This document shows positions 1-64,000 of a stretch of 64,000 bases of DNA, in pieces. Every line of letters starts with the position of its first letter. Position 1 is the first letter of the stretch. Under the pieces are notes generated by a model. The model had not been told where the DNA came from, did no database searches, and saw nothing but the letters and a program-made list of their open reading frames with translations. The stretch comes from Candidatus Acidiferrales bacterium (GTDB taxonomy: Bacteria; Acidobacteriota; Terriglobia; Acidiferrales; UBA7541). The DNA lies in NCBI GenBank assembly GCA_035934015.1, contig DASYYH010000016.1, positions 186,001 to 250,000 of the forward strand, read 5' to 3'. Position numbers and translations under genes: made by a program.

Positions 1-355
1 AGCGCGGAATCTTGCGCTTGCGCGCGGCTTCCATCATGACGAGCGTCCCTTCGACATTGGTGCGAAGGAATTCGCGCGCGCCGGCGATGCTGCGATCGAC
101 ATGGCTTTCCGCAGCGAAATGCACAATGGCGTCGGCGGGGTCCGCGAGGGCCTCTTCAACGGCCTCTGCGTCGCAAATGTCACCGCGCACAAAACGGTAA
201 TTCGGCGACGCGTCAATATCCTCGAGGTTCTGAAGATTTCCGGCGTATGTGAGCTTGTCGAAATTGAGGATTTCCGCGTCAGGGTATGCGCCAAGAAAAT
301 AGCGGATAAAATTGGATCCGATGAAGCCCGCGCCGCCCGTGACCACAAGTTTCAT
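1..355 (-). CDS. rfbB: dTDP-glucose 4,6-dehydratase, N-terminal part (runs off left edge)
   Basis: The visible 118 residues begin MKLVVTGGAGFIGSNF, an extended short-chain dehydrogenase Rossmann fold with the NAD-binding GGAGFIG loop at residues 7-13. The family motif FAAESHVDRS lies at 80-89. The enzyme converts dTDP-glucose to dTDP-4-keto-6-deoxyglucose in the cytoplasm, the second step toward dTDP-rhamnose. The gene reads leftward and its catalytic YxxxK and C-terminus lie outside the window. It is the last visible gene of a minus-strand run with rfbA and an rfbC-like gene, 18 nt after the latter's stop, so co-transcription is likely. The start is the ATG at 353-355, directly preceding the Rossmann strand. 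Confidence 0.93.
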   Translation of the reverse strand, partial: MKLVVTGGAGFIGSNFIRYFLGAYPDAEILNFDKLTYAGNLQNLEDIDASPNYRFVRGDICDAEAVEEALADPADAIVHFAAESHVDRSIAGAREFLRTNVEGTLVMMEAARKRKIPR

Positions 356-373
356 CGTTGACGTTCCGCGATT

Positions 374-829
374 CTATTTGAGTTGAATGTCCCAGTTGTA
401 AGGGATGCTGGGATCATTGTAAGGCAAACGAAACTCGTCCGGCTCGGAGTGGCGATACGCTTCCGTGGTACAATTGATCACAATGGCTTCCGTCTCGCTG
501 ACGCATTTGAATCCGTGATAAACGAAATTCGGGATCTGTACAAGAATCGCGTTGTGTTCGCCCTGAAAGAATTCATTCACCTCGCGATAGGTCGGCGATT
601 TCTCACGCGCATCATAAAGAACTAGCTTGATCATTCCTTTGACGGTGCAAAAGCTATCGATCTGCAGTTTGTGGTAATGCCAGCCCTTCACCACGCCCGG
701 GTATGCCGTGGTCATGTACAACTGGCCGAATTTGATGAATTCCTTGTCGTCCTGCCGCAGGATTTCCATCAAACGCCCGCGTTCGTCAGGAATCATCTTG
801 AGCTGCTTGACGCGAACGCCCTGGATCAT
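374..829 (-). CDS. dTDP-4-dehydrorhamnose 3,5-epimerase-like cupin
   Basis: A 151-residue protein of the RmlC cupin type. It has the N-terminal PDERGRLMEI strand, the WHYHKLQID motif (His51 at the position of the RmlC catalytic histidine, His53 next to it) and the later VQIPNFVYHGF strand. RmlC proteins are usually about 180 residues, so this is a short version and it may act on a related dTDP-sugar rather than strictly in rhamnose synthesis. Its ATG overlaps the rfbA stop by 4 bp (826-829), indicating translational coupling. It sits between rfbA and rfbB, which supports a dTDP-sugar role. The substrate is inferred. Confidence 0.85.
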   Translation of the reverse strand: MIQGVRVKQLKMIPDERGRLMEILRQDDKEFIKFGQLYMTTAYPGVVKGWHYHKLQIDSFCTVKGMIKLVLYDAREKSPTYREVNEFFQGEHNAILVQIPNFVYHGFKCVSETEAIVINCTTEAYRHSEPDEFRLPYNDPSIPYNWDIQLK

Positions 830-1611
830 CGTTTCCCGCCCGCTTGCTGCGATTTTGTTCCGCTCGCCGCCGCTTCCAGTTTGTTCGCGCCGCCCTTAGC
901 CACCAGGTTATTCGCGAGCAGCAGCGACTCAAAGGTTCCCGCGTCGGTCCACCAACCTTCGATAACGCTGTAGTGCAGCGAGCCTTCCTGAATGTATTGG
1001 TTATTCAGATCGGTAATCTCCAGTTCTCCGCGTCCGGAAGGTTTGAGCGTGCGGATTTTTTCGAACACGGTTGTGTCGTAGATGTAGTAGCCGGTCACTG
1101 CATAGTTGGACTTAGGCTGCTTGGGTTTTTCCTCGATGCGCACGATACGATCGCCGTCGAACACCGGAACACCGAAACGCTCGGGATGCGGCACTTCTTT
1201 CAGGAAAATATGCGCGCCCGCCCCGCCGCGGCGAAATTCATCGCATCCGGCAATAATGTTCGTCTCGATGATGTTGTCGCCCAGGACGACGCAAATCGGA
1301 TGCCCATCCGCAAAATGCTCGGCGAGGCGCAAAGCGTCAGCGATGCCTCCTTCGCCTTCCTGATACGCATAGCAAAGATGGCGCAGGTGAAAATCTTTTC
1401 CGTTGCCGAGCAACCGTAAAAAATCGCCGGCGCTGTGTCCACCGGTGACTAAAAGAATGTCGAGGATTCCGGCGTTTGCCAGAGTTTGAATCGGGTAAAA
1501 CACCATCGGTTGGTCGTAAATCGGCAGCAGGTGCTTATTTGTGACGCGGGTGAGGGGAAACAAGCGGGATCCGGTCCCGCCGGCGAGAACGACTCCCTTC
1601 ATTGTGGACAT
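826..1611 (-). CDS. rfbA: Glucose-1-phosphate thymidylyltransferase (short form)
   Basis: The protein begins MSTMKGVVLAGGTGSRL, and GGTGSR at residues 11-16 is the nucleotide-binding loop. KHLLPIYDQPM and VVLGDNI are the expected substrate and metal motifs. It joins glucose-1-phosphate and dTTP to give dTDP-glucose. At 261 residues it is shorter than E. coli RmlA (about 290), as in short RfbA forms. I chose ATG 1611 because GGAGG lies 9 nt upstream; ATG 1602 is the alternative. An open frame extends further upstream but runs into the TPR gene and has no homologous character. The stop overlaps the next gene by 4 bp. Confidence 0.92.
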   Translation of the reverse strand: MSTMKGVVLAGGTGSRLFPLTRVTNKHLLPIYDQPMVFYPIQTLANAGILDILLVTGGHSAGDFLRLLGNGKDFHLRHLCYAYQEGEGGIADALRLAEHFADGHPICVVLGDNIIETNIIAGCDEFRRGGAGAHIFLKEVPHPERFGVPVFDGDRIVRIEEKPKQPKSNYAVTGYYIYDTTVFEKIRTLKPSGRGELEITDLNNQYIQEGSLHYSVIEGWWTDAGTFESLLLANNLVAKGGANKLEAAASGTKSQQAGGKR

Positions 1612-1645
1612 TCGCGCGTGCCTCCAAACAATTTGCCGCGACCGA

Positions 1646-2629
1646 TCAACGCATTGACTTTTCGAGGTTGTCGAGCGCCTGGCGCGCCGCCTTATTTCCA
1701 GCGTCGAGTTGCAGGGCAGCGCGGTATTGCTCGGACGCAGCAACCTTGTCGCCCTGTTTTTCGTAAAGCGCTCCCAGCCAATAACGCGCCCTCGAATGGG
1801 ATGGCCAGTCACTGCGCTGTGGCGAGCGGGCAATATAGGACTTCAATTCCTCTTCCGCAAGGGTTAGATCCGTGTCGCTGATGACCCTGGTTTCGCCATG
1901 GTAAAAAGTCAGCCGGGGGTCCCTCGGATCCGTGGCTTCGGCCTGGGTGATCACTTGCTGCAACGCCGCACTGTTTTGTTTCTTGGCATAGTAATCGGCG
2001 ATTTCGAAATACGGATCGATTGTTTGCGGCCTCATCGAAAGCGCCTGATTGTATTCAGAGGAGGCGTCGTTGTCTTTGCCGAGATGCGCGTCATAATCAG
2101 CGCGAGCCAGATGCCCTTGAATGGGATCCAGTTTTGCGATCTCGTTCACTTGCGTTAGCGCGTCGTCTTTGCTGCCGCCCACAATCCAAGGCGCTTCCAG
2201 CAGATAATCCTCCAGATCGCGTCGCGCTTGAATATTTGATGGGTCGGCTTGCACCGCCGCCTCGAATTCCTTTTTTACCTGCCGAGCCAAAAGGAAGCTG
2301 TGTTCCACATCGGCCTTCTCGCCATATGCGCGGCCCAGCCACTGGTGATAGACGGAGGATTTCGCGTCGAGAGAGGCTGCCTGCTGAAGTTGCGTCACGG
2401 CGTTATTATAATCACGCTCTTCGTAGTAGCAGCGGCCGAGCCAGTAATGAGCGGGAGCGTCGCCGGCATTCTGGGATACGATGGCGCGCAGAGTATTGAT
2501 TGCATCGCCGTAATCGCCCGCGGCGAATTGCTCTTCGACCGTCGACAGATCATCGGCTGCGCTGGCAATTCCCGCTGTAAAGATGACTAACGCCGCGCAA
2601 CAAACCAACCGCGCGAGCGTCAACCTCAT
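1646..2629 (-). CDS. Secreted TPR-repeat protein
   Basis: A 327-residue protein with a signal peptide (hydrophobic CCAALVIFTAGIASA ending AxA) followed by tandem TPR units. Examples are APAHYWLGRCYYEERDYNNA, PYFEIADYYAKKQNSAAL and RARYWLGALYEKQGDKVAAS. TPR solenoids mediate protein contacts, so a periplasmic scaffold role is likely. Its ATG overlaps the HlyD-type adaptor stop by 4 bp, and rfbA follows 34 nt later, placing it inside the surface-polysaccharide and export operon. No enzymatic motif is visible and the partner is unknown. Confidence 0.88.
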   Translation of the reverse strand: MRLTLARLVCCAALVIFTAGIASAADDLSTVEEQFAAGDYGDAINTLRAIVSQNAGDAPAHYWLGRCYYEERDYNNAVTQLQQAASLDAKSSVYHQWLGRAYGEKADVEHSFLLARQVKKEFEAAVQADPSNIQARRDLEDYLLEAPWIVGGSKDDALTQVNEIAKLDPIQGHLARADYDAHLGKDNDASSEYNQALSMRPQTIDPYFEIADYYAKKQNSAALQQVITQAEATDPRDPRLTFYHGETRVISDTDLTLAEEELKSYIARSPQRSDWPSHSRARYWLGALYEKQGDKVAASEQYRAALQLDAGNKAARQALDNLEKSMR

Positions 2630-3885
2630 CGTTGACCCGCTTCTACAGGGTGCGCACTCATACCGTCACGGAGCGCGGCATCCCCGGACAGTGCAACACG
2701 GTCTCCTTCTTGCAATCCGGCTACGACCTGAAATTCGGTGGGATTGGCAATGCCCAGTTTTATTGCACGCTGGTGGAGTGTGCCATCGTTATCCATTACA
2801 AAGACAAAGTAATTGGGAGGATCGCCATGAACCGCTCCTCTCGGGATCACTAAAACGCTGTCCTGGTTGCTCCATTGAATCCTGACGTCCACGTTCACAT
2901 TGGGAATCAGCTTCATATTATCATTCTGCACCGAGCAAAGGACTTCGCCAACGCTGCGTACGGCAAGAGTCGTTACCTGCTTCGGCACGGCCTCGGTCTT
3001 GCCGTTCCAGACGTAGCCCGGCAGCCCATCCCAAGTGATTTCCGCCGTTTGACCAGGGGCAAGCACACCAAGGTCAGGTTCATCCACAAACGCGCGCACA
3101 CGAACGTGACGCAAATCGGCCACCTGTGCAAGAGGCTCTCCTACCTGAACATAGTCACCGGCGTGCTTCGGCAATGAATAAAGCGTTCCATCAATCGGCG
3201 AGATGACAGTCGCCGAGCGCACGTAGCCTTGCAAGGTCTGTATCAGATCCTGTTGCTCCTCGATGGTCAGCCGTGCGCTCTGCTGGCTCACGGCCGCTTG
3301 CGCTGCAATCGCCGTTTTCTTTTGCTCGAGCATTTCGACTGTTGCGCTTTGTTGCGCAAGCTTGCTTCCATTCTGATCCAGCTCATCCTGCGTCGCGGCC
3401 TTCGCCGCAACGAGTTTCTGCAGTTCTTCTTGTTTCTTCTGAAGATCCGCCAGGTCAATTTGCGCTTTTCGCAAATCAGCATCCAACTGCGCCACTTGGT
3501 CTGGCGGACCGCCCGCGAGGGCGTCGCGAAGCCGTTCTTGAGCTGCCAGCAAGTCCGCTTGCGCTTTGGCCAGCTGAGTCTTTTGTGCGTTGGCATCGAG
3601 CACCAACAGCACCTGTCCCTTATGAACGGATTGTCCCTCCGTGACCTCAGCCTTCTGGATAAAGGTTGCGAATTGCGCACGGGGGACGAATGGTTCAATC
3701 GGCTCAACTTTTCCGTTGCAGCTGATCGAAGCCGAGAGGTTCTCGCGTTTTACCTTCGCGACTTGGACTTCAGGAGCCTGATCGCGACTGGCGAGAATCA
3801 GGACCACGGTTACAACGACCACGATCCCGCCGGCTACAACGACCCAGCTTTTTCGTGGTCCTGCGTTTGTCTGTTCCGATGCCAA
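2626..3885 (-). CDS. HlyD/RND-type periplasmic adaptor (membrane fusion protein)
   Basis: One transmembrane anchor (VVVAGGIVVVVTVVLIL near the N-terminus) is followed by the lipoyl half-motif, a long coiled coil rich in K, Q, A and E (about residues 90-220), the second lipoyl half (SPIDGTLYSLPKHAGDYVQ) and beta-barrel domains. This is typical of adaptors linking an inner-membrane exporter to an outer-membrane channel. The frame is open to GTG 3954. I favour TTG 3885, because GGGGGA lies about 8 nt upstream and the protein then begins LASEQTNAGPRK just before the anchor. It is head of the minus operon into rfbA and divergent from the ABC exporter at 4159, a possible partner. Confidence 0.87.
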   Translation of the reverse strand: MASEQTNAGPRKSWVVVAGGIVVVVTVVLILASRDQAPEVQVAKVKRENLSASISCNGKVEPIEPFVPRAQFATFIQKAEVTEGQSVHKGQVLLVLDANAQKTQLAKAQADLLAAQERLRDALAGGPPDQVAQLDADLRKAQIDLADLQKKQEELQKLVAAKAATQDELDQNGSKLAQQSATVEMLEQKKTAIAAQAAVSQQSARLTIEEQQDLIQTLQGYVRSATVISPIDGTLYSLPKHAGDYVQVGEPLAQVADLRHVRVRAFVDEPDLGVLAPGQTAEITWDGLPGYVWNGKTEAVPKQVTTLAVRSVGEVLCSVQNDNMKLIPNVNVDVRIQWSNQDSVLVIPRGAVHGDPPNYFVFVMDNDGTLHQRAIKLGIANPTEFQVVAGLQEGDRVALSGDAALRDGMSAHPVEAGQR

Positions 3886-4158
3886 TCGATGAATCCCCCA
3901 GATTTCATTGAATTGTAACAGACGGCTCCACGGCTTGCCTATGGCGAGCCACACCGTGCCGCGAAAAGCGTCAACATCTCAGGATGCCACAGCAATGAAC
4001 GGTGATGCCAGCCGTATGTCGCTTTTTCATACTCGACTTCGGCATGAAATCTATCTCTTTCGTACGGCGCGGCAGGATGAAATCCCGCTCACAAAATTTC
4101 GTGTCTCCATGTAACATGCGAGCGCCTTAGACGTATATAGACAGGCAGAGGGGAATTC

Positions 4159-4896
4159 ATGATCCAAGCTGTCGAGCTTTGCAAAACCTTCAATGATAAG
4201 AAGCGCGGCGCGATTCGAGCGGTCGATGGCGTTAGCTTCACTTGTAAGCCCGGGGAGATCTACGGCTTGCTTGGCGCCAATGGCGCTGGAAAAACGACGA
4301 CCCTGCGCGTGTTGGCGACGATTCTTGCGCCAACCTCCGGCACAGCGACGGTGGCGGGTTTCGACGTCGTCCGCGATCCCCAGAAAGTTCGTGCGCATAT
4401 CGGCTTCCTCTCCACGGCGACGGCCCTTTATGACCGGCTTACGGCGGCGGAAACAGTTGAATACTTCGGTCGGCTCTTTGGACTGGATGATGCCACAATC
4501 GCGCGGCGCACGAATGAGCTTTTCAAGGCGCTGGATATGGAAGAGTTCCGCGACCGCCGCTGCGCCAAGCTCTCCACGGGCATGAAGCAGAAGGTGTCCA
4601 TCGCTCGCACCCTGGTCCACGATCCGCCAGTGATGATCTTCGACGAGCCTACGAATGGCCTCGACGTCATGGCTGCCCGCTCCATCACGGACTTCATTCG
4701 TCAGTGCCGTGAAAAAGGCAAGACCGTGATCTTCTCGACGCACGTGATGAGCGAGGTCGAGAAGCTCTGCGACCGCATCGGCATCATCCACAATGGCAAA
4801 ATGCAAACTGAGGGCACGCTCGAAGAGATGCGGCAGCGTTACGGCAAAAGTGATCTCGAGGACATCTTTGTGGAAGTTTCGGGAGAAGCGCGATGA
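4159..4896 (+). CDS. ABC transporter ATP-binding protein, NatA-like
   Basis: A 245-residue ABC ATPase with Walker [10 protein letters not shown] (39-47), signature [12 protein letters not shown], Walker [13 protein letters not shown] and the H-loop STHVMSE. The close match to NatA-type ATPases and the following NatB-like permease (4-bp ATGA overlap at 4893-4896) indicate an ABC-2 exporter, possibly for sodium ions or a small amphiphile. The substrate cannot be read from sequence. GAGGGG lies about 8 nt before the ATG. A TATATAG-like box near 4132 could be its -10. The gene is divergent from the HlyD adaptor. Confidence 0.93.
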
Positions 4897-6092
4897 ACCT
4901 GCGAAATTCGTGGACCGTTTACCGAAAAGAATTGCGCGACATGCTGCGCGACAAGCGCACCATCCGCTCCATGATCATCATCCCTGTCGTTGCTTTTCCT
5001 TTGCTGTTTCTCCTGATGGGATATGCCATGGCGCATTTTGCAGGGCAAGCGCAGAAGGAAATTGCGTTGATTATGGTCCAGGGCGGCGAGGATTCGCCGA
5101 AGATTATGTCGGCGCTGCAGAATTTCGCCAGCGTCAAAATCCTCCCCTACAAGGATGACGCAAAGCAGGAAGTATCGGACAAGACGATTCGTGCGCTGAT
5201 TCAAATTCCCAAGGGCTTTGACGCCTCCATCGCCGGCGGCCATCCGGAACAGATTTCCATCGGCTACTACAAGAGCAACGAAGAATCGGAGATCGCCAAT
5301 GACAAATTGCAGGCATTCTTCAGCCAATATCGAGATGGCGTCGCGCGCGCCGCGCTTGAAGCGAGAGGTGTACCCGCAAGCCTGCTCGAACCGTTCACGA
5401 TAGAATCCAGCAACGTCGCACCACCCTCCAAAGTCGGCGCGGCTATGTTCGGCGGTCTGATTCCTTATTTCATTATCATTTTTTGCTTCACCGGCGCGAC
5501 GTATCCGGCCATGGATTTGACCGCCGGCGAAAAAGAGCGCGGCACGATGGAGACAATCCTCTCAAGCCCGGCTTCGCGCACGGATCTTGTCTTTGGAAAA
5601 TTCCTGATGATTGTGACGGCCTCGGTGGTCACGGCCGTACTCTCCATTCTCTCGCTCGGCTTTTCCTTCACCCACTTCAAGAACTCCATCGTTGCAGCCG
5701 CCGGTTCCTCTCTTCAATTCACGATTGACCCGGGATCCGTCGTCGCCGTCATCCTGCTGATCTTGCCGCTCGCGGTTCTCTTCGCTGCGGGCCTGCTGGC
5801 CGTCGCGCTTCTGGCAAAGAGCTACCGTGAGGCGCAGAGCTATGTCCAGCCTCTGGTTTTCATCGTCGTTATTCCAGCTGTGATCGGCACAATCCCGGGG
5901 ATCGAATTGAATTGGATAACAGCGTTCATCCCCATCTTGAACACCTGCATGGTGAGCAAAGAAATTATCTCTGGCACATATCACTGGGCGATGATGGCCG
6001 CGGTCTTCGGTATGACCTGCGTTTACGCAGCTCTCGGCCTCGCTGCAGCCGTGCGCATGTTCAATCGCGAAGACGTACTCTTTCGCACTTAA
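4893..6092 (+). CDS. ABC-2 type permease, NatB-like
   Basis: A 399-residue permease with one N-terminal membrane helix (MIIIPVVAFPLLFLLMGY), a large extracytoplasmic loop of about 140 residues, then five or so C-terminal helices. This is the NatB/CcmB-like ABC2_membrane_3 topology. The motif LTAGEKERGTMETILSSP after the loop is characteristic of the family. It pairs with the ATPase upstream through a 4-bp overlap, forming a two-gene exporter. Nothing recognisable as a terminator follows before the inverted repeat at 6132. Confidence 0.92.
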   Translation: MNLRNSWTVYRKELRDMLRDKRTIRSMIIIPVVAFPLLFLLMGYAMAHFAGQAQKEIALIMVQGGEDSPKIMSALQNFASVKILPYKDDAKQEVSDKTIRALIQIPKGFDASIAGGHPEQISIGYYKSNEESEIANDKLQAFFSQYRDGVARAALEARGVPASLLEPFTIESSNVAPPSKVGAAMFGGLIPYFIIIFCFTGATYPAMDLTAGEKERGTMETILSSPASRTDLVFGKFLMIVTASVVTAVLSILSLGFSFTHFKNSIVAAAGSSLQFTIDPGSVVAVILLILPLAVLFAAGLLAVALLAKSYREAQSYVQPLVFIVVIPAVIGTIPGIELNWITAFIPILNTCMVSKEIISGTYHWAMMAAVFGMTCVYAALGLAAAVRMFNREDVLFRT

Positions 6093-6131
6093 CCGCATCC
6101 AATCCCGGGACAGGCCGCGTACCCTCTTTGC

Positions 6132-6148
6132 GGGTAGTGGTGTCGTTT
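6132..6148 (+). repeat. Left inverted repeat of candidate island
   Basis: GGGTAGTGGTGTCGTTT is the reverse complement of 9190-9206 except for one base. It lies in the short gap between the NatB-like permease and the end of the AAA ATPase gene. Its first bases also form the right arm of the palindrome at 6120-6136. Confidence 0.6.
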
Positions 6149-6195
6149 GCCTCTGAATCCTGGTGGCGGCCTAGATAGATAGGCACGCCACTTGC

Positions 6196-7410
6196 TCATG
6201 CGCTAAGTACCTGTAACTTTTGTCTCTTAATAAAGTCTCCCAACAAAGGCACGGCAAACGAGTATTTGCTGTATCGGTTCTTGTAAATTAGGCCAGACTC
6301 CGAGAGGGAAACTAGCATCTGGTTTACATGGCTGCTACTAAACGATCTCTTCGTCTCCTTATTGCCAACAGATTCAACGATCTCCTGTACCGTAAACTCT
6401 GCATCTGCATTTGGCAGCTCAGCAATTACTCCCAAAAGCTGTCTCTGTCGGTCTGTAGCTCTTGCCCATCTACCAGCGAAAAAATCTGAGTCCAATTTAG
6501 CGATAATCTCAGCAACAGGAATTAGTGGCGGCTCTTTCCCGCCCTCGATGGCCTGAACCCAAATATCGAACACTTCGCGGCAAACGTATTGCACAAAATA
6601 CGGGTATCCTCGCGCGACTTTCCAAATCGTTCTCACCGACTTCTGGTCAAAGTTAATGGGACAATCCTTAGCACGTTGAATAGGCTCCTTAACCGCCTCA
6701 GCGGTTTCCTTTTCGTTCAGAGGACTCAGGAATATCACCGTAAACATACGCTCTGAAAAAGTTCGTGCCTCAACAAGCTTGGGAAATAGTGTCGGAAGTC
6801 CGACGAGGGCAAGCATGAATCGGTAATTCTTCCGCTGCAACGATTGGAACAAATCTAGTAAGAGTGACAGCGGATATTGGTCTTTTTTCGCGTGGTCAGT
6901 GAGATTCTGTGCTTCGTCATAGGCAAAGATGATACCCCTGCGCCCAGACGCCTCAACGTAGGGCCAGACCGTTTCCAGCACTCCCTTTAGCTTGTCCAGA
7001 ACCAGACCCGGAATGCTTTCATACATAGCTCGCAACGCAGGATAATTTAAGGCCACAGCGACATCGTCAGGCTGATTTCCAAAACCCACCTTGGGACGTT
7101 CTTTCTTCGAGATGACAAATGAACTCGCAACTACGGACAGATCGGTTAGAAGGCGTGTCGCTAGATTTTCCTCACTAATGCTTGTTGACTCCGATAAATC
7201 AGTTCCGGCCCACAGCCAACCCGACCTGATCGCCATAGGCTTAAAAGTTTCCAACAGGACTGTCTTTCCCAATCCTCTGAGGCCAGTAAGGACTAGGTTT
7301 TTCAAAATGATGTCTTGTTCGAGAAGCCGATTAAACTCCTCACTCTCCTTTTGTCGCCCAGCGAGATAAGGCGGCATGTGCCCAGCGCCGGGGCGGAACG
7401 GATTCTGCAT
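6196..7410 (-). CDS. AAA+ ATPase with C-terminal winged helix (Orc1/AAA_16-like)
   Basis: A 404-residue protein. Walker A GLRGLGKT lies at 43-50, Walker B IIFAYDEAQ at 160-168, and a sensor-like VGLPTLF follows. The last 100 residues look like a winged helix (VQEIVESVGN, HVNQMLVSLSESGLIYKN). This is the build of Orc1/Cdc6-like and MalT/STAND-neighbour ATPases that bind DNA or act as helpers for transposition or defence. AAGGAGG lies 8 nt before the ATG. It is divergent from the transposase and shares a palindromic promoter region with it. Base composition is lower in GC than the surrounding chromosome. The function in this context is unknown. Confidence 0.85.
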   Translation of the reverse strand: MQNPFRPGAGHMPPYLAGRQKESEEFNRLLEQDIILKNLVLTGLRGLGKTVLLETFKPMAIRSGWLWAGTDLSESTSISEENLATRLLTDLSVVASSFVISKKERPKVGFGNQPDDVAVALNYPALRAMYESIPGLVLDKLKGVLETVWPYVEASGRRGIIFAYDEAQNLTDHAKKDQYPLSLLLDLFQSLQRKNYRFMLALVGLPTLFPKLVEARTFSERMFTVIFLSPLNEKETAEAVKEPIQRAKDCPINFDQKSVRTIWKVARGYPYFVQYVCREVFDIWVQAIEGGKEPPLIPVAEIIAKLDSDFFAGRWARATDRQRQLLGVIAELPNADAEFTVQEIVESVGNKETKRSFSSSHVNQMLVSLSESGLIYKNRYSKYSFAVPLLGDFIKRQKLQVLSA

Positions 7411-7438
7411 CGCCTGTCCCTCCTTAGGACTGAGGGGA

Positions 7439-7511
7439 GTTTATCGCTATATCTAAATTTATGTCAAGTACTAAATTTAGCTTGACAACTAACAGCTACT
7501 TATTCTATGAT
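7439..7511. promoter_or_regulatory. Divergent sigma70 promoters over a palindromic operator
   Basis: On plus, TTGACA (7482-7487), 18 nt, then TATGAT (7506-7511) serves the transposase. On minus, TTGACA (complement of 7462-7467), 17 nt, then ATAAAC (complement of 7439-7444) serves the AAA ATPase. Both -35 boxes lie in the arms of one palindrome, TGTCAAG (7462-7468) and CTTGACA (7481-7487), whose centre CTAAATTTAG is itself symmetric. A further CTAAATTTA copy lies just to the left. A protein bound here would control both genes. Confidence 0.65.
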
Positions 7512-7530
7512 TAGTCCATGAAAACAAAAA

Positions 7531-7560
7531 CCCCGTTTCCGGCTGTAACCGAAAACGGGG
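7531..7560 (+). promoter_or_regulatory. Strong hairpin in transposase leader
   Basis: Arms 7531-7542 and 7549-7560 pair at 11 of 12 positions around the loop CTGTAA (CCCCGTTTCCGG against CCGAAAACGGGG). The hairpin falls between the predicted transcription start (about 7518) and the favoured start codon (7587). No T-run follows, so it is not a classic terminator. It could limit translation or stabilise the mRNA. Confidence 0.6.
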
Positions 7561-7586
7561 CAAATCCAGCACGCGGAGTAAGCCGC

Positions 7587-8456
7587 ATGCCGAACCCTGA
7601 AACGGATTATCGGCTTGCTTCCGCAGAAAGGCAAGCCGAAATGAATGTTCTGCCGAAAGAGAAACAATCTCAAATCCTCAATGCGCTCGTGGAAGGGTGC
7701 TCTGTGAGAGCTACAGCCCGATTGGTTGGCGTCGAACACAAAACCGTGCTCCGCGTCCTCCTTCGCACTGGCAAACGCTGTGCGCAGCTTCTTGACGAAA
7801 AGATGCGTGGCATTAGCGCCCGCCGTGTGCAAGTTGATGAAATGCACGGCTTCGTTTTCGTTCGCCAGAAGAACCTAGACCTGACGCGGCATGACGATCT
7901 CACAATGGGTGAACAATATCTGTTCATCGCAATGGATTCAGAAACCAAGCTAGTCCCTTCTTTTCGTGTCGGAAAACGCGATGCGCGAAACGCCTATTTC
8001 CTAATGAAAGACTTGGAATCACGCCTTATCACTCGTCCGCAACTGACAACCGATGGATTCCGGCCCTATGTAGGCGCGGTTGATGACACGTTCGGAACAA
8101 ACATAGATTATGCGATGTTGATTAAGATGTATTCGGGCGACGAGTCCTCACGCGAACGGTACAGCCCCTCAGAGATTGTGGATACGAGGACTGTCCCAGT
8201 CATGGGCAACCCGAAACCGCAGTTCATTTCGACATCGCATGTTGAGCGTCAAAACCTAACCGTTAGAATGCAGCTTCGCAGGTTCACGAGATTGACCAAC
8301 GCTTTCTCCAAGAAACTAGAGAATCTGAAAGCGGCCTTGGCTGTCTACTTTGCTTGGTATAACTTTTGCCGGATTCATTCTTCGCTGCGGGTCACGCCAG
8401 GAATGCAGGCAGGAATTACAGATCACGTGTGGGATATATCGGAGATTGCCGCCTAG
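7587..8456 (+). CDS. IS1-like DDE transposase
   Basis: A 289-residue protein. A helix-turn-helix (ILNALVEGCSVRATARLVGV, about 30-49) is followed by a DDE core with Asp84 in VDEMHGFV, Asp156 in TTDGFRPY and Glu220 in SHVERQNLTVRM. These match the single-ORF IS1-like transposases that are widespread in bacterial genomes. The frame is open to an ATG at 7518, but that ATG coincides with the predicted transcription start. ATG 7587 has GGAG 8 nt upstream, so I chose it. All three acidic residues are present, so it may be active. Confidence 0.88.
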   Translation: MPNPETDYRLASAERQAEMNVLPKEKQSQILNALVEGCSVRATARLVGVEHKTVLRVLLRTGKRCAQLLDEKMRGISARRVQVDEMHGFVFVRQKNLDLTRHDDLTMGEQYLFIAMDSETKLVPSFRVGKRDARNAYFLMKDLESRLITRPQLTTDGFRPYVGAVDDTFGTNIDYAMLIKMYSGDESSRERYSPSEIVDTRTVPVMGNPKPQFISTSHVERQNLTVRMQLRRFTRLTNAFSKKLENLKAALAVYFAWYNFCRIHSSLRVTPGMQAGITDHVWDISEIAA

Positions 8457-8538
8457 TGGCTACAAGAAAAGCACAACTATTAGTAGCGCAGTGGTTGCTA
8501 GGGTGATATACTGGAATTGCTGTAGCTTTACGCAGCAA

Positions 8539-8698
8539 CGCCCCACTTTGCGGGTGGGGCGCTGAGTCCCGTTGGTGGGGAGATGTGGAAACTGTTCACC
8601 CACATCTTAGGCGTTAATCGCGCCCCCTGTCAATAGGAAAAAACATAACCCGCGGAACACACAGTACAGGTGTGTCCGCACAAGCGCCCAACAGGGGC
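8539..8698 (+). ncRNA. Structured leader or small RNA upstream of the Cas2-like gene
   Basis: Several helices are visible. CGCCCCAC/GTGGGGCG (8539-8546/8554-8561) encloses the loop TTTGCGG. AGATGTGG/CCACATCT (8581-8588/8600-8607) is a second hairpin. A long-range pairing GCCCCCTGT (8622-8630) with ACAGGGGC (8691-8698) encloses a hairpin GCGGAACACAC/GTGTGTCCGC (8652-8662/8670-8679, one bulged A). The last helix ends just before the ribosome-binding site of the Cas2-like gene, so it may regulate translation. The first helix could instead end transposase transcription, although no T-run follows. It matches no RNA family I recognise. Confidence 0.4.
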
Positions 8699-8717
8699 AC
8701 AAAGGGGTGTGATATGT

Positions 8718-8984
8718 GTGCGCAAATACATGATTGTGTATGACCTAGAACGACGGGGCGAAGATTACGAGCCATTGCTCAGTGCGTTGAGAAAGCTCGG
8801 TGCCCTGCACGTTCTGTATTCCAAGTGGGTGCTGCGGACGAACTATACCGCAGCGCAGCTTCGCGACCATCTACAGAGGTTCATTGATGCAAATGACTTG
8901 CTTCTTGTGGTTGGCCTTACCGGAGAAGCCGCTTGGACGCGTTTGTTCGTTACTAACGACCAATTCAAACAAGCCGTCGCCTGA
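8718..8984 (+). CDS. Cas2/SinR-like small protein
   Basis: An 88-residue protein beginning VRKYMIVYDLERRGEDYEPL. The first beta strand YMIVYDL, the middle HVLYSKWVL strand and LRDHLQRFIDANDLLLVV fit the ferredoxin-like fold of Cas2, VapD and SinR-like proteins, which often occur without CRISPR arrays. I chose GTG 8718 because AGGGG lies about 11 nt upstream; ATG 8730 is the alternative. No Cas1 or CRISPR array is nearby. Some Cas2/VapD relatives are nucleases or toxins; here that is only a possibility. A strong terminator follows 10 nt after the stop. Confidence 0.75.
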   Translation: MRKYMIVYDLERRGEDYEPLLSALRKLGALHVLYSKWVLRTNYTAAQLRDHLQRFIDANDLLLVVGLTGEAAWTRLFVTNDQFKQAVA

Positions 8985-8993
8985 CGGCGTATC

Positions 8994-9031
8994 GCCGCTG
9001 GGGATGCAACATTGCATCTCCGGCGGCTTTT
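8994..9031 (+). terminator. Rho-independent terminator after Cas2-like gene
   Basis: Long arms 8994-9008 and 9013-9027 pair fully if two G-U pairs are allowed, with a four-base loop ACAT. TTTT follows at 9028-9031. Confidence 0.85.
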
Positions 9032-9189
9032 CCATCTTTAAGTTCTCGGTAAGCTTGCAAAGAAGTTTGGATTCCTCGCCATTCTCCGGCATCACATGAA
9101 CGCCGCCATTATGCCAGAATATTCTCATAAGGATATTCTCACACTCAGCGCCGAAATGAGTCCATCCCTATTTTCCCCGGTCGCCCATC

Positions 9190-9206
9190 AAATGACACCA
9201 CTACCC
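9190..9206 (-). repeat. Right inverted repeat of candidate island
   Basis: AAATGACACCACTACCC is the reverse complement of 6132-6148 with one difference. It is followed by the palindrome ACCCC/GGGGT (9203-9217). It lies between the Cas2-like terminator and the promoter of the ABC ATPase gene. Confidence 0.6.
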
Positions 9207-9244
9207 CTTTGCGGGGTGTTGCCTGCATAGAAAACACTCCATGC

Positions 9245-9250
9245 TAGAAT
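9245..9250 (+). promoter_or_regulatory. -10 box of the ABC ATPase gene
   Basis: TAGAAT ends 10 nt before ATG 9261, so the transcript would have a leader of only a few bases and no ribosome-binding site. No clear -35 box is seen. Confidence 0.45.
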
Positions 9251-9260
9251 CTTTGGCGCA

Positions 9261-10298
9261 ATGGCTGCTGACAAATTGACCGGCTCTCCGCTCATCGACG
9301 TACGCGAACTCTCAAAGGACTTCCGCACGTTTCGCCGCCGCGAAGGCATGTGGGGCTCGATTCAAAATCTCTTCGTGCGCGATTACATGACCGTGAGCGC
9401 CGTCGACCGCGTGAGTTTCGAAGTCAAGCGCGGCGAAATGGTCGGCTACATCGGCCCGAATGGCGCCGGCAAATCCACCAGCATCAAAATGCTCACGGGA
9501 ATCTTGATGCCATCCTCCGGCGAAGCGCGCGTGAATGGCTTCATCCCTTATAAGCAGCGGCGGCAATACGTCAAAACCATTGGCGTCGTCTTCGGCCAGC
9601 GCACGCAGCTCTGGTGGGACATCGCCGTCGTCGAATCATTCAAGCTACTCCGGCGCATCTACGAAGTCTCCGAGCGCGATTTTCAGGAGCGCATGGAGAA
9701 ATTCAATCAGATTCTCGGCATTCAGGATTATCTCTTCACGCCGGTACGCAAGCTTTCTCTTGGCGAGCGCATGCGCTGCGACCTGGCTGCGGCGCTGCTG
9801 CACAATCCGCCGCTGCTCTTTCTCGATGAGCCAACCATCGGCCTCGACGTGGTTGCGAAAGACCAGATTCGCAAATTTCTGCGCGCCATCAATCGCGAAT
9901 TTCAAACCACCGTGTTGCTGACCACGCACGATCTCGACGATATCGAGGAACTGTGCCGCCGTATCATGATTATTGATCACGGCCGGCTGCTTTATGATGG
10001 CCCTCTCGATCTCCTCAAGCAAAAATTGCTGCGCACCAAGCAGATCAAATTTGCCGTGAAGGACTCCGCGCAGCTCGCGGGCATGCATGCGTTCACGCGC
10101 GACGGTCTGGAGTTCGAACAAGTCGATCAGCTCACCTATCGCATCCGTTTCGACCGCGTGAAGGTCTCCACGGCAGACCTGATCCGCCAGATTTTGAACA
10201 CCGTCGAAGTCCGCGACCTGCTCATCGAGGACGAACCGATTGAAGAAGTCGTGAAGCGCATCTACGCCGGCGCGGCCCTGCAAGAAGTCGTACTTTAG
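9261..10298 (+). CDS. ABC-2 exporter ATP-binding protein
   Basis: A 345-residue ATPase with Walker A GPNGAGKST (65-73), signature LSLGERMRCDLA, Walker B LLFLDEPTIGLD and the H-loop LTTHDLDD. A C-terminal extension of about 90 residues follows. This long form typically pairs with two ABC2_membrane_6 permeases; such a pair lies 4 kb downstream at 14476 and 15300. The intervening decarboxylase and TPR genes may be part of the same unit. The family includes exporters of antibiotics and other small molecules. The substrate is unknown. Confidence 0.92.
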   Translation: MAADKLTGSPLIDVRELSKDFRTFRRREGMWGSIQNLFVRDYMTVSAVDRVSFEVKRGEMVGYIGPNGAGKSTSIKMLTGILMPSSGEARVNGFIPYKQRRQYVKTIGVVFGQRTQLWWDIAVVESFKLLRRIYEVSERDFQERMEKFNQILGIQDYLFTPVRKLSLGERMRCDLAAALLHNPPLLFLDEPTIGLDVVAKDQIRKFLRAINREFQTTVLLTTHDLDDIEELCRRIMIIDHGRLLYDGPLDLLKQKLLRTKQIKFAVKDSAQLAGMHAFTRDGLEFEQVDQLTYRIRFDRVKVSTADLIRQILNTVEVRDLLIEDEPIEEVVKRIYAGAALQEVVL

Positions 10299-10329
10299 CG
10301 AAACGATTCTCACGCACAAGGTGGCCCGC

Positions 10330-11781
10330 ATGCCTGAAAAAACAGGCTTTCACATGACTCCGGAGGAGTTTCGCCGTCATGGAAAAGCTGTCGTGGATTG
10401 GATCGCCGATTATTACGAACGCATCGAATCCTACCCCGTGATGTCGCGGGCGAAGCCCGGCGAAATTCGCGCCTCGCTTCCGAAAAATGCGCCGCAGAAG
10501 GGCGAGTCCTTTGATGCAATGCTGCGCGACGTCGAAAAGCTGATTCTGCCCGGCATCACCCACTGGCAATCTCCGAATTTCTTCGCATTTTTCCCGTCGA
10601 ACACTTCGTTTCCCTCGATCATGGGGGAAATGCTTTCTGCGGGCCTCGGCGTTCAGGGGATGCTCTGGGCCACCAGTCCGGCTTGCACGGAACTCGAAAC
10701 GCACATGCTCGATTGGCTCGTGGAGATGCTCGGCTTGCCCGGCAAATTTCTCTCTGCCACCACAGGTGGTGGAGTGATTCAAGATACGGCGTCCAATTCT
10801 TCGCTGTGCGCGCTGCTTGCCGCCCGCGAACGCGCGACGAACTATGCTTCGAACGAGCGCGGCTGCGACGGTAAGCTCGTCGCCTACACCTCTTCGCAAG
10901 CCCATTCTTCGCTCGAAAAAGCGGCGAAAATCGCCGGAATCGGCGGCAAAAATCTGCGTCTGATTGAAGTCGACGAAAACTTCGCGATGCGCCCGGATGC
11001 GCTCGCTGCGCAAATCCAGCGCGACTTGGCCGCCGGACATACACCTTGCTTTGTATGCGCAACCGTGGGCACGACTTCTTCCAACGCAATAGATCCAGTC
11101 CGCGCCATCGGCGAAATTTGCCGCACGCACAAAATCTGGCTTCACGTCGACGCGGCAATGTCCGGCACAGCGGCGCTCTGCCCGGAATTTCGCCGGATTC
11201 ACGACGGCATCGAGTCCGCCGACAGTTACTGCTTCAATCCGCACAAATGGATGTTCACGAATTTCGATTGTGATTGCTTTTATGTCGCCGACCGCGCCGC
11301 GCTGATTCGCGCAATGAGCATCCTGCCCGAATATCTGCGCAACAAAGCCACAGAATCCGGCGCCGTGATCGACTACCGCGACTGGCATGTGCAGCTTGGC
11401 CGGCGGTTCCGCGCTTTGAAGCTCTGGTTTGTGATTCGCCACTACGGGATCGAAGGCCTACAGCACCACGTTCGTCGGCATGTTGAACTCGCACAACAAT
11501 TCGCCTCTTGGGTGCGCGAAGATAGCGATTTCGAGCTCGTCGCGCCCGTCCCGCTCAATCTGGTTTGCTTTCGGCATCGTTCCGGCGACGCCACCAATCA
11601 AGAAATTTTGGATCTGCTGAACCAGAGCGGCGCCTTATATTTGACGCACACCAAACTGGACGGCAAGCTTACGCTGCGGCTTTGCATCGGCCAGACGAAC
11701 ACCGAGCGACGCCACGTCGAGCGCGCATGGAGCCACATCCGCGAGGCATCTCGAAAAGGGCGTATTCCTCTTGACAAATAG
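10330..11781 (+). CDS. PLP-dependent aromatic-amino-acid decarboxylase-like enzyme
   Basis: A 483-residue group II decarboxylase. His192 (SSQAHSSLEKAA), Asp274 (HVDAAMSG) and Lys306 in FNPHKWMFTNFDCD correspond to the ring-stacking, pyridine-nitrogen and Schiff-base residues of DOPA/tryptophan decarboxylases. TTGGGVIQDTAS is the phosphate-binding loop. HVDAAMSG has Met where the family usually has Tyr or Trp, so specificity may differ. The product would be an aryl amine such as tyramine or tryptamine. ATG 10330 was chosen because AAGGTGG lies 5 nt upstream; GTG 10321 is the alternative. It follows the ABC ATPase by 31 nt, suggesting an operon. Confidence 0.9.
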   Translation: MPEKTGFHMTPEEFRRHGKAVVDWIADYYERIESYPVMSRAKPGEIRASLPKNAPQKGESFDAMLRDVEKLILPGITHWQSPNFFAFFPSNTSFPSIMGEMLSAGLGVQGMLWATSPACTELETHMLDWLVEMLGLPGKFLSATTGGGVIQDTASNSSLCALLAARERATNYASNERGCDGKLVAYTSSQAHSSLEKAAKIAGIGGKNLRLIEVDENFAMRPDALAAQIQRDLAAGHTPCFVCATVGTTSSNAIDPVRAIGEICRTHKIWLHVDAAMSGTAALCPEFRRIHDGIESADSYCFNPHKWMFTNFDCDCFYVADRAALIRAMSILPEYLRNKATESGAVIDYRDWHVQLGRRFRALKLWFVIRHYGIEGLQHHVRRHVELAQQFASWVREDSDFELVAPVPLNLVCFRHRSGDATNQEILDLLNQSGALYLTHTKLDGKLTLRLCIGQTNTERRHVERAWSHIREASRKGRIPLDK

Positions 11782-11853
11782 TTAACTCTATGGTACACAG
11801 TGGTTTGCAGCCTGGAAAGCCCAGGCTGCGAGCGATAGCGGTGGAAGTATGCC

Positions 11854-11883
11854 AGGCCACGGCGACGTGGCCTTTCGCTTTTT
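11854..11883 (+). terminator. Terminator after decarboxylase gene
   Basis: AGGCCACG and CGTGGCCT form a perfect 8-bp stem with a GCGA tetraloop, followed by TTCGCTTTTT. It would end transcription from the ABC ATPase and decarboxylase genes before the TPR gene. Confidence 0.8.
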
Positions 11884-11898
11884 ATACGCTTTTGCTGA

Positions 11899-12187
11899 TT
11901 CTAATCGCTAGAGATATGAATTATTAGAACTCGATGCAACTTACACAAAACAAACAACGGGAGGCCGTTCTAATCGCTGATTCTTTCGGTTTTTTGAAAA
12001 ACTTTGCGATTTCGGACACTCGCCTCCGTCCACCATTGTTCCCGATTCGGGAAATCGCCCGCCTCATCAGGCTTGCCCGCCTCGGCCCGTCGTCCGCCAA
12101 TCGTCGCAACTTTCTAATCGGGACACTAAAGCTCAGTGAGTTTCCGCTAACCACTCGCAAAACCAATCACTTGCGCTTTTCTAATCG
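11899..12187 (+). repeat. Cluster of TTCTAATCG repeats, copy A
   Basis: TTCTAATCG occurs at 11899, 11968, 12112 and 12179, with spacings of 69 and 67 bp within pairs. The unit at 11899-11954 matches 62358-62413 at 47 of 56 positions without gaps. Each of those units carries TTCTAAT, 17 nt, then ATTAGAA, which can form a hairpin, followed by AACTTACACAAAACAAA. The second pair is more diverged but shares TTTCTAATCGGGACA. Confidence 0.65.
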
Positions 12188-12428
12188 GGACAGATTTTCG
12201 TCTCTTCCTTTTCGCGCGCCCGCTGCGCAAACCCTCCAGCCTCCAGAACTTCCAATCGCCACATCTCGCACCGCATTGTCAAAATCGTCGCTGTCGAAAA
12301 CCCACCGAATGGATGCCTCATGCACCTTGACATGGTCTTGGCTGAGGGTGCATAGTTTCGTCAAGTGCACGGTAATGTTTTCGAATACCTCTCCTCTTGA
12401 ATCTGCCTCTTCGAAATCAAGGTGCTCT

Positions 12429-14342
12429 ATGGGCATGAGAACTGCGAAATGGGTCGTCCTCGTTGTCCTCCTGACTGGAATGGCGAGTAGCGTTCTGGCG
12501 CAATATGAACCGAAGCTCGGTGTGGGAGCTCCCGTCATTCTCTACATCAAGGACTCTCTTGGTAATACAATCGCGACTCCGCCGACGATCCGCATGACTT
12601 CGGAAACCGACATGGTGCCCATCATGCAATTGCCACACCGGCTTGGGGACGGATGGCAAATTGAGGGCGCGCAGCCGGGGCTCGACTATGAAGTCGAGGT
12701 GAGTGTTCCGGGCTATCACCCAGCGACGGAAGACCTGGTCGTTCCCATCAATGGCGCAGAGAGCGCACTGATCGTCTTCCTCCGGCCTATCGATAAACCG
12801 GGAGTCCTGGGAAATTCTCCCGGTGGAAATTTTGTGATGGCTCCCCGGGCCCAGAAAGAGGCCGACCAGGCACTGAAGGATTTGAACAGCAACAAGACGG
12901 ATTCAGCGCTGAAGCATATCGCAAAGCTCTTGAAAATGGATCCGGGCAACCCGTATTCGAATTACCTCGCCGGCGTTGCGTATCTTCGGAAAAATCAGTT
13001 GCCCGAAGCGAAAACTTATCTGGAAAAAGCGGCTTCGATCGATCCCAAACAATTCCGCACACTTCTTTCTCTTGGGTCGGTCCTTTATCGTGAGTCTGAT
13101 TTTGCTGAAGCCATTAAGACGCTTTCGCAAGCAAATGACTTGAATCCCAAATCATGGCAGGCCCATTGGATGCTGGCCATCTGCTATCAACAGACAGGAA
13201 ATTATGAGCAGGCGCGCAACAATGCCAAAATCGCTTTGAAATTGGACGAACACGACGCCAGCCGGGCATGGCTGGTGGTAGGCCAATCCGAGGCGGTACT
13301 CGGGGATCGTCAGCGGGCGATTGCCGCTCTCGATACGTTCATCCGCGAAAATCCAAGCGATCCCAACGTGCCGCAGGCGCAGCGTTGGGTGAAAAGCCTT
13401 GAGGAGCAGTTGGCGCAAATTGGACTCTCGGCCTCAACGGCTACCATGGCAACTCCCGCTTCAGCGTTGATTCCAATCGTCGGAACGCCGAACTCATCGG
13501 CAGCGTCTCTTCTCACGGCAGATCTGGTCGAAACGCCACCGAGAGAGAATTGGGCCCCGCCGGACATTGACGCGGTGAACATCGCCGCGACATCTTCTGC
13601 GTCATGCCCGTTGAATAGGCTATTGAAAGGCGCCGGTACCCATGCGGAAGATTTCGTAAGTGATTTCGAAAGAATGACCGCAGTGGAGGAGTATCAATCC
13701 GTTGAAATCAAACGAGACGGGAAGCTCGAAAAGCCTGACTCGGCGAAATTCAACTATATCGTCACAGTCGACAGATCGAACCCGAGAATTCCCCATATCG
13801 AAGAAACTCGGAATAATGGGGTTTCGACCGCGGATTTGCCCGGCTACTTCGCGGACTTCGGCGCGCCTGCGCTCGAGTTAGTCCTCCATTCCAATTTTCG
13901 AAAAGACTTTCAATGGAGCTGCGAAGGACTGGGCAAGTGGCAGGATCGCCCGGCATGGGTTTTGCACTTTCAACAGCGCGTGGACCGGCCCACAAGTCCC
14001 CTGGAATCCTTTGAAAACTCCTCCCAACGATTTCTTCTTCCCTTAAAGGGCCGTATTTGGATTACCGAGAGCGGCGACGAATTGGTGCACATGGATGTTG
14101 ATATTGCAAAACCCATCAAAGAAATTGATCTGCGGCGCTATCACCTCTCGCTCGATTATCGTCCCGTTTCATTCCCGGTGCACAAAGTACAGCTATGGCT
14201 GCCGGAGACCACGGATCTTTATATCCAATTCCACGGACGCTTCTTCCACAATTATCATCATTTCACGGACTACAAGTTGTTCTGGGTGGGAACGACGCAA
14301 GTCATCAGCAAGCCAAAAGAAGCCCCGCTTAAGCAGAATTGA
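12429..14342 (+). CDS. Large secreted TPR protein
   Basis: A 637-residue protein with a signal peptide (VVLVVLLTGMASSVLAQ). A PEGA-like beta region (about 30-120) leads to several TPR units, such as PYSNYLAGVAYLRKNQLPEA and WQAHWMLAICYQQTGNYEQA (about 150-310), and then a C-terminal domain of about 300 residues I do not recognise. ATG 12429 has AAGGTG 4 nt upstream and starts the signal peptide. The frame is open to 11934, but that stretch holds dispersed repeats. It lies between the exporter ATPase/decarboxylase pair and the two permeases, so an envelope role with that exporter is possible but unproven. Confidence 0.85.
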   Translation: MGMRTAKWVVLVVLLTGMASSVLAQYEPKLGVGAPVILYIKDSLGNTIATPPTIRMTSETDMVPIMQLPHRLGDGWQIEGAQPGLDYEVEVSVPGYHPATEDLVVPINGAESALIVFLRPIDKPGVLGNSPGGNFVMAPRAQKEADQALKDLNSNKTDSALKHIAKLLKMDPGNPYSNYLAGVAYLRKNQLPEAKTYLEKAASIDPKQFRTLLSLGSVLYRESDFAEAIKTLSQANDLNPKSWQAHWMLAICYQQTGNYEQARNNAKIALKLDEHDASRAWLVVGQSEAVLGDRQRAIAALDTFIRENPSDPNVPQAQRWVKSLEEQLAQIGLSASTATMATPASALIPIVGTPNSSAASLLTADLVETPPRENWAPPDIDAVNIAATSSASCPLNRLLKGAGTHAEDFVSDFERMTAVEEYQSVEIKRDGKLEKPDSAKFNYIVTVDRSNPRIPHIEETRNNGVSTADLPGYFADFGAPALELVLHSNFRKDFQWSCEGLGKWQDRPAWVLHFQQRVDRPTSPLESFENSSQRFLLPLKGRIWITESGDELVHMDVDIAKPIKEIDLRRYHLSLDYRPVSFPVHKVQLWLPETTDLYIQFHGRFFHNYHHFTDYKLFWVGTTQVISKPKEAPLKQN

Positions 14343-14475
14343 TTCCATCGCGACTCACCTGACCACCCTGCTCAAGGAGCCTGTGTTACGATGCTTGGTT
14401 GCATATCGCAGGCGAATGACGCGCGAATGAAATGAACTGTTCGATTGAATTAGAACTTCGGTGGAGCGGCGTGTA

Positions 14476-15294
14476 ATGGCCTCGCGCGTGCAGGCAGCGC
14501 TTGTACCCTACGCAGAATTTTCGCGCATCGGGTTCGTCAACATCCTCGCATTTCGCCTGCGTTACTTTACCGGCATCATCACGTATCTCCTCAACGTTAC
14601 GGTCTATTACTTCATCTGGAGCGCGGTATTTCGCAATGTGTCCGGATCTATCGCGGGCTTCAACTTGCCCCAGATGATTACATACGTGAGCGTCGGCTGG
14701 ATTATCCGCTCGTTTTACTGGAATACGATTGACCAGGAAATGGCTTACGAGGTCATCGAAGGCAAGATCGCCATGGATTTGATCAAGCCCGTCTCGGTGC
14801 AATGGATGTGGATTTTTCGCGCCATGGGCGAGTCGGCATTTCGACTCGGCTTATTGACCGTGCCTACGGCCATCGTCGTCGCGTTTGTTTTTCCAGTGAT
14901 GGGACCTGCGTCCGGGACAGACTTTGCTCTGTTTGTTCTCGGAGTCATCGGTTCATTTTTCCTGATGGGCGCGATCAATTTCATGATCGGAACCTGCGCG
15001 ATTCCGCTGAAGTCTATTCTTGCAATGATACGCGCGAAATACTGGCTCATCGAATTGCTTTCCGGCCTGCTGATTCCCATGACCTATTTCCCGAATAAAG
15101 TGGCGGCCGTGCTGGCCTGGCTTCCCTTCGAGCACATCGCGTATACGCCACTCTCAATTTATCTGGGCAAGTTTTCGACGCACAAGGCTGTTGAGCTGCT
15201 TTGCATTCAGTGGCTATGGGTAATTATCCTGTTGTATCTGGCGCACGTCTGGTGGGAGCGCGCCACGAAGAAAATCACGATTCACGGCGGATAG
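14476..15294 (+). CDS. ABC-2 permease subunit 1 (ABC2_membrane_6-like)
   Basis: A 272-residue hydrophobic protein with about six membrane helices. The N-terminal amphipathic stretch and the sequence EVIEGKIAMDLIKPVSVQW are typical of this permease family, whose members work as pairs with a long ABC ATPase. ATG 14476 has GGTGGAG about 9 nt upstream; GTG 14461 is possible. The next permease starts 5 nt after the stop. The likely ATPase is at 9261. Confidence 0.88.
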   Translation: MASRVQAALVPYAEFSRIGFVNILAFRLRYFTGIITYLLNVTVYYFIWSAVFRNVSGSIAGFNLPQMITYVSVGWIIRSFYWNTIDQEMAYEVIEGKIAMDLIKPVSVQWMWIFRAMGESAFRLGLLTVPTAIVVAFVFPVMGPASGTDFALFVLGVIGSFFLMGAINFMIGTCAIPLKSILAMIRAKYWLIELLSGLLIPMTYFPNKVAAVLAWLPFEHIAYTPLSIYLGKFSTHKAVELLCIQWLWVIILLYLAHVWWERATKKITIHGG

Positions 15295-15299
15295 GACGC

Positions 15300-16160
15300 A
15301 TGAGGGATATGAAAACATCGCCCATCGAGAAGGAGCAGGAATCCGTTCTTCGTCAGTTTTGGCACGGTTTCGTTCGGCACTCCATGCTCTTTGGCGAATA
15401 CTTTTCGCAATACGTCAAAATGCGTGTCTCCTACCGTGGGGATTTCATCGTCTCGACGCTCACGAGCCTGGCGGCTACAATCTTCGCACTTTGCTTCGTC
15501 ATCGTGCTTTTTCAAAAGGTCCCGGCATTAGCCGGCTGGACACTGAATGAGGAAATCTTCCTCTACGGTTTCTCGCTCTTGCCCTATGGGATTTTTAACG
15601 TCATCAGCCTCAACCTTTACGACTTTGGAAACAACTACATCATCGAAGGCAAATTTGATCGCGTTATGCTGCGGCCCATATCGACTCTGTTTCAAGTTCT
15701 ATTCGAGCAGTTTCGCGTCGAGTCCATGCAGGAAATCGCCACGGGCCTCTTCTGCATGGGATACGCGTCCCATGAATTGAATGTGCATTGGACTGTCGGA
15801 AAATTCTCGCTGCTTGTTTTCTGGGGAGCTTGCGCGGGCATCATTTATGTTTCGGTTTTCCTGTTGCTCACGACAATTTCGTTCTGGTTCGAAGACCGCA
15901 TCGGCGTGCATCCGCCCGTCTGGAACGTGATTGCCTTCGGCCGCTATCCCCTTTCGATCTATTCCGGTGTGGTACAGTTTTTCCTTTGCTGGATTATTCC
16001 CTTCGGGCTCGCGTCGTTTTATCCCAGCGTACGGCTCCTCGGCCACACGGTTACGCCGGAATACCTGCCTTTTGTTCCTCTTGTCGCCCTGGCCTTTCTC
16101 GTTTTTGCGATCTCGATGTGGAATTATGGCACGCGCCACTATTCCTCAACGGGTTCGTGA
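15300..16160 (+). CDS. ABC-2 permease subunit 2 (ABC2_membrane_6-like)
   Basis: A 286-residue protein with about six helices, homologous in plan to the preceding permease (YIIEGKFDRVMLRPISTLFQ corresponds to its EGKIAMDLIKP motif). Together they would form a heterodimeric channel. ATG 15300 lies 5 nt after the previous stop and has AGGA just upstream; ATG 15309 is the alternative. The gene is convergent with the SpoIIE-type phosphatase. Confidence 0.88.
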   Translation: MRDMKTSPIEKEQESVLRQFWHGFVRHSMLFGEYFSQYVKMRVSYRGDFIVSTLTSLAATIFALCFVIVLFQKVPALAGWTLNEEIFLYGFSLLPYGIFNVISLNLYDFGNNYIIEGKFDRVMLRPISTLFQVLFEQFRVESMQEIATGLFCMGYASHELNVHWTVGKFSLLVFWGACAGIIYVSVFLLLTTISFWFEDRIGVHPPVWNVIAFGRYPLSIYSGVVQFFLCWIIPFGLASFYPSVRLLGHTVTPEYLPFVPLVALAFLVFAISMWNYGTRHYSSTGS

Positions 16161-16259
16161 GCCGGAGAGTCCTTCTGCTTTCAATTTGAGTCGGATCAGG
16201 AAACATTCCAGGAAAGAACTTCAATTGGGGCACCTGGTAAGAACCTCGCGCCCCGCTTC

Positions 16260-17936
16260 CTACGCTGGCGCACTCGCACTCTGCGACGCGCCTTTATACT
16301 GTACGATGACCATGGTGATGTCATCCGCCTGCGGTGCGCCGCCAGTGAACTCGCGCACTTTGTTTCGAATAGTTTCGGCCAGTTCTTCGACGCTCGCGCC
16401 AGAAAAATCTCGCATCGCTTCGCTCAACCGCGCCTGCTCGAACATGTCCTCTTTCATGTTCTTGGCTTCGGAAACACCATCGGAATAGATGACCAGAAAA
16501 TCTCCCGCAGCAAGCACCACTCGCTCGCTCTTAAATTCGGCCACGTTGAACATGCCCACGGGAAAGTTTGATGAGCTCAGTTCAGCAACATCTCCGGAAA
16601 CGCGGCGTAGAAGCGGCGGCACATGTCCCGCGTTTATGTACTCGAGATTGCCAGCGGGATCGAGTACGCCGTAAAAAAGCGTCGCGTAACGGTCGTCGCT
16701 CGAACGTTCGCACAAGAACTGATTTACGCGTTGCGTCGCTTCGGACAGAGGAATGTCAAGGGCTGCAGTCGTATAGAAGACGCCCTGCAGGAGAGTTGCG
16801 AGCAGCGAAGCCGCGATTCCCTTCCCGGCGACGTCACCCACAAAAAATCCGAAGCGGCCTCCGCCCAGTGAGACCACGTCAAAGCAATCGCCTCCCACGG
16901 AATGACAGGCAAGTGTCGAGCCCGTTACGGCGATGTTCTGCGTTTGCGGAAATGTTTTGGGCAAAAGTTCCTTCTGAATCTGACTGGCGATCTCGATTTC
17001 GTGATCCAACCGCGCTTTATCACGGGAGGCTGCAAAAAGCCGCGCGTTCTCGATGACATTTGCGGCTTCGCGGGTCAGTGTGTGCAAAACCTCGCGATCA
17101 ATGTCCGTAAAAGCCGTTGTGGGCGAGCGGCTATCGAGGTATAGGACGCCAAGCAGGTCGGCTTCTTCTGATGTGACGGTAACATCGACGGCGGCAATGA
17201 CAGGGAGCTTTTCAACAGGGATGGCAACGATCGTCAATAAGGAAAGCGACGCTACGCTGGCTTGCTGATGAATGGATGCTTCGTCGCCGGTATCACTGAC
17301 GATCAACTCGCGGCGCGAGGTGGCCACACGCCTCAGCACACCGGAGGAAATTTTCAACTCGTTGACCGGCAATGATCCGCCCTTGGCGTCGCGTGCGACC
17401 ACTGGCTTCATTGCGCCTTCGGGGTCTGCCAGCAGCAACACACCGCGTTCCGTGCGTGTCAACCGAATGGCTGCATCCAGCACAGCCGCCAGCACATCTT
17501 CAAGTGACAGCCCAGAACCGAGCGTGCGTGCGACTTCCAGCAGCACGCCGAGATGATAGAGACCCTGGGTCCCTGCTGCAGCGGGAGCCGGCTTTTCGAC
17601 CTGATTGATCAATTCTTCAATGGTCGCTTCGTCGCCCAGATAAATCAGTTTGAAAGAATCCGGCATACCGAAATCCACGCTGTCTTTTTGCTTCAGCGTG
17701 TGCGACCCAGTGATGCGCTGACCATTGACGAACGTCCCATGGCGGCTGCCCTGATCCTCCAAAAAATAAGAGCCTTCCACGGAGGTGATTTGTGCTTGTT
17801 GGCGACTGATCCGGCTGTCCCGCAGCGTCAGCTCGTTGCCAGCCTGTCTCCCGATGCGGAACGGGAAAATAGCGATAGGCACTTCTCTGCGCGTCCCGGA
17901 GGGGTCAAGCACCAGCAATCGAGGAGGTCGCGGCAT
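16260..17936 (-). CDS. FHA-GAF-SpoIIE/RsbU serine phosphatase
   Basis: A 558-residue protein. Residues 1-100 form an FHA domain (FRIGRQAGNELTL, SRQQAQI, SRHGTFVNG) that binds phosphothreonine. Residues about 130-300 form a GAF sensor. Residues about 330-550 form a PP2C-type phosphatase with GGDCFDVV, FVGDVAGKGI, YSDGVSEAKN and ADDITMVIVQ, which carry the metal-binding aspartates. Such proteins control partner-switching anti-anti-sigma proteins. No anti-sigma partner is visible nearby. FHA input suggests control by a Ser/Thr kinase encoded elsewhere. Confidence 0.93.
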   Translation of the reverse strand: MPRPPRLLVLDPSGTRREVPIAIFPFRIGRQAGNELTLRDSRISRQQAQITSVEGSYFLEDQGSRHGTFVNGQRITGSHTLKQKDSVDFGMPDSFKLIYLGDEATIEELINQVEKPAPAAAGTQGLYHLGVLLEVARTLGSGLSLEDVLAAVLDAAIRLTRTERGVLLLADPEGAMKPVVARDAKGGSLPVNELKISSGVLRRVATSRRELIVSDTGDEASIHQQASVASLSLLTIVAIPVEKLPVIAAVDVTVTSEEADLLGVLYLDSRSPTTAFTDIDREVLHTLTREAANVIENARLFAASRDKARLDHEIEIASQIQKELLPKTFPQTQNIAVTGSTLACHSVGGDCFDVVSLGGGRFGFFVGDVAGKGIAASLLATLLQGVFYTTAALDIPLSEATQRVNQFLCERSSDDRYATLFYGVLDPAGNLEYINAGHVPPLLRRVSGDVAELSSSNFPVGMFNVAEFKSERVVLAAGDFLVIYSDGVSEAKNMKEDMFEQARLSEAMRDFSGASVEELAETIRNKVREFTGGAPQADDITMVIVQYKGASQSASAPA

Positions 17937-18152
17937 TTCGGTTGTCGAATCCGTTTTCCGGGTGCGCCCAGGAGGCGCAAGCAGGAGAATTCATGCCCAT
18001 GGTAGGAGAAGTTGCCGCGGTTGGCAACCCTTTGCCCATTTTTGTGGGCGTTCTCGATGGGTGCAGGCCCAGGTCACGGGTTCTGACAGTATTTGCTGGC
18101 CTTCCGAAGATGCATTATCCTGAGCATGCGCAGGCATGCGCCTGTTTCCATG

Positions 18153-18158
18153 TATAAT
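18153..18158 (+). promoter_or_regulatory. -10 box of DUF4242 gene
   Basis: A perfect TATAAT lies 33 nt before ATG 18192. A matching -35 box is weak. Confidence 0.5.
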
Positions 18159-18191
18159 GGCCGGCGAATCCCACCACGAGGAGACTTACTG

Positions 18192-18467
18192 ATGCCAAAA
18201 TTCGTTATTGAACGAGAGATCCCTGGTGCCGGTTCCCTTTCCGATGCGCAGTTGCAAGGTGTGGCGGCGAAATCGTGCAGTGTGCTGCGAAATCTCGGCC
18301 CGCAGATTCAGTGGGTCCATAGCTACGTGACGGACAATAAGATTTATTGTATCTATATTGCGCCGAATGAAGAAATGGTGCGCGAACATGCACGGCAGGG
18401 CGGGTTTCCCGCTAACAAAATTTCTCAGGTGAAGAACGTCATCGACCCTACGACATCGGAAGCATAG
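18192..18467 (+). CDS. DUF4242 family protein
   Basis: A 91-residue protein beginning MPKFVIEREIPGAGSLSDAQ. It has the QWVHSYVTDNKIYCIYIAPN core and the REHARQGGFPANKISQV end typical of DUF4242, a small ferredoxin-like fold family. Its biochemical role is not established as far as I know. GAGGAG lies 9 nt upstream of ATG 18192. The gene is monocistronic between the divergent phosphatase and the convergent HisKA protein. Confidence 0.85.
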   Translation: MPKFVIEREIPGAGSLSDAQLQGVAAKSCSVLRNLGPQIQWVHSYVTDNKIYCIYIAPNEEMVREHARQGGFPANKISQVKNVIDPTTSEA

Positions 18468-18522
18468 CCGACTGAAAGGCCAAATTTTCGGTGCAATGGA
18501 AACGGTTGCACGGCCCTGCGAG

Positions 18523-19212
18523 CTAGGCGGAATGCACCGATCGCAGGGTGGTGTGCTGGCGCTCCCATTCTGCGCCAAGGCACCGAATCGTCTCGCGCAA
18601 GCGCACGGCAAGGTCCACGACTGTCTCAAGCCGCTGCACGGAGACCGGCGGAAGGACGGCGCGATGTTGGGACAAGAGCAGCTCCGCATTGCCGAGAATC
18701 CCGGTCAGCGGGTTATTGATTTCGTGGCGAAGAATTTCCGCGAAGTCACCGGGAAGATCGGCCATCCACGCGGCGCGAAACATACGCTCGGCAGGCCGCG
18801 CATGAAGTCGCCGCTCAACGAGAGCGGCCACGACGGCCGCGCATTCGCCCGCGCGAGCGACGAAGTCGACGTCCCCACGAGCGATCAGAGCGGCGAGCTG
18901 CGATTGCCGCTCCGGCAGGCCAACGGCGACGACCGGAGCAAAGAGCGCTAGCCGACGAGCAGCGTCGCCAAATGGAAGGTTCGACGGGAGGATATCCTCC
19001 TCGAAGACGATTGTCCGCGGCTCCAGTCGTGCAGCTGAAGAACTCAGCTCATCAAACGCCTTAGCCGTTGCGATTTCCCTGTGCGAGCTAGTACGGGCGA
19101 TTGCGCGCATGATCTTATCTCTTTCTTCGTCTTCTCTTATTCCAATGACGACAGATGCGCGTTTTGGAACCATCCATGCCGGTGCTTCGCTCGCGACTGC
19201 GGCTCGTGTCAT
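18523..19212 (-). CDS. HisKA-only protein lacking an ATPase domain
   Basis: A 229-residue protein. The first 135 residues resemble a degenerate receiver domain (SVVIGIREDEERDKIMRAIA) without clear phosphoacceptor aspartates. A dimerisation and phosphoacceptor helix follows with the H-box FAEILRHEINNPLTGILGN (His163). No N, G1 or G2 boxes of a histidine-kinase ATPase follow. ATG 19212 overlaps the stop of the hybrid kinase by 4 bp, so the two are translationally coupled. It may act as a phosphotransfer partner or a dominant inhibitor of the kinase. The frame is open to 19278 inside the kinase gene. Confidence 0.8.
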   Translation of the reverse strand: MTRAAVASEAPAWMVPKRASVVIGIREDEERDKIMRAIARTSSHREIATAKAFDELSSSAARLEPRTIVFEEDILPSNLPFGDAARRLALFAPVVAVGLPERQSQLAALIARGDVDFVARAGECAAVVAALVERRLHARPAERMFRAAWMADLPGDFAEILRHEINNPLTGILGNAELLLSQHRAVLPPVSVQRLETVVDLAVRLRETIRCLGAEWERQHTTLRSVHSA

Positions 19213-21125
19213 ACGTGTGCTTTCTCTCCCGCTCGGCCAAACTGCGCACTTGGCACGCTTTCGCCGAGCACCCTGCACACCGCCAGTTTCAATTCCTCGA
19301 CCAGAAATGGTTTTGCCAGATATGGAAGCTGGTGTGATTTCAGGAAATCCGCCGTGTGCGGGCCTAGCGTGTCGCCGGTAATGAACAGAATTCGATGCTG
19401 CGCTGAATTGCCATTGCGGACGAGTGCATCATAAAACGCCGGCCCATCCAGCCGAGGCATACGCAGGTCGCAGATGATCAAGTCGTAGTGGTTCCGCGCG
19501 ATCCACGCCAATCCCTCCGGGCTGTCGAGCACCGTGTCCACACGATGGCCTTCGTTGCGCAGCACATCGGCGACGAGCTGTGCAACAGTCGGCTCATCCT
19601 CGACAACAAGCACGCGACTACTGGCGGCCTTCCGCGGCGTATCCGCATTCATGGCCATGTCGACCGGCGCTTCTGCATCTGGCACGGCGGTTATTGGCAG
19701 ATCCACTTTGAATTTGGTTCCCCCTCCGCGCAGATTCTCAAAGGTGACCTCGCCACCATGCTGCTCGACGATGCCATACACAATCGAAAGGCCCAGGCCT
19801 GTACCGACACCCGGCGGCTTGGTGGTGAAGAAAGGATCGAAAATTCGCGACGCAACTTCCGGCGGAATCCCCGGACCGTTATCGAAAACCTCGATCGTGA
19901 GCCGGTCCTCTGAAACTTTTCTCGTGCGTATGCGAATGCGGCCTTGACCGCGGCCTTCGAGAATGGCCTGCTCTGCATTCACAAGCAGGTTCAATACAAC
20001 CTGTTGCAATTGAAAAGGGTCAGCCAATGTGGCAGGAAGATCGGGGGCAAGTTCACAGCTTACGGTAATGTTTTCGACTCTCAACTCGTAGCCTCGCAAC
20101 GAAACGGTGCGCTCGATGATTGCATTGATGTCCGCGCGCGTGCGCTCGGGTTCGGCTTGACGCGCAAAGAACAACAAATTCTTGACAATCCGCCGGGCGC
20201 GTTCGGCTTCTTCGAAAATCATTTTGGCCTCGCCGCCCGGAGCTTCCGCGCTGTTGCGCGCTAACTGCAACTGCGCGTATCCCATGATGGACGTCAACGG
20301 GTTGTTTAGCTCGTGCGCGATCCCAGAGACGAGCTGTCCAAGCGCGGCCATTTTGTCCGTTTGCTCGAGCTTCGATTGGATATTCCTCTGGCTGGTGATG
20401 TCCCGGTAGATTTCGAGCCAGCCGAGCTTTCTTCCGTCTTCATCGAGCACTGGACGGGCATACCGTTCCAAGATGCGCGGCGCTTCACCAACAAGTTCCA
20501 ACTCATCGTAAATCGCATCTCCTGACCCATTTGCAAAAATGCGCCACGGCGTGGGAAACGCCCTCGGATCTTCGAATCGCGGCTGGAGCATGTTCCAAAG
20601 CTCCTGAAAATCCTTCAAGCGCTCCAAAGCACCGGCATCCAATTCGAATAGCATTCCAAAATGCGCGTTCACGAAACGAATATTCCCCTCCGCTCCAACG
20701 AGCAGTACGCCGCAACGGACACCGTCGAGAACGCTCAGCAACTCGGCCTGAAGTCTTTTCCACTGGCGGTCGGCGCGTTCAACCAAGGAGCCCTCTTCCG
20801 GCGTCACTGGGAGCTCTTCACTTTCTTCTTCGGCCATAGCGCCCACGGCTAGAGACTTCTGTTTGGTTCTCCACGAATGGAACCAGGAGCGCAGCGCCAT
20901 ATGACTCAGCGCCCCAGCCGGAGGATCAAGTAGCAGACGACGAACACGACGCACCAGAAAATCGCGAAATCCCTGGCCTTTATCAGAAGTTTTTCGATTC
21001 TTCGAGCTTTCAGATAGTCCATCTCGAATAGCCCTCTGCCGAAGCCCATGCATTGCGCTTACCAATAGAAAGGAGGCTGGCAAATCGTGACTAATGAGCG
21101 CCTTACGATTCTGCCGGCGATTCAC
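19209..21125 (-). CDS. PAS hybrid histidine kinase with C-terminal receiver
   Basis: Up to 638 residues. A PAS domain (GVLLVGAEGNIRFVNAHFG) is followed by HisKA (GIAHELNNPLTSIMGY), HATPase_c (NLLVNAEQAIL, FDNGPGIPP, GTGLGLSIVYGIVEQHGG) and a receiver (VLVVEDEPTVAQLV with Asp in ICDLRMPRLDG). No clear transmembrane helix is seen, so it is likely cytoplasmic. The true start may be ATG 20900 (MALRSWFHSW), because the first 75 residues are unlike any domain. It is followed by the HisKA-only gene (4-bp overlap), and an NtrC regulator gene lies upstream. Confidence 0.9.
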   Translation of the reverse strand: MNRRQNRKALISHDLPASFLLVSAMHGLRQRAIRDGLSESSKNRKTSDKGQGFRDFLVRRVRRLLLDPPAGALSHMALRSWFHSWRTKQKSLAVGAMAEEESEELPVTPEEGSLVERADRQWKRLQAELLSVLDGVRCGVLLVGAEGNIRFVNAHFGMLFELDAGALERLKDFQELWNMLQPRFEDPRAFPTPWRIFANGSGDAIYDELELVGEAPRILERYARPVLDEDGRKLGWLEIYRDITSQRNIQSKLEQTDKMAALGQLVSGIAHELNNPLTSIMGYAQLQLARNSAEAPGGEAKMIFEEAERARRIVKNLLFFARQAEPERTRADINAIIERTVSLRGYELRVENITVSCELAPDLPATLADPFQLQQVVLNLLVNAEQAILEGRGQGRIRIRTRKVSEDRLTIEVFDNGPGIPPEVASRIFDPFFTTKPPGVGTGLGLSIVYGIVEQHGGEVTFENLRGGGTKFKVDLPITAVPDAEAPVDMAMNADTPRKAASSRVLVVEDEPTVAQLVADVLRNEGHRVDTVLDSPEGLAWIARNHYDLIICDLRMPRLDGPAFYDALVRNGNSAQHRILFITGDTLGPHTADFLKSHQLPYLAKPFLVEELKLAVCRVLGESVPSAQFGRAGEKAHV

Positions 21126-21359
21126 TCATGCCTACGCGTTCCCACTCCGATACGGGATCGTTCGTTATGGGAACCACTACGCTTCAGACAGGCACGGCTG
21201 CATGGAGAGCATCGTCATCTTTCATGACGAGGAAGTACTTTGGAGAGCAATTCACGTGGCGTGGAGACACGGACACTTAAGACCTGATGGGATTGAGTGA
21301 GCTGGCACATCCATGCCGACCCGCCCGATTGCTATGCTATTTCGCCATTCGATACGAGG

Positions 21360-22769
21360 CTAGCTCACTGGCAGACGCACCTGGTATTCCTTGAGCTTTC
21401 GATAGAGTGTGGTTTTGCCGATGCCAAGAAGCTTCGCGGCAACGAGCTTGTCGCCACCCGACTCACGCAGCGCACGGAGAATAGCACGGCGCTCCAATTC
21501 TTCGAGCGGAACAATTTCGTCACTCGCCAGCGCGCGCTCTCTCGCGGGAGCGCCATATTGAAGATTCGATGGAAGGTCACTCGAGTGCAGAATCGGGCCA
21601 GAGCCGAGCGCAACGGCACGTTCAATGGCGTTCTCTAGTTCGCGGACATTTCCAGGCCAATCGTAGGCCGTGAGATGCGCCATCGCATCTTCGGCCAACA
21701 CGGGCGCGGGGCGCCCGGGATCAGCAAATTTTTCGAGGAACGACTGCACTAATATCGGAATGTCCGTCTTGCGTTCGCGCAGGGGCGGCAGCTTGATTTG
21801 AACGACATTGAGACGGAAAAACAAATCCTGGCGGAAGCCATTGTTGTGCACAGCCGCCTCCAGGTCCCGATTGGTCGCTGCGATCACACGCACGTCGATT
21901 GAAACGCGCTCGTTCGACCCCACGGGACGAATCTCCCGCTCCTGAAGCACGCGCAGCAGCTTGGCCTGCATATCCACGGGCAGGTCGCCAATCTCGTCCA
22001 AAAACAAAGTGCCGCCATCCGCGCTCTCGATCAATCCTTGCTTTGTATGCATCGCGCCGGTAAATGCGCCTTTGACGTAACCGAAAAGCTCCGATTCGAT
22101 GAGCGTCGGCACAAGCGCCGAGCAATCCACGGGCGCAAACGGCTTTTGTTTCCGCGTCCCCGAAAAGTGAATCGAGCGCGCCACGAGTTCCTTGCCCGTG
22201 CCACTCTCGCCCAAGATCAGGACCGGATAGTTGTGCTGGCTGACTTTTTCAATCAGCTTGTAGACGCGTTGCATTTTCGACGACAACCCAATCAGTTCTC
22301 CATATCCCGGTCGAGTGCGCAACTGCTCGCGCAAGACGCGGTTTTCCTGGTCGAGTTCTTGTTCGTGGATCAGCCGGGTCAGTTTACGGCGCAGCTCTTC
22401 GACGTGGAATGGTTTCGTCAGGTAATCGGCCGCGCCGAGACGCGTTGCTTCCACGGCGGTCGAAATGGAACCGTATTGCGTCAATACGAGAACAGAAATC
22501 TGCGGGTAATGCTCGCGCAGACGCCTGAGCAGCTCGAGACCACCCAATTGCGGCACCTTTAAGTCCGTGATAACAATGTCGGCGGGATATTGGTCCAAGG
22601 CTTCCAAAGCTTCTTCCGTCGTGCTCGCGGTTCGCACGCGCAGCCCGGCTTCCATTGCGATGTCGCTACAGAGCCTGCGCGTGGCTTCTTCATCGTCCAC
22701 AATCAGGAGGCTCGCTGCTACTGTCCGCACACGGTCTTGCGGCTCAGATGCATCCATCTGAGTTTTCAT
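21360..22769 (-). CDS. NtrC-family sigma-54 response regulator
   Basis: A 469-residue protein with a receiver ([12 protein letters not shown], phosphorylated Asp in [12 protein letters not shown]), an AAA+ activator domain (Walker [12 protein letters not shown], sigma-54 loop GAFTGA, Walker [13 protein letters not shown]) and a Fis-type helix-turn-helix ([19 protein letters not shown]). ATG 22769 has GAGG 5 nt upstream; the frame is open to 22832. It is probably the output of the hybrid kinase encoded 234 nt further on. Confidence 0.93.
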
Positions 22770-23146
22770 TTGTGCCTCGCCTAGCGTGTTTCGTGTTCCA
22801 TTTGCGGCACGATTCCACTTTTCCCGAAGCAAACCTCAGACCAAATCCGGAATTTTCCTAATTTGTTAGAGACTCGCCACTTGGTGTTCCAAAATGCCTT
22901 CGTTAACTCTGTGCCCAGGCCCGTTTCGGCACGGCATAGTAATTGCGATATGTCTGCTAATCAAATAACTACTTCACTTTTCAAGTATATACACGCATTT
23001 AAGGGTAATTTCAAAATGAAAAATGCTCGTGGACACGCTTCCTGCTGCAACCCTATACAAAAAATCCCGGCAGCCGCAATGCGGTGCAGGGATTTTCTGT
23101 GATTCAGCTTAACTGTTCAAACCAAAGGCTGCAAAAGGTGTTCTGC
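22770..23146. other. Intergenic region
   Basis: 377 bp with AT-rich stretches around 22940-23030. It holds the terminator of the lipoprotein gene at 23059-23096 and presumably the NtrC promoter. I found no convincing small gene. Confidence 0.5.
23059..23096 (-). terminator. Terminator of the glycine-zipper lipoprotein gene
   Basis: AAAATCCC (23061-23068) and GGGATTTT (23089-23096) pair, with an inner CCGC/GCGG helix. Read on minus, the stem is followed by TTTTTT. It lies about 50 nt after the stop at 23147. Confidence 0.8.
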
Positions 23147-23812
23147 TTATTGACTTACTGCGATGGCTCGGCTCAGGCGGAAGGTCAGATGTGATTCTGC
23201 GCTCAAACGAACGTCCAGTTTTCCGGTTGCAGCAGCACCCGCCGTGCCTGCGCCGCCGCCCGCCAGCGCGCCTATCGCGGCGCCCTTTCCGCCGCCGGCA
23301 ATGCCACCAATCAGTGCGCCCAGCGCCGAGCCACCCCCAATCGCAATCACGTCCCGCTTCTTATGGGATTTGGCTTCCACGGTGAGGGGTTCCGTCGAGA
23401 TCTCCACCCAATTTCCCTGAATGTCAATTCCTCGCAGCTCTACACTCAGCAGACCAGGCTTCGAGAGTCGCCCAGATGCCCGCGCGTCAACAACGACTCC
23501 GCGCAGTTTTGTGTCGCGCTCCGCGATCGTCTGTCCGTCCACGACGATTGGATCTGTAAGCGTGGCTTCAAAAGTGTCTCCGGCTTGATTGTCGCGGCTA
23601 TTGAGCGATGTCTCGAGCCGCGCTTGAATTTCTTTTCCCGCCGGAATGGTGATCGGAGGAGGCGCGGCACTAGCCGCTGACTGTCCTCCAGCCGAGCTGC
23701 TCGCGTTATCTGCACTGCTCGCGCTGCTTCCCTTGTTTGAGCAGCCCGCGAATACGAGTCCCATGACAGTCACCGCAACAACCCAACATGGGGAATATTT
23801 CGAATGCTTCAA
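23147..23812 (-). CDS. Glycine-zipper lipoprotein
   Basis: A 221-residue lipoprotein with a hydrophobic leader ending in the lipobox VFAGC. A Ser/Ala-rich linker leads to a beta domain (IPAGKEIQARLETSL to the LRGIDIQG strand) and a glycine-zipper helix (GGGSALGALIGGIAGGGKG). The start is probably TTG 23812, because GGAGGT lies 6 nt upstream; ATG 23839 lies before that ribosome site. The domain order matches the secreted protein at 34551-35366, so the two are likely paralogues. The glycine zipper suggests membrane insertion or oligomerisation. Confidence 0.8.
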   Translation of the reverse strand: MKHSKYSPCWVVAVTVMGLVFAGCSNKGSSASSADNASSSAGGQSAASAAPPPITIPAGKEIQARLETSLNSRDNQAGDTFEATLTDPIVVDGQTIAERDTKLRGVVVDARASGRLSKPGLLSVELRGIDIQGNWVEISTEPLTVEAKSHKKRDVIAIGGGSALGALIGGIAGGGKGAAIGALAGGGAGTAGAAATGKLDVRLSAESHLTFRLSRAIAVSQ

Positions 23813-23968
23813 CTTGGCACCTCCGTGAAAGACTCTCATTGGTTTAATCTAAATATATGTTTCCTGGCTGGGCAGCCCGAGAATGAGCAAGGCTTATTCA
23901 TAGATTCGACCCGCCAATACAGTTTTGCAAGGCTTTTGAAGAGGATTGTGCAAGATATTTAACAGGCC

Positions 23969-25939
23969 CTACTGGTGCTGCGCGCCCGATTGTGCTGCTG
24001 TGCTTGCCGCGTACGTGGAAAGTTCGAGAGCGTAGAGTCCTTCCGTCGTTGATGCCACAAAAATGTTTCCTGACGACGGCCCTGATGCGACAAGCGGAAA
24101 ATAACCATCCGCCACCGTCCCTCCGAGACGGTTCCAATTCGCACCGGAGTCCTGGGAAAGATAAAGGCCGCCATCGCGCATCGAGACAACCCAATCGTTT
24201 CCAAGGACAGCCACGTCTTCGGGTGGCCCGGCCGGCAATCCATGTGCTTCGAGAGTCCACGTCGCGCCCTTATCGTGCGAAATATAGAGGCCGCGTCGGG
24301 CGCTCGCCAGAAACGTCGCGCCATTTACATGGAGCGCGAGAGACCCGCCGGAGGAGAGCGGCAAGTCACGCCAGCGCCATGTGCGACCTGCATCTTTAGA
24401 GCAAAGCATTCCGCCCGAGGAAACAACCCAAATCGCGCGGCCACCCGCCGAGACCATCACCGAGTTCAGAGGCAGACCCGGTGAACTCAACGGGATGGAA
24501 TCCCAATTCTGCCCGGAATCGCGCGAGACAAACAGCCCTGAGGTCGTGGCTGCATACCAACCTGTCCGTTCAAACACGATATCGTTCACGACCACATGGA
24601 ATTGGCGCGATCCGCTCGCGGCGGGGATTTCTCCAACATACAGCCACTGGCGGCGCAGCGAATCATAGAGTTCGATCCCGCCGTCATCAAGCGCCGCCAG
24701 CCATCCCCGCGGCGACGAGTAAATTTTCTTGAGGTCCTCGCTGCGCAGCCCCGCGCCCATAGGAAACCACGTTCGTCCACTGTCTTTTGTCTGCAGAATT
24801 GGCTCAGGCGCATCCGCCAGCACTGCAACCAGATTTCCCAGACGACGCCGGTTCAAGGCGACGGAAAAAATCTCCCGATGATCAAATCCGTCATTCGAAA
24901 CATGAAAAAAATTGCCGCCATCATCGCTGACCAGCACGCCAAGCTGCTCCGTTCCCAGAATCACACGCTGAGAGTTCGGCTCGACGGCCATCGCATTGAT
25001 GACCCAGCTCGCCGGCGTCATCAATTGCCAATTCGCTCCACCGTCCGCAGTCTTCCACAGTCCTTCTGTCGTTCCCGCGTATACGATTTGCGGATGGGAA
25101 GGATCCTGCACGATCGCATGCGTACGGCGCGCCGAAAAGGGGATCCCTTGAATCTTCGTCCAGAGCGCGCCGGCATTATCGCTGCGATAAATTCCAGAGC
25201 ACGCTGTGGCGAAAATTCGATCCGGCTTCTGACGGTCGACGACAAGACTGAACACATCCGAATCGTCAATCATGCCGGAATGGATCGGAGACCAATGTTT
25301 TCCACCGTCCGTTGTCTTCCACGGAAGATGGAATGTCCCGGAGTAAACTGTCCCGGGATCGCGCGGGTCGATGGCCACCGAATCTATATTGTAAAGTTCT
25401 GCATCTTTCTGCGGGGAGATTCGCTCCCAGTTTTCACCTCCATCGCGAGATAGAAAAATTCCGTCGAGCGCTCCGGCGACGAGTTCATTTGGGTTCGAAG
25501 GCGCTTGCGCGACCGCGCGCACGGCATGTCCCGCTAGCCCCATGGGCGCCCAATGCACTCCCGCATCGCGACTGCGAAATACTCCACCGCCTTCACCGTG
25601 AGGATCGCGCGTCCATTCACTGGCATATATTTCCCGGGAATCACGCGGGTCCACGATGACCGCCGTCACCACGGCTTGTCGTGATTCACCTGCGCGGCCG
25701 AGAATCTGCCAATGATCTCCGGCGTCTCGCGAAGTGAAGATATGTCCATCGGTCGTGCCAAGATAAAGAATCTTTGGATTTCGCGGATCCACGGCCAGTG
25801 CGCGTACGTCTCCGCCTTGCGGCCCCATCGCTCGCCAGGTTTGCGCACGTGCGCGCGCAGCGACCAGGGCAAGAAATATTGCAAGCCCAAAGAAAAAAAC
25901 GGCACGATGCTTGAAGATCAGCAGGCGCCGCTCCTCCAT
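23969..25939 (-). CDS. Secreted Ycf48-like beta-propeller
   Basis: A 656-residue protein with a signal peptide (FFFGLAIFLALVAARARAQ). About ten BNR/Asp-box-like repeats follow, such as FTSRDAGDHWQIL, FRSRDAGVHWAPM and LWKTADGGANWQLM, alternating with VDPRNPKILYLGT strands. This is the sialidase/Ycf48 propeller fold. In plants Ycf48 helps photosystem II assembly, but bacterial relatives like this are of unknown role. ATG 25939 starts the signal peptide; a TTG at 26074 overlaps the previous stop. It is downstream of the OmpA-like gene and probably co-transcribed. Confidence 0.85.
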   Translation of the reverse strand: MEERRLLIFKHRAVFFFGLAIFLALVAARARAQTWRAMGPQGGDVRALAVDPRNPKILYLGTTDGHIFTSRDAGDHWQILGRAGESRQAVVTAVIVDPRDSREIYASEWTRDPHGEGGGVFRSRDAGVHWAPMGLAGHAVRAVAQAPSNPNELVAGALDGIFLSRDGGENWERISPQKDAELYNIDSVAIDPRDPGTVYSGTFHLPWKTTDGGKHWSPIHSGMIDDSDVFSLVVDRQKPDRIFATACSGIYRSDNAGALWTKIQGIPFSARRTHAIVQDPSHPQIVYAGTTEGLWKTADGGANWQLMTPASWVINAMAVEPNSQRVILGTEQLGVLVSDDGGNFFHVSNDGFDHREIFSVALNRRRLGNLVAVLADAPEPILQTKDSGRTWFPMGAGLRSEDLKKIYSSPRGWLAALDDGGIELYDSLRRQWLYVGEIPAASGSRQFHVVVNDIVFERTGWYAATTSGLFVSRDSGQNWDSIPLSSPGLPLNSVMVSAGGRAIWVVSSGGMLCSKDAGRTWRWRDLPLSSGGSLALHVNGATFLASARRGLYISHDKGATWTLEAHGLPAGPPEDVAVLGNDWVVSMRDGGLYLSQDSGANWNRLGGTVADGYFPLVASGPSSGNIFVASTTEGLYALELSTYAASTAAQSGAQHQ

Positions 25940-26070
25940 ATCGCTCGATGCTCCTTCCAATCTCAAACTGTTTCTCAGCCTCTTTGCAGCGCTTGCCCTG
26001 AGCATAGAACAGTGTGGGGCCCGCTTCGAAACGCTGGAAGCACGAAAGTCGTCCCTATTCAGGGTGCACG

Positions 26071-28134
26071 TCAAAATGTGGCGCCATCTGGGACCCAGAT
26101 AATATCCATCCGGCGATTCTCCTTGCCGGCTTTGGCAGCGCCAGTACCCATGCGGGTTTCAATCCGCGAGACATCCAAGCCTTTCTTTTGCGCAAGATAT
26201 TTCTTCGCGTTTTCAGCTCGGTCTTTCGCTAATTGGTCGGTCAGCTTTCGCGTCCGTTCGCGTCTCGGCATCGCATAGCCGACGATGACGACCTTGGCCT
26301 TCGGATCGTTTTGCATGCGCACGGCAACGTCATCCAGAATGCGCTTGCAGACATTATCGACACGTGCGCTGCGCAAGCGGAAATAGCACTGATTGATCTT
26401 CGAGGCTTGTGGCGGAGGTGGAGGCGTTTGAACCGTAACGTCCGCCGCGCATGCGGCTGCACCACCCTTTGCGTTCTGCACACGTCCGGTCACCGTGTAA
26501 TTGCCAGGCGCGAGTCCGGTCGTATCCAATTGCACAGTTGAGCCTGTTCCCAAAATCTGGCCGCCATTCGTCAGCCATTGGTAAGTCAACTGCGTATTCG
26601 AAAGGTCGTTGACGCTGGCCGTCACGTTGATCTTTTCCCCGGCCATGACGGTCGAATGATCCACCGAGCAACTCATCGTCGGCGGAGGAATGGGCTTAGG
26701 CGTTACCGTGATCTGCGCGGATGTCGTCGCTGTTCCGCCGTGCGTATCTTCCGCAGTGGCGTTGATCGTGTACATACCCGCCTTCACGCCCGTCGAATCC
26801 CATCGAACATTCGGCCCTGTGCCGACGATATTTCCCGCATCCGCTGTCCATGAATAGGTGAGCGGGTAATTCTGCGAATCCGTTGTCTGCGTCGTTGCCG
26901 TCACTTGCGCATTTGACCCCTCTTGCACGTCAGTAGGCCGCAGGGACAGCTGTATGTTAACCAGTGGCAGCGGTTTGATTTCTTCCGGCCAATATGCTCC
27001 TTCCAGTTTTACGACGAATCCATTGCGATCGAGCACGTCGGGGAGGTTAATCATATAGCGATAGCCGATGTCCATTGCCGCCATTTGGGTGAGGTAAAGG
27101 CGCAGACCCCATACCGTGTCGATCGGATCTCGCGCCCCAAACGTCGTATCCGGTGTGTGCGCGCCCACAAATACTGTCGCCGTGTATTCGCTCATCACTT
27201 GCACGCGGCTTTGCGGGAACATTAGGAAACCGAAGCCAGCATTCATTTGATCCGCTCGCGTCAGAGCCGGAGAGTTATTGAATTCAGGCCCTGGATCCCG
27301 CGTGACGCGATAGCCCATGTCGCCGGTCAATTCGAGTTCATCGTCCAGCACACTTTTGGTTACATCCGCTCCAAATTGAAAATCCAGCGCGCCGCTCTGC
27401 GACTGATTCACCAAAAGATTTGGTATCGACGTTACCGTTGGAACAAAGATATCGCCGCGTAGCGCCAGACTCAGCTGATCACCGCGGCTTTCGGAGAGCA
27501 GCCCATATTTCGCTCCGATATCAATGTTCCCCACGCCCCCGTTTTTTGTGTAAGCGAATGGAAAGTCCTCGACATACGCCGGCGTGCCTCCGGGAACGAG
27601 GCTGTTGTAGATCGTGTTCCCGTATTGCGCACCCGTGCCCGAGTCCAGGCTCAGCTCCGCAGGGTTGTCAACGTGAACGTGATTGTGCACGTTCCACTGG
27701 AAAATTGCCGTCAGCTTGTCCGTAACGCCGTAGCCAATGCTCCAGCCGGTCTCGAGTACGGTGATGCTTCCTGGATTGCGCGAGAATTTGTTCGCGTCTA
27801 CGTCAAACGACAAACCGTGCCGGGCGATCGTTTCGCCAGAATCGATCGTAAAAAGCCCTAATCCACCTGAGGCCGACGCCATAGGAACCCACTTCGAAGT
27901 CTCGTCTGTTGTGGAATTATCTTTCGATTGCCCTTCGTCACCCGCTTTGCTTGAGCTAGCCGCGCCTTCAGAACTGGATTCCCTTGCGGATGTCGTTCTG
28001 CCGGTCTTGCTCGTACTAGAAGTCTTAGCTATTGCATGACCGTGCGGGTGCTTTTCGGGGCCGCGCCCCCAGGCAGACACAGGCAGAACAATTGCAGCGG
28101 CAAAAACTACCAGTCCCCGAAACAGACCCCTCAT
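26071..28134 (-). CDS. OmpA-family outer-membrane protein with PKD-like domains
   Basis: A 687-residue protein. A signal peptide (LVVFAAAIVLPVSAWG) and a Ser/Thr/Lys-rich linker are followed by a membrane beta-barrel-like region (about 80-390). Two PKD/Ig-like repeats follow (about 400-560; TYSWTADAGNIVGTG and TYQWLTNGGQILGTG). The C-terminal OmpA domain has AKVVIVGYAMPRRERTRKLT and ends RRMDIIWVP. OmpA domains bind peptidoglycan, so it likely tethers the outer membrane to the wall. The N-D-R residues of the OmpA motif are only partly kept. Confidence 0.85.
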   Translation of the reverse strand: MRGLFRGLVVFAAAIVLPVSAWGRGPEKHPHGHAIAKTSSTSKTGRTTSARESSSEGAASSSKAGDEGQSKDNSTTDETSKWVPMASASGGLGLFTIDSGETIARHGLSFDVDANKFSRNPGSITVLETGWSIGYGVTDKLTAIFQWNVHNHVHVDNPAELSLDSGTGAQYGNTIYNSLVPGGTPAYVEDFPFAYTKNGGVGNIDIGAKYGLLSESRGDQLSLALRGDIFVPTVTSIPNLLVNQSQSGALDFQFGADVTKSVLDDELELTGDMGYRVTRDPGPEFNNSPALTRADQMNAGFGFLMFPQSRVQVMSEYTATVFVGAHTPDTTFGARDPIDTVWGLRLYLTQMAAMDIGYRYMINLPDVLDRNGFVVKLEGAYWPEEIKPLPLVNIQLSLRPTDVQEGSNAQVTATTQTTDSQNYPLTYSWTADAGNIVGTGPNVRWDSTGVKAGMYTINATAEDTHGGTATTSAQITVTPKPIPPPTMSCSVDHSTVMAGEKINVTASVNDLSNTQLTYQWLTNGGQILGTGSTVQLDTTGLAPGNYTVTGRVQNAKGGAAACAADVTVQTPPPPPQASKINQCYFRLRSARVDNVCKRILDDVAVRMQNDPKAKVVIVGYAMPRRERTRKLTDQLAKDRAENAKKYLAQKKGLDVSRIETRMGTGAAKAGKENRRMDIIWVPDGATF

Positions 28135-28444
28135 TCCATCTAACCCCCAGCGCAGAGGAACCAGTTCAGATCAAAGTCTGGGCGCGAAGCCTCTTATACT
28201 GTTGTCCTTGAGCCAACTCTAGAATGCTTATTTCCCGTGGCCGCCAGAAGATGCATCAAACGCAAGCGATTATAATCCAGCGAGTTGGAGGCAATGGGGT
28301 TTTTTGACTTCGATATCTCCAAAGTAATCCTTCTCACATTCGTCCCAAGTCGAAAATCTCTCCAGCAGGCGCATCCGTCTAAACACTAAGTGCGTGAAGG
28401 CATACGCTTGGCTTTACCTCTCTTGACTGGTAAATTGGCTTTAC
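28135..28444. other. Divergent intergenic region
   Basis: 310 bp between the OmpA-like gene and the sigma-54 regulator gene. A direct repeat TTGGCTTTAC occurs at 28409-28418 and 28435-28444, immediately before the regulator ATG, and could be an operator. No other clear signal is seen. Confidence 0.4.
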
Positions 28445-29851
28445 ATGGCCAGTCACGCCACCTTTTCGCATCGCATCTTGATTGTCGAGGATGAGGAGAA
28501 CGCCCGCAAAGGTTACGAAGCGCTCCTCCGCAAGTGGGGCTGCGAAATCCTTGGCGTCGGTTCGGCTGAGGAAGGTCTGGCAAGGTTCGCCGAGTTCCAG
28601 CCCGCCGTCATCCTCGCGGACGTGGAGCTTCCCGGCATGAACGGCTTGGATTTCCTGAGTGAAGTGCACAAAACCTCTCCGGAAACGCCGGTCATCATCA
28701 TCACGGGGCGCGGCAGCGATGAGCGCGCTGTGCAAGCAATCGAAGCTGGAGCATTTTGGTACATCGAAAAACCCTTGAAAGCACCCGTGCTGCGCTCGCT
28801 TCTCGATCGCGCCATGGGGAAGGTGCGCGACCTCAAGCAAGTTGCTGCTCTCACTCGCCAGTTGCGGGACGCTGGGCGTTTGGGGGAGTTGGTCGGCGGA
28901 TCGAAGAATATGACTGCGGTCATGCGCCAGGTCGAAACCGCTGCTCCGTCGACAGCTTCGGTGCTCATCACCGGGGAAACAGGATCCGGCAAAGAAGTTG
29001 TCGCGCGCACCATTCACCAGCTCTCGCCTCGGGCGAGTCAGCCTTTCGTCGCCATCAACTGCTCCGCGATCCCCGAGTCACTGATGGAGAGCGAAATTTT
29101 TGGCCATGAAAAAGGCTCTTTCACCGGAGCCGCCGAACGGCGCCTTGGCTGCTTTGAACTCGCTGATGGCGGCACGTTGTTGCTTGATGAAATCGGGGAA
29201 ATGCCAGCAGCCACGCAGTCCAAACTTCTACGGGTCCTCGAAGACCGCAAGATTCGCCGCATCGGCAGCAAAGTCGAAACTCCGGTGAATGTTCGCGTGC
29301 TGGCTGCTACGAACAAAGATCCTCAGCAGGCAGTTGCACAGGGGCATCTGCGACAGGACCTGTACTTTCGCTTGAACGTTTTCCATATCCATCTGCCTCC
29401 TTTGCGAGATCACAAGGAGGATTTACCTATGCTCATCGAGCAATTACTCGCGGACATCAATCAAAAGCATGGCCGCCACGCTAGCGGAGTGAACACGGAA
29501 GTCATGGAATTGTTCAAAGCCTATCCATGGCCCGGCAACGTTCGTGAATTACGCAATGTGATTGAGCGGGCGGCAATCACCTGCGATGGTGGCCCAATTG
29601 GCCGCCAGCATCTTCCTGAAGATTTCGCACGGGGCCCTGTGATTCAAACGAGCGAGCTTTCTGGCCTGCACTTTCTTCCGGGGACCACGGTGGAAGCGGC
29701 CGAACGCGAACTGATCCAACAAACTCTCGCCGCGACCAATGGAAACAAAACGCGCGCCGCCGAGTTGCTCGGCATCAGCTTGAAGACGCTTCACAACAAG
29801 CTGAAGGAGTACGAGGCATCTCGCAAAAATGTCGCTAAGCCTCAAAAATAA
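28445..29851 (+). CDS. NtrC-family sigma-54 response regulator
   Basis: A 468-residue protein with a receiver (ILIVEDEENARK; Asp in ILADVELPGMNG), an AAA+ domain (GETGSGKEVVA, Walker B GTLLLDEIGEMP) and a Fis helix (AAELLGISLKTLHNKLKEY). The sigma-54-contact loop reads GSFTGA rather than GAFTGA, an accepted variant in several families. It overlaps the kinase gene 29829-31739 by 23 bp, so the two form a coupled two-component pair. Confidence 0.93.
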   Translation: MASHATFSHRILIVEDEENARKGYEALLRKWGCEILGVGSAEEGLARFAEFQPAVILADVELPGMNGLDFLSEVHKTSPETPVIIITGRGSDERAVQAIEAGAFWYIEKPLKAPVLRSLLDRAMGKVRDLKQVAALTRQLRDAGRLGELVGGSKNMTAVMRQVETAAPSTASVLITGETGSGKEVVARTIHQLSPRASQPFVAINCSAIPESLMESEIFGHEKGSFTGAAERRLGCFELADGGTLLLDEIGEMPAATQSKLLRVLEDRKIRRIGSKVETPVNVRVLAATNKDPQQAVAQGHLRQDLYFRLNVFHIHLPPLRDHKEDLPMLIEQLLADINQKHGRHASGVNTEVMELFKAYPWPGNVRELRNVIERAAITCDGGPIGRQHLPEDFARGPVIQTSELSGLHFLPGTTVEAAERELIQQTLAATNGNKTRAAELLGISLKTLHNKLKEYEASRKNVAKPQK

Positions 29852-31739
29852 ATTCACGCTGGCGACTTCGTTGCTAGTCCTGGTCGTCGTCGCGCTGATC
29901 TCCGCTTTGTATGTCGCCCGGCTCACGCGGCAGGTCATTACGCAGGCGAACGATCGCTCTCAGTTTGTTCTTCAGCAAGTCTTCGTCTCGGCACAGGACG
30001 CTTTGCGTGAGGCCGCTGATCGTGGCGATGCCCCCACATCGGCCGACCCCGAGGCTGTTCACGACTACATTCAGCAAACTCTCGATAAGAGCGCCGGTCT
30101 TTCTGCTCTGATCGAATCCGACATGAGTTTTTCGCCGACCATTTACGAGATCACGATTGGTGACAGCCAGGGTCTTGCGCTGGTTTCGAGCGATCCTTCG
30201 ATTCCTGGCAAGCCGGTCGCGACACGGCCACCACTCTCACAGCTGGTTCGCGCTTCCTTCATCAATCAGCTTGAAATTCTGCATGGGCCGCCGCAGGTTT
30301 ATGAGGTCACTCTGCCATTCAACATCGGCTTGGAACCGTTCGGCGAAATTCATGTCGCGATTTCTTCCGCTCTTCTTCGCGATGAAGTGTGGCCTGGTCT
30401 GCACTCCGCCGCATGGCTCGCGCTCGCCGCGGTAATTCTTTCGACTCTTTTTACCGCTTTCGTGAGCCAGATGGCTCTCGCTCCGCTCTCGCGAATTTCA
30501 ACGCAGTTGGATCGTATTTCCGCGGGTGAATTCGATCTTGAGCCCGTCATCCGTACGGGTGAACTCGGCCAAGTGTCCGGCAAAATCAGCCGCATCGGAC
30601 AGCAGCTTCGCGACGTGCGTGAAATTTTTGGCACTCTGCGCGAAAACATGAACCAAATCATGGCCGGCCTCGAAGATGGCCTCTTGCTTTTTAACGCCGA
30701 AGGACGCGCCGTTCTCGTCAGCCCTTCGGCGGGCAAATTCCTCGATGTCGGTTCCGAAAGCGTTCTCGGACGCAAAATCGAAGAAATCTTTCCTCCAGGG
30801 CATCCGGTGGCTGTTGCGTTACAAATCGGCCCGAATGGCGAATTTTCGCGGGAGGGCACTGAACAGGTGGAAGTCGAGATTTCGAATGAGCTGGGTACTC
30901 GCCGGGTCGGTGCAAGCGTGCAGCTCATCCAGGAGAACGGCACGAGCATGGGCCTGCTCGTCACTCTGCGCGACCTCGAATCTCTCGAACGCATCGGTTC
31001 GCAGTTGCAGGTTTCCGAAAGACTCGCCGCGCTCGGCCGCGTCACCGCCGGCGTAGCTCATGAAGTTAAGAATCCTCTGAACTCCATGCGCGTCTGGCTC
31101 GAAGTCTTGAAATCGAACCTCTCTGTCGAACCAGAAACCCAACAGGCCGCAAGAATGCTCGACACGGAAATCGATCGCCTTGACCGTGTGGTGAAAACCT
31201 TTCTGGAATTCAGCCGGCCAGTGGAACTTGCGCGTCAAGAGACCAGCCTTCCCGAACTGATCGAAAGCGTGCTCGCCGCGGCCAAGCCAGCCATCGAACG
31301 TAACAATATACGCTTAATAAAAGAGATTCCTTCGATGTTTCCTCTGGTGGAAATTGACCGTCAGTTGATTGAGCAGGCCTTGCTCAATTTGGTTCTGAAT
31401 GCTTGCGACGTCATGCCCAAGGCGGGCGTTCTTACCGTGACCTTGGACCGCACTGCCGATATGGCGGAAATCTCCGTGAATGATACAGGTCCGGGAATTC
31501 TTCCGGAGAATCGCGCCAAGATTTTTCAGCTCTTTTTCACCACGCGCAAAGGCGGCACGGGCCTGGGCCTGGCCAACACTTTCCGGTTTGTACAACTGCA
31601 CAATGGTTCGGTAGAATTTGATACAGAGGTTGGGCACGGCACCACTTTCCGTATCGAACTGCCTCTGGCGCATGTCGCCACGATGCCCGCGGCCCATAGT
31701 TTCAGAGACTTCGGCCAGCCGTTTGCCAAGCAGACTTGA
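29829..31739 (+). CDS. Membrane histidine kinase (HAMP-PAS-HisKA-HATPase)
   Basis: A 636-residue kinase with two membrane helices (LATSLLVLVVVALISALYV and AAWLALAAVILSTLFTAFV) framing a periplasmic sensor of about 165 residues. HAMP (LSRISTQLDRISAGEFDLEP), PAS, H-box VAHEVKNPLNSM, N-box NLVLNACDVM and G2 GTGLGLANTF follow. The organisation resembles NtrB/AtoS-like partners of sigma-54 regulators. It overlaps the regulator gene by 23 bp and is followed directly by a lipoprotein gene whose ATG abuts its TGA. Confidence 0.92.
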   Translation: MSLSLKNKFTLATSLLVLVVVALISALYVARLTRQVITQANDRSQFVLQQVFVSAQDALREAADRGDAPTSADPEAVHDYIQQTLDKSAGLSALIESDMSFSPTIYEITIGDSQGLALVSSDPSIPGKPVATRPPLSQLVRASFINQLEILHGPPQVYEVTLPFNIGLEPFGEIHVAISSALLRDEVWPGLHSAAWLALAAVILSTLFTAFVSQMALAPLSRISTQLDRISAGEFDLEPVIRTGELGQVSGKISRIGQQLRDVREIFGTLRENMNQIMAGLEDGLLLFNAEGRAVLVSPSAGKFLDVGSESVLGRKIEEIFPPGHPVAVALQIGPNGEFSREGTEQVEVEISNELGTRRVGASVQLIQENGTSMGLLVTLRDLESLERIGSQLQVSERLAALGRVTAGVAHEVKNPLNSMRVWLEVLKSNLSVEPETQQAARMLDTEIDRLDRVVKTFLEFSRPVELARQETSLPELIESVLAAAKPAIERNNIRLIKEIPSMFPLVEIDRQLIEQALLNLVLNACDVMPKAGVLTVTLDRTADMAEISVNDTGPGILPENRAKIFQLFFTTRKGGTGLGLANTFRFVQLHNGSVEFDTEVGHGTTFRIELPLAHVATMPAAHSFRDFGQPFAKQT

Positions 31740-32357
31740 ATGTCGAGACCAGGCGCAACCCACCCTCGGCTCTGGTTGATGACGTGCTCCCGCATCTCCG
31801 CGGCAGGCGCGGTCAGTATTCTTGTGGCCACTTTATTTACAATGGCTTCTCTGCTTTCCGGCTGCAGCGGCAAGAAGGTTCACGCCGCAGCACCAGTCAC
31901 AGTGCCCGCTCAGCCGCCAGTTCCCGTAGCGGCACCTGAAACAACGAAATCCCCGGCGTCCATTCCTGCTCCAAACACTCCCGCTCCGAAAAACCCGGCT
32001 CCCTCCAATCCGCCTGCGGACCTCACACCTCAGCCTGACAAATTGAAAAAGCCAGCTGTACCTCCGCCAACCGCCGAGCCAGCCCGTCCTGAAGCCCCGC
32101 AGATTTCGCCGCAGCTCTCTCCTGCCGACCAGGCGCAACTCGAAAAGGAAACCAATCAACTGGTTAGCGACTCCGAACAAAATTTGCATCGCGCCGATGG
32201 GCGGGATCTCAACGCATCCCAAAAGGACATGGTAGACAAAATCAATGGGTGGCTCGACCAGTCCCGCGACGCAGTGCGCACCTCCGATTGGGCGCGTGCT
32301 AAGAATCTTGCGCAGAAGGCTTACCTTCTTTCCATCGAGTTAATCAAAACTCTTTAG
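31740..32357 (+). CDS. Proline-rich lipoprotein of unknown function
   Basis: A 205-residue protein with a long leader ending in the lipobox LLSGC. A Pro/Ala/Lys-rich stretch of about 85 residues is followed by a helical C-terminal domain (AQLEKETNQLVSDSEQNL to KNLAQKAYLLSIELIKTL). The Pro-rich linker could span the periplasm. The ATG abuts the kinase TGA, so it belongs to the operon and may take part in signal sensing. I do not recognise the C-terminal domain. Confidence 0.8.
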   Translation: MSRPGATHPRLWLMTCSRISAAGAVSILVATLFTMASLLSGCSGKKVHAAAPVTVPAQPPVPVAAPETTKSPASIPAPNTPAPKNPAPSNPPADLTPQPDKLKKPAVPPPTAEPARPEAPQISPQLSPADQAQLEKETNQLVSDSEQNLHRADGRDLNASQKDMVDKINGWLDQSRDAVRTSDWARAKNLAQKAYLLSIELIKTL

Positions 32358-32562
32358 CATCAAACAAGCGCGGCTCACTGCGCAGAATTGGCCGGTGACA
32401 ACTTGATCTCTCTACGATGCGGCACCGCTCGCCACTTGATGGCGAACCACCGTCTGGCCTATAGTCGTATGTAGGAACGGAGTTGAAATCTCGGACCCCA
32501 GCTACCGGGTTTGGTTTTGTTCCATGCTGAAGGAAACGTCTGAACGCATTTCGGAGGCTGGC

Positions 32563-33168
32563 ATGAAAAAAATGGTCGGACTTGCTGCGTTCTTGCTCAT
32601 TTGTTCGGTTCCTGCATTCTCCCAGCAAAGGCCCAGTAAAGCACCAGCCCAGCGGCCGACAAGAAGCGCGACGAGAAGCTCACCCGTTGGCCACGGATAC
32701 ATTCCCGCGCGCGGCCCCTCTGCCGCCCCGAGATCGGCACCGAAACCCGCTCCTCCTCGCGAAGTCAAGCAGCAGCCCGAGGGCTCAAATCAGCGCGTGA
32801 GCTATCGCGACCGGCCGAACCATCCATCAGCTCCGCACGTTCACGCCAATACAGACAGATGGATCGGCCACAATACCGGACCTGATGACCCGCACTATCA
32901 CTTAGATCATCCGTGGGAGCATGGCCGCTTCCCTGACGGAATTGGACGCAGCCATGTTTACCGCATTGAAGGTGGCGCCAGAGATCGATTCTGGTTCGGC
33001 GGCTTCTACTTTAGTGTCGCACCCTACGATTATGACGATTGCGCCGATTGGCTTTGGAATTCCGATGACATCGTCATTTACGCGGATCCGGACCACATCG
33101 GCTGGTACCTGGCCTATAACGTACGCCTCGGAACGTATATCCATGTAATGTATCTCGGCCCACAATAA
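32563..33168 (+). CDS. Secreted protein of unknown function
   Basis: A 201-residue protein with a signal peptide (MKKMVGLAAFLLICSVPAFS), then a Pro/Arg/Ser-rich linker, a His-rich segment (PHYHLDHPWEHGRFP) and a C-terminal domain with YDDCADWLWNSDDIVIYADP and WYLAYNVRLGTYIHVMYLG. ATG 32563 has GGAGG 5 nt upstream; the in-frame ATG 32524 lacks one. It stands alone between the lipoprotein and the ThiO-like gene. Confidence 0.8.
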   Translation: MKKMVGLAAFLLICSVPAFSQQRPSKAPAQRPTRSATRSSPVGHGYIPARGPSAAPRSAPKPAPPREVKQQPEGSNQRVSYRDRPNHPSAPHVHANTDRWIGHNTGPDDPHYHLDHPWEHGRFPDGIGRSHVYRIEGGARDRFWFGGFYFSVAPYDYDDCADWLWNSDDIVIYADPDHIGWYLAYNVRLGTYIHVMYLGPQ

Positions 33169-33336
33169 AATCACGGAGCGGGGCGCGCACTTGCGCCTCG
33201 CTTTTCCACCTGCATTCCACTATTGCAAGTTTGAGCTAATATCTGTGTGACGACAATTTCGCCGTAAGCAGCTCAATGGACTGCACCGATCCGTTTCGTC
33301 CATTTTTCGTTCCAGCTCGCCATTGAAGCTTTGCGG

Positions 33337-33342
33337 TAAGAT
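33337..33342 (+). promoter_or_regulatory. -10 box giving a leaderless thiO-like transcript
   Basis: TAAGAT ends 6 nt before ATG 33349, placing the predicted transcription start at or next to the start codon. No ribosome-binding site is present. Confidence 0.4.
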
Positions 33343-33348
33343 TGAATG

Positions 33349-34533
33349 ATGCAGCGCTACGACACTATTATTGTCGGCGGCGGAATCATCGGTGCGTCGC
33401 TCGCCTTCGAACTTGCTCGCGCGAAGCAATCCGTTCTTCTTCTCGACCGCCAGGAGCCCGGCCGCGAAGCCTCCTGGGCGGCCGCCGGAACGATATCGCC
33501 CGCTCCCGACCCAGAATCCTTAGGCATTGTTCCTCTCGGTCTTGAGAGCTTCCGCCTTTATCCCGAATTCATCGCTGCCATCGAGCAGGCTTCTCGCATG
33601 CCTGCGGGCTTTCATGCCAATGGCGCGATGGAACTTTTCCTTGAACCTCAGGGCGAAGCCGAGCGCGACGTACGTTTGCATGAACTTTCCAGCTTTGGCA
33701 TCCGCGCCGAAGCTCTTTCGCTCGATGAGGCCAGGCGCCGCGAACCAGGACTCGGCCTTGCTGTTCGTTCTGCTCTCTGGATTCTTGACGAAGCTAATCT
33801 CGACCCGCGCGTCGTCACGGAGGTCACACTCGCCGCAGCGGCCAATACAGGCGTTGAAATACGCGGCGATTTGGAGGTTCGCGCCGTTGTCACAGAACAC
33901 GCGCATTGCAAAGGCGTTCTCGCTGTTCACGCCAAGCAAGTTCCCTCCGATCCTCGTCGTCAAGTGCAGGTCAGCGAAAAAATTGGCGCACGCAACGTGG
34001 TTATTGCCGCCGGATGGCGCTGCGCGGAAATCGCCGGTGTTGAATCCTTCGCGCCAACGCTTCCCGTGCGCGGACAGATGGTCGCGCTCGGCCCTGTGCC
34101 GGGCGCGCCGCGCACAATTCTTCGTTGCGAGCTCGGCTATATGGTTCCGCGCGAGAGGGGCCGTGTCGTCGTGGGCAGCACGCTCGAACCCGGCGCTATC
34201 CAAAAACATCCGACTCCCGCTGGCCTGCGCAAGCTCCTTCACGCCGCCACGGAAATGATCCCTGCGCTCGCCGAGGCTCCCATCCTTGAGATGTGGGCGG
34301 GTCTGCGGCCGGATTCGCCGGATCATCTCCCGATCATCGGGCCGACCGACGTGAAGGGTTTGTTTATCGCTACAGGACACTATCGCAATGGCATGCTGCT
34401 CGCGCCGGCGACAGCGAAGTATCTTTCCGAATGGATTGTGCAGGGGAAAACTTCCGATTACTTCGCGCCGTTCAGCCCTCTTCGCTATGTTCAGTCATGC
34501 AACGCGACGCAAGGGGCGGCGCACTCGCGCTGA
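33349..34533 (+). CDS. thiO: FAD-dependent glycine oxidase-like enzyme (ThiO type)
   Basis: A 394-residue DAO-family flavoenzyme. The dinucleotide fold is IIVGGGIIGASLAFELARAK with LLLDRQEPGREASWAAAG. The C-terminal FAD-binding region has MWAGLRPDSPDHLPIIGP and ATGHYRNGMLLAPAT, as in ThiO glycine oxidases that supply dehydroglycine for the thiazole of thiamine. No other thi genes are adjacent, so another small amine substrate is possible. ATG 33349 is preferred over 33346 because TAAGAT lies 6 nt upstream. Confidence 0.88.
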   Translation: MQRYDTIIVGGGIIGASLAFELARAKQSVLLLDRQEPGREASWAAAGTISPAPDPESLGIVPLGLESFRLYPEFIAAIEQASRMPAGFHANGAMELFLEPQGEAERDVRLHELSSFGIRAEALSLDEARRREPGLGLAVRSALWILDEANLDPRVVTEVTLAAAANTGVEIRGDLEVRAVVTEHAHCKGVLAVHAKQVPSDPRRQVQVSEKIGARNVVIAAGWRCAEIAGVESFAPTLPVRGQMVALGPVPGAPRTILRCELGYMVPRERGRVVVGSTLEPGAIQKHPTPAGLRKLLHAATEMIPALAEAPILEMWAGLRPDSPDHLPIIGPTDVKGLFIATGHYRNGMLLAPATAKYLSEWIVQGKTSDYFAPFSPLRYVQSCNATQGAAHSR

Positions 34534-34550
34534 CCACACACTTTCTTTCC

Positions 34551-35366
34551 TCAATACGGTATCGGCAAACCCGCCTTCCGCTGCGGCTCGCGATTCGCGG
34601 GGCCAGCAAGCGTTGAGGCTTGTCCAGGGCTCGTAAAATTTATTTTTTCACTCAGCAGGTATAGCGGACGGCTCATCACCACATCCAGCGTAGTCCCGCG
34701 CGGCAATTCCGCTTCCGGCCCGCGCGTCAGCAGCACCGCCAGCAACCCTGCCGCAGCGCCGATTCCTGCTCCCATACCCGCGCCAGCGCCGGTTCGAGTC
34801 GCAATCGCGCCGATTCCCGCTCCCGCAATCGTCGTCTCAGCTACGGTTCCTACATCTTGACCCTTGCTCGTATCACCTTTGATCGTTCCTTCTTTTCCGA
34901 CGCTCTCGTTCCCGCCCGTACCCGCGCCGGTTGGTATGGCGTTGAAACTCGCCTCATAGCCATTCGGCAAGATTAGGTTATTGAGCTTAATGCGAATTTC
35001 GCCCGTCCCGTGTACGCGTCCCGGCCGCTTCGCCTCGGTCACTTCCCCGCTCACGTACGAGCCTGCCGGAATCACAATCTTGCCATTCAGGAGCACTGGA
35101 AAAATCGTCTCCAGATAAACCGGATCGCCCGGTTGTGCGCTGCGCGTTGAAATCGCGTTGTGCAGCACAAGACCTAATCGTGTACCGGTTGGTACTTGAA
35201 TGTATTTCTCCGCGTCATTCGTCGCCGGAGCCGTAGTGGTTGAAGCCGCAGAGATCGTCGGCTGCGGCCCAGGATGTGGTGTCGTGGTTTGCGCTATCGC
35301 AGATGTACTGCTCAGCAGCAGCGATAAGCACGCCATTCCGCTTCGAATCGGGTTTCGGAGAGTCAT
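34551..35366 (-). CDS. Secreted glycine-rich envelope protein (TrbI-like)
   Basis: A 271-residue protein with a signal peptide (ACLSLLLSSTSAIAQ), a Pro/Thr linker, a beta domain (VPTGTRLGLVLHNAISTRS; IPAGSYVSGEVTEAKRPGR) and a glycine-rich segment (GAGIGAIATRTGAGAGMGAG). A final LPRGTTLDVVMSRPLYL strand follows. The fold resembles the periplasmic part of TrbI/VirB10. It is a likely paralogue of the lipoprotein at 23147. ATG 35366 has AGGGGTG upstream. Confidence 0.8.
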   Translation of the reverse strand: MTLRNPIRSGMACLSLLLSSTSAIAQTTTPHPGPQPTISAASTTTAPATNDAEKYIQVPTGTRLGLVLHNAISTRSAQPGDPVYLETIFPVLLNGKIVIPAGSYVSGEVTEAKRPGRVHGTGEIRIKLNNLILPNGYEASFNAIPTGAGTGGNESVGKEGTIKGDTSKGQDVGTVAETTIAGAGIGAIATRTGAGAGMGAGIGAAAGLLAVLLTRGPEAELPRGTTLDVVMSRPLYLLSEKINFTSPGQASTLAGPANREPQRKAGLPIPY

Positions 35367-35536
35367 CGCCGCACCCCTGCGCAAATATGCATGTCTGATG
35401 CCCTGCCTATTTCTCAGGATGCCCCTCGCATTGGTGCCTGTCAATCGCTTGCTGCAATGGGTGCGCGTTTGACTCTTGCGTGGTCAGCGTTTAGGCTTTT
35501 CTATCTGCATAATCATGCCCACAAGGAGCGACGTAC

Positions 35537-35737
35537 ATGGCAAATCTGGCTTTGGTCTACGGTATGAGGCTTTTCCCTGCCGCGGAGCTCGCATCGGTGG
35601 GTGACGCTACAGTGCAGCTCAAAAACGGCAATTCCAGCCGCATCACCATGCATCTCATCGAAGGCACGCGCGAGGAAATCGAAGCCACTCTTAAGCAATC
35701 TCTCGACGCCTTCTTCGACCTCTACCCTGAAATCTAA
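35537..35737 (+). CDS. Small conserved protein of unknown function
   Basis: A 66-residue acidic protein, MANLALVYGMRLFPAAE at the start and EATLKQSLDAFFDLYPEI at the end. AAGGAG lies 8 nt upstream of the ATG, which supports translation. No membrane segment or known motif is visible. Confidence 0.7.
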   Translation: MANLALVYGMRLFPAAELASVGDATVQLKNGNSSRITMHLIEGTREEIEATLKQSLDAFFDLYPEI

Positions 35738-35794
35738 GTCTGTCTTTTCATGCGCCGGGTACGCGGCCTGGGTTTAACCTTCCGGCTCTATTTT

Positions 35795-35817
35795 CGGGAG
35801 TTTCCTCACTACTCCCG
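35795..35817. other. Hairpin between convergent small genes
   Basis: CGGGAGT (35795-35801) and ACTCCCG (35811-35817) form a 7-bp stem. No long T-run follows on either strand, so its role as a terminator is uncertain. Confidence 0.35.
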
Positions 35818-35852
35818 ACGGTTCTCAATCGCCATACCGCGAGTAGTTTGGC

Positions 35853-36122
35853 TCAAACCAAAATGACGGTTTGCCCAGTCAGATCGAATCGCTTCCGGCA
35901 CTTGATATTTCGGCACGCAACCATGTCGTCGACGCGCACCATGTACGACCGCGCCTTCGCAAAGTGGGAACGGTCCTCTTCGTTTGATCCTCGGGGCAAT
36001 CCGCTCTTTTTCGTACGCAGCTTCCATCGCACCGGATACGTATTTTCCTGCCGGCAATGCGGGCAAATGAGCGGGATTTGTTTCGTCTCGTCTTTCTCGT
36101 CATAAAATTTTCTGTCGTCCAT
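35853..36122 (-). CDS. Small zinc-ribbon protein
   Basis: An 89-residue protein with CPHCRQ and CRNIKC cysteine pairs about 45 residues apart, consistent with one zinc ribbon. Basic residues lie between them. ATG 36122 has GGAGA about 5 nt upstream; the frame is open to 36203 within the deacetylase gene. It follows the polysaccharide deacetylase by 28 nt and may be co-transcribed. Function unknown. Confidence 0.75.
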   Translation of the reverse strand: MDDRKFYDEKDETKQIPLICPHCRQENTYPVRWKLRTKKSGLPRGSNEEDRSHFAKARSYMVRVDDMVACRNIKCRKRFDLTGQTVILV

Positions 36123-36150
36123 GGTTCTCCGTTCTTCACTGTGAGAGATT

Positions 36151-36897
36151 TCAGGCCTTTTCACTGGAGCCCGCTGGAAATTTCTCCAGCGCGGCAGCGC
36201 CAATCATGTCGAGCGTCACAAAACGAATTCCCGCATCTTTCCATCGCGGCAACCAATGCCGGAGCGCCTCGACTGTGTGCCGCCGGTCGCCTTCCGGCAC
36301 GCGAAAATCACCGTCGTGCAGCAGCAAAATATCCCCGCCAAACACACGCCGCAAGCGATGAATCACGCGGCTCGCCGGCTGCGGCATCCAATCCCACGCC
36401 CACTTCGACCACATCACCACGCCTGAGTAACCAAGCCCGCGGACAACCGCGCCGAGTTGCGGCCCGCGGAAACCAAATGGCGGGCGCATCCAGCTCAATT
36501 CCTCACCGCCGATGGCTGCGTGAATCGCTTCGCTGCAACGATTCAACTCCGCTCGCAATTTTGCGGGCGTAAGAAACGTCAAGTTCGCATGCGTCTCGGT
36601 ATGGTTTCCGACCGTGTGCCCGCGCGCCGCGATTTCCCGCGTGATTTCCGGAAACGCACGCACGCGGCTGCCCATCAGGAAAAATGTGGCTCGCGCATTA
36701 TGCTGGCCGAGCAGTTCCAGCAACTCCGGCGTCACAGCGGGATTCGGGCCGTCGTCGAATGTCAATGCGAGCGTTTGTGCGTTCCCTGTTTCACGAATCG
36801 TTCGCCCAAAAATCTGCGATTGCGGATGCACCGCACCCCAGGCACCAACGATAGCCGCTCCCAGCGCCGTAGCACCCGCGATTTCCGCTCCATGCAT
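36151..36897 (-). CDS. Polysaccharide deacetylase (NodB fold)
   Basis: A 248-residue CE4 enzyme. Motif 1 LTFDDGPNP provides the base and a metal aspartate, motif 2 GNHTETHANL provides the metal histidines, motif 3 RPPFGFRG follows, and LLLHDGDFRV carries the catalytic histidine. The N-terminus has a short hydrophobic segment (ATALGAAIVGAWG). The enzyme removes acetyl groups from chitin-like or peptidoglycan sugars, probably at the envelope. Confidence 0.9.
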   Translation of the reverse strand: MHGAEIAGATALGAAIVGAWGAVHPQSQIFGRTIRETGNAQTLALTFDDGPNPAVTPELLELLGQHNARATFFLMGSRVRAFPEITREIAARGHTVGNHTETHANLTFLTPAKLRAELNRCSEAIHAAIGGEELSWMRPPFGFRGPQLGAVVRGLGYSGVVMWSKWAWDWMPQPASRVIHRLRRVFGGDILLLHDGDFRVPEGDRRHTVEALRHWLPRWKDAGIRFVTLDMIGAAALEKFPAGSSEKA

Positions 36898-37105
36898 CCT
36901 TTTTCACTCCATCCTAATTCTCATTCCATTTTCGCATGCAACTTCTCCCCTCGCCACTTTCTCTCCGCAGCTCTGTGCACTTACGCGAATAGTTTTTTGG
37001 TTTCCGTGAGTTTTGCGAAATCATATAGAGAATTTGATACCATGTCTGCTCTTAAAAGGCGCGGATGCTGGCATTCTCCCTGCAAGTCATCCCCGCGAAA
37101 CGAAT

Positions 37106-37738
37106 ATGCACATACCAAAAGACATGGAATTTCCAGGATGGGTCCGCTGGGCCAGTGTGATTTGGCTTGCCGTATGGATTCCCGCGTATTGGATCACATG
37201 GGGCGCTGCGAATTTCATCCATCTCTGCGACATCGCCGTGATTCTTACGTGCGCGGGATTTTGGTTTGGAAATTCCCGGCTGCTGTCAAGCCAGGCCGTT
37301 TCATCGATTCTCGCCGATTTGCTCTGGGACCTCGACGCGGGATGGAGGTTGTTTTTTGGCCACCATTTATGGGGTGGCACCGAATATATGTGGGACGTGC
37401 ATTATCCGCTCTGGGTGCGCTTGCTTTCTCTGTTCCATGTTGTCTGGCCGATTCTGTTGCTCTGGTCGCTCAAGCGCGCCGGATACGATCGCGGCGGATT
37501 CGTTTTCCAAAGTTCGATTGCCGCTCTGGCCATGGTCGCAGCGCGCTATACCAATCCAGCGCTAAACATCAATTATGTTTTTCGCGACCCGATCCTGCAC
37601 TGCATGTGGGGCCCGGAGCCAGTGCATCTCGCGCTCATGTGGCTAGGCCTAGTCGTGGTGATCTATCTCCCGACGCACCTCCTCTTGCAAAAAATCTTCG
37701 CTCCGCCGGAATCGGCCACGTCAGCAATGGGATCATAA
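37106..37738 (+). CDS. Integral membrane protein of unknown function
   Basis: A 210-residue protein with about five to six membrane helices (for example WASVIWLAVWIPAYWITWGA and LALMWLGLVVVIYLPTHLLL). It is rich in Trp and His, with conserved-looking LLWDLDAGWRLFFGHH and GTEYMWDVHYPLWVRL between helices. I do not recognise the family. ATG 37106 is chosen because upstream residues are uncharacteristic. It is convergent with the NtrX-like gene. Confidence 0.7.
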   Translation: MHIPKDMEFPGWVRWASVIWLAVWIPAYWITWGAANFIHLCDIAVILTCAGFWFGNSRLLSSQAVSSILADLLWDLDAGWRLFFGHHLWGGTEYMWDVHYPLWVRLLSLFHVVWPILLLWSLKRAGYDRGGFVFQSSIAALAMVAARYTNPALNINYVFRDPILHCMWGPEPVHLALMWLGLVVVIYLPTHLLLQKIFAPPESATSAMGS

Positions 37739-37784
37739 GCACAGAGCGCTGGTCTGCTACTGGCGCCTTGGAGCTTTTCTCTGC

Positions 37785-39218
37785 TCAGTCCTCTTCTTTT
37801 CTGAGCGAACGAAGATCAATCCCCAGGTGCTGGCACTTCTTGTAGAGATGGCTGCGCTCAAGTCCGAGCGCCTTGGCGGTGTTGGTCATGTGGTGATGAT
37901 GGCGCTTGAGCTCGGTGAGAATCGTCTCGCGTTCGAACGCATCCACCCGCTCGGTCATGGTGCCGAAAGACATCGCCCTCGTCGCGCCGGGCCCTGCGGC
38001 GGCACTGCCCGCAGTCCCGGCAGGATCGCCAGCCGCACCTGCCGAATCCGCCTGCGGTAACGCCTGCCGGACCGACATGGCGTCAATCTCATCTCCCGGT
38101 GCAAGGAGCATCACCCGCTCCACCACGTTGCGCAGCTCGCGCACATTCCCAGGCCATGCGTACCGCGAAAGTTGTTCTATCGCTTCTGCAGAAAATCTCT
38201 TCGGCTTCCACGTATTTTGTTCCGCGACCTGCCGTGCAAAATGTTCTGCAAGCACGGGGATGTCCTCAATGCGCTCGCGTAAAGGCGGCAGCACAACCGG
38301 AAAAACGAAAACCCGGTGGTACAAATCCTGCCGGAAAGCGCCGCGCCGTACTTCGTCTTCAAGATTGCGATGCGTCGCGACAATCACGCGCACGTCCACC
38401 GAAATCGCGCGGTCGCCGCCGACGCGCTCGATTTCGCCTTCTTCGAGCACGCGGAGCAGTTTAGCCTGCATCGGCGCGGGCATGTCACCGATTTCGTCGA
38501 GGAAGAGCGTGCCCCGATGCGCTTGCTCAAATTTTCCAATGTGCCGCGAAGCCGCCCCGGTGAACGAGCCTTTTTCGTGGCCGAAAAGCTCTGATTCCAA
38601 TAGCTCCGCAGGCACCGCGGCACAATTCAGCGTGACGAACGGCCCGGAGCGGCGCGCGCTCTTTTCGTGCAGCGTTCGCGCCACAAGCTCTTTGCCCGTG
38701 CCCGTCTCTCCGCGAATGCACACGCGCGTTTCGCTTGCTGCCACGCGCTCTATCTCCGCCATCAGCGATCTCATCGTCGGGCTTGCCCAGATGAGTTGGT
38801 GACGCCCCGCGCGCCGGCGCAAGTCGCGATTTTCCTGCTCCAAACGCGCGAGCTTCAGTGAGTTTTCCACTGTGAGCAGAAGTTTTTCCGTCGAAATCGG
38901 TTTTTCAAGAAAATCTGCCGCACCCAGCCGCGTGGCGCGCACGGCCATTTCGATCGTCGCTTGCCCTGACATCATCACCACGGGCGAGGCGACGCCAAGA
39001 TTCTTCATTTCCTCCAGCAGCGCGATGCCATCTTTGCCGGGCATCACCACATCCGAAAGAATCAAATCGAAATGCCCATCGCGGGCCATCTCCAGAGCGC
39101 GCCCGGCGTTGTCGCAGACCGTCGCTTCGTGGCCCGACAATCGAAATGCACGCGCGAGCGACGCGAGCGTATTCGCGTCATCATCGATGATCAGAATGTG
39201 CGCTTTCGCGGACATCAA
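37785..39218 (-). CDS. NtrX-like sigma-54 response regulator
   Basis: A 477-residue protein with a receiver (ILIIDDDANTLASL; Asp in LILSDVVMPGKDG), an AAA+ domain ([11 protein letters not shown]; loop [18 protein letters not shown]) and a C-terminal Fis-like helix (TAKALGLERSHLYKKCQHLG). An Ala/Gly-rich linker precedes the helix. The ending HLYKKCQHLGI is typical of NtrX. It follows the NtrY-like kinase by 3 nt. The GAFTGA loop is GSFTGA, as in the regulator at 28445. Confidence 0.92.
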   Translation of the reverse strand: MMSAKAHILIIDDDANTLASLARAFRLSGHEATVCDNAGRALEMARDGHFDLILSDVVMPGKDGIALLEEMKNLGVASPVVMMSGQATIEMAVRATRLGAADFLEKPISTEKLLLTVENSLKLARLEQENRDLRRRAGRHQLIWASPTMRSLMAEIERVAASETRVCIRGETGTGKELVARTLHEKSARRSGPFVTLNCAAVPAELLESELFGHEKGSFTGAASRHIGKFEQAHRGTLFLDEIGDMPAPMQAKLLRVLEEGEIERVGGDRAISVDVRVIVATHRNLEDEVRRGAFRQDLYHRVFVFPVVLPPLRERIEDIPVLAEHFARQVAEQNTWKPKRFSAEAIEQLSRYAWPGNVRELRNVVERVMLLAPGDEIDAMSVRQALPQADSAGAAGDPAGTAGSAAAGPGATRAMSFGTMTERVDAFERETILTELKRHHHHMTNTAKALGLERSHLYKKCQHLGIDLRSLRKEED

Positions 39219-39221
39219 ACG

Positions 39222-41063
39222 TCAGACCTCCCGTGCTGCGCGAGCTTCCTCATGTGCTTCGATTGTCACCGGTGGCGTCGGAGGCAAATCAATGACAAAT
39301 GTCGCGCCTTGCCCCGGTTCACTTACGACAGAGATGCGTCCACCGTGATCGCTCACCACGGACTGCACGATGGCGAGTCCGAGTCCTGTGCCATGTTGCT
39401 TGGTCGTGTAATACGGCGTGAAAAGTCGCGCGCATTCCTCGGGCGTCAGCCCAGCGCCGGTGTCGGACACCTCCAAGCGCACCCCGCCATCGTGCCGCAA
39501 AGTCCGAATCTTTAATGTGCCGCCCGATGGCATAGCGTCCAGTGCGTTGAGAACCAAATTGCCGAGCGCGCGATGCAGCAGCGCCGTGTCTGCTTGGATC
39601 ACGGGCAATTTTTCGGCGAGTTGCAAATCCATTTTTATCTCCGGTTCCCCCAGTGCGGTGAACCGCGGCTCGAAAAGGCGAATGATGCCGTGGACGATTT
39701 CATTCACATTCGTAAACTGCAGCTCAGGCTGCGGCATTTTTGCGAAATCGCTGAAGCGGCCAACGATCGCTTTCAGATTTTCAATCTCCGCCAACAATGT
39801 GGCCGTGGATTCGTGAAAAATTTCATCAAAATCCGGCGAATTCTGCTCGCGTGCGCGACGCAGGTTTTCCAGCGTGATCTGCAACGGAAAGAGCGGATTC
39901 TTCAGCTCGTGCGCCAGCCGGCGGGCCAGCTCGCGCCATGCGGCGACACGTTCCGCCTGCACCAACCGTTCTCGTTGACCCACGAGCTGCTCGGTCATGG
40001 AGTTGAATGCTTGTGCAAGCGTGCCAATTTCGTCTCCAGAAGCGATATTCACACGAGCGTGCCAATTCCCGGCCGCGACTTCCTGTGCGCCAGTGACAAG
40101 TTCACCGACGGGGCGCGTTACGCGCATCGCTGCCCACCAACTTAGAAGAATCCCTAGCGCCAGCGCCATGCCGCCGACGGCCAGCGCCAGCCATAGAATG
40201 CGACGTTCGAGCAGCACCAGGTCGCGGCGTGAACTGCCGATAAGAAAAACGCCGAGCAAATCCTTTGCCGCATCGCCGCCCGGTCCGAAAAGCGGCAGAA
40301 CATGGAACGCTTCTTCCGAACTCGCTTTGCGCGTCCATTGAATCGTGGTCGCGAACTCTTCCGGCTGCGCGAATTCGTTTTCGACAAGAGGCGCCAAACG
40401 CGTGGCCTGATTGACTGGCCCATTCACGTCGGTCAGGTTCACGGCGGAAAAATTCGGCGTCAGTTTCGTGTAAAGCAGCGCGCGCATTCCCGCGGGCAAG
40501 CTGAGGGATGAAAGGAATGATTTGCCGAGCCGCTCGCCGCCGGCAATGTAAAAAGTCGCATTGCCAATCGGCACCGTGCGAACAGCGATCAGACCCAGCG
40601 CCGCACCGTCCGGCGTGTCCATCTCGGCAAGGAAAGCGCCACGCGACGTCCAGTCCGTTTTTTCGAGCAGCCAGCTTTCCTTGTAGCCGAACCGCGCAGG
40701 CCATTGCTCCGAAGAAATGATGCTCCCGTCGCTGTCAACGAACTCGAGGAAATCAAGCTGATGCGCATTTCCCACGCTCGAGGCATCGTTCCCGTAAACA
40801 GAGGGATCCTGACGGTGCGTGCTGAGATTCATAGCCATCGTGAGCGTCGCTTCGGCATTGGCGATATCCTCAATGCGCCCAATAATCTCCTGTTTCTGGT
40901 TCGAAAACTCCCGCTGGAATTGTCCTACGATGGCCTCCGTGTGCGATGCGTCGAGTTGTTCGAAGGCGCGTCGCGTCGAAATCGTGACGCCGAACGCGAC
41001 AACTGCAACCGCGGCGACGACCACCATCGGAAAAAGAACGAACATCTTGAAGCGGAAGCTCAC
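39222..41063 (-). CDS. NtrY-like membrane histidine kinase
   Basis: A 613-residue kinase with two membrane helices (VLFPMVVVAAVAVVAFGVTI; LALAVGGMALALGILLSWWA) around a sensor of about 240 residues. HAMP, the typical NtrY H-box region AAWRELARRLAHELKNPLFP, the N-box NLVLNALDAM and G2 GTGLGLAIVQ follow. GTG 41063 overlaps the binding-protein stop as GTGA; the frame is open to ATG 41102. The coupling suggests that the upstream binding protein informs the sensor. Confidence 0.9.
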   Translation of the reverse strand: MSFRFKMFVLFPMVVVAAVAVVAFGVTISTRRAFEQLDASHTEAIVGQFQREFSNQKQEIIGRIEDIANAEATLTMAMNLSTHRQDPSVYGNDASSVGNAHQLDFLEFVDSDGSIISSEQWPARFGYKESWLLEKTDWTSRGAFLAEMDTPDGAALGLIAVRTVPIGNATFYIAGGERLGKSFLSSLSLPAGMRALLYTKLTPNFSAVNLTDVNGPVNQATRLAPLVENEFAQPEEFATTIQWTRKASSEEAFHVLPLFGPGGDAAKDLLGVFLIGSSRRDLVLLERRILWLALAVGGMALALGILLSWWAAMRVTRPVGELVTGAQEVAAGNWHARVNIASGDEIGTLAQAFNSMTEQLVGQRERLVQAERVAAWRELARRLAHELKNPLFPLQITLENLRRAREQNSPDFDEIFHESTATLLAEIENLKAIVGRFSDFAKMPQPELQFTNVNEIVHGIIRLFEPRFTALGEPEIKMDLQLAEKLPVIQADTALLHRALGNLVLNALDAMPSGGTLKIRTLRHDGGVRLEVSDTGAGLTPEECARLFTPYYTTKQHGTGLGLAIVQSVVSDHGGRISVVSEPGQGATFVIDLPPTPPVTIEAHEEARAAREV

Positions 41064-42523
41064 GGCTGCGCTCCATCGAGCCACACATTGGCGAGGCGCC
41101 ACGTGCCGGAATGTATCGGCATCCAGTCGCGCACGCGCGCGCTCAGCCCCACGACTTCCGGGACGTGCGCGAGGGGAATCACGCCATACGTATCGATGAC
41201 GGCTCGTTCGCGGGAGTAGAGTTCGTCAAGGCTCGTGGGATCGGAGAGCGGCCCCGCGAGTGAAGAATCCAAATCGGCAACTGGCGCGAGCGCTTGCAGG
41301 AAATCTTCGAGCGCCACGGCAGGATCCGGTGAAGAAAGGGGCAGGCGCACGATCATCGCGTCCAGGCCCTGCCAGTTCGCTGTCCCACCTGGCATCGGAT
41401 GAGTCGAAAGAGGTATCCCTGCCGCTTGCGCGTTCACGGCAATTCGCTCGGCAATAGAGCGTTCCATGGCGTCGGCGGAATCATAGCCCAGCTTGAGCGC
41501 CACGGAGGAAGGGGTTTGCGTCATGGCTCCTGTGCTTTGGAGCACGGCGCCCGGCAGCGAAAATAAAAAGGCATAGCCTGAGCACCATTGCGGCACAAGC
41601 CCTCTTGCAGGCTCTCCTTCTTTTTGCAACACAAAATCGACCAGGGACGCGCGATCAATCGCCTGCGAAAGCGCCTGGCGCACGCGAACGTCTTTCGTTG
41701 TCGTCGAACGAAGAAACACTAGCGCGAGCAACTCAGAAGGAGGAGAAGCAGAGATGCGCACGCCGCGCGAAGCATCAATCCGCGCGCGATCGGCCGCCAC
41801 GTCGACAATGTCCACCTTTCCAAGGTCGAGATCGATCATTCGGTCGCGAATCGTACGGCCCATTTGAATGTCGACTGCATCAACGAACGGCCGCCCGTTC
41901 CAGTAATCGGCGTTTGCGGTGAGCGCAGCGTGATTCCCTGGTTCCCAGGTCACTATGCGAAACGGTCCCGTATCAGCGAACGACCCGTCAGCCTGCCGAA
42001 CGAGAATTGAATTGTGCGGCTCCGCCAAGCGATATAACAAATCCGGCTGTGGCGCGTCGAAGTCGATTATCACCTTTGAAGTCGACGGACCGGCCGTTGC
42101 CGGCCCATTATCGGCGCGCAAAGAAACATGCCACGAAGGATTCGCCGCTTGCAGCGAGTCAACAACAGCCTGTACAGCAATGAGGCTTCCATCCTGCAAT
42201 TTCACATTGCGAAGCATGAATTCCCAATGCTTGTACGTCTCGTCATGCGTCCATGAAACCGCCAGCGCAGGTTGCGGCTGGCCGAATTGATCTAGCATAA
42301 CCAGGCGGTCCGAAATCAGTTCGAATATGCGATTCTGTGCGATGCGATCCGCAATGGAATCCGGGGTCTGCGCCGGATCGAGAGAACTGATTCGGCCTTC
42401 GAAATCGATGAACAGCGTGCCGCCATAGCGCGGCCTCCGCGCCGCGAATGCAGCGATGGCCGCAAATAGCGCAGTTGCCAAGAGGCTACTGGTTGTAATT
42501 TGCGCGAATAAAGTACGCTTCAT
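41060..42523 (-). CDS. Oligopeptide/nickel-type solute-binding protein (SBP_bac_5)
   Basis: A 487-residue protein with a signal peptide (SLLATALFAAIAAFAA) and the family N-terminus RRPRYGGTLFIDFEGRISSLDP. VRQALSQAIDRASLVDFVL is the family hinge motif. OppA-type proteins capture peptides or metal chelates for ABC uptake, but no permease or ATPase gene is adjacent. The gene lies between a secreted protein and a coupled NtrY/NtrX pair, so it may act as a sensor. ATG 42523 lies within the end of the upstream gene (38-bp overlap); a GTG at 42685 extends the frame without homology. Confidence 0.85.
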   Translation of the reverse strand: MKRTLFAQITTSSLLATALFAAIAAFAARRPRYGGTLFIDFEGRISSLDPAQTPDSIADRIAQNRIFELISDRLVMLDQFGQPQPALAVSWTHDETYKHWEFMLRNVKLQDGSLIAVQAVVDSLQAANPSWHVSLRADNGPATAGPSTSKVIIDFDAPQPDLLYRLAEPHNSILVRQADGSFADTGPFRIVTWEPGNHAALTANADYWNGRPFVDAVDIQMGRTIRDRMIDLDLGKVDIVDVAADRARIDASRGVRISASPPSELLALVFLRSTTTKDVRVRQALSQAIDRASLVDFVLQKEGEPARGLVPQWCSGYAFLFSLPGAVLQSTGAMTQTPSSVALKLGYDSADAMERSIAERIAVNAQAAGIPLSTHPMPGGTANWQGLDAMIVRLPLSSPDPAVALEDFLQALAPVADLDSSLAGPLSDPTSLDELYSRERAVIDTYGVIPLAHVPEVVGLSARVRDWMPIHSGTWRLANVWLDGAQP

Positions 42524-43850
42524 ACATTCCTGTCTTGAGATTCCGCGAAACCGCGAGCGCCCTATTTTCTCCCTCGGACCACAGCGTCGTGATCGGCCCG
42601 TCGAATTCCAGAACGTCGCTCGCCGGTGTCGCCTTCCGATCAACGATATGGAAAGCCTGAAGCGTATCAGCCGTAGTCCAATCACCCGTGCCGGTCACAA
42701 GCAACGGCCACCGATTTCGGCTGGAAGAGTAAAGCGCGGCGATGTCGCTGCCCCAACCGGAAATAGTGGCGACCGGTGTCGACGATCCATCGAATAGCAA
42801 TGCCCGGCCATCCGGTGCCGCAGCGACGAAATCGAGCGAAGCTCCGGAGGCAGGCGGAGGCGCGAAAAACGCAAGCGAATCGAACTCCTGCGTTCCCGTT
42901 GCAGGAAGTGTAAAAGTGTTTTCATCCGTTGAACCCGTCGGCTGAAGAGTGGAAGCGCTCGGGAAACGAAGAGAGGGAAGCCAGCCGACATTGGTCTGCT
43001 TGCAGGACGGCACGAGCGCTGTTCCAGCAAGCGCAATGCTGCAGTCGATGCCCGGCAGTACGGCGTGTTCCTGGCCATTTTCGTCAGGCTGTAATCGTCC
43101 GCGCGCATCCCGTGGCAGGCGAAAGAGGCCAAAGTCCACAGCTTGCGAAGTGTCAAATTGAAGTTCCCACGCTCCATTTTCTTGCGTGTAAAGCCCGACG
43201 CGCTCCAGCTGCAGCACCAGAAGTTCCTCGTGCGCACCCTCTTTCGCCGGTAGCAACGCCACATCGAGAATTGGCTCAGGCGAGCTGAGAATGAATTGTT
43301 TTTGAAGCACGAGCGACGGTTGGAATCGCTGCGCCGCGCTCACGCGGTCCCGCGGAACAGCGACGAAAAACGTCTTCACAGCGCCGTACCCATTCACTTG
43401 CGCAACCCACAAATACTCCCAAAGATTTTCAGAAAGTGTAATCGTCAGCGAGACATTCGCCGGCGGCTGCGCCGCCGCGGATTGCAAGGTCTTCCCTGCT
43501 TTGGCCATTTCGCCGCGGAAAGCGTCGCATGCCTGCTGAAATTCCGTCTGTGAAACTGAAGAAAGATTTGCGGGCGGGCTCGAAAGGGCGACAAGAGCTT
43601 GCACGTCGACGCCCACCGCTCCGGCGACCTTGCGTGCTAGCTCGCGTGCCGCGGATGTCAATCCCTGCTCCTCTGTCTGCGCTTTTTCCTGGCTCTCTGA
43701 TGACTGCTCTGTTGTGGCGGCCTTCGACTGTGTCTCGGTTCGCGCTGAGGATTGCGGGGATGCATGCGCGCCAACCGCAGCGAGAGCAAAAAACAAAAAT
43801 GCAAGCCAATCGGCGATGCGGAAGAACAAATTTCGGCGGAAGGAAAGCAT
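42486..43850 (-). CDS. Secreted protein of unknown function, propeller-like
   Basis: A 454-residue protein with a signal peptide (WLAFLFFALAAVGAHA). A Gln/Glu/Thr-rich helical segment is followed by a beta-rich body with repeated hydrophobic strands and DG turns (VGLYTQENGAWELQFDTSQ; FVAAAPDGRALLFDGSS). This resembles FG-GAP or other propellers, but I cannot assign it. ATG 43850 starts the signal peptide; GTG 43865 is the alternative. It heads the binding-protein/NtrY/NtrX operon, which implies a shared pathway. Confidence 0.7.
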   Translation of the reverse strand: MLSFRRNLFFRIADWLAFLFFALAAVGAHASPQSSARTETQSKAATTEQSSESQEKAQTEEQGLTSAARELARKVAGAVGVDVQALVALSSPPANLSSVSQTEFQQACDAFRGEMAKAGKTLQSAAAQPPANVSLTITLSENLWEYLWVAQVNGYGAVKTFFVAVPRDRVSAAQRFQPSLVLQKQFILSSPEPILDVALLPAKEGAHEELLVLQLERVGLYTQENGAWELQFDTSQAVDFGLFRLPRDARGRLQPDENGQEHAVLPGIDCSIALAGTALVPSCKQTNVGWLPSLRFPSASTLQPTGSTDENTFTLPATGTQEFDSLAFFAPPPASGASLDFVAAAPDGRALLFDGSSTPVATISGWGSDIAALYSSSRNRWPLLVTGTGDWTTADTLQAFHIVDRKATPASDVLEFDGPITTLWSEGENRALAVSRNLKTGMYEAYFIRANYNQ

Positions 43851-44073
43851 GGGATCGCGCCACACGCGCGTCGCGGGCCATCATAGCACACGCGGTTTCT
43901 CCGCAACGCATGCGCTCGAAGAGCGTGTGCCCAACGAGTTCGCATCCCCCAGCAGGTCGCTCTCGAAGAACCGCTGGCGGGTGGCTTTGCTGCGGCGGGA
44001 GCGAAGCCACCCACAGGGGTTTGGCCAGCAGTTACCCGGCTGCGACGGCTGTTCAGCCGCCCGGGAACTCGCA

Positions 44074-45414
44074 TCACTGGCTGCCTCCGCGCGGAGTCGG
44101 CGGATCATTAGCCGTCGCGGGAGGCGCGTCAGTGCCCAGCGGCGCATCGAGCACGCCGTTGGTGAAGAAAAATTTGCCATCCATCGGCACCATCATGATG
44201 CGAACTTTGTCCGACAGTTTCTCTGCAACGATTTTTTGAATCAGCAGTGGATTGCCTTTGAGTGCGGCTCCTTCCAGTTGCAACTCCTGCGCCTCGGCCG
44301 CGCCGGTGATGCGAATGCGATCCGCGTCGGCCTTGGCCAGAAGCTCTTGGCTTTGCTGCTCGGCCTGACTGTCAATGACTTTCGCCTGCGCTTCCGCCTG
44401 TGCATTTTCGAGCGTCGCTTCCTTGCGCGCCTTCGCTTCCAGCCGCGCCTGCTCGATTTGCTTCTGTTTCAACGGCAGCGTGTACTGCATCGCATCCGAT
44501 TCCGCCTTGGCGCCGATGACGCGCGCCTGCGCGCTCGCCTCCGCTTGTTTCACCTGCCGGACTTTGTTTTCCTCGGCCTGATATTCGGCAATCTTCACGC
44601 GCTTGGCTTCGATCTCCTGCTCAAAGGTCATTTCCTCGCCCTGCTGCTCTTTCAGCAAAATATTTTGCAGCCCTTGCGCATACTCCGGCGGCAGCACGAT
44701 TCGCCGCACCAGAACTTCTTTCACCACGATGGCGTCGCTGGCCAGCCGCGAAGTGATCAAGTCCGTGACGCGTTGGTGAAACTCGAAGCGCTTTTCGGAA
44801 AAGATATCTCGCACTACGTATTCCGGCGCGACTTCTCGGAACGTCGCCTCGACGACCGGCGCAACAATTTTCTGGTCGATCGGCTGTGGGATATTCTCCT
44901 CCACAAAATCGAGCCTTCGCGGGTCCAGCCGATAGCGCACTGTTACGGCAATACCCATCGGCAGACCCTCCTGTGCCTCGACGCTCAGCACGGCCAGATG
45001 CTCCTTCGTGTTTTCCTGCGCCGCCGTCGCATATACCTGGTCGCGAATGTCATAGGTCGATACGCGCTGCATGAGCGGCACGACGAGATGCACGCCTGCA
45101 TAGAGCGTCCCCGGGTGAATGCCGGAAATCTGGCTCACACGGACGCCCGCCATGCCATCAGGAATCACCACAATGCTTAAAGAAATCAGAAGTGCGACGG
45201 TGGAAGCTCCTGCAATCCTGCCGGCATCATTCCAGCGGATTGGTTTCCGTGATCGCGGCGGCAAAGGGGATGCGTCGGGCGCAGCTTTTATAAACAAACG
45301 CCGAGCGACACGGTCAAGCTCGTAAAGATAAATTAAATCGTACGCCACGATGAAAGCAGCGGCAATCAGCAGCGCGATTCCAGCCGTAAATAGCAAACCT
45401 CTCAGAAAAAGCAT
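44074..45414 (-). CDS. SPFH/band-7 domain membrane protein
   Basis: A 446-residue protein with two N-terminal helices (GLLFTAGIALLIAAAFIVAY; ASTVALLISLSIVVI). An SPFH domain follows (RVSQISGIHPGTLYAGVHLVVPLMQRV; EYVVRDIFSEKRFEFH), then a long coiled coil (about 260-390, Glu/Ala/Gln/Lys-rich) and a Pro/Gly-rich tail. Prohibitin and flotillin relatives form ring-like membrane scaffolds. An unrelated 59-residue protein gene lies upstream on the same strand. Confidence 0.9.
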   Translation of the reverse strand: MLFLRGLLFTAGIALLIAAAFIVAYDLIYLYELDRVARRLFIKAAPDASPLPPRSRKPIRWNDAGRIAGASTVALLISLSIVVIPDGMAGVRVSQISGIHPGTLYAGVHLVVPLMQRVSTYDIRDQVYATAAQENTKEHLAVLSVEAQEGLPMGIAVTVRYRLDPRRLDFVEENIPQPIDQKIVAPVVEATFREVAPEYVVRDIFSEKRFEFHQRVTDLITSRLASDAIVVKEVLVRRIVLPPEYAQGLQNILLKEQQGEEMTFEQEIEAKRVKIAEYQAEENKVRQVKQAEASAQARVIGAKAESDAMQYTLPLKQKQIEQARLEAKARKEATLENAQAEAQAKVIDSQAEQQSQELLAKADADRIRITGAAEAQELQLEGAALKGNPLLIQKIVAEKLSDKVRIMMVPMDGKFFFTNGVLDAPLGTDAPPATANDPPTPRGGSQ

Positions 45415-45449
45415 TTTCCCCCCTCCCCTTCTCGTTCCCTTCCCACCAT

Positions 45450-45629
45450 TCAGGACTTGGCCCGAACCGGGATACGAATCTCATCGCGCGCGGCAAGCTT
45501 GGCTGGCATCAAGATCATCATCGTCCGCAGGCACAGCCACTCCAGCCCCGCCGCAATCGCGGTGGAAGTAACTACTGCCGTCAAAAGGACTGCCGCGCTG
45601 AAAATCTTCTCTGCGAGCTGCGTGCTCAT
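45450..45629 (-). CDS. Small membrane protein
   Basis: A 59-residue protein with one hydrophobic helix (IFSAAVLLTAVVTSTAIAAG) and a basic tail. GAGGG lies about 7 nt before ATG 45629. It sits between the L,D-transpeptidase and the SPFH gene, with short gaps on both sides, suggesting an operon. Function unknown. Confidence 0.6.
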   Translation of the reverse strand: MSTQLAEKIFSAAVLLTAVVTSTAIAAGLEWLCLRTMMILMPAKLAARDEIRIPVRAKS

Positions 45630-45654
45630 GTTCGTACCCTCGCTTTCGTCTCGT

Positions 45655-46353
45655 TCATTGCGCGGTCGCGCTCGCCGTGGCCGTCGCATGCACTGGATCG
45701 ATAGCTCCGGCCTTCGGTTCAGCTGCGGAAGCGACCAGGACATGCGCGCTCCCATCGCCATCACCAAAAAGCTGGGCCGTCTCGGCGTCGCGCGTCGCAT
45801 GCAGCTCGACCACGTCGCCAACGCGAAGGTGCGCAAACAAAATCTTGACGTCGGCATTACTTAAGCGGATGCATCCGTGCGAAGCGCGCCGTCCGATCAT
45901 CCGCGGCTCATTCGTGCCGTGAATGCCGTATCCTTTGGCGCTCAGTCCAATCCAGCGCGGCCCGACCGGATTTTCCGGCCCTGCGGGAATCACTTGTCCC
46001 GGGTGGTAGTAGACCGGGTCCGTCACGAGGTTCACGACGCGAAATTCACCCACGGGGCTGGGGCTTGCAGGCGCTCCCACGGCCACGCGAAACATGAGCA
46101 TCACGCAGCCATTTTCAACCAGCGCAAGTCGCCGATCCGGAATGCTGACGATGATTCGTCGTTCCGAAGCCACAGCTGACACAGGCACAGCTTCCGTATC
46201 GGCCGTACGTCGAAGGGGGCGCTCTTGCGCCGCACTCTTTCCCGCCAGCGCGAGGGCGAGTACAGCCAGCGCCGTGACTTGATATTTCGTTTGAATAAAA
46301 GCCTGGCTCCGAGAGTTACTTCGTTTTACCGTTTGTCCTTGCGTCCGCCGCAT
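45655..46353 (-). CDS. L,D-transpeptidase (YkuD family)
   Basis: A 232-residue protein. A hydrophobic N-terminal segment (VTALAVLALALAGKSAAQ) precedes a YkuD domain with His145 (GIHGTNEP), His159 and Cys161 in SHGCIRL, the catalytic set. It would make 3-3 cross-links in peptidoglycan or attach proteins to it. ATG 46353 has AGGAGG 5 nt upstream; the frame is open to 46500. Confidence 0.92.
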   Translation of the reverse strand: MRRTQGQTVKRSNSRSQAFIQTKYQVTALAVLALALAGKSAAQERPLRRTADTEAVPVSAVASERRIIVSIPDRRLALVENGCVMLMFRVAVGAPASPSPVGEFRVVNLVTDPVYYHPGQVIPAGPENPVGPRWIGLSAKGYGIHGTNEPRMIGRRASHGCIRLSNADVKILFAHLRVGDVVELHATRDAETAQLFGDGDGSAHVLVASAAEPKAGAIDPVHATATASATAQ

Positions 46354-46516
46354 CACTTCCTCCTGGTTTTTATTTGCCTTCAGACGTGAGAATCGCACGG
46401 TCACGGCCATTTGTGAGCATGTTGAAAACACAGGAGATAGCGGAACCCAGACAGGCGTCTCGCGTGTCGCGCCAGACACGAGCGTGAAACCGCGACGCAC
46501 ACGCCACGTCTCAAGC

Positions 46517-46522
46517 TATAAT
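46517..46522 (+). promoter_or_regulatory. -10 box of the M50 protease gene
   Basis: TATAAT lies 23 nt before ATG 46546. The -35 region is not clear. Confidence 0.5.
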
Positions 46523-46545
46523 CGGGTGGAAGGATTGGTTAGGAC

Positions 46546-47724
46546 ATGGAGCAGCAGCATTCGGGCATCCGCTTGGGGAAGGTATTGGGGATCCCACTAT
46601 ACCTTCACGCCACGTGGTTCATTATTTTTGCGCTAATCACTTTTTCTTTGGCCGAGATGTTTCAGCAGGCGCACGGAGGTATGTCTCAGGCGCAATACTG
46701 GCTCCTCGGCATCTGCGTGAGCCTTTTGTTTTTCGGTTCCGTCGTATTCCACGAACTGAGCCACAGCGTCGTCGCCAAGCACTACAAGATCCCTGTTGTC
46801 TCCATCACACTTTTTGTCTTCGGCGGACTGGCGCAGATCCAGCGCGATCCTGATAATGCCAGGCAGGAATTCAACATCGCCGTCGCTGGGCCGATTGCGA
46901 GTTTCGTCCTCTCGGCTGCATTTTATGGACTGATGCGCCTGATGCCGCCCGGCGGATTTCAAACCGGAGCGATGTGGCTCTGTTGGATCAATTTTGCGCT
47001 TGGAGTTTTTAACTTGATTCCCGGCTTCCCGATGGATGGCGGCCGTGTCTTTCGCGCGATAGTCTGGGGCGCAACAAAGAACTTCGAAAAAGCGACCAAA
47101 GTCGCTTCGGCCACTGGTCAATTTTTTGCCTATTTGCTTATCGTCTTCGGCCTCTGGGCCGTTCTTCAGCAGAATAGCGAAGCGTCGAAATTGCTCGGCG
47201 GCTGGTTCGGCGGCCTGTGGCTCGCGTTTATCGGCTGGTTCTTACTATCCGGCGCGCAAGCGACTTATGCGCAAGTGGCTATTCGCAATTCCCTGATCGG
47301 CCTGCGCGCCGGCGATATTATGTCGGCCGACGTCCCGACTGTTTCGCGCGACATTTCACTCGAAGATTACGTCCGCGAAGTTCTCCGCACCGGCCGCCGC
47401 TGCCACGTCGTCACCGGAAATGGTATGGCCGTTGGTTTGGTCACCTTGCATCAAGTTCAGCGCTTCCCCCGCGACGAGTGGGCGAACACTTCTGTTCAAG
47501 CGGCCATGGTGCCCCAGTCGAAAATTCATTGGGTGGCGCCGAGTGAACCGGTCACTGGGGTGCTCGAGCGCATGCAGAGTGAAGACGTCAATCAAATGCC
47601 CGTCCTCGATGACGGCCACATCATCGGAATCATCGCGCGCGACTCGATACTGCGCGTGATTCAGACCAGGATGCAGGCCAGCCGCTATACGGCTGGCAAC
47701 CCCCTGCAGCAGTCGCATAGGTAG
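46546..47724 (+). CDS. M50 site-2 protease with CBS pair
   Basis: A 392-residue intramembrane zinc protease. HELSH (69-73) is the HExxH zinc motif and NLIPGFPMDGGR the second zinc motif. Five to six helices are visible. The C-terminal 130 residues form a CBS pair (IMSADVPTVSRDISLEDYV; VTGVLERMQSEDVNQMPVLD). Such SpoIVFB-like proteases cleave membrane-bound regulators, with the CBS pair sensing adenine nucleotides. The gene is upstream of the OmpR-type regulator, 90 nt away. Confidence 0.92.
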   Translation: MEQQHSGIRLGKVLGIPLYLHATWFIIFALITFSLAEMFQQAHGGMSQAQYWLLGICVSLLFFGSVVFHELSHSVVAKHYKIPVVSITLFVFGGLAQIQRDPDNARQEFNIAVAGPIASFVLSAAFYGLMRLMPPGGFQTGAMWLCWINFALGVFNLIPGFPMDGGRVFRAIVWGATKNFEKATKVASATGQFFAYLLIVFGLWAVLQQNSEASKLLGGWFGGLWLAFIGWFLLSGAQATYAQVAIRNSLIGLRAGDIMSADVPTVSRDISLEDYVREVLRTGRRCHVVTGNGMAVGLVTLHQVQRFPRDEWANTSVQAAMVPQSKIHWVAPSEPVTGVLERMQSEDVNQMPVLDDGHIIGIIARDSILRVIQTRMQASRYTAGNPLQQSHR

Positions 47725-47780
47725 CGGGGCGCCTTGCATCTCACGCCCACTGCCGCGATACTTTGTGGCGCTTCTCGCCG

Positions 47781-47786
47781 TATAAT
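47781..47786 (+). promoter_or_regulatory. -10 box of the OmpR-type regulator gene
   Basis: TATAAT lies 28 nt before ATG 47815, so the two-component and efflux genes can be transcribed apart from the protease. Confidence 0.45.
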
Positions 47787-47814
47787 CCACATAGCACCCA
47801 AAAGACTGGCCGCT

Positions 47815-48489
47815 ATGCGCATTCTCCTCGTCGAAGACGAACGCAAGGTGGCGAGCTTCGTGGCTCGCGCGCTGCGCGAGACTGCTTATGCGGTTGACGT
47901 TGCTTCCACCGGTGAAGATGGCCTGCGCTCGGCTCTCGAAAATTCGTATGATGCGATTCTTCTGGATGTCCGTCTTCCTGGAATCAGCGGCATCGAGCTG
48001 TGCCGCAAGCTCCGCCACGCGGAAATCCAATCTCCGATTCTTATGTTGACCGCGCGCAGCCTCGTCGAGCAGCGCGTCGAGGGCCTCGATGCTGGCGCCG
48101 ATGATTATCTGACGAAGCCATTCGCCCTCGCTGAACTGCAAGCCCGCGTCCGCGCCCTTGTTCGCCGCGGGTTTCGCCGGGGCGAAGCGAAATTGCGCTG
48201 CGGTGATTTGGAGCTCGACCGCCATCGCCGCAGTGTCACGCGCGCCGCCAAGAAAGTGCCTTTGACTTCGAAAGAATTCGCTCTCCTTGAGCTCCTGCTC
48301 ATGCGCGCGCCCGACGCCGTCACGCGCAGCGAAATCATCGAACATGTCTGGGACTCTCACTTCGACAGCGAAACCAACCTCGTCGATGTCTACATCAATC
48401 GCCTCCGCCAAAAAATCGATCAGGGCCACGCCTCGAAGCTCGTCCACACGCTGCGCGGTGTCGGTTACCGCCTGGGAGCGGCCGAATGA
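47815..48489 (+). CDS. OmpR-family response regulator (CusR-like)
   Basis: A 224-residue protein. The receiver has RILLVEDERKVASFV and the phosphorylated Asp in AILLDVRLPGISG. A winged helix follows (LDRHRRSVTRAAKKVPLTSK; VDVYINRLRQKID). ATG 47815 starts the receiver; the frame is open to 47734. It overlaps the kinase gene by 4 bp. The position before the TolC/adaptor/RND genes suggests it controls them. Confidence 0.92.
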   Translation: MRILLVEDERKVASFVARALRETAYAVDVASTGEDGLRSALENSYDAILLDVRLPGISGIELCRKLRHAEIQSPILMLTARSLVEQRVEGLDAGADDYLTKPFALAELQARVRALVRRGFRRGEAKLRCGDLELDRHRRSVTRAAKKVPLTSKEFALLELLLMRAPDAVTRSEIIEHVWDSHFDSETNLVDVYINRLRQKIDQGHASKLVHTLRGVGYRLGAAE

Positions 48490-49901
48490 AGCGCACCCTA
48501 TCGTTGCGCGTGCGTATGATGCTGCTCTTTTGCGTCACCGTCGGCGTACTCCTCGCCGGTTCCTATGTAGTCTTCTATCTCGCATTGCAAACCGTCATAC
48601 ACACGGAATTCGATCATCGCCTCATCGAGGCCGAAGCGCCTGTGGCGGCGGACATAGCAACGGACCCAAACGACGCGGACATTGTCGCCATGGATATCCC
48701 GGGCGAATATTTCGAGACTGTCGATCTCTCTGGCCGTGTCCGCGCACTTTCAAAAAATCTCAATGGCCACGCCATCGCATGGACCGGCAGCACGAAGCAG
48801 TTACAAACCGCTCGCGACCCTGTCCTCGGTCGTCTGCGTCTGGGCATCGCGCCCATACATCGTCCCACTGGCGACAGCATCCTGATTCTCGCCATACCCA
48901 TGCATGATATTTATGAGATTTTGACACGCTTCCGCGCTCTGCTCTTCATTCTCTTTCCGTGCACCCTGCTGATTCTCGGCGGAGTCTCAGCCTGGTACGT
49001 CGGCCGCAGCCTCAAACCCATTGCCGCACTCACGCAGGAAACCTCGCGCATGGCAGATCGCGTCAGAGTTGGTCCTCCAGGGAAAATGCCCGAGCGAGCC
49101 ACGCCCAATGAACTGCCCATCGCCTCCGCGAATCGTGATGATGAGCTTGGCCGGCTGGCGGACGCGTTCAACAAGCTTTTTGTCTGCATGGAGGGCGCCC
49201 TCCTCCAATTGCGCCAATTCGTCTCCGACGCTTCTCACGAGCTGCGCACGCCGCTCTCGATTCTGCAAGGTGAAACCGAGTTGCTCTTGAAAGAGCCGCG
49301 CAAGCCCGAGGAATACCACCGCGCTCTCGAAATCATTGACAGCGAATTGAAAAAACTCAGCCGCATTGTCGAGGGTCTTTTCACGCTGGCCATGGCGGAT
49401 GCCGGTCAGTTGCGTCTCGCCCACGATCCCGTTTACCTCAACGAAGTCCTCGAAGAAGCCTGTGCGCTTGTTGCGCCGCGTGCGCGCGCTAAGGGAATTG
49501 CCATCGAACGCCAGTTGTCCGCGGAAGTTCCTTACACCGGCGACGAGGCTTTTCTCCGTCAACTGTTCCTCGTTTTTCTCGACAACGCCTTGAAATATTC
49601 CAGAGCGGAGAGCCGCATTCATGTGCAATTGGCTGCCGAGAATGGAACGGTGCAAGTCCAGTTTCAGGATCAGGGCGTGGGAATCGCGGCCGATCATCTT
49701 CCGCATATTTTCGAGCGCTTCTATCGCGGTCTCCAGCCTGACTCTGCAGAAGCGCAAAGCGGCGGCCTCGGCCTGGCCATCGCGCAAGCAATCGTCCGCG
49801 CTCAAGGTGGAACCATCGAATGCGCCAGTGAACCGGGCTCCGGCTCGACATTCACCATCTCTTTTCCCCGCCAGACCGAGAATGGCCAGTCAAAAAACTA
49901 A
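48486..49901 (+). CDS. Membrane histidine kinase (CusS-like)
   Basis: A 471-residue kinase with helices MMLLFCVTVGVLLAGSYVVF and LLFILFPCTLLILGGVSAWY around a periplasmic loop of about 120 residues. HAMP, the H-box SDASHELRTPLSIL, the N-box FLDNALKYS and G2 GGLGLAIAQ follow. The arrangement is that of CusS-type kinases sensing metals or drugs. It is coupled to the regulator gene by a 4-bp overlap and precedes the efflux genes by 139 nt. Confidence 0.92.
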   Translation: MKRTLSLRVRMMLLFCVTVGVLLAGSYVVFYLALQTVIHTEFDHRLIEAEAPVAADIATDPNDADIVAMDIPGEYFETVDLSGRVRALSKNLNGHAIAWTGSTKQLQTARDPVLGRLRLGIAPIHRPTGDSILILAIPMHDIYEILTRFRALLFILFPCTLLILGGVSAWYVGRSLKPIAALTQETSRMADRVRVGPPGKMPERATPNELPIASANRDDELGRLADAFNKLFVCMEGALLQLRQFVSDASHELRTPLSILQGETELLLKEPRKPEEYHRALEIIDSELKKLSRIVEGLFTLAMADAGQLRLAHDPVYLNEVLEEACALVAPRARAKGIAIERQLSAEVPYTGDEAFLRQLFLVFLDNALKYSRAESRIHVQLAAENGTVQVQFQDQGVGIAADHLPHIFERFYRGLQPDSAEAQSGGLGLAIAQAIVRAQGGTIECASEPGSGSTFTISFPRQTENGQSKN

Positions 49902-50040
49902 ATAAAAATTAATCTTCATTAAAGGTTCTGGCGTTGACCGCCCGGCTACACTGAGATGTGAACACGATGCTTGCCAACGAGCGTCTATGCGGATACCTTT
50001 CACCTGGATCGCAACCATGGCGAAAGGAGGCCGAGTTACG

Positions 50041-51288
50041 ATGAACCGCATGGCGTTCGCCGCTATGGCGCTTCTGGCCTCCTGTGCGATCGTTCCTCCT
50101 TCGAGTGCGCAGGACGCGCCGCCCTCCGCCGCTTTGTCAGTGCAAAAATTGACTCTCGCTCAAGCTCTCGACATGGCGGAACGTCAGAATCTCGATTTGA
50201 TCGCTGCTCGCGCGCAGCGCACCGTCTCCGCCGCCGGTGTGCGTATCGCCCAGGAACGGCCAAATCCCACCGGCAATTTCAATGCCTTGCGCGATGACCC
50301 GCACGAAGGCTGGTGGTTCGATATGCCCATCGAACTCAACTCCAAACGCCAAAAACGCATCGATCTCGCGCACGCGGAAGAGGGTCTTACCGACGACGAC
50401 ATCTCCGCGCTCGAAAAACAACTCCGCCAAAACGTCCGCGACGCATTCTTCGCTCTTGCGCTCGCGCGCGGTGTGACGGAGGAGAAAAATGACACGCTGA
50501 AGCTTGCCCAGCGCCTCCACGACATCGCCCAGCAACGCTATGAGACCGGCGACGTTCCGCAGCTCGAAGTTTTTCAGGCTGAACTCGAAGTCTCCCAGGC
50601 GCAAGCCGACTATGAAGTCGCGCAAAAGGAAGCAAGGGTCGCGCTCAATGAATTGAACGCCCTGCTCAGCGAACCTCCCTCGACCGATTGGGATTTGGTG
50701 AATTTGCTTTCCGATTTGCCCGCCAAACCTGCCCTCGATACGCTGTTCACTCGCGCCCGTGCCGCCAATGCTGAGCTGCAGAGAATCACTCAGGAAGAGA
50801 AAGTCGAGCAGAGCCAGCTCGCTCTTTATAAAGCCGATCGCGTCCCGAATCTCACACTCTCGCTCGGCGTCGATTACAACGCGCCTCATAATTTTCGTTA
50901 TGGCCCGCGCAGCCAGGCAAGCATGGAGATCCCGATTTTCTCCCGCAATCAAGGCGAAATCGCTGAATCTTCCGCGAGTTTGATTGCCCTTCAGGACCAA
51001 TCCCTCGCGACGCGACGCGCCGTCGAGGGCCGTGTGGAATCGGCCTACCTTGAACTCGATTCGCGCGAAACCCAGGCGCAACTTTATAATGCGTCGCTCC
51101 TGCCAGCCAGCGAGCGCCTTGAAAGCATGGCGGAGGAAAGTTACCGCGCCGGCAAGGCCAACATTCTTTCTGTTCTTGAAGCGCAGAAAAACGTCCAGCA
51201 AGTCCGCGAAGAGTATTTGCAAAGCCTGTTCGCGGTTCAGCAAGCTTTTGCGCAACTGGAAGAGACGGTTGGAGCGCCTCTCGACTGA
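50041..51288 (+). CDS. TolC-family outer-membrane efflux channel
   Basis: A 415-residue protein with a signal peptide (MALLASCAIVPPSSAQ). The long helical repeat of the OEP family follows (LTLAQALDMAERQNLDLIAA, then the second half from about residue 240). ATG 50041 has GGAGG about 9 nt upstream; the frame is open to 49987. It is the first gene of the TolC-adaptor-pump set and should form the exit duct. Confidence 0.9.
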   Translation: MNRMAFAAMALLASCAIVPPSSAQDAPPSAALSVQKLTLAQALDMAERQNLDLIAARAQRTVSAAGVRIAQERPNPTGNFNALRDDPHEGWWFDMPIELNSKRQKRIDLAHAEEGLTDDDISALEKQLRQNVRDAFFALALARGVTEEKNDTLKLAQRLHDIAQQRYETGDVPQLEVFQAELEVSQAQADYEVAQKEARVALNELNALLSEPPSTDWDLVNLLSDLPAKPALDTLFTRARAANAELQRITQEEKVEQSQLALYKADRVPNLTLSLGVDYNAPHNFRYGPRSQASMEIPIFSRNQGEIAESSASLIALQDQSLATRRAVEGRVESAYLELDSRETQAQLYNASLLPASERLESMAEESYRAGKANILSVLEAQKNVQQVREEYLQSLFAVQQAFAQLEETVGAPLD

Positions 51289-51328
51289 ATCGGCTGCGGG
51301 CGCGGCCAGAAAGACAGTGCGAAGAAAA

Positions 51329-52468
51329 ATGACATCGAGAAATTTGAGGAAAACGACGCGAAAGAACTGCTTCTGGTGCGCCGCCGCGCTGCTCATATCC
51401 TTCGCCGTGCCCGCGTTCCTCATCACCGGATGTTCGCATGGCGCAAGCGACGATCAAGAATCCCAGCCTCAGCTCACAGCCGAGGTAACTCTGACAAAAG
51501 TGGTTCGCGGCGATATCAAGCAAGTCGCTGCGCTCAATGGCAACGTCATTGCCTTGCCGAATCAGGATGTAAAACTGAGCGCCCTCGTCGCCGGCCGCAT
51601 TTCCGCGCTCAACGTCGCCGAAGGCGATCGCGTCCACAAAGGCGAAGTCCTCGCCGAAATCGACAGCCGCACCTACGCCGAACAGTTGCAGCAGGCCCAA
51701 GCGGCCCTCGCACAAGCAAAGGCAAGTCTTCAAAACGCGCAGCAGAGTCTCGCGCGCAATGAAACGCTCTTCCAGCGCGGCATCGTAGCCCGTAAAGACC
51801 TTGAGGACGCCCGCACTCAGGCCAGCGTCGCTGAAGCGGCCCAAACGCAAGCGGAAGCCGGCGAGGAATCTGCAAAACTTCAAATGGAGCGGACGCAGGT
51901 TATTTCCCCGCTCGATGGCGTCGTCGCGAAGCGTTACGCGAGCGTTGGCGAGCAGGTCGACGGCACTGGCGCGCAACTCATCGCCGAAGTCGCGAATATC
52001 AACGAAGTGGATCTCACGGCGAACTTGCCAGCCGCTTATCTCAGCAAAGTTCACGTCGGCGAGACCATTCCTATCTCAAGTGACGCGCTTCCCGGCAAGA
52101 CCTTCACCGGCCGCGTCACCGCCATTTCCCCGTCGGTCGATCCCTCGACCAATGTGGGCTCGATTCGCATCCGTATCGCGAATCCCGGCGGCGTTTTGCG
52201 CTTGGGAATGTACCTGACCGCGCAGGTCGCTCTGGAAACACACCCGAACGCACTTACCGTACCGGTCGAAGCCGTCTACCACGATGAATCCGGCCAGACG
52301 CAAGTCTATGAAGTCACCGGCGACACAGCCAAAGCGGCTGATGTCAAGATCGGCATCGAGTCGAATGGCCGCGCGGAAATTCTCGACGGCGTGAAGGCTG
52401 GCGACACTATCATCCAGACCGGCGGCTATGGCCTCGGCGATACTGCGAAAATCAAAGTGAAACAATGA
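51329..52468 (+). CDS. RND efflux periplasmic adaptor
   Basis: A 379-residue lipoprotein with lipobox-like FLITGC. The lipoyl halves (AGRISALNVAEGDRVHKGEV and VISPLDGVVAKRYASVGEQV), a coiled coil (about 110-170) and beta domains follow. It would link the RND pump to TolC. ATG 51329 is chosen; GTG 51317 is also possible, since neither has a strong ribosome site. It overlaps the pump gene by 4 bp. Confidence 0.9.
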   Translation: MTSRNLRKTTRKNCFWCAAALLISFAVPAFLITGCSHGASDDQESQPQLTAEVTLTKVVRGDIKQVAALNGNVIALPNQDVKLSALVAGRISALNVAEGDRVHKGEVLAEIDSRTYAEQLQQAQAALAQAKASLQNAQQSLARNETLFQRGIVARKDLEDARTQASVAEAAQTQAEAGEESAKLQMERTQVISPLDGVVAKRYASVGEQVDGTGAQLIAEVANINEVDLTANLPAAYLSKVHVGETIPISSDALPGKTFTGRVTAISPSVDPSTNVGSIRIRIANPGGVLRLGMYLTAQVALETHPNALTVPVEAVYHDESGQTQVYEVTGDTAKAADVKIGIESNGRAEILDGVKAGDTIIQTGGYGLGDTAKIKVKQ

Positions 52469-55400
52469 ACATCGTCCGAGTCTGCCGCAACAATCGCTAC
52501 GCGGTTTATCTCCTCACCGCTTTTCTCACCATCGCTGGCGTGTATTCCTTTTACACGCTTCCGAGCAACATCTATCCGAATCTCGATTTCCCTCGCATCA
52601 TGATTCTCGTCCATTCGGGCGATTTGTCTCCGCAGGCCATGCTGCTCTCCGTCACCAAGCCTATCGAAGAAGCCATGAGCGGCGTGCAGGGCGTCAGCCG
52701 TGTTCGCTCGAAGACCATTCGCGGTGCTAGTGAAATCGGCGTGCTTTTCAATTCCGGCATGGACATGAAGTACGCCCTGCAGCTCGTCCAGGGCCGCGTC
52801 AGCGAAGCAAAAGGGGCCCTCCCTCCCGACACCGAAATCGAAGTCGAATGGGAATCCCCGACGGTTTATCCCGTCCTCAGCCTCGTCCTGAATGGAAACG
52901 TCCCCGACGCCGACCTTTACGACTACGCCAATTACGACTTGCGCCCGCTCTTCACGCGCGTTCAGGGTGTCGGCCAGGTTGAAGTTCAGGCCACTGACCT
53001 GCGTGAAGTCTCCGTCATTGTCGACCCTGGGAAATTGCTCGCGCATCGCCTCTCTCTGAATGATGTCGCCACGGAACTCGCCGAGACGAATGACGTTGCC
53101 GCTGTCGGCCGTCTCCCCAAAGACTATCTCCAATATCAGATCCTCACCGACGACCAATTCCACACCCTCGACGACATTCGCAACGCGACCATTGCCACGC
53201 AAGATCAGGTTCCCGTGCGTTTGAGCGACATTGCTATCGTCCGCGACGGCGTCGCCGATCCCACCATGCTCGTCACCGGCAATGGCAAGCCCGCCGCCAC
53301 CATCGAGATCTCCCGTCAGCTCGACGGCAACATTCTCCAAATCGCCGGTCAGATCAGGAGCATGATCAGCAACCTCGGCTCCGCGATCCCCAAGACCCTG
53401 CATCTCTCCATCGACTACGACCTCGCTCAGTTCGTCTCCGAATCCATCAAAAGCGTTCGCGACGCCATCATCATCGGAGCGCTTCTCGCCATCGCCATCT
53501 TGTGGTTCTTCCTGCGCGACTGGCGCACCACTCTCGTCGCCGCCACATCTTTGCCTCTTTCGGTCATCGGTACATTTTTCTTCCTCAAGGAATTCGGCGG
53601 CACGCTCAACCTCATGTCTCTCGGCGGCATCGCTATCGCCATCGGCTTAATCATCGACGACGCTGTCGTCATCATTGAAAATATTTACCGCCATCTCGGC
53701 CTCGGCGAACCTCCCGCGATTGCCGCCGAAAATGGCGTGAAGGAATTGCTCGGCGCGGTTATCGGCTCCACAGCCACCACCCTCGTCGTTTTCCTGCCGC
53801 TAAGCTTGCTCACCGGCGTCACCGGCGAATTCTTCACCGCTCTCTGCCTCACGCTCGGCATTTCCGTTCTTCTTTCGCTCGTTTTCGCGCTGACGATCAT
53901 TCCGCTGTTCTCCTTGCGCTTCCTCACGTCTCACACTCACAAGGACAAATCCGAAACGCTCATTGGACCCGTGAATCGCGGCTATGAAAAAGCCGTCCGC
54001 TGGTCCCTGCGCCGCCGCAAAGTCGTTGCCCTTGCCGCGCTCGCCTGCGTTGGCCTAGCCGTATTTTTCTATACCCAGCTCGATACTGGCTTCCTGCCGG
54101 AGATGGATGAAGGCGGCTACATCCTCGATTACATCACTCCGCCTGGCACTTCTCTCGACGAAACCAACCGCATGCTCGAAAAAATCGAGCAGCGCATCGC
54201 CGCCATGCCCGACACGGCATCATTTTCACGCCGCACGGGTGCTGAGAACGGCCTCTTCGTCACCCAGCAGAATAGCGGCGACATGACCGTGAAGCTGAAG
54301 CCCGCCTCCGATCGCCGCCCCATCGACGACGTCATCAACGACCTGCGCGATCAAATCGCGAAAAACATTCCCGGCATCGACGTCGAATTCTCGCAAATCC
54401 TCCAGGACATGCTCGGCGATCTCGAAGGCACTCCCCAGCCCATCGAAGTCAAGGTCTTCGGCGATAACATGAGCGAGCTCGAATCTCTCGCCGACCAAAT
54501 CGGCCCGCAACTGCAAAAAGTCCCGGGTCTCGCCGATTTCAAATCCATCGAAAAAGGCAATCCGGAAATCGTTTTCGATATCGATCAGGGCGCGACTGGC
54601 CGCCTCGGCATGGCTCCCGCCGACGTTTCGCAGCAAGTCAGCGCCGGTCTGCTCGGCGTCACGGACACCAATCTTCGCGAATCCGATCGCACCATTCCGA
54701 TTCGCGTCCGCTTCCCTGATTCCTTCCGCATGAACTACAACGACATCCTGCAGTTCCCTGTCCTGACGCCTTCGAAGCAGATCGTCCCGCTCTCCGCCAT
54801 CGCCAACGTGCATCAGGTTCAGGGCGAAAGCGCACTCGAGCGCGAAAATCAGCGTCTGCTGATCTCCATGACCGGCGAGCTTGAAAATCGCGATCTCGGC
54901 AGCGTCGTGAGCGACGTCAAGAAAGTAATGGACCAGATCAAATTGCCCGTCGGCTACACCTACGAAATCGGCGGCCAGTATGAAAGCCAGCAATCCGCCT
55001 TTCACGATCTCTTGTTCGTTCTATTTCTCGCTCTCGGCGCGATTTTCATCGTTCTCGTCGTGCAATTCCGCCAGTTCGCCTCCGCGCTGATTATTTTGTC
55101 CGCTGCGCCGCTATCGCTCCTCGGCGTCTTCGGCATGCTCCTCGCCACGGGCACCGCGCTCAACGTTTCTTCGTTCATGGGTATCATTCTCATGGTCGGC
55201 CTTGTCGTGAAAAACGGCATCATCCTCTTCGAATACGTCCACAAACTCTGGGAAGAAGAAAAAATACCGCTCTTCGAAGCTCTCGTCGAAGCCGGCAAAA
55301 TCCGCGTCCGCCCGATTCTCATGACTACGCTCGCCACTCTCTTCGGCCTTCTGCCGCTTGCTCTCGGCCTCGGTTCCGGCGCGGAATTGCAGAAGCCCCT

Positions 55401-55500
55401 CGCCCTCGCCGTCATCGGCGGCCTTTTGCTCTCGACGTTCATCACTTTGCTTCTCATGCCCGTCCTTTATTCCTTCCTCCAGCGCAAATCCGCCGGATAG
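52465..55500 (+). CDS. RND efflux pump, AcrB-type
   Basis: A 1011-residue inner-membrane pump with two large periplasmic loops and about twelve helices. The TM4 relay is GLIIDDAVVIIEN with the Asp pair of AcrB-type proton pumps, and TM10 has GLVVKNGIIL with the relay lysine. This points to drug (HAE) rather than CusA-type metal efflux, even though the regulators look CusRS-like. It is coupled to the adaptor gene. Confidence 0.93.
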   Translation: MNIVRVCRNNRYAVYLLTAFLTIAGVYSFYTLPSNIYPNLDFPRIMILVHSGDLSPQAMLLSVTKPIEEAMSGVQGVSRVRSKTIRGASEIGVLFNSGMDMKYALQLVQGRVSEAKGALPPDTEIEVEWESPTVYPVLSLVLNGNVPDADLYDYANYDLRPLFTRVQGVGQVEVQATDLREVSVIVDPGKLLAHRLSLNDVATELAETNDVAAVGRLPKDYLQYQILTDDQFHTLDDIRNATIATQDQVPVRLSDIAIVRDGVADPTMLVTGNGKPAATIEISRQLDGNILQIAGQIRSMISNLGSAIPKTLHLSIDYDLAQFVSESIKSVRDAIIIGALLAIAILWFFLRDWRTTLVAATSLPLSVIGTFFFLKEFGGTLNLMSLGGIAIAIGLIIDDAVVIIENIYRHLGLGEPPAIAAENGVKELLGAVIGSTATTLVVFLPLSLLTGVTGEFFTALCLTLGISVLLSLVFALTIIPLFSLRFLTSHTHKDKSETLIGPVNRGYEKAVRWSLRRRKVVALAALACVGLAVFFYTQLDTGFLPEMDEGGYILDYITPPGTSLDETNRMLEKIEQRIAAMPDTASFSRRTGAENGLFVTQQNSGDMTVKLKPASDRRPIDDVINDLRDQIAKNIPGIDVEFSQILQDMLGDLEGTPQPIEVKVFGDNMSELESLADQIGPQLQKVPGLADFKSIEKGNPEIVFDIDQGATGRLGMAPADVSQQVSAGLLGVTDTNLRESDRTIPIRVRFPDSFRMNYNDILQFPVLTPSKQIVPLSAIANVHQVQGESALERENQRLLISMTGELENRDLGSVVSDVKKVMDQIKLPVGYTYEIGGQYESQQSAFHDLLFVLFLALGAIFIVLVVQFRQFASALIILSAAPLSLLGVFGMLLATGTALNVSSFMGIILMVGLVVKNGIILFEYVHKLWEEEKIPLFEALVEAGKIRVRPILMTTLATLFGLLPLALGLGSGAELQKPLALAVIGGLLLSTFITLLLMPVLYSFLQRKSAG

Positions 55501-55535
55501 TTCTGCCGCCACGTGCGCTCCTTGGACACTCTGTG

Positions 55536-55541
55536 TACAAT
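55536..55541 (+). promoter_or_regulatory. -10 box giving a leaderless transcript
   Basis: TACAAT ends 6 nt before ATG 55548, so transcription should start at or near the A of the start codon. No ribosome site is visible. Confidence 0.45.
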
Positions 55542-55547
55542 AGCGCC

Positions 55548-56096
55548 ATGAAAGACAGGCGCTTTACAGTCCTCTTGGGCCTTTTTCTTATCTTTGGCGC
55601 CTCAGCTCGCGCACAGGATGCCGCCAGCCCTAAGTTCACGATGTTTGCTGGTGCTGGAGTACTCGCGAAGCAAGGCCATGTGGCAGGAGATTTACAGGCC
55701 GGAGCTTCGCTCGATGAGGCGCCGCCTGATGCATGGGGAGGATTCTCAATCGAGGGGGGCTATGTAGGGCCATGGACCAGCGGAAAAACTGGCTCAGGAG
55801 AGCTGTCCCTAGACTACATGGCCTCGTGGAACTTGGGGTCCTCCGGAAAAGGTCGGACGGCCAAAGGAACTGCCTATTGGAAAGACCGAGGTTGGCATTT
55901 TCTTCCGTTCGTCTCCGCGGGCTACACCAGGCTTTTTGGAACAGGAAACGCCTTGAATTACGGCGGCGGCTTCGACTATCGCCTCAGCTACAAGAGCGCC
56001 ATCCGCGTTGAGATGCGCGATTATTATGCGCCAGCTACGCCATCCCAGCACAATGTGGCTCTGCGTATAGGTTGGGTAGGCTATCTTCGTGATTAG
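55548..56096 (+). CDS. Small secreted beta-barrel-like protein
   Basis: A 182-residue protein with a signal peptide (LLGLFLIFGASARAQ). Alternating strands typical of a small outer-membrane barrel follow (FTMFAGAGVLAKQG; GGGFDYRLSYKSAIRVEMRD) and a C-terminal IGWVGYLRD. No family is recognised. It stands alone, with its own -10 box. Confidence 0.75.
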   Translation: MKDRRFTVLLGLFLIFGASARAQDAASPKFTMFAGAGVLAKQGHVAGDLQAGASLDEAPPDAWGGFSIEGGYVGPWTSGKTGSGELSLDYMASWNLGSSGKGRTAKGTAYWKDRGWHFLPFVSAGYTRLFGTGNALNYGGGFDYRLSYKSAIRVEMRDYYAPATPSQHNVALRIGWVGYLRD

Positions 56097-56121
56097 GACG
56101 ACTCACGGTTTAGTCTGCGTG

Positions 56122-56127
56122 TAGAAT
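56122..56127 (+). promoter_or_regulatory. -10 box giving a leaderless transcript
   Basis: TAGAAT ends 7 nt before ATG 56135, the first codon of the nucleoside hydrolase signal peptide. No ribosome site is visible. Confidence 0.45.
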
Positions 56128-56134
56128 GCCGCGC

Positions 56135-57286
56135 ATGACTCGCGCCTACTCTCGCTTTGCGCTTTTTGCTGGATTGTTTTTTCTCGTCGCTCTCGCCGCC
56201 TCCGCCCAATCCCCGCGCAAAATCATCATCGACGAAGACGCTCGCGGTCCCGCCACCACCGACCAGCAAGCCATCCTCGCCCTCATCCAGTCACCGCAAA
56301 CCCAAGTCCTCGGCGTCACCGTTGTCACCGGAGACGCCTGGCGCGACGACGAAGTCGCTCACACTCTCCGCATGCTCGAAATCATCGGACGCACAGACAT
56401 TCCCGTCGTCCCCGGCGCCGTCTTCCCTCTCGACAACTCCCCGCAGTTCATCGCCCATTGGGAAACGCTCTACGGCAAGGTCATCTATCAAGGCGCATGG
56501 AATTGGCCTCCCGGCCATACCCACGGCCCGTTCGAGATTCCTCCGCTCGTCGAAGGCGCGCCGCACACGCACGCCGCCGCCGAAGACGCCGCGCATTTCA
56601 TGATTCGCATGGTGCATCGCTATCCGCATCAAGTCACGATTTACGCTGGCGGCCCGCTCACGGACCTCGCGCTTGCCATCACGATCGACCCGCAATTCGC
56701 CTCGCTCGCGCAGGAACTCGTCGTCATGGGCGGCAGCATCAATCCGCAGACTTCCGATCCTGAATTCCGCCTCAATCCTCGCCGCGAATTCAATTTCTGG
56801 ATGGATCCCGAAGCCTCTCACGCCGTCCTGCACGCGCCCTGGGCGAAAATCACAGACACGCCCGTCGACATCTCCATCAAAACGCGCCTCACCAAGGAAA
56901 TGATCGCTGAAATCGCCAAATCCAATTCGCCCGCCGCGCAGTACATCGCCAAATACGCCGACTCCGAATACATGTGGGACGAGCTTGCCGCCATCGCCTG
57001 GCTCGATCCATCCATCATCACGCGCACCGAAAAGCTCTACCTCGACGTCTCCACCGACCCCGGCCCCACCTACGGCGACACCCTCGCCTGGTCCCCCGGC
57101 TCCCAACCAAGTTCGTTTGTCATTCCGAGCGAGTCCCGAGCGCCTTCCAGCGAGGGGCGACGGGGAACCTGCTGTTCTTATGTCGCGGCTCAGCCCATCA
57201 CCGTAAACGTCGACCTCAACACGGCGAAGTTCTACCGCGACTTCGTCCAGCTCATCTCCAGCCCCACACCGCGGGCGCGTCGGTAG
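56135..57286 (+). CDS. Secreted nucleoside hydrolase-like protein with in-frame repeat
   Basis: A 383-residue protein with a signal peptide (ALFAGLFFLVALAASAQ). The inosine-uridine hydrolase fold follows, with IIIDEDARGPATTDQQ (a spaced version of the DTDxGxDD calcium site), VTGDAWRDDE, YAGGPLTDLALAI and VVMGGSI. Family members cleave N-ribosides to ribose and base. Near the C-terminus (about 329-350), SFVIPSESRAPSSEGRRGTC is encoded by a dispersed repeat inserted in frame between SPGSQP and AAQPITVNVD. ATG 56135 is chosen by the -10 box; ATG 56126 is the alternative. Confidence 0.88.
   Translation: MTRAYSRFALFAGLFFLVALAASAQSPRKIIIDEDARGPATTDQQAILALIQSPQTQVLGVTVVTGDAWRDDEVAHTLRMLEIIGRTDIPVVPGAVFPLDNSPQFIAHWETLYGKVIYQGAWNWPPGHTHGPFEIPPLVEGAPHTHAAAEDAAHFMIRMVHRYPHQVTIYAGGPLTDLALAITIDPQFASLAQELVVMGGSINPQTSDPEFRLNPRREFNFWMDPEASHAVLHAPWAKITDTPVDISIKTRLTKEMIAEIAKSNSPAAQYIAKYADSEYMWDELAAIAWLDPSIITRTEKLYLDVSTDPGPTYGDTLAWSPGSQPSSFVIPSESRAPSSEGRRGTCCSYVAAQPITVNVDLNTAKFYRDFVQLISSPTPRARR
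57117..57178 (+). repeat. Dispersed GTCATTCCGAGCGAG repeat inside a gene
   Basis: TTGTCATTCCGAGCGAG (57117-57133) and CGACGGGGAACCTGCTGTTC at the end match the ends of the intergenic copy at 59928-59980. The middle differs in sequence and length. It adds about 21 codons without breaking the frame. Confidence 0.65.
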
Positions 57287-57357
57287 TTAAATTTTCCTTA
57301 TTCGACGGAATTCCATTTGTCCTAGCCAGCCCAAACTGCGACAATGGCCGCGAAATC

Positions 57358-57702
57358 ATGAAATCCCTTCGCGAAACGCTCGTAGCCTCGCACATCGCTG
57401 CCGTCGCAGTCGCTGTTCTCATCCTCTTTTCGTTTGACCGCTTAGTCCGTGCGATTTTGGAGGCGCTCCCCACCGCCGCGTATTTCGTCGCCACGGCAAT
57501 AGCGATTCGAGGCATGCCCTACGTTTCCTCAAGAACCGGTCTCTTGGATCAGTTTGGGTTGGCTCCAGTGCTCTATAATCTGTTCTCGGCAGTTGTGAGT
57601 TTTGGCTTCGCATATCTTCTTTCTCGGTATGCCTACGGCGTTGGTCCGTTTACCTCTCTAAGAAAGTATCGTCCACTCCTCGCAGGGAGGAACCATGTCT
57701 AA
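57358..57702 (+). CDS. Small membrane protein
   Basis: A 114-residue protein with about three helices (ASHIAAVAVAVLILFSF; AYFVATAIAIRGM; LYNLFSAVVSFGFAYLL). It overlaps the next small membrane protein gene by 8 bp, so the two probably form a pair. Family unknown. The ATG is preceded by GACAATGG, a possible -10 region. Confidence 0.65.
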   Translation: MKSLRETLVASHIAAVAVAVLILFSFDRLVRAILEALPTAAYFVATAIAIRGMPYVSSRTGLLDQFGLAPVLYNLFSAVVSFGFAYLLSRYAYGVGPFTSLRKYRPLLAGRNHV

Positions 57703-58015
57703 ACGAGTGAAGGGAGCTCTCGTGGAGAGCTATATCGGCGCGATCGCTTTGGGATATCTACTCGCGGAGTCGATTTTGTATCTCATTAGTTTCGTTGCCG
57801 CGCCAGAAACGGCCTGGGCTCAGCAGCAATATCGATCAGCACTGTCCGTTCACGTGTCCTGGGCTGCTCTTGCTGGAGCCTACGCAATCGATCCTCTGGT
57901 TAAATTCATCATACTGATTGTTCTCTGGTACATCCTCCTGCGCTGGCTCTACCTCGAAAAACCAGCCACGCAAACATCGGCGCCAGCACCCGCTCCTAAT
58001 CAACAGTCCACATAA
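57695..58015 (+). CDS. Small membrane protein
   Basis: A 106-residue protein with about three helices (IALGYLLAESILYLISFVAA; LAGAYAIDPLVKFIILIVLW) and a Pro/Ala/Gln-rich tail. GGGAGG lies 4 nt before the ATG. It is coupled to the previous gene. The function of the pair is unknown. Confidence 0.7.
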   Translation: MSKRVKGALVESYIGAIALGYLLAESILYLISFVAAPETAWAQQQYRSALSVHVSWAALAGAYAIDPLVKFIILIVLWYILLRWLYLEKPATQTSAPAPAPNQQST

Positions 58016-58097
58016 ATCTGTTGTCTCCGCTCGCACAGGGCCAATTCCAATTGGCAATCCTGCTCCACAGCGCGGTACACTATTCGCCGTCTACAAA

Positions 58098-59000
58098 ATG
58101 AAACTAGGGCTCCCTCTCGACAAATTTCCCAAGAAATCGCTTCCCGCTTTGCTTCTTCCTCTATTGGCTGCGGTCTTTCTTTTTCCGCGCGCTGCCCGCG
58201 CCCAAGACAACTACGAAATCCAGGTCTACCCCTCCGAAACCATGGCGCCCAAAACTCTCCTCGTCGAACTCCACAGCAATCTCACAGCGCAAGGAAGCAC
58301 CACGACTCAATTCGGCATGCTGCCCACGGAAGATCAGGAACACGAAACTGTTGAATTCACGGAAGGCATTAACGACTGGTCCGAAATCGGCTTCTATGTT
58401 TTCACTGCGGAACAAAACGGCCACGGCATTCAATGGGTCGGCGACCACATCCGCCCGCGCGTTCGCATCCCTCCCAGTTGGCACTGGCCCGTCGGCGTCA
58501 GCCTCTCAACGGAATTCGGCTACGCTCGCCCGGCATACTCCAATCCCACCTGGTCCTGGCAAATCATGCCTATCGTCGACCAAACCATCGGCCGTTGGTA
58601 TTGGTCCGTGAACACCACCCTGGTCGATGACGTTCACGTTGTTCCCCCGCCCTCCAATTTCACGCCCGTCGAGCAGCAAACTTATTACCGCGACGTCGCG
58701 CCGCGCGGCCTCACGTTCAGCCCTGCCGCCACGCTCACTTACCAACCCTCGAAATATTACAATTTCGGCATCGAGTACTACGCTTACTACGGCAAGTTCG
58801 GCGATTTCGTCACCCTCCACAATCAGCAACAGCAAATCTTCCCCGTCGTGAATCTCTTCGTCTCGCCCAAGTGGGAAATTAATATCGGCGCGGGCTGGGG
58901 CGCCACCGCTGGCACTGACCATCTCATTCTCAAGTGCATCATCGGCCGCTACTTCAACTGGTCACACCTTCGCCCCGGAAGCTCCAAGAACACGCAATAG
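58098..59000 (+). CDS. Outer-membrane beta-barrel-like protein
   Basis: A 300-residue protein with a signal peptide (LLLPLLAAVFLFPRAARAQ). Alternating amphipathic strands rich in aromatic residues follow (SEIGFYVFTAEQNGHGIQW; YYNFGIEYYAYYGKFGDF) and a C-terminal IIGRYFNWSHLRPG. It resembles proteins annotated as outer-membrane beta-barrels or transporters. The family is not assigned. ATG 58098 is the first codon before the signal peptide. Confidence 0.75.
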   Translation: MKLGLPLDKFPKKSLPALLLPLLAAVFLFPRAARAQDNYEIQVYPSETMAPKTLLVELHSNLTAQGSTTTQFGMLPTEDQEHETVEFTEGINDWSEIGFYVFTAEQNGHGIQWVGDHIRPRVRIPPSWHWPVGVSLSTEFGYARPAYSNPTWSWQIMPIVDQTIGRWYWSVNTTLVDDVHVVPPPSNFTPVEQQTYYRDVAPRGLTFSPAATLTYQPSKYYNFGIEYYAYYGKFGDFVTLHNQQQQIFPVVNLFVSPKWEINIGAGWGATAGTDHLILKCIIGRYFNWSHLRPGSSKNTQ

Positions 59001-59040
59001 CCTCCCATCCCGCGCACGATTTGACGATTCACCAGTGCCG

Positions 59041-59499
59041 CTATTCGAACTCGAAGTGGAAAATGTCTACGACGATATTGGTTCGCCGATTCCACAGTAC
59101 GAGATGGCCGCCGATGATCACGTGCTCGCAATCCGGAGGCGGAGGGGGCAATTCCTGCTCAAGATCTTCCGGGCAGCGATGCATTCTCTTTTCGAGACCT
59201 GGCGGAAGATGACCGCGAAGCACCAGTTGCCTTTCCAGTCCGGGCGGCAATCGGTCGCGCCTTGCCAATCCGGGAGGTAAGTCGCCTTGGTCTTCGTGTT
59301 CGTGATACCAGCGGTATACGTGATCGCTCCCGCCATGATCTCTATACCACCCGCCCTGGTCTTCGTCGTCGTGATGCTTTCCCTGGCCGTGTCCATGGCC
59401 ATGGCCGTGTCCATTCCCGTTGCCCTGTGCGAAGGCGGAGACCCCGCTCAGTGCGAATATCGAGCTGATGCAGATGACTGTCCACCATCGGATCTTCAT
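59041..59499 (-). CDS. Secreted His/Gly-rich protein with LPPGL repeats
   Basis: A 152-residue protein with a signal peptide (ISSIFALSGVSAFA), then NGNGHGHGHGHGQGKHHDDE, a segment likely to bind metal ions. Three LPPGL repeats follow (LPPGLARRD, LPPGLERQL, LPPGLEKRM) and an acidic/Pro tail. Similar periplasmic proteins (RcnB/CigR-like) occur widely and some affect metal handling. The role here is unknown. Confidence 0.75.
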   Translation of the reverse strand: MKIRWWTVICISSIFALSGVSAFAQGNGNGHGHGHGHGQGKHHDDEDQGGWYRDHGGSDHVYRWYHEHEDQGDLPPGLARRDRLPPGLERQLVLRGHLPPGLEKRMHRCPEDLEQELPPPPPDCEHVIIGGHLVLWNRRTNIVVDIFHFEFE

Positions 59500-59846
59500 T
59501 TGAGCCTCCTGGAGGAGAATGTCTTTATCTTACTTGGACGGCTCTATTTCAGTGCAGGAAACCGCCTCCTGTGTTCTTATCATCGCAACAGCGCCTGCCT
59601 CCTTTACGCCGGAGGAGTTCGCTGCCAGCCTTTTTTTAGTGGAATCAACGACCCATTGTTTTTTTCATCTCTGCCCAGCCCATCGCCGCCAACGCCGGCT
59701 TCACCGCCAACAACCCCGTCCCCACATTTTTCCACTGCCGCAACCAAACTCACATGGACTTCGACTTTATGCTCCTCTTCCACTACTCTTGACGCGTTCC
59801 TCGCGTCAATCCTGAGCGCATTTTGCGAAGGACCTGCTTTGTCGCC

Positions 59847-60166
59847 TTCGTAGGGGCGCTGCTTGCTGCGCCCGCCGCGATGCCCCGCATCGCGAAGCGA
59901 ATCATCGGCGCGCGCTCGCACTAAACGTTGTCATTCCGAGCGAGGATGCGACGAGCATCCGACGAGGAATCTGCTTTTCGCCTCTGCGGGTGCCCCATCC
60001 TGAGCGCTCTGTGCGAAGGGTGGGCTGCGGTGCATAGCGTAGGCCTGCCGGCTATGGCCGGCTCGGCTCTCAGCCTGTGGGCTTTCGTAGGGGCGGGGCC
60101 TGCCCGCTGTGGCAGGGACCCGCTTCTTGTCTTCGTTTTTCGTAGGGGCGCTGCTTGCTGCGCCCG
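59847..60166 (+). repeat. GTAGGGGCGCTGCTTGCTGCGCCC repeats
   Basis: Copies begin TTCGTAGGGGCG at 59847, 60084 and 60139. The first and third continue GCTGCTTGCTGCGCCCG, forming a GGGCGC/GCGCCC hairpin. Each is followed by a second palindrome (CGCGATG/CATCGCG after copy 1; GCCCGCC/GGCGGGC after copy 3). This resembles REP elements. Confidence 0.65.
59928..59980 (+). repeat. Dispersed GTCATTCCGAGCGAG repeat, intergenic copy
   Basis: It starts TTGTCATTCCGAGCGAG and ends GACGAGGAATCTGCTTTTCG, with an internal GGATGC/GCATCC hairpin. The ends match the copy inside the nucleoside hydrolase gene. Confidence 0.6.
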
Positions 60167-60262
60167 CGCCGGCCCGCCTTTGGCGGGCGATGCCCCGAGT
60201 CGCGTTTACCGCTGCGGCGGGCGAGTCCCGGGCCCTTCTGCGAGGGACAACGAGGAACTTCT

Positions 60263-60994
60263 TTATCGCGTCGTCGCTACGGAAATTGCGCGTGCAAGCA
60301 GTGAAGCCATGAAATTCTTGAAGCAAAGCTCGGCCACAGGCTCTTCGTATCGCCCCTGGAGGCCATTCTTGGCGTCCGACATCAGGAAGCACGCTGCGTC
60401 ATAGAGCCTTTCCCGCATAAGCTTTGTTAAGAGGATTTCATAACGCCTCGCATAAGAGGCTGATCGGAACTCAGGAAAAACCTTGAAATGTGGCTCCTGG
60501 GCTCGAACTGGCCGCACTGAACCGGGCGCATGTTCAAGAAGCATTAGATAGCCCAACCAGGGACGGGCAGATGGTTTGAACGCCCCTTCGCGATAAGCCG
60601 CCCAAATGTCAGTGGCGCTTCCAATCGCCTCTTCCGTGCGGTTGTTGTAATTATTCCCGAAAGATCCGACTTGAGACTTGAATTCGATGCCAGCCAGCAA
60701 TTGGCCATCCGAAATCACTAGCAAATCCCACTTCTTCTCCGGCCTATACCATCCAGGCAACTCGAGACCTTTCTTGCAATGAACATCGGCCCGTGCAAGG
60801 CCGTTTTCACAGAGATAATCGCGAACCAATGATACGAACCCGTCCATTTGATGGCCGCCGGTGACAGCGGTACGTGCCCCGGCGTCGCGCGAACCGCCCG
60901 TAGATCCTTGCTTCTGCGCTTGGGTTTCTCTGGTAGACCAAAACTTTTGAACCGCCTGACGGAGCCTCTTGTCAAGAATAACGGTGGGACTCAT
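60263..60994 (-). CDS. PaeR7I/XhoI-family type II restriction endonuclease
   Basis: A 243-residue protein, close to the length of PaeR7I and XhoI. The PD-(D/E)xK active site is Asp90 in KKWDLLVI with Glu104-Phe-Lys106 in GIEFKSQVG. The family block SFGNNYNNRTEEAIG follows, then WAAYREGAF and PWLGYLMLLEHAPGS. The family cuts CTCGAG. Its ATG overlaps the methylase stop by 4 bp, so it is made after the methylase from the same transcript. Base composition is lower in GC than the neighbours. No frameshift is visible, so it is probably functional. Confidence 0.92.
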   Translation of the reverse strand: MSPTVILDKRLRQAVQKFWSTRETQAQKQGSTGGSRDAGARTAVTGGHQMDGFVSLVRDYLCENGLARADVHCKKGLELPGWYRPEKKWDLLVISDGQLLAGIEFKSQVGSFGNNYNNRTEEAIGSATDIWAAYREGAFKPSARPWLGYLMLLEHAPGSVRPVRAQEPHFKVFPEFRSASYARRYEILLTKLMRERLYDAACFLMSDAKNGLQGRYEEPVAELCFKNFMASLLARAISVATTR

Positions 60995-62010
60995 ACCTTT
61001 GATGGTGAAACCACGTTGATCTCGGCCCTGCTGAAGAGAGAAGACGTTTCATGAGCGACTCGTTTCTGCGCCAGCGCGAAATAATGTTCGTCAACTTCAT
61101 ATCCGATGCTGTCGCGCCCCCATTTCGCCGCGGCAACAGTCGTCGTTCCAGTTCCTAAGAACGGGTCCAACACCGTATCTCCAACAAAGCTAAACATCCG
61201 AATCAGTCGCTCTGCCAATTCCAGAGGATACGGCGCGGGATGCTGTTTCGTTGAAGCGCCAGTAATTCCCGTCCATATCTGCTGAAACCACTTGCTATGA
61301 TTTTCTGCGGAAATGAGGCTCAAAATTTTTGCAGGGAGATCCGGCGTACGGTACCCACCTGGCTTTCGCTCCATCAAGATAAATTCAATGTCGTTCTTGA
61401 CCACCGCATTCGGCTCATAGGGTTTCCCCAGAAAGCCGCCGCCGTTTTCCACTTCGTATGCGGCATTCGAGATTTTGTGCCAGATGATTGGCGCAAGGTT
61501 ATCAAAGCCCAATTTCCTGCAGTGTTCCTGAATCGAGGCGTGCAGTGGAACGACAGTGTGCCTTCCGCCGTTTTCCCGTCTCGAAAGGCAAACATCACCC
61601 ACAACACAAATCAGTCGTCCGCCAGGCACCAGCGCATCGAAGCACTGCTGCCAAACTTTATCCAGTTCGTCTAGGAACTCGTCATAATCTTCGATATGCC
61701 CAAGCTGGGCGGCGCTGTGCCTGTATTCCTTGAGCGTCCAGTAAGGAGGCGAAGTGAGAATGAGGTGGACGCTTTCCGGTTCAAGGCCGGTCATCTCTCT
61801 TGCATCGCCTTTGCAAAGGCGATGCACCGTCGGTACCGTCCGAACTGCATGCTCGATAAGCTGTACCGAATGCTGGCTTTTTGCCAAACGCGGGATAGCT
61901 ATCTGCACATCACCTACGTCTCTCAATTCCTGTGGCACAAAAGATGAAAGGTCAGAACGCTTCGTCCCGCAGCGTTCAATCATCAGCTTTGGTTTGGCGG
62001 CTACATGCAT
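60991..62010 (-). CDS. Beta-class DNA methyltransferase of the R-M pair
   Basis: A 339-residue enzyme. The catalytic motif TSPPYW (SPPY at 87-90) precedes the AdoMet-binding region DPFLGTGTT (282-290), the permuted beta-class order. The SPPY form is most common in N4-cytosine methylases, whereas as I recall M.PaeR7I and M.XhoI are larger N6-adenine enzymes. The start is ATG 62010; ATG 61983 is the alternative, neither with a clear ribosome site. It precedes the endonuclease with a 4-bp overlap. Confidence 0.92.
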   Translation of the reverse strand: MHVAAKPKLMIERCGTKRSDLSSFVPQELRDVGDVQIAIPRLAKSQHSVQLIEHAVRTVPTVHRLCKGDAREMTGLEPESVHLILTSPPYWTLKEYRHSAAQLGHIEDYDEFLDELDKVWQQCFDALVPGGRLICVVGDVCLSRRENGGRHTVVPLHASIQEHCRKLGFDNLAPIIWHKISNAAYEVENGGGFLGKPYEPNAVVKNDIEFILMERKPGGYRTPDLPAKILSLISAENHSKWFQQIWTGITGASTKQHPAPYPLELAERLIRMFSFVGDTVLDPFLGTGTTTVAAAKWGRDSIGYEVDEHYFALAQKRVAHETSSLFSRAEINVVSPSKV

Positions 62011-62202
62011 GCGACACTCAGAACCTGAGATGGAGACATAAGAACAAAATCACTTACGCTCCGTCAAGGGTTGTTCGCGCAACTCCAGCCCAGAACAGCT
62101 CTTTTGCGTTCTTACCTGACGTCTGATTCACATTCAATGATAGCCGCTCAAGACTCGTCGGTTGAACCTCACATTAAGGAAGGGAAATCTGCGTCTAGAC
62201 TG

Positions 62203-62231
62203 TTGACATTTTCGTTAACCCATGCTATAAG
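62203..62231 (+). promoter_or_regulatory. Sigma70 promoter with inverted repeat at -10
   Basis: TTGACA (62203-62208), 17 nt, then TATAAG (62226-62231). CTATAA at the -10 is repeated inverted as TTATAG 13 nt later (62225-62230 and 62244-62249). It faces the kinase, more than 400 nt away, and lies about 200 nt upstream of the methylase start on the other strand. Confidence 0.6.
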
Positions 62232-62357
62232 CGTATTGTATGGTTATAGTACCTAACTCCGCGATCTTCGCCCCTTCGAGGCTTCTCCGGTGGAGTTTCC
62301 TCTCCGCCTAGCCCTCCCGAGCCGCTTCCCGGCTCTTAATACCCCACTCCCTCGAAT

Positions 62358-62435
62358 TTCTAATCGCCAGACCTATGAAGAATTAGAATTCGCCGTAACT
62401 TACACAAAACAAAGGCTCGGACCCGTTTCTAATCG
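62358..62435 (+). repeat. TTCTAATCG repeats, copy B
   Basis: TTCTAATCGCCAGAC(C/T)TATG occurs at 62358 and 62427, 69 bp apart. The first unit matches the one at 11899 at 47 of 56 positions, including the TTCTAAT/ATTAGAA hairpin arms (62358-62364 and 62382-62388). Confidence 0.65.
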
Positions 62436-62645
62436 CCAGACTTATGCATTTTTCCCACGGTACGCTCGCTGCGCCTCCCTCGTTCTTGAGGAGTCCTTCC
62501 TGCGCTTCCGGACGCTGGGTGCTTCCCGCTTGACTCCTGTCCCCACCGGAACTATAAGCACCCCCGGCCCGGGTCTTGCCCCGATCATTGGCCGCCACGC
62601 GGCGTCCAGCCGGCAGGCGAGCGCCGAAATTGGCAAGGAGCAGTC

Positions 62646-63617
62646 ATGACTGAATCGGCCCAGGTCGTCGGCATCGGCAGTTGCACCGTGGATTATTTCG
62701 CTATCGTCCCCCGCCTGCTCGGCCCCGACGAAAAAACCAACGCCGACCGCCTGGAAATTCACGCTGGCGGCGTCACTGCCAATAATCTCACGCAGGTCGC
62801 GCGCCTCGGCGCCAGCGCCGGATGGCTCGGCCTCCTCGGCGACGATGACAACGGCCAGATCATCCGCAAAGCCTTCGCCGATGACGGTATGGATTTATCC
62901 GGAATTGAAATCGTGAAGGGCGAGCGCTCCTCCCTCACCTGGATTCCCGTCGACGCCGCAGGCGAGCGCTGCATTTATATGTTTCCCAACGTCACCGGAA
63001 AAATCAGCGTGCATCAGGTGCGCGCACGCTTCGCGCCGCACATCAAAGCGGCGAAGCATTTTCATACCGAAGCTTCTCAACTGCCTATCGCTCCCGTCCG
63101 CGAAGCCATGCAAATTGCCCACGACGCTGGCGTGCGGGTGCTCTTCGATCTCGATGTCGCTCCGAGTTTTTTCTGCGCCATGAACCTCGGCACGCAAGAG
63201 CAGCTGACCGCAGCGCTGAAATTAGTGGACGTGCTCAAGCCATGCAAAGCCGCTGCACGCGAATTGACCGGCGAAGAAGATTACGAGCGCATCGCGCAGA
63301 GCTTGCTCGCCCATGGCCCCAGGCTCGTTGCCGTGACCATGGGTTCGAATGGCTGCCTCATTGCCACGAAAGACAAGATGGTGCATGTGCCGGCATTTTC
63401 CGTGAAAGTGCAAGACACGACCGGCGCCGGCGACGCTTTCATGGGCGGCCTCTCCTATGGCCTGCTTCAGGGCTGGGACCTCAATCGCGTCGGCTCATTC
63501 GCAAACGCATGTGCAGCGCTTTGTTGCATGAGAATCGGCGCGCGCGCCATGTCCCGCCACGACGAAGTCGTCTCGTTGATTCGTTCGCAGCGGCCCGCCG
63601 CAGCCGTGGGGCTCTAA
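62646..63617 (+). CDS. PfkB/ribokinase-family sugar kinase
   Basis: A 323-residue kinase with GGVTANNLTQVARLG near the N-terminus and the anion-hole/catalytic-base motif DTTGAGDAFMGGL near 258-270, where the Asp of GAGD is the base. It phosphorylates a sugar or nucleoside. AAGGAG lies 5 nt before the ATG. The following sugar-transporter-like gene starts 18 nt after the stop, suggesting an uptake and phosphorylation unit. Confidence 0.92.
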   Translation: MTESAQVVGIGSCTVDYFAIVPRLLGPDEKTNADRLEIHAGGVTANNLTQVARLGASAGWLGLLGDDDNGQIIRKAFADDGMDLSGIEIVKGERSSLTWIPVDAAGERCIYMFPNVTGKISVHQVRARFAPHIKAAKHFHTEASQLPIAPVREAMQIAHDAGVRVLFDLDVAPSFFCAMNLGTQEQLTAALKLVDVLKPCKAAARELTGEEDYERIAQSLLAHGPRLVAVTMGSNGCLIATKDKMVHVPAFSVKVQDTTGAGDAFMGGLSYGLLQGWDLNRVGSFANACAALCCMRIGARAMSRHDEVVSLIRSQRPAAAVGL

Positions 63618-63635
63618 ACCGGTGCGCTAAGAAGA

Positions 63636-64000
63636 ATGTTCACGCCGCATAATTTTTCCGTCGCACTTTTGATGATGATGACCAGCGCGGTTTGCTGGGG
63701 CTCCTGGGCCAACACGTACAAAGGCGTGAAAAATTACCGCTTCGAACTTTTCTACTGGGACTACGCCATTGGCATTTTCCTGACTTCCCTGATTCTCGCT
63801 CTGACCATGGGCAGCGCCCAAGGCGGCGGCTCCAGTTTTCTCGCGAACCTGCAAACAGCCGACCGCTCGAACATGTTCTACGCAATGGCCGGCGGCATGG
63901 TCTTCAATCTTGCGAATCTGTTGCTCGTCGCTGGAATCGATATGGCCGGACTGGCGATTGCGTTCCCCGTCTCAATCGGCATCGCCCTCGTCGTCGGCAC
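63636..64000 (+). CDS. GRP/ureide-permease-like sugar transporter, N-terminal part (cut by right edge)
   Basis: The visible 121 residues begin MFTPHNFSVALLMMMTSAVC with about four helices (SVALLMMMTSAVCWGSWA; DYAIGIFLTSLILALTM; GGMVFNLANLLLVAGIDMA). AVCWGSWANTYKG and AFPVSIGIALVVG are typical of GRP/ureide-permease relatives of the drug/metabolite superfamily. The gene continues past the window. Close spacing to the kinase supports joint function. Confidence 0.75.
   Translation, partial: MFTPHNFSVALLMMMTSAVCWGSWANTYKGVKNYRFELFYWDYAIGIFLTSLILALTMGSAQGGGSSFLANLQTADRSNMFYAMAGGMVFNLANLLLVAGIDMAGLAIAFPVSIGIALVVG

What the first reader, a model, noticed from the sequence alone, without database searches (positions are those of the whole stretch)
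57117..57178. Dispersed repeat inserted in frame in a nucleoside hydrolase gene
About 62 bp that match an intergenic repeat (59928-59980) at both ends lie inside the coding sequence, adding about 21 residues between SPGSQP and AAQPITVNVD without a frameshift. This is a direct case of a palindromic repeat being turned into protein sequence.
Basis: partly seen in the sequence, partly recalled or inferred. Interest (0 to 1): 0.5.

Follow-up and report, generated by a model that had tools for sequence, protein, structure and literature searches.

The report
In-frame palindromic repeat inside hydrolase gene
A short repeated DNA element that is scattered through this bacterium's genome landed inside an enzyme gene without breaking it, so that about twenty repeat-encoded amino acids now sit in what looks like a floppy loop of the protein; this kind of event is known from other bacteria, but here relatives with the empty site document it well.

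Summary
Confirmed. Window 57118-57176 is a copy of a dispersed hairpin repeat, in frame in a nucleoside hydrolase gene (56126-57286). A copy in another species of the genus, between two other genes, is 53/55 identical. Eleven of 12 close relatives' genes lack it; net gain is 21 codons against one and 23 against the other ten. The sister species G003 (tree support 97/94) keeps the repeat's 3' end at the same place with a different inner-hairpin subtype, again in frame. The rest of the gene is under purifying selection (dN/dS 0.13), and the insert is modelled as a low-confidence turn between two C-terminal strands. Best reading: a tolerated insertion of a REP/MITE-like element, as with Rickettsia palindromic elements; a function of the added residues is not shown. 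No second protein-coding copy was found among the own-genome copies examined. In another genus of the same family, a phage-like gene carries such repeats, of two families, in 11 of 15 N-terminal linkers; that is the more surprising result.

The parts
56126..57286 (+). nucleoside hydrolase gene (386 aa; signal-like N-terminus by eye; IU_nuc_hydro domain at residues 33-321)
   Evidence: ORF; PF01156, 182 bits; nucleoside hydrolase fold
57118..57176 (+). in-frame copy of the dispersed repeat, TGTCATTCC...CTGCTGTT; codons 332 to 351 (first base)
   Evidence: aligned with empty sites
57110..57190 (+). approximate limits of the segment that is absent or different in relatives (exact ends not resolvable; net +63 nt against G002, +69 nt against the other ten)
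   Evidence: codon listing of 13 loci
59929..59974 (+). copy of the same repeat family outside the gene, with another inner hairpin (GATGC-GACGA-GCATC); G003 has the copy with the same flank (L137)
60218..60258 (+). copy of the same subtype as the one in the gene, without the GTCATTCC head
   Evidence: best local alignment of 57119-57176 to the rest of the window, score 23

Best explanation
A REP/MITE-like, probably non-autonomous hairpin repeat was inserted into the nucleoside hydrolase gene in the common ancestor of this species and its sister G003, at a turn between two C-terminal beta strands. Because the net length is a multiple of three and the copy has no stop codon in the frame used, the gene stayed open and the turn grew by 21-23 residues (shown by comparison). 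The event was tolerated (supported by purifying selection on the rest of the gene and by the modelled position) and was probably close to neutral (inferred). Since then the inner part has changed: G000 has a CCCGAGC/GCGAGGGG inner part, G003 a GCCCGCC/GGTGGG one, both found in dispersed copies of the same family, while GGAACCTGCTGTTCTTAYGTC at the 3' end is shared. The mover is unknown; the one Y1 (IS200/RAYT-type) transposase gene found in the genome is bracketed by a different repeat.
For: Dispersed family. The 53/55 copy in G004 lies between an exonuclease VII gene and a thioredoxin-like gene. Empty sites. Sister grouping of G000 and G003, ultrafast bootstrap 97 / SH-aLRT 94. Shared 3' end but other inner hairpin in G003, whose insert matches other places in G003 (C308, 90% over 31 nt, E 1.8e-5; C41, 92% over 26 nt, E 4.2e-4). 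dN/dS 0.127 between G000 and G003 outside the insert. Residues 333-353 have pLDDT below 50 and lie between strands 319-322 and 358-364. Hairpin nature of the family. Y1_Tnp: one match, flanked by GGGCGGGCCTGAAGGCCGCCCCTACGG.
Against: The copy in the gene does not itself fold better than shuffles. The family's copies are not richer in open frames than shuffles (4.45 against 4.40 of 6). G003 lacks the 5' half, so a second insertion there cannot be excluded. No target-site duplication was seen. The turn is also long in distant homologues (L022-L024), so its length varies for other reasons too. Expression was not tested.
Confidence: 0.88

Rival explanations
1. Native coding sequence that resembles the repeat by chance, or that was the source of the repeat.
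For: The segment is open and in frame.
Against: Absent from 11 of 12 close relatives' genes; 53/55 identity to a copy between two other genes in G004, whose own hydrolase gene has the empty site.
Confidence: 0.02
2. Two separate insertions, one in G000 and one in G003, at the same turn, of two subtypes of the family.
For: The inner parts belong to different dispersed subtypes; a phage-like gene in the same family shows different repeats in the same linker from species to species.
Against: The two inserts share GGAACCTGCTGTTCTTAYGTC, the end of which (TTAYGTC) is not common to the other copies, as expected of one event followed by turnover of the inner hairpin.
Confidence: 0.2
3. The insert was kept because it does something: a new loop function (for example the CC pair in a secreted protein) or an mRNA hairpin near the 3' end.
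For: The GTCCSYV part is kept in both sisters with one synonymous change.
Against: The inner residues are not kept between the sisters; the loop has low model confidence; the RNA of this copy does not fold better than shuffles. A short shared stretch is also what recent ancestry gives.
Confidence: 0.08

Closest known systems
Rickettsia palindromic elements (RPE), protein-coding palindromes
   Same: Dispersed hairpin repeat found between genes and also in frame within conserved genes (as told in passages of PMC2229807 and PMC3733652, and section 15 of the latter).
   Different: Acidobacteriota, not Rickettsia; about 59 bp against 105-146 bp; one protein-coding case found among the own-genome copies examined; product not tested. 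RPE sequences were not compared.
CGTC-tagged REPs (PMC3733652)
   Same: Unpaired TGTC tag (a variant the paper allows) followed by a stem that begins with AT; no transposase found bracketed by it; intragenic units known.
   Different: Outer stem of 5 bp (ATTCC/GGAAT) around a variable inner hairpin, not 8-9 bp with a 4-5 nt loop; tail CTGC, not mostly CCA; Acidobacteria are not among the five phyla that the paper names for CGTC repeats.
ERIC/RU-1, YPAL/RU-2 and Correia elements fused in frame to ORFs (PMC2229807, passages)
   Same: Small mobile repeat read as protein inside genes.
   Different: Larger (107-168 bp in that account); sequences not compared here.

Membership tests
Protein-coding palindromic repeat (RPE-like event) | copy of a dispersed repeat inside a conserved gene, in frame | tested here: met
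Protein-coding palindromic repeat (RPE-like event) | homologues with the empty site | tested here: met
Protein-coding palindromic repeat (RPE-like event) | palindromic structure | tested here: inconclusive
   met for 31 family copies, not for this copy alone (z -0.23)
Protein-coding palindromic repeat (RPE-like event) | translated product keeps its function | not testable with these tools
   only purifying selection and a model
Rickettsia palindromic elements proper | RPE sequence | not tested
   RPE sequences were not compared
CGTC-tagged REP | CGTC, TGTC or CCTC tag followed by a stem starting with AT | tested here: met
   T before GTC in 18 of 18 copies chosen; stem ATTCC/GGAAT
CGTC-tagged REP | stem of 8-9 bp, loop of 4-5 nt | tested here: not met
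   5-bp outer stem and a variable inner hairpin in the copies drawn
CGTC-tagged REP | tail, mostly CCA | tested here: not met
   tail is CTGC
GTAG-tagged REP with RAYT | GTAG tag and a RAYT gene flanked by the repeat | tested here: not met
   TGTC tag; the single Y1_Tnp match is flanked by another repeat
IU_nuc_hydro nucleoside hydrolase | domain match and fold | tested here: met
   PF01156 182.1 bits against a cut-off of 34.2; Foldseek E 1.4e-22 to 6zk1_B

The most novel reading that the evidence does not exclude
In this family of Acidobacteriota, dispersed hairpin repeats are a running source of species-specific protein linkers: disordered turns and linkers between domains repeatedly take up, swap and lose in-frame repeat copies (several repeat families, same sites), so that a linker can be replaced wholesale by another hairpin subtype without breaking the gene. 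The hydrolase loop (different subtype in two sisters) and the linkers of a terminase-linked, portal-like gene would be two instances of one process.
Probability: 0.3. Interest if true: 0.65.

Novelty: new member of a known kind. Interest (0 to 1): 0.45.

Why it matters
Short hairpin repeats are usually treated as lying between genes. A case with empty sites, a sister with a different subtype at the same codon, selection on the host gene and a modelled position shows how such DNA becomes protein sequence without loss of the gene. I found no such report for Acidobacteria in the searches; that library lacks most subscription journals, and the supplementary gene list of PMC3733652 was not seen. 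With the linker hot spot in the phage-like gene, the question how often repeats supply linkers becomes countable in a clade with dozens of genomes.

Tried and rejected
A dedicated mover: one Y1_Tnp match in the genome, bracketed by a different repeat; rejected as the evident mover. 'The repeat family is built to be coding': rejected, open frames equal shuffles.

Other protein-coding copies in the own genome. Of the 30 loci with a head match (one search gave 34 matches, 4 without a locus), 21 have a tail by rule (the rule also passes 109 of 848 arbitrary positions); L052, L059 and L068 look like chance matches within genes by eye, leaving 18. Of the 30 tail loci (45 matches, 15 without a locus), 24 have a head and 9 of these are new, which makes at least 27 copies. 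Twenty open frames of 150 aa or more spanning 15 loci were scanned with Pfam. Hits: peptidase M19 (domain 127-486, repeat at 40-54), Fe-S_biosyn (55-157, repeat at 26-39) and superoxide dismutase (94-287, repeat at 22-35), each with the repeat before the domain and before the likely start, judged by eye; and NAD kinase in L187, a headless chance match. Copies without such a frame were judged by open frames only. So no second protein-coding copy was found, but unannotated genes without a Pfam domain could hide one.

In relatives, one search gave 46 matches; 29 new loci (26 of relatives, 3 of the own genome) and L108 were read. Six frames were scanned: one Fe-S_biosyn domain beyond the repeat (L136), no other hit; L111 proved real through its homologues. 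A motif search in papers gave one irrelevant paper; a variant motif gave 150, the 20 listed irrelevant by title.

Faults on the way: read minus-strand loci in the wrong orientation, put right. Alignments failed on stop codons; L100 and L101 were dropped. The model's alignment holds the window and 31 of the 38 loci; L087, L097, L100, L101, L103, L105 and L106 were left out (partial matches or stops).

Full report
What was claimed. About 62 bp of a dispersed palindromic repeat lie in frame in a nucleoside hydrolase gene at 57117-57178.

The gene. The ORF 56126-57286 encodes 386 residues with an inosine-uridine preferring nucleoside hydrolase domain at 33-321 (PF01156, 182 bits). A model built on 32 sequences (mean pLDDT 81.5) has the nucleoside hydrolase fold; the best solved chains are plant, archaeal, trypanosomatid and bacterial nucleoside hydrolases. 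The N-terminus looks like a signal peptide by eye. Relatives are mostly Acidobacteriota MAGs, the nearest labelled Candidatus Acidiferrales.

The repeat. The head GTCATTCCGAGCG is found 34 times in the 3.37-Mb genome with up to one mismatch, against 2 for the reversed control; the tail CGAGGAAYCTGCTGTT 45 times with up to two mismatches, against 6. At least 27 copies in the genome have both ends (three chance matches set aside by eye). Laid side by side, the copies consist of TGTC, an outer half-stem ATTCC, GAGC, an inner hairpin whose sequence differs by subtype (GATGC-NNNNN-GCATC, TCCCGAC...GTCGGGA, TCCCGAGCG...CGAGGGG, GCCCGCCGTGGCGGG and others), CGAGGAAT and CTGC. The base before GTC is T in 18 of 18 copies chosen. 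Folding of 31 copies from the five genomes of the genus is better than of shuffles (mean -17.86 against -13.27, sd 0.48). The exact 15-mer GTCATTCCGAGCGAG occurs in 14 of 61 genomes of a family sample; 33 of its 46 matches lie in this genus (11, 2, 3, 6 and 11 in G000, G001, G002, G003 and G004); the reversed control has none in the 61.

The copy in the gene. 57119-57176 aligns with the TCCCGAGCG...CGAGGGG subtype: 53/55 with a copy on contig C197 of G004, 50/57 with C23:95267 of the own genome, 48/54 with a copy in G003. The G004 copy lies between an exonuclease VII large subunit gene and a thioredoxin-like gene, with no Pfam match in the one frame of 150 aa that spans it. Within the window the best other match is a headless copy at 60218-60258 (score 23; the copy at 59929 scores 15); 20 shuffles of the segment score at most 16 against the whole window.

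Empty sites. In 13 loci of 60-100% identity to the window protein's first 330 residues, the turn after YG(D/N)T reads, for example, PGNNPGLGERPVTVN in G004, PGKNPGTGEQLVIVN in G001, PGNQPAAVSSLKPITVN in G002. Only the window (PGSQPSSFVIPSESRAPSSEGRRGTCCSYVAAQPITVN) and G003 (PGNQPDSGTGSPAVVGTCCSYVTSQPITVN) have more. In a second collection 32 loci were listed and only L069, the same G003 contig, has extra residues. In three more distant homologues (L022-L024) the turn is long with unrelated residues. G000 and G003 group together in a tree from the region before the insert (97/94). The insertion is therefore derived and falls on the branch above these two, with dS about 0.35 between them.

The sister. 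G003's extra DNA shares GGAACCTGCTGTTCTTAYGTC with G000 and then departs. Searched against the five genomes of the genus, its part GGCTCGCCCGCCGTGGTGGGAACCTGCTGTT matches other places in G003 (C308, 90% over 31 nt, E 1.8e-5; C41, 92% over 26 nt, E 4.2e-4), weaker ones in G000, G004 and G001, and none in G002. In 5 of the 11 loci read, by eye, the same hairpin stands within the same repeat family, for example TGTCATTCCGAGCTT-GCCCGCCGTGGCGGG-AATCTGC in G000:C26 (L195); in two no such hairpin was found. So both sisters have repeat-derived codons at one place, of different subtype, both in frame. One insertion with later turnover of the inner hairpin is the simpler reading because the shared stretch runs on past the repeat consensus; two insertions are not excluded.

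Consequence. The rest of the gene is under purifying selection (dN/dS 0.127 between G000 and G003 over 357 codons; 0.048-0.218 to four others, with dS 0.9-2.2). The insert is the longest stretch with pLDDT below 50 (333-353), in a turn between strand 319-322 and strand 358-364, before the last helix. There, added residues would be expected to do little harm. I found no sign that the repeat is adapted to be coding: its copies have 4.45 open frames of six, shuffles 4.40. Neutral toleration is therefore the best supported reading; a function is not shown.

Mover. One Y1_Tnp match was found. It is bracketed by GGGCGGGCCTGAAGGCCGCCCCTACGG repeats, not by this family. CGTC REPs likewise have no bracketed transposase in the account of PMC3733652 (passages).

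Other genes. In the own genome no second protein-coding copy was found among those examined (limits in Tried and rejected). Among the loci of relatives read, one copy (G008) lies in a long conserved ORF. Its homologues (17 of 61 genomes searched) show, between ADG(N/S) and G(P/A/V)N(N/F/L/Y)E near the N-terminus, a linker that differs by species. Linkers of 15 of these 17 genomes were read. By rule, 5 of 15 carry the GTCATTCC repeat (as inverted pairs in L140 and L141; in L139 the pair is seen by eye with a diverged left end) and 6 of 15 a GTAG-tagged hairpin; 4 of 15 carry neither (L144, L145, L154, L157); shuffles of a linker pass either rule at most 5 times in 300. Inverted repeats alone are not beyond shuffles in all of them. 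The L141 linker matches 11 to 41 places in each of five genomes, its own included, with only 40 candidates a genome scored. The L156 linker matches 16 places in its own genome, 8 of them on the two contigs that carry this gene, and none in two others. By eye, two further linkers of this gene (between two CPxCG knuckles, and before LLLPSVPVDQLLDDH) carry such peptides too. A terminase-like gene lies upstream in G008 (PF03237, 24.8 bits against 22), so the gene is probably portal-like (inferred from its neighbour); it has no Pfam match itself, and its first 563 residues none in NCBIfam or PHROGs.

Against the known. In-frame palindromes and REPs within genes are described: RPE in Rickettsia (19 reading frames; a guanylate kinase with the insert is active; PMC2229807, passages) and GTAG/CGTC REPs in several species, including different REPs at about the same site of recB in two Xanthomonas species (PMC3733652, section 15). 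The original RPE papers were not read (one was not held); they are cited through those two. I did not find this motif or an Acidobacteria case in print. I file the event as a new member of a known kind, and the repeat as CGTC-like but not a CGTC REP, because stem length and tail were tested and not met.

Noticed in passing
L138-L157 (G008, G092, G090, G101 and others, another genus of the same family); e.g. L191:2445-5117: A conserved gene of about 890 aa next to a terminase-like gene carries in-frame dispersed repeats, of the GTCATTCC or GTAG type, in its N-terminal linker in 11 of 15 genomes tested, different from species to species; two more linkers of the gene seem to carry them by eye.
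   Followed up: partly
window 59809-60260: Cluster of several repeat types: two identical 29-nt copies TTCGTAGGGGCGCTGCTTGCTGCGCCCGC (59847, 60139), a related one at 60081, two ATCCTGAGCGC...TGCGAAGG copies (59809, 59997), the GTCATTCC copy at 59929 and a headless copy at 60218.
   Followed up: no
L107 (G000:C3, around 26493): The only Y1_Tnp match in the genome is flanked on both sides by GGGCGGGCCTGAAGGCCGCCCCTACGG repeats, the usual picture (recalled) of a RAYT with its own REP.
   Followed up: partly
L120, L122, L129, L130 (other genera of the family): There the repeat stands as inverted pairs (GTCATTCCGAGCGAGGCGAGGAATC...GATTCCTCGC...GGAATGAC), MITE-like by eye, while in this genus it is mostly a single unit with an inner hairpin.
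   Followed up: no
L069 4135-5110 against window 57287-59974: The copy at 59929 has its counterpart in G003 about 0.9 kb downstream of the hydrolase gene, against 2.6 kb here; by eye the stretch of about 58100-59800 of the window is missing from that place in G003.
   Followed up: no
L175 (G000:C27:242735) and L136 (G004:C147): In two species of the genus a copy of the repeat stands just before a Fe-S_biosyn (IscA-type) gene; whether the copies are orthologous was not tested.
   Followed up: no
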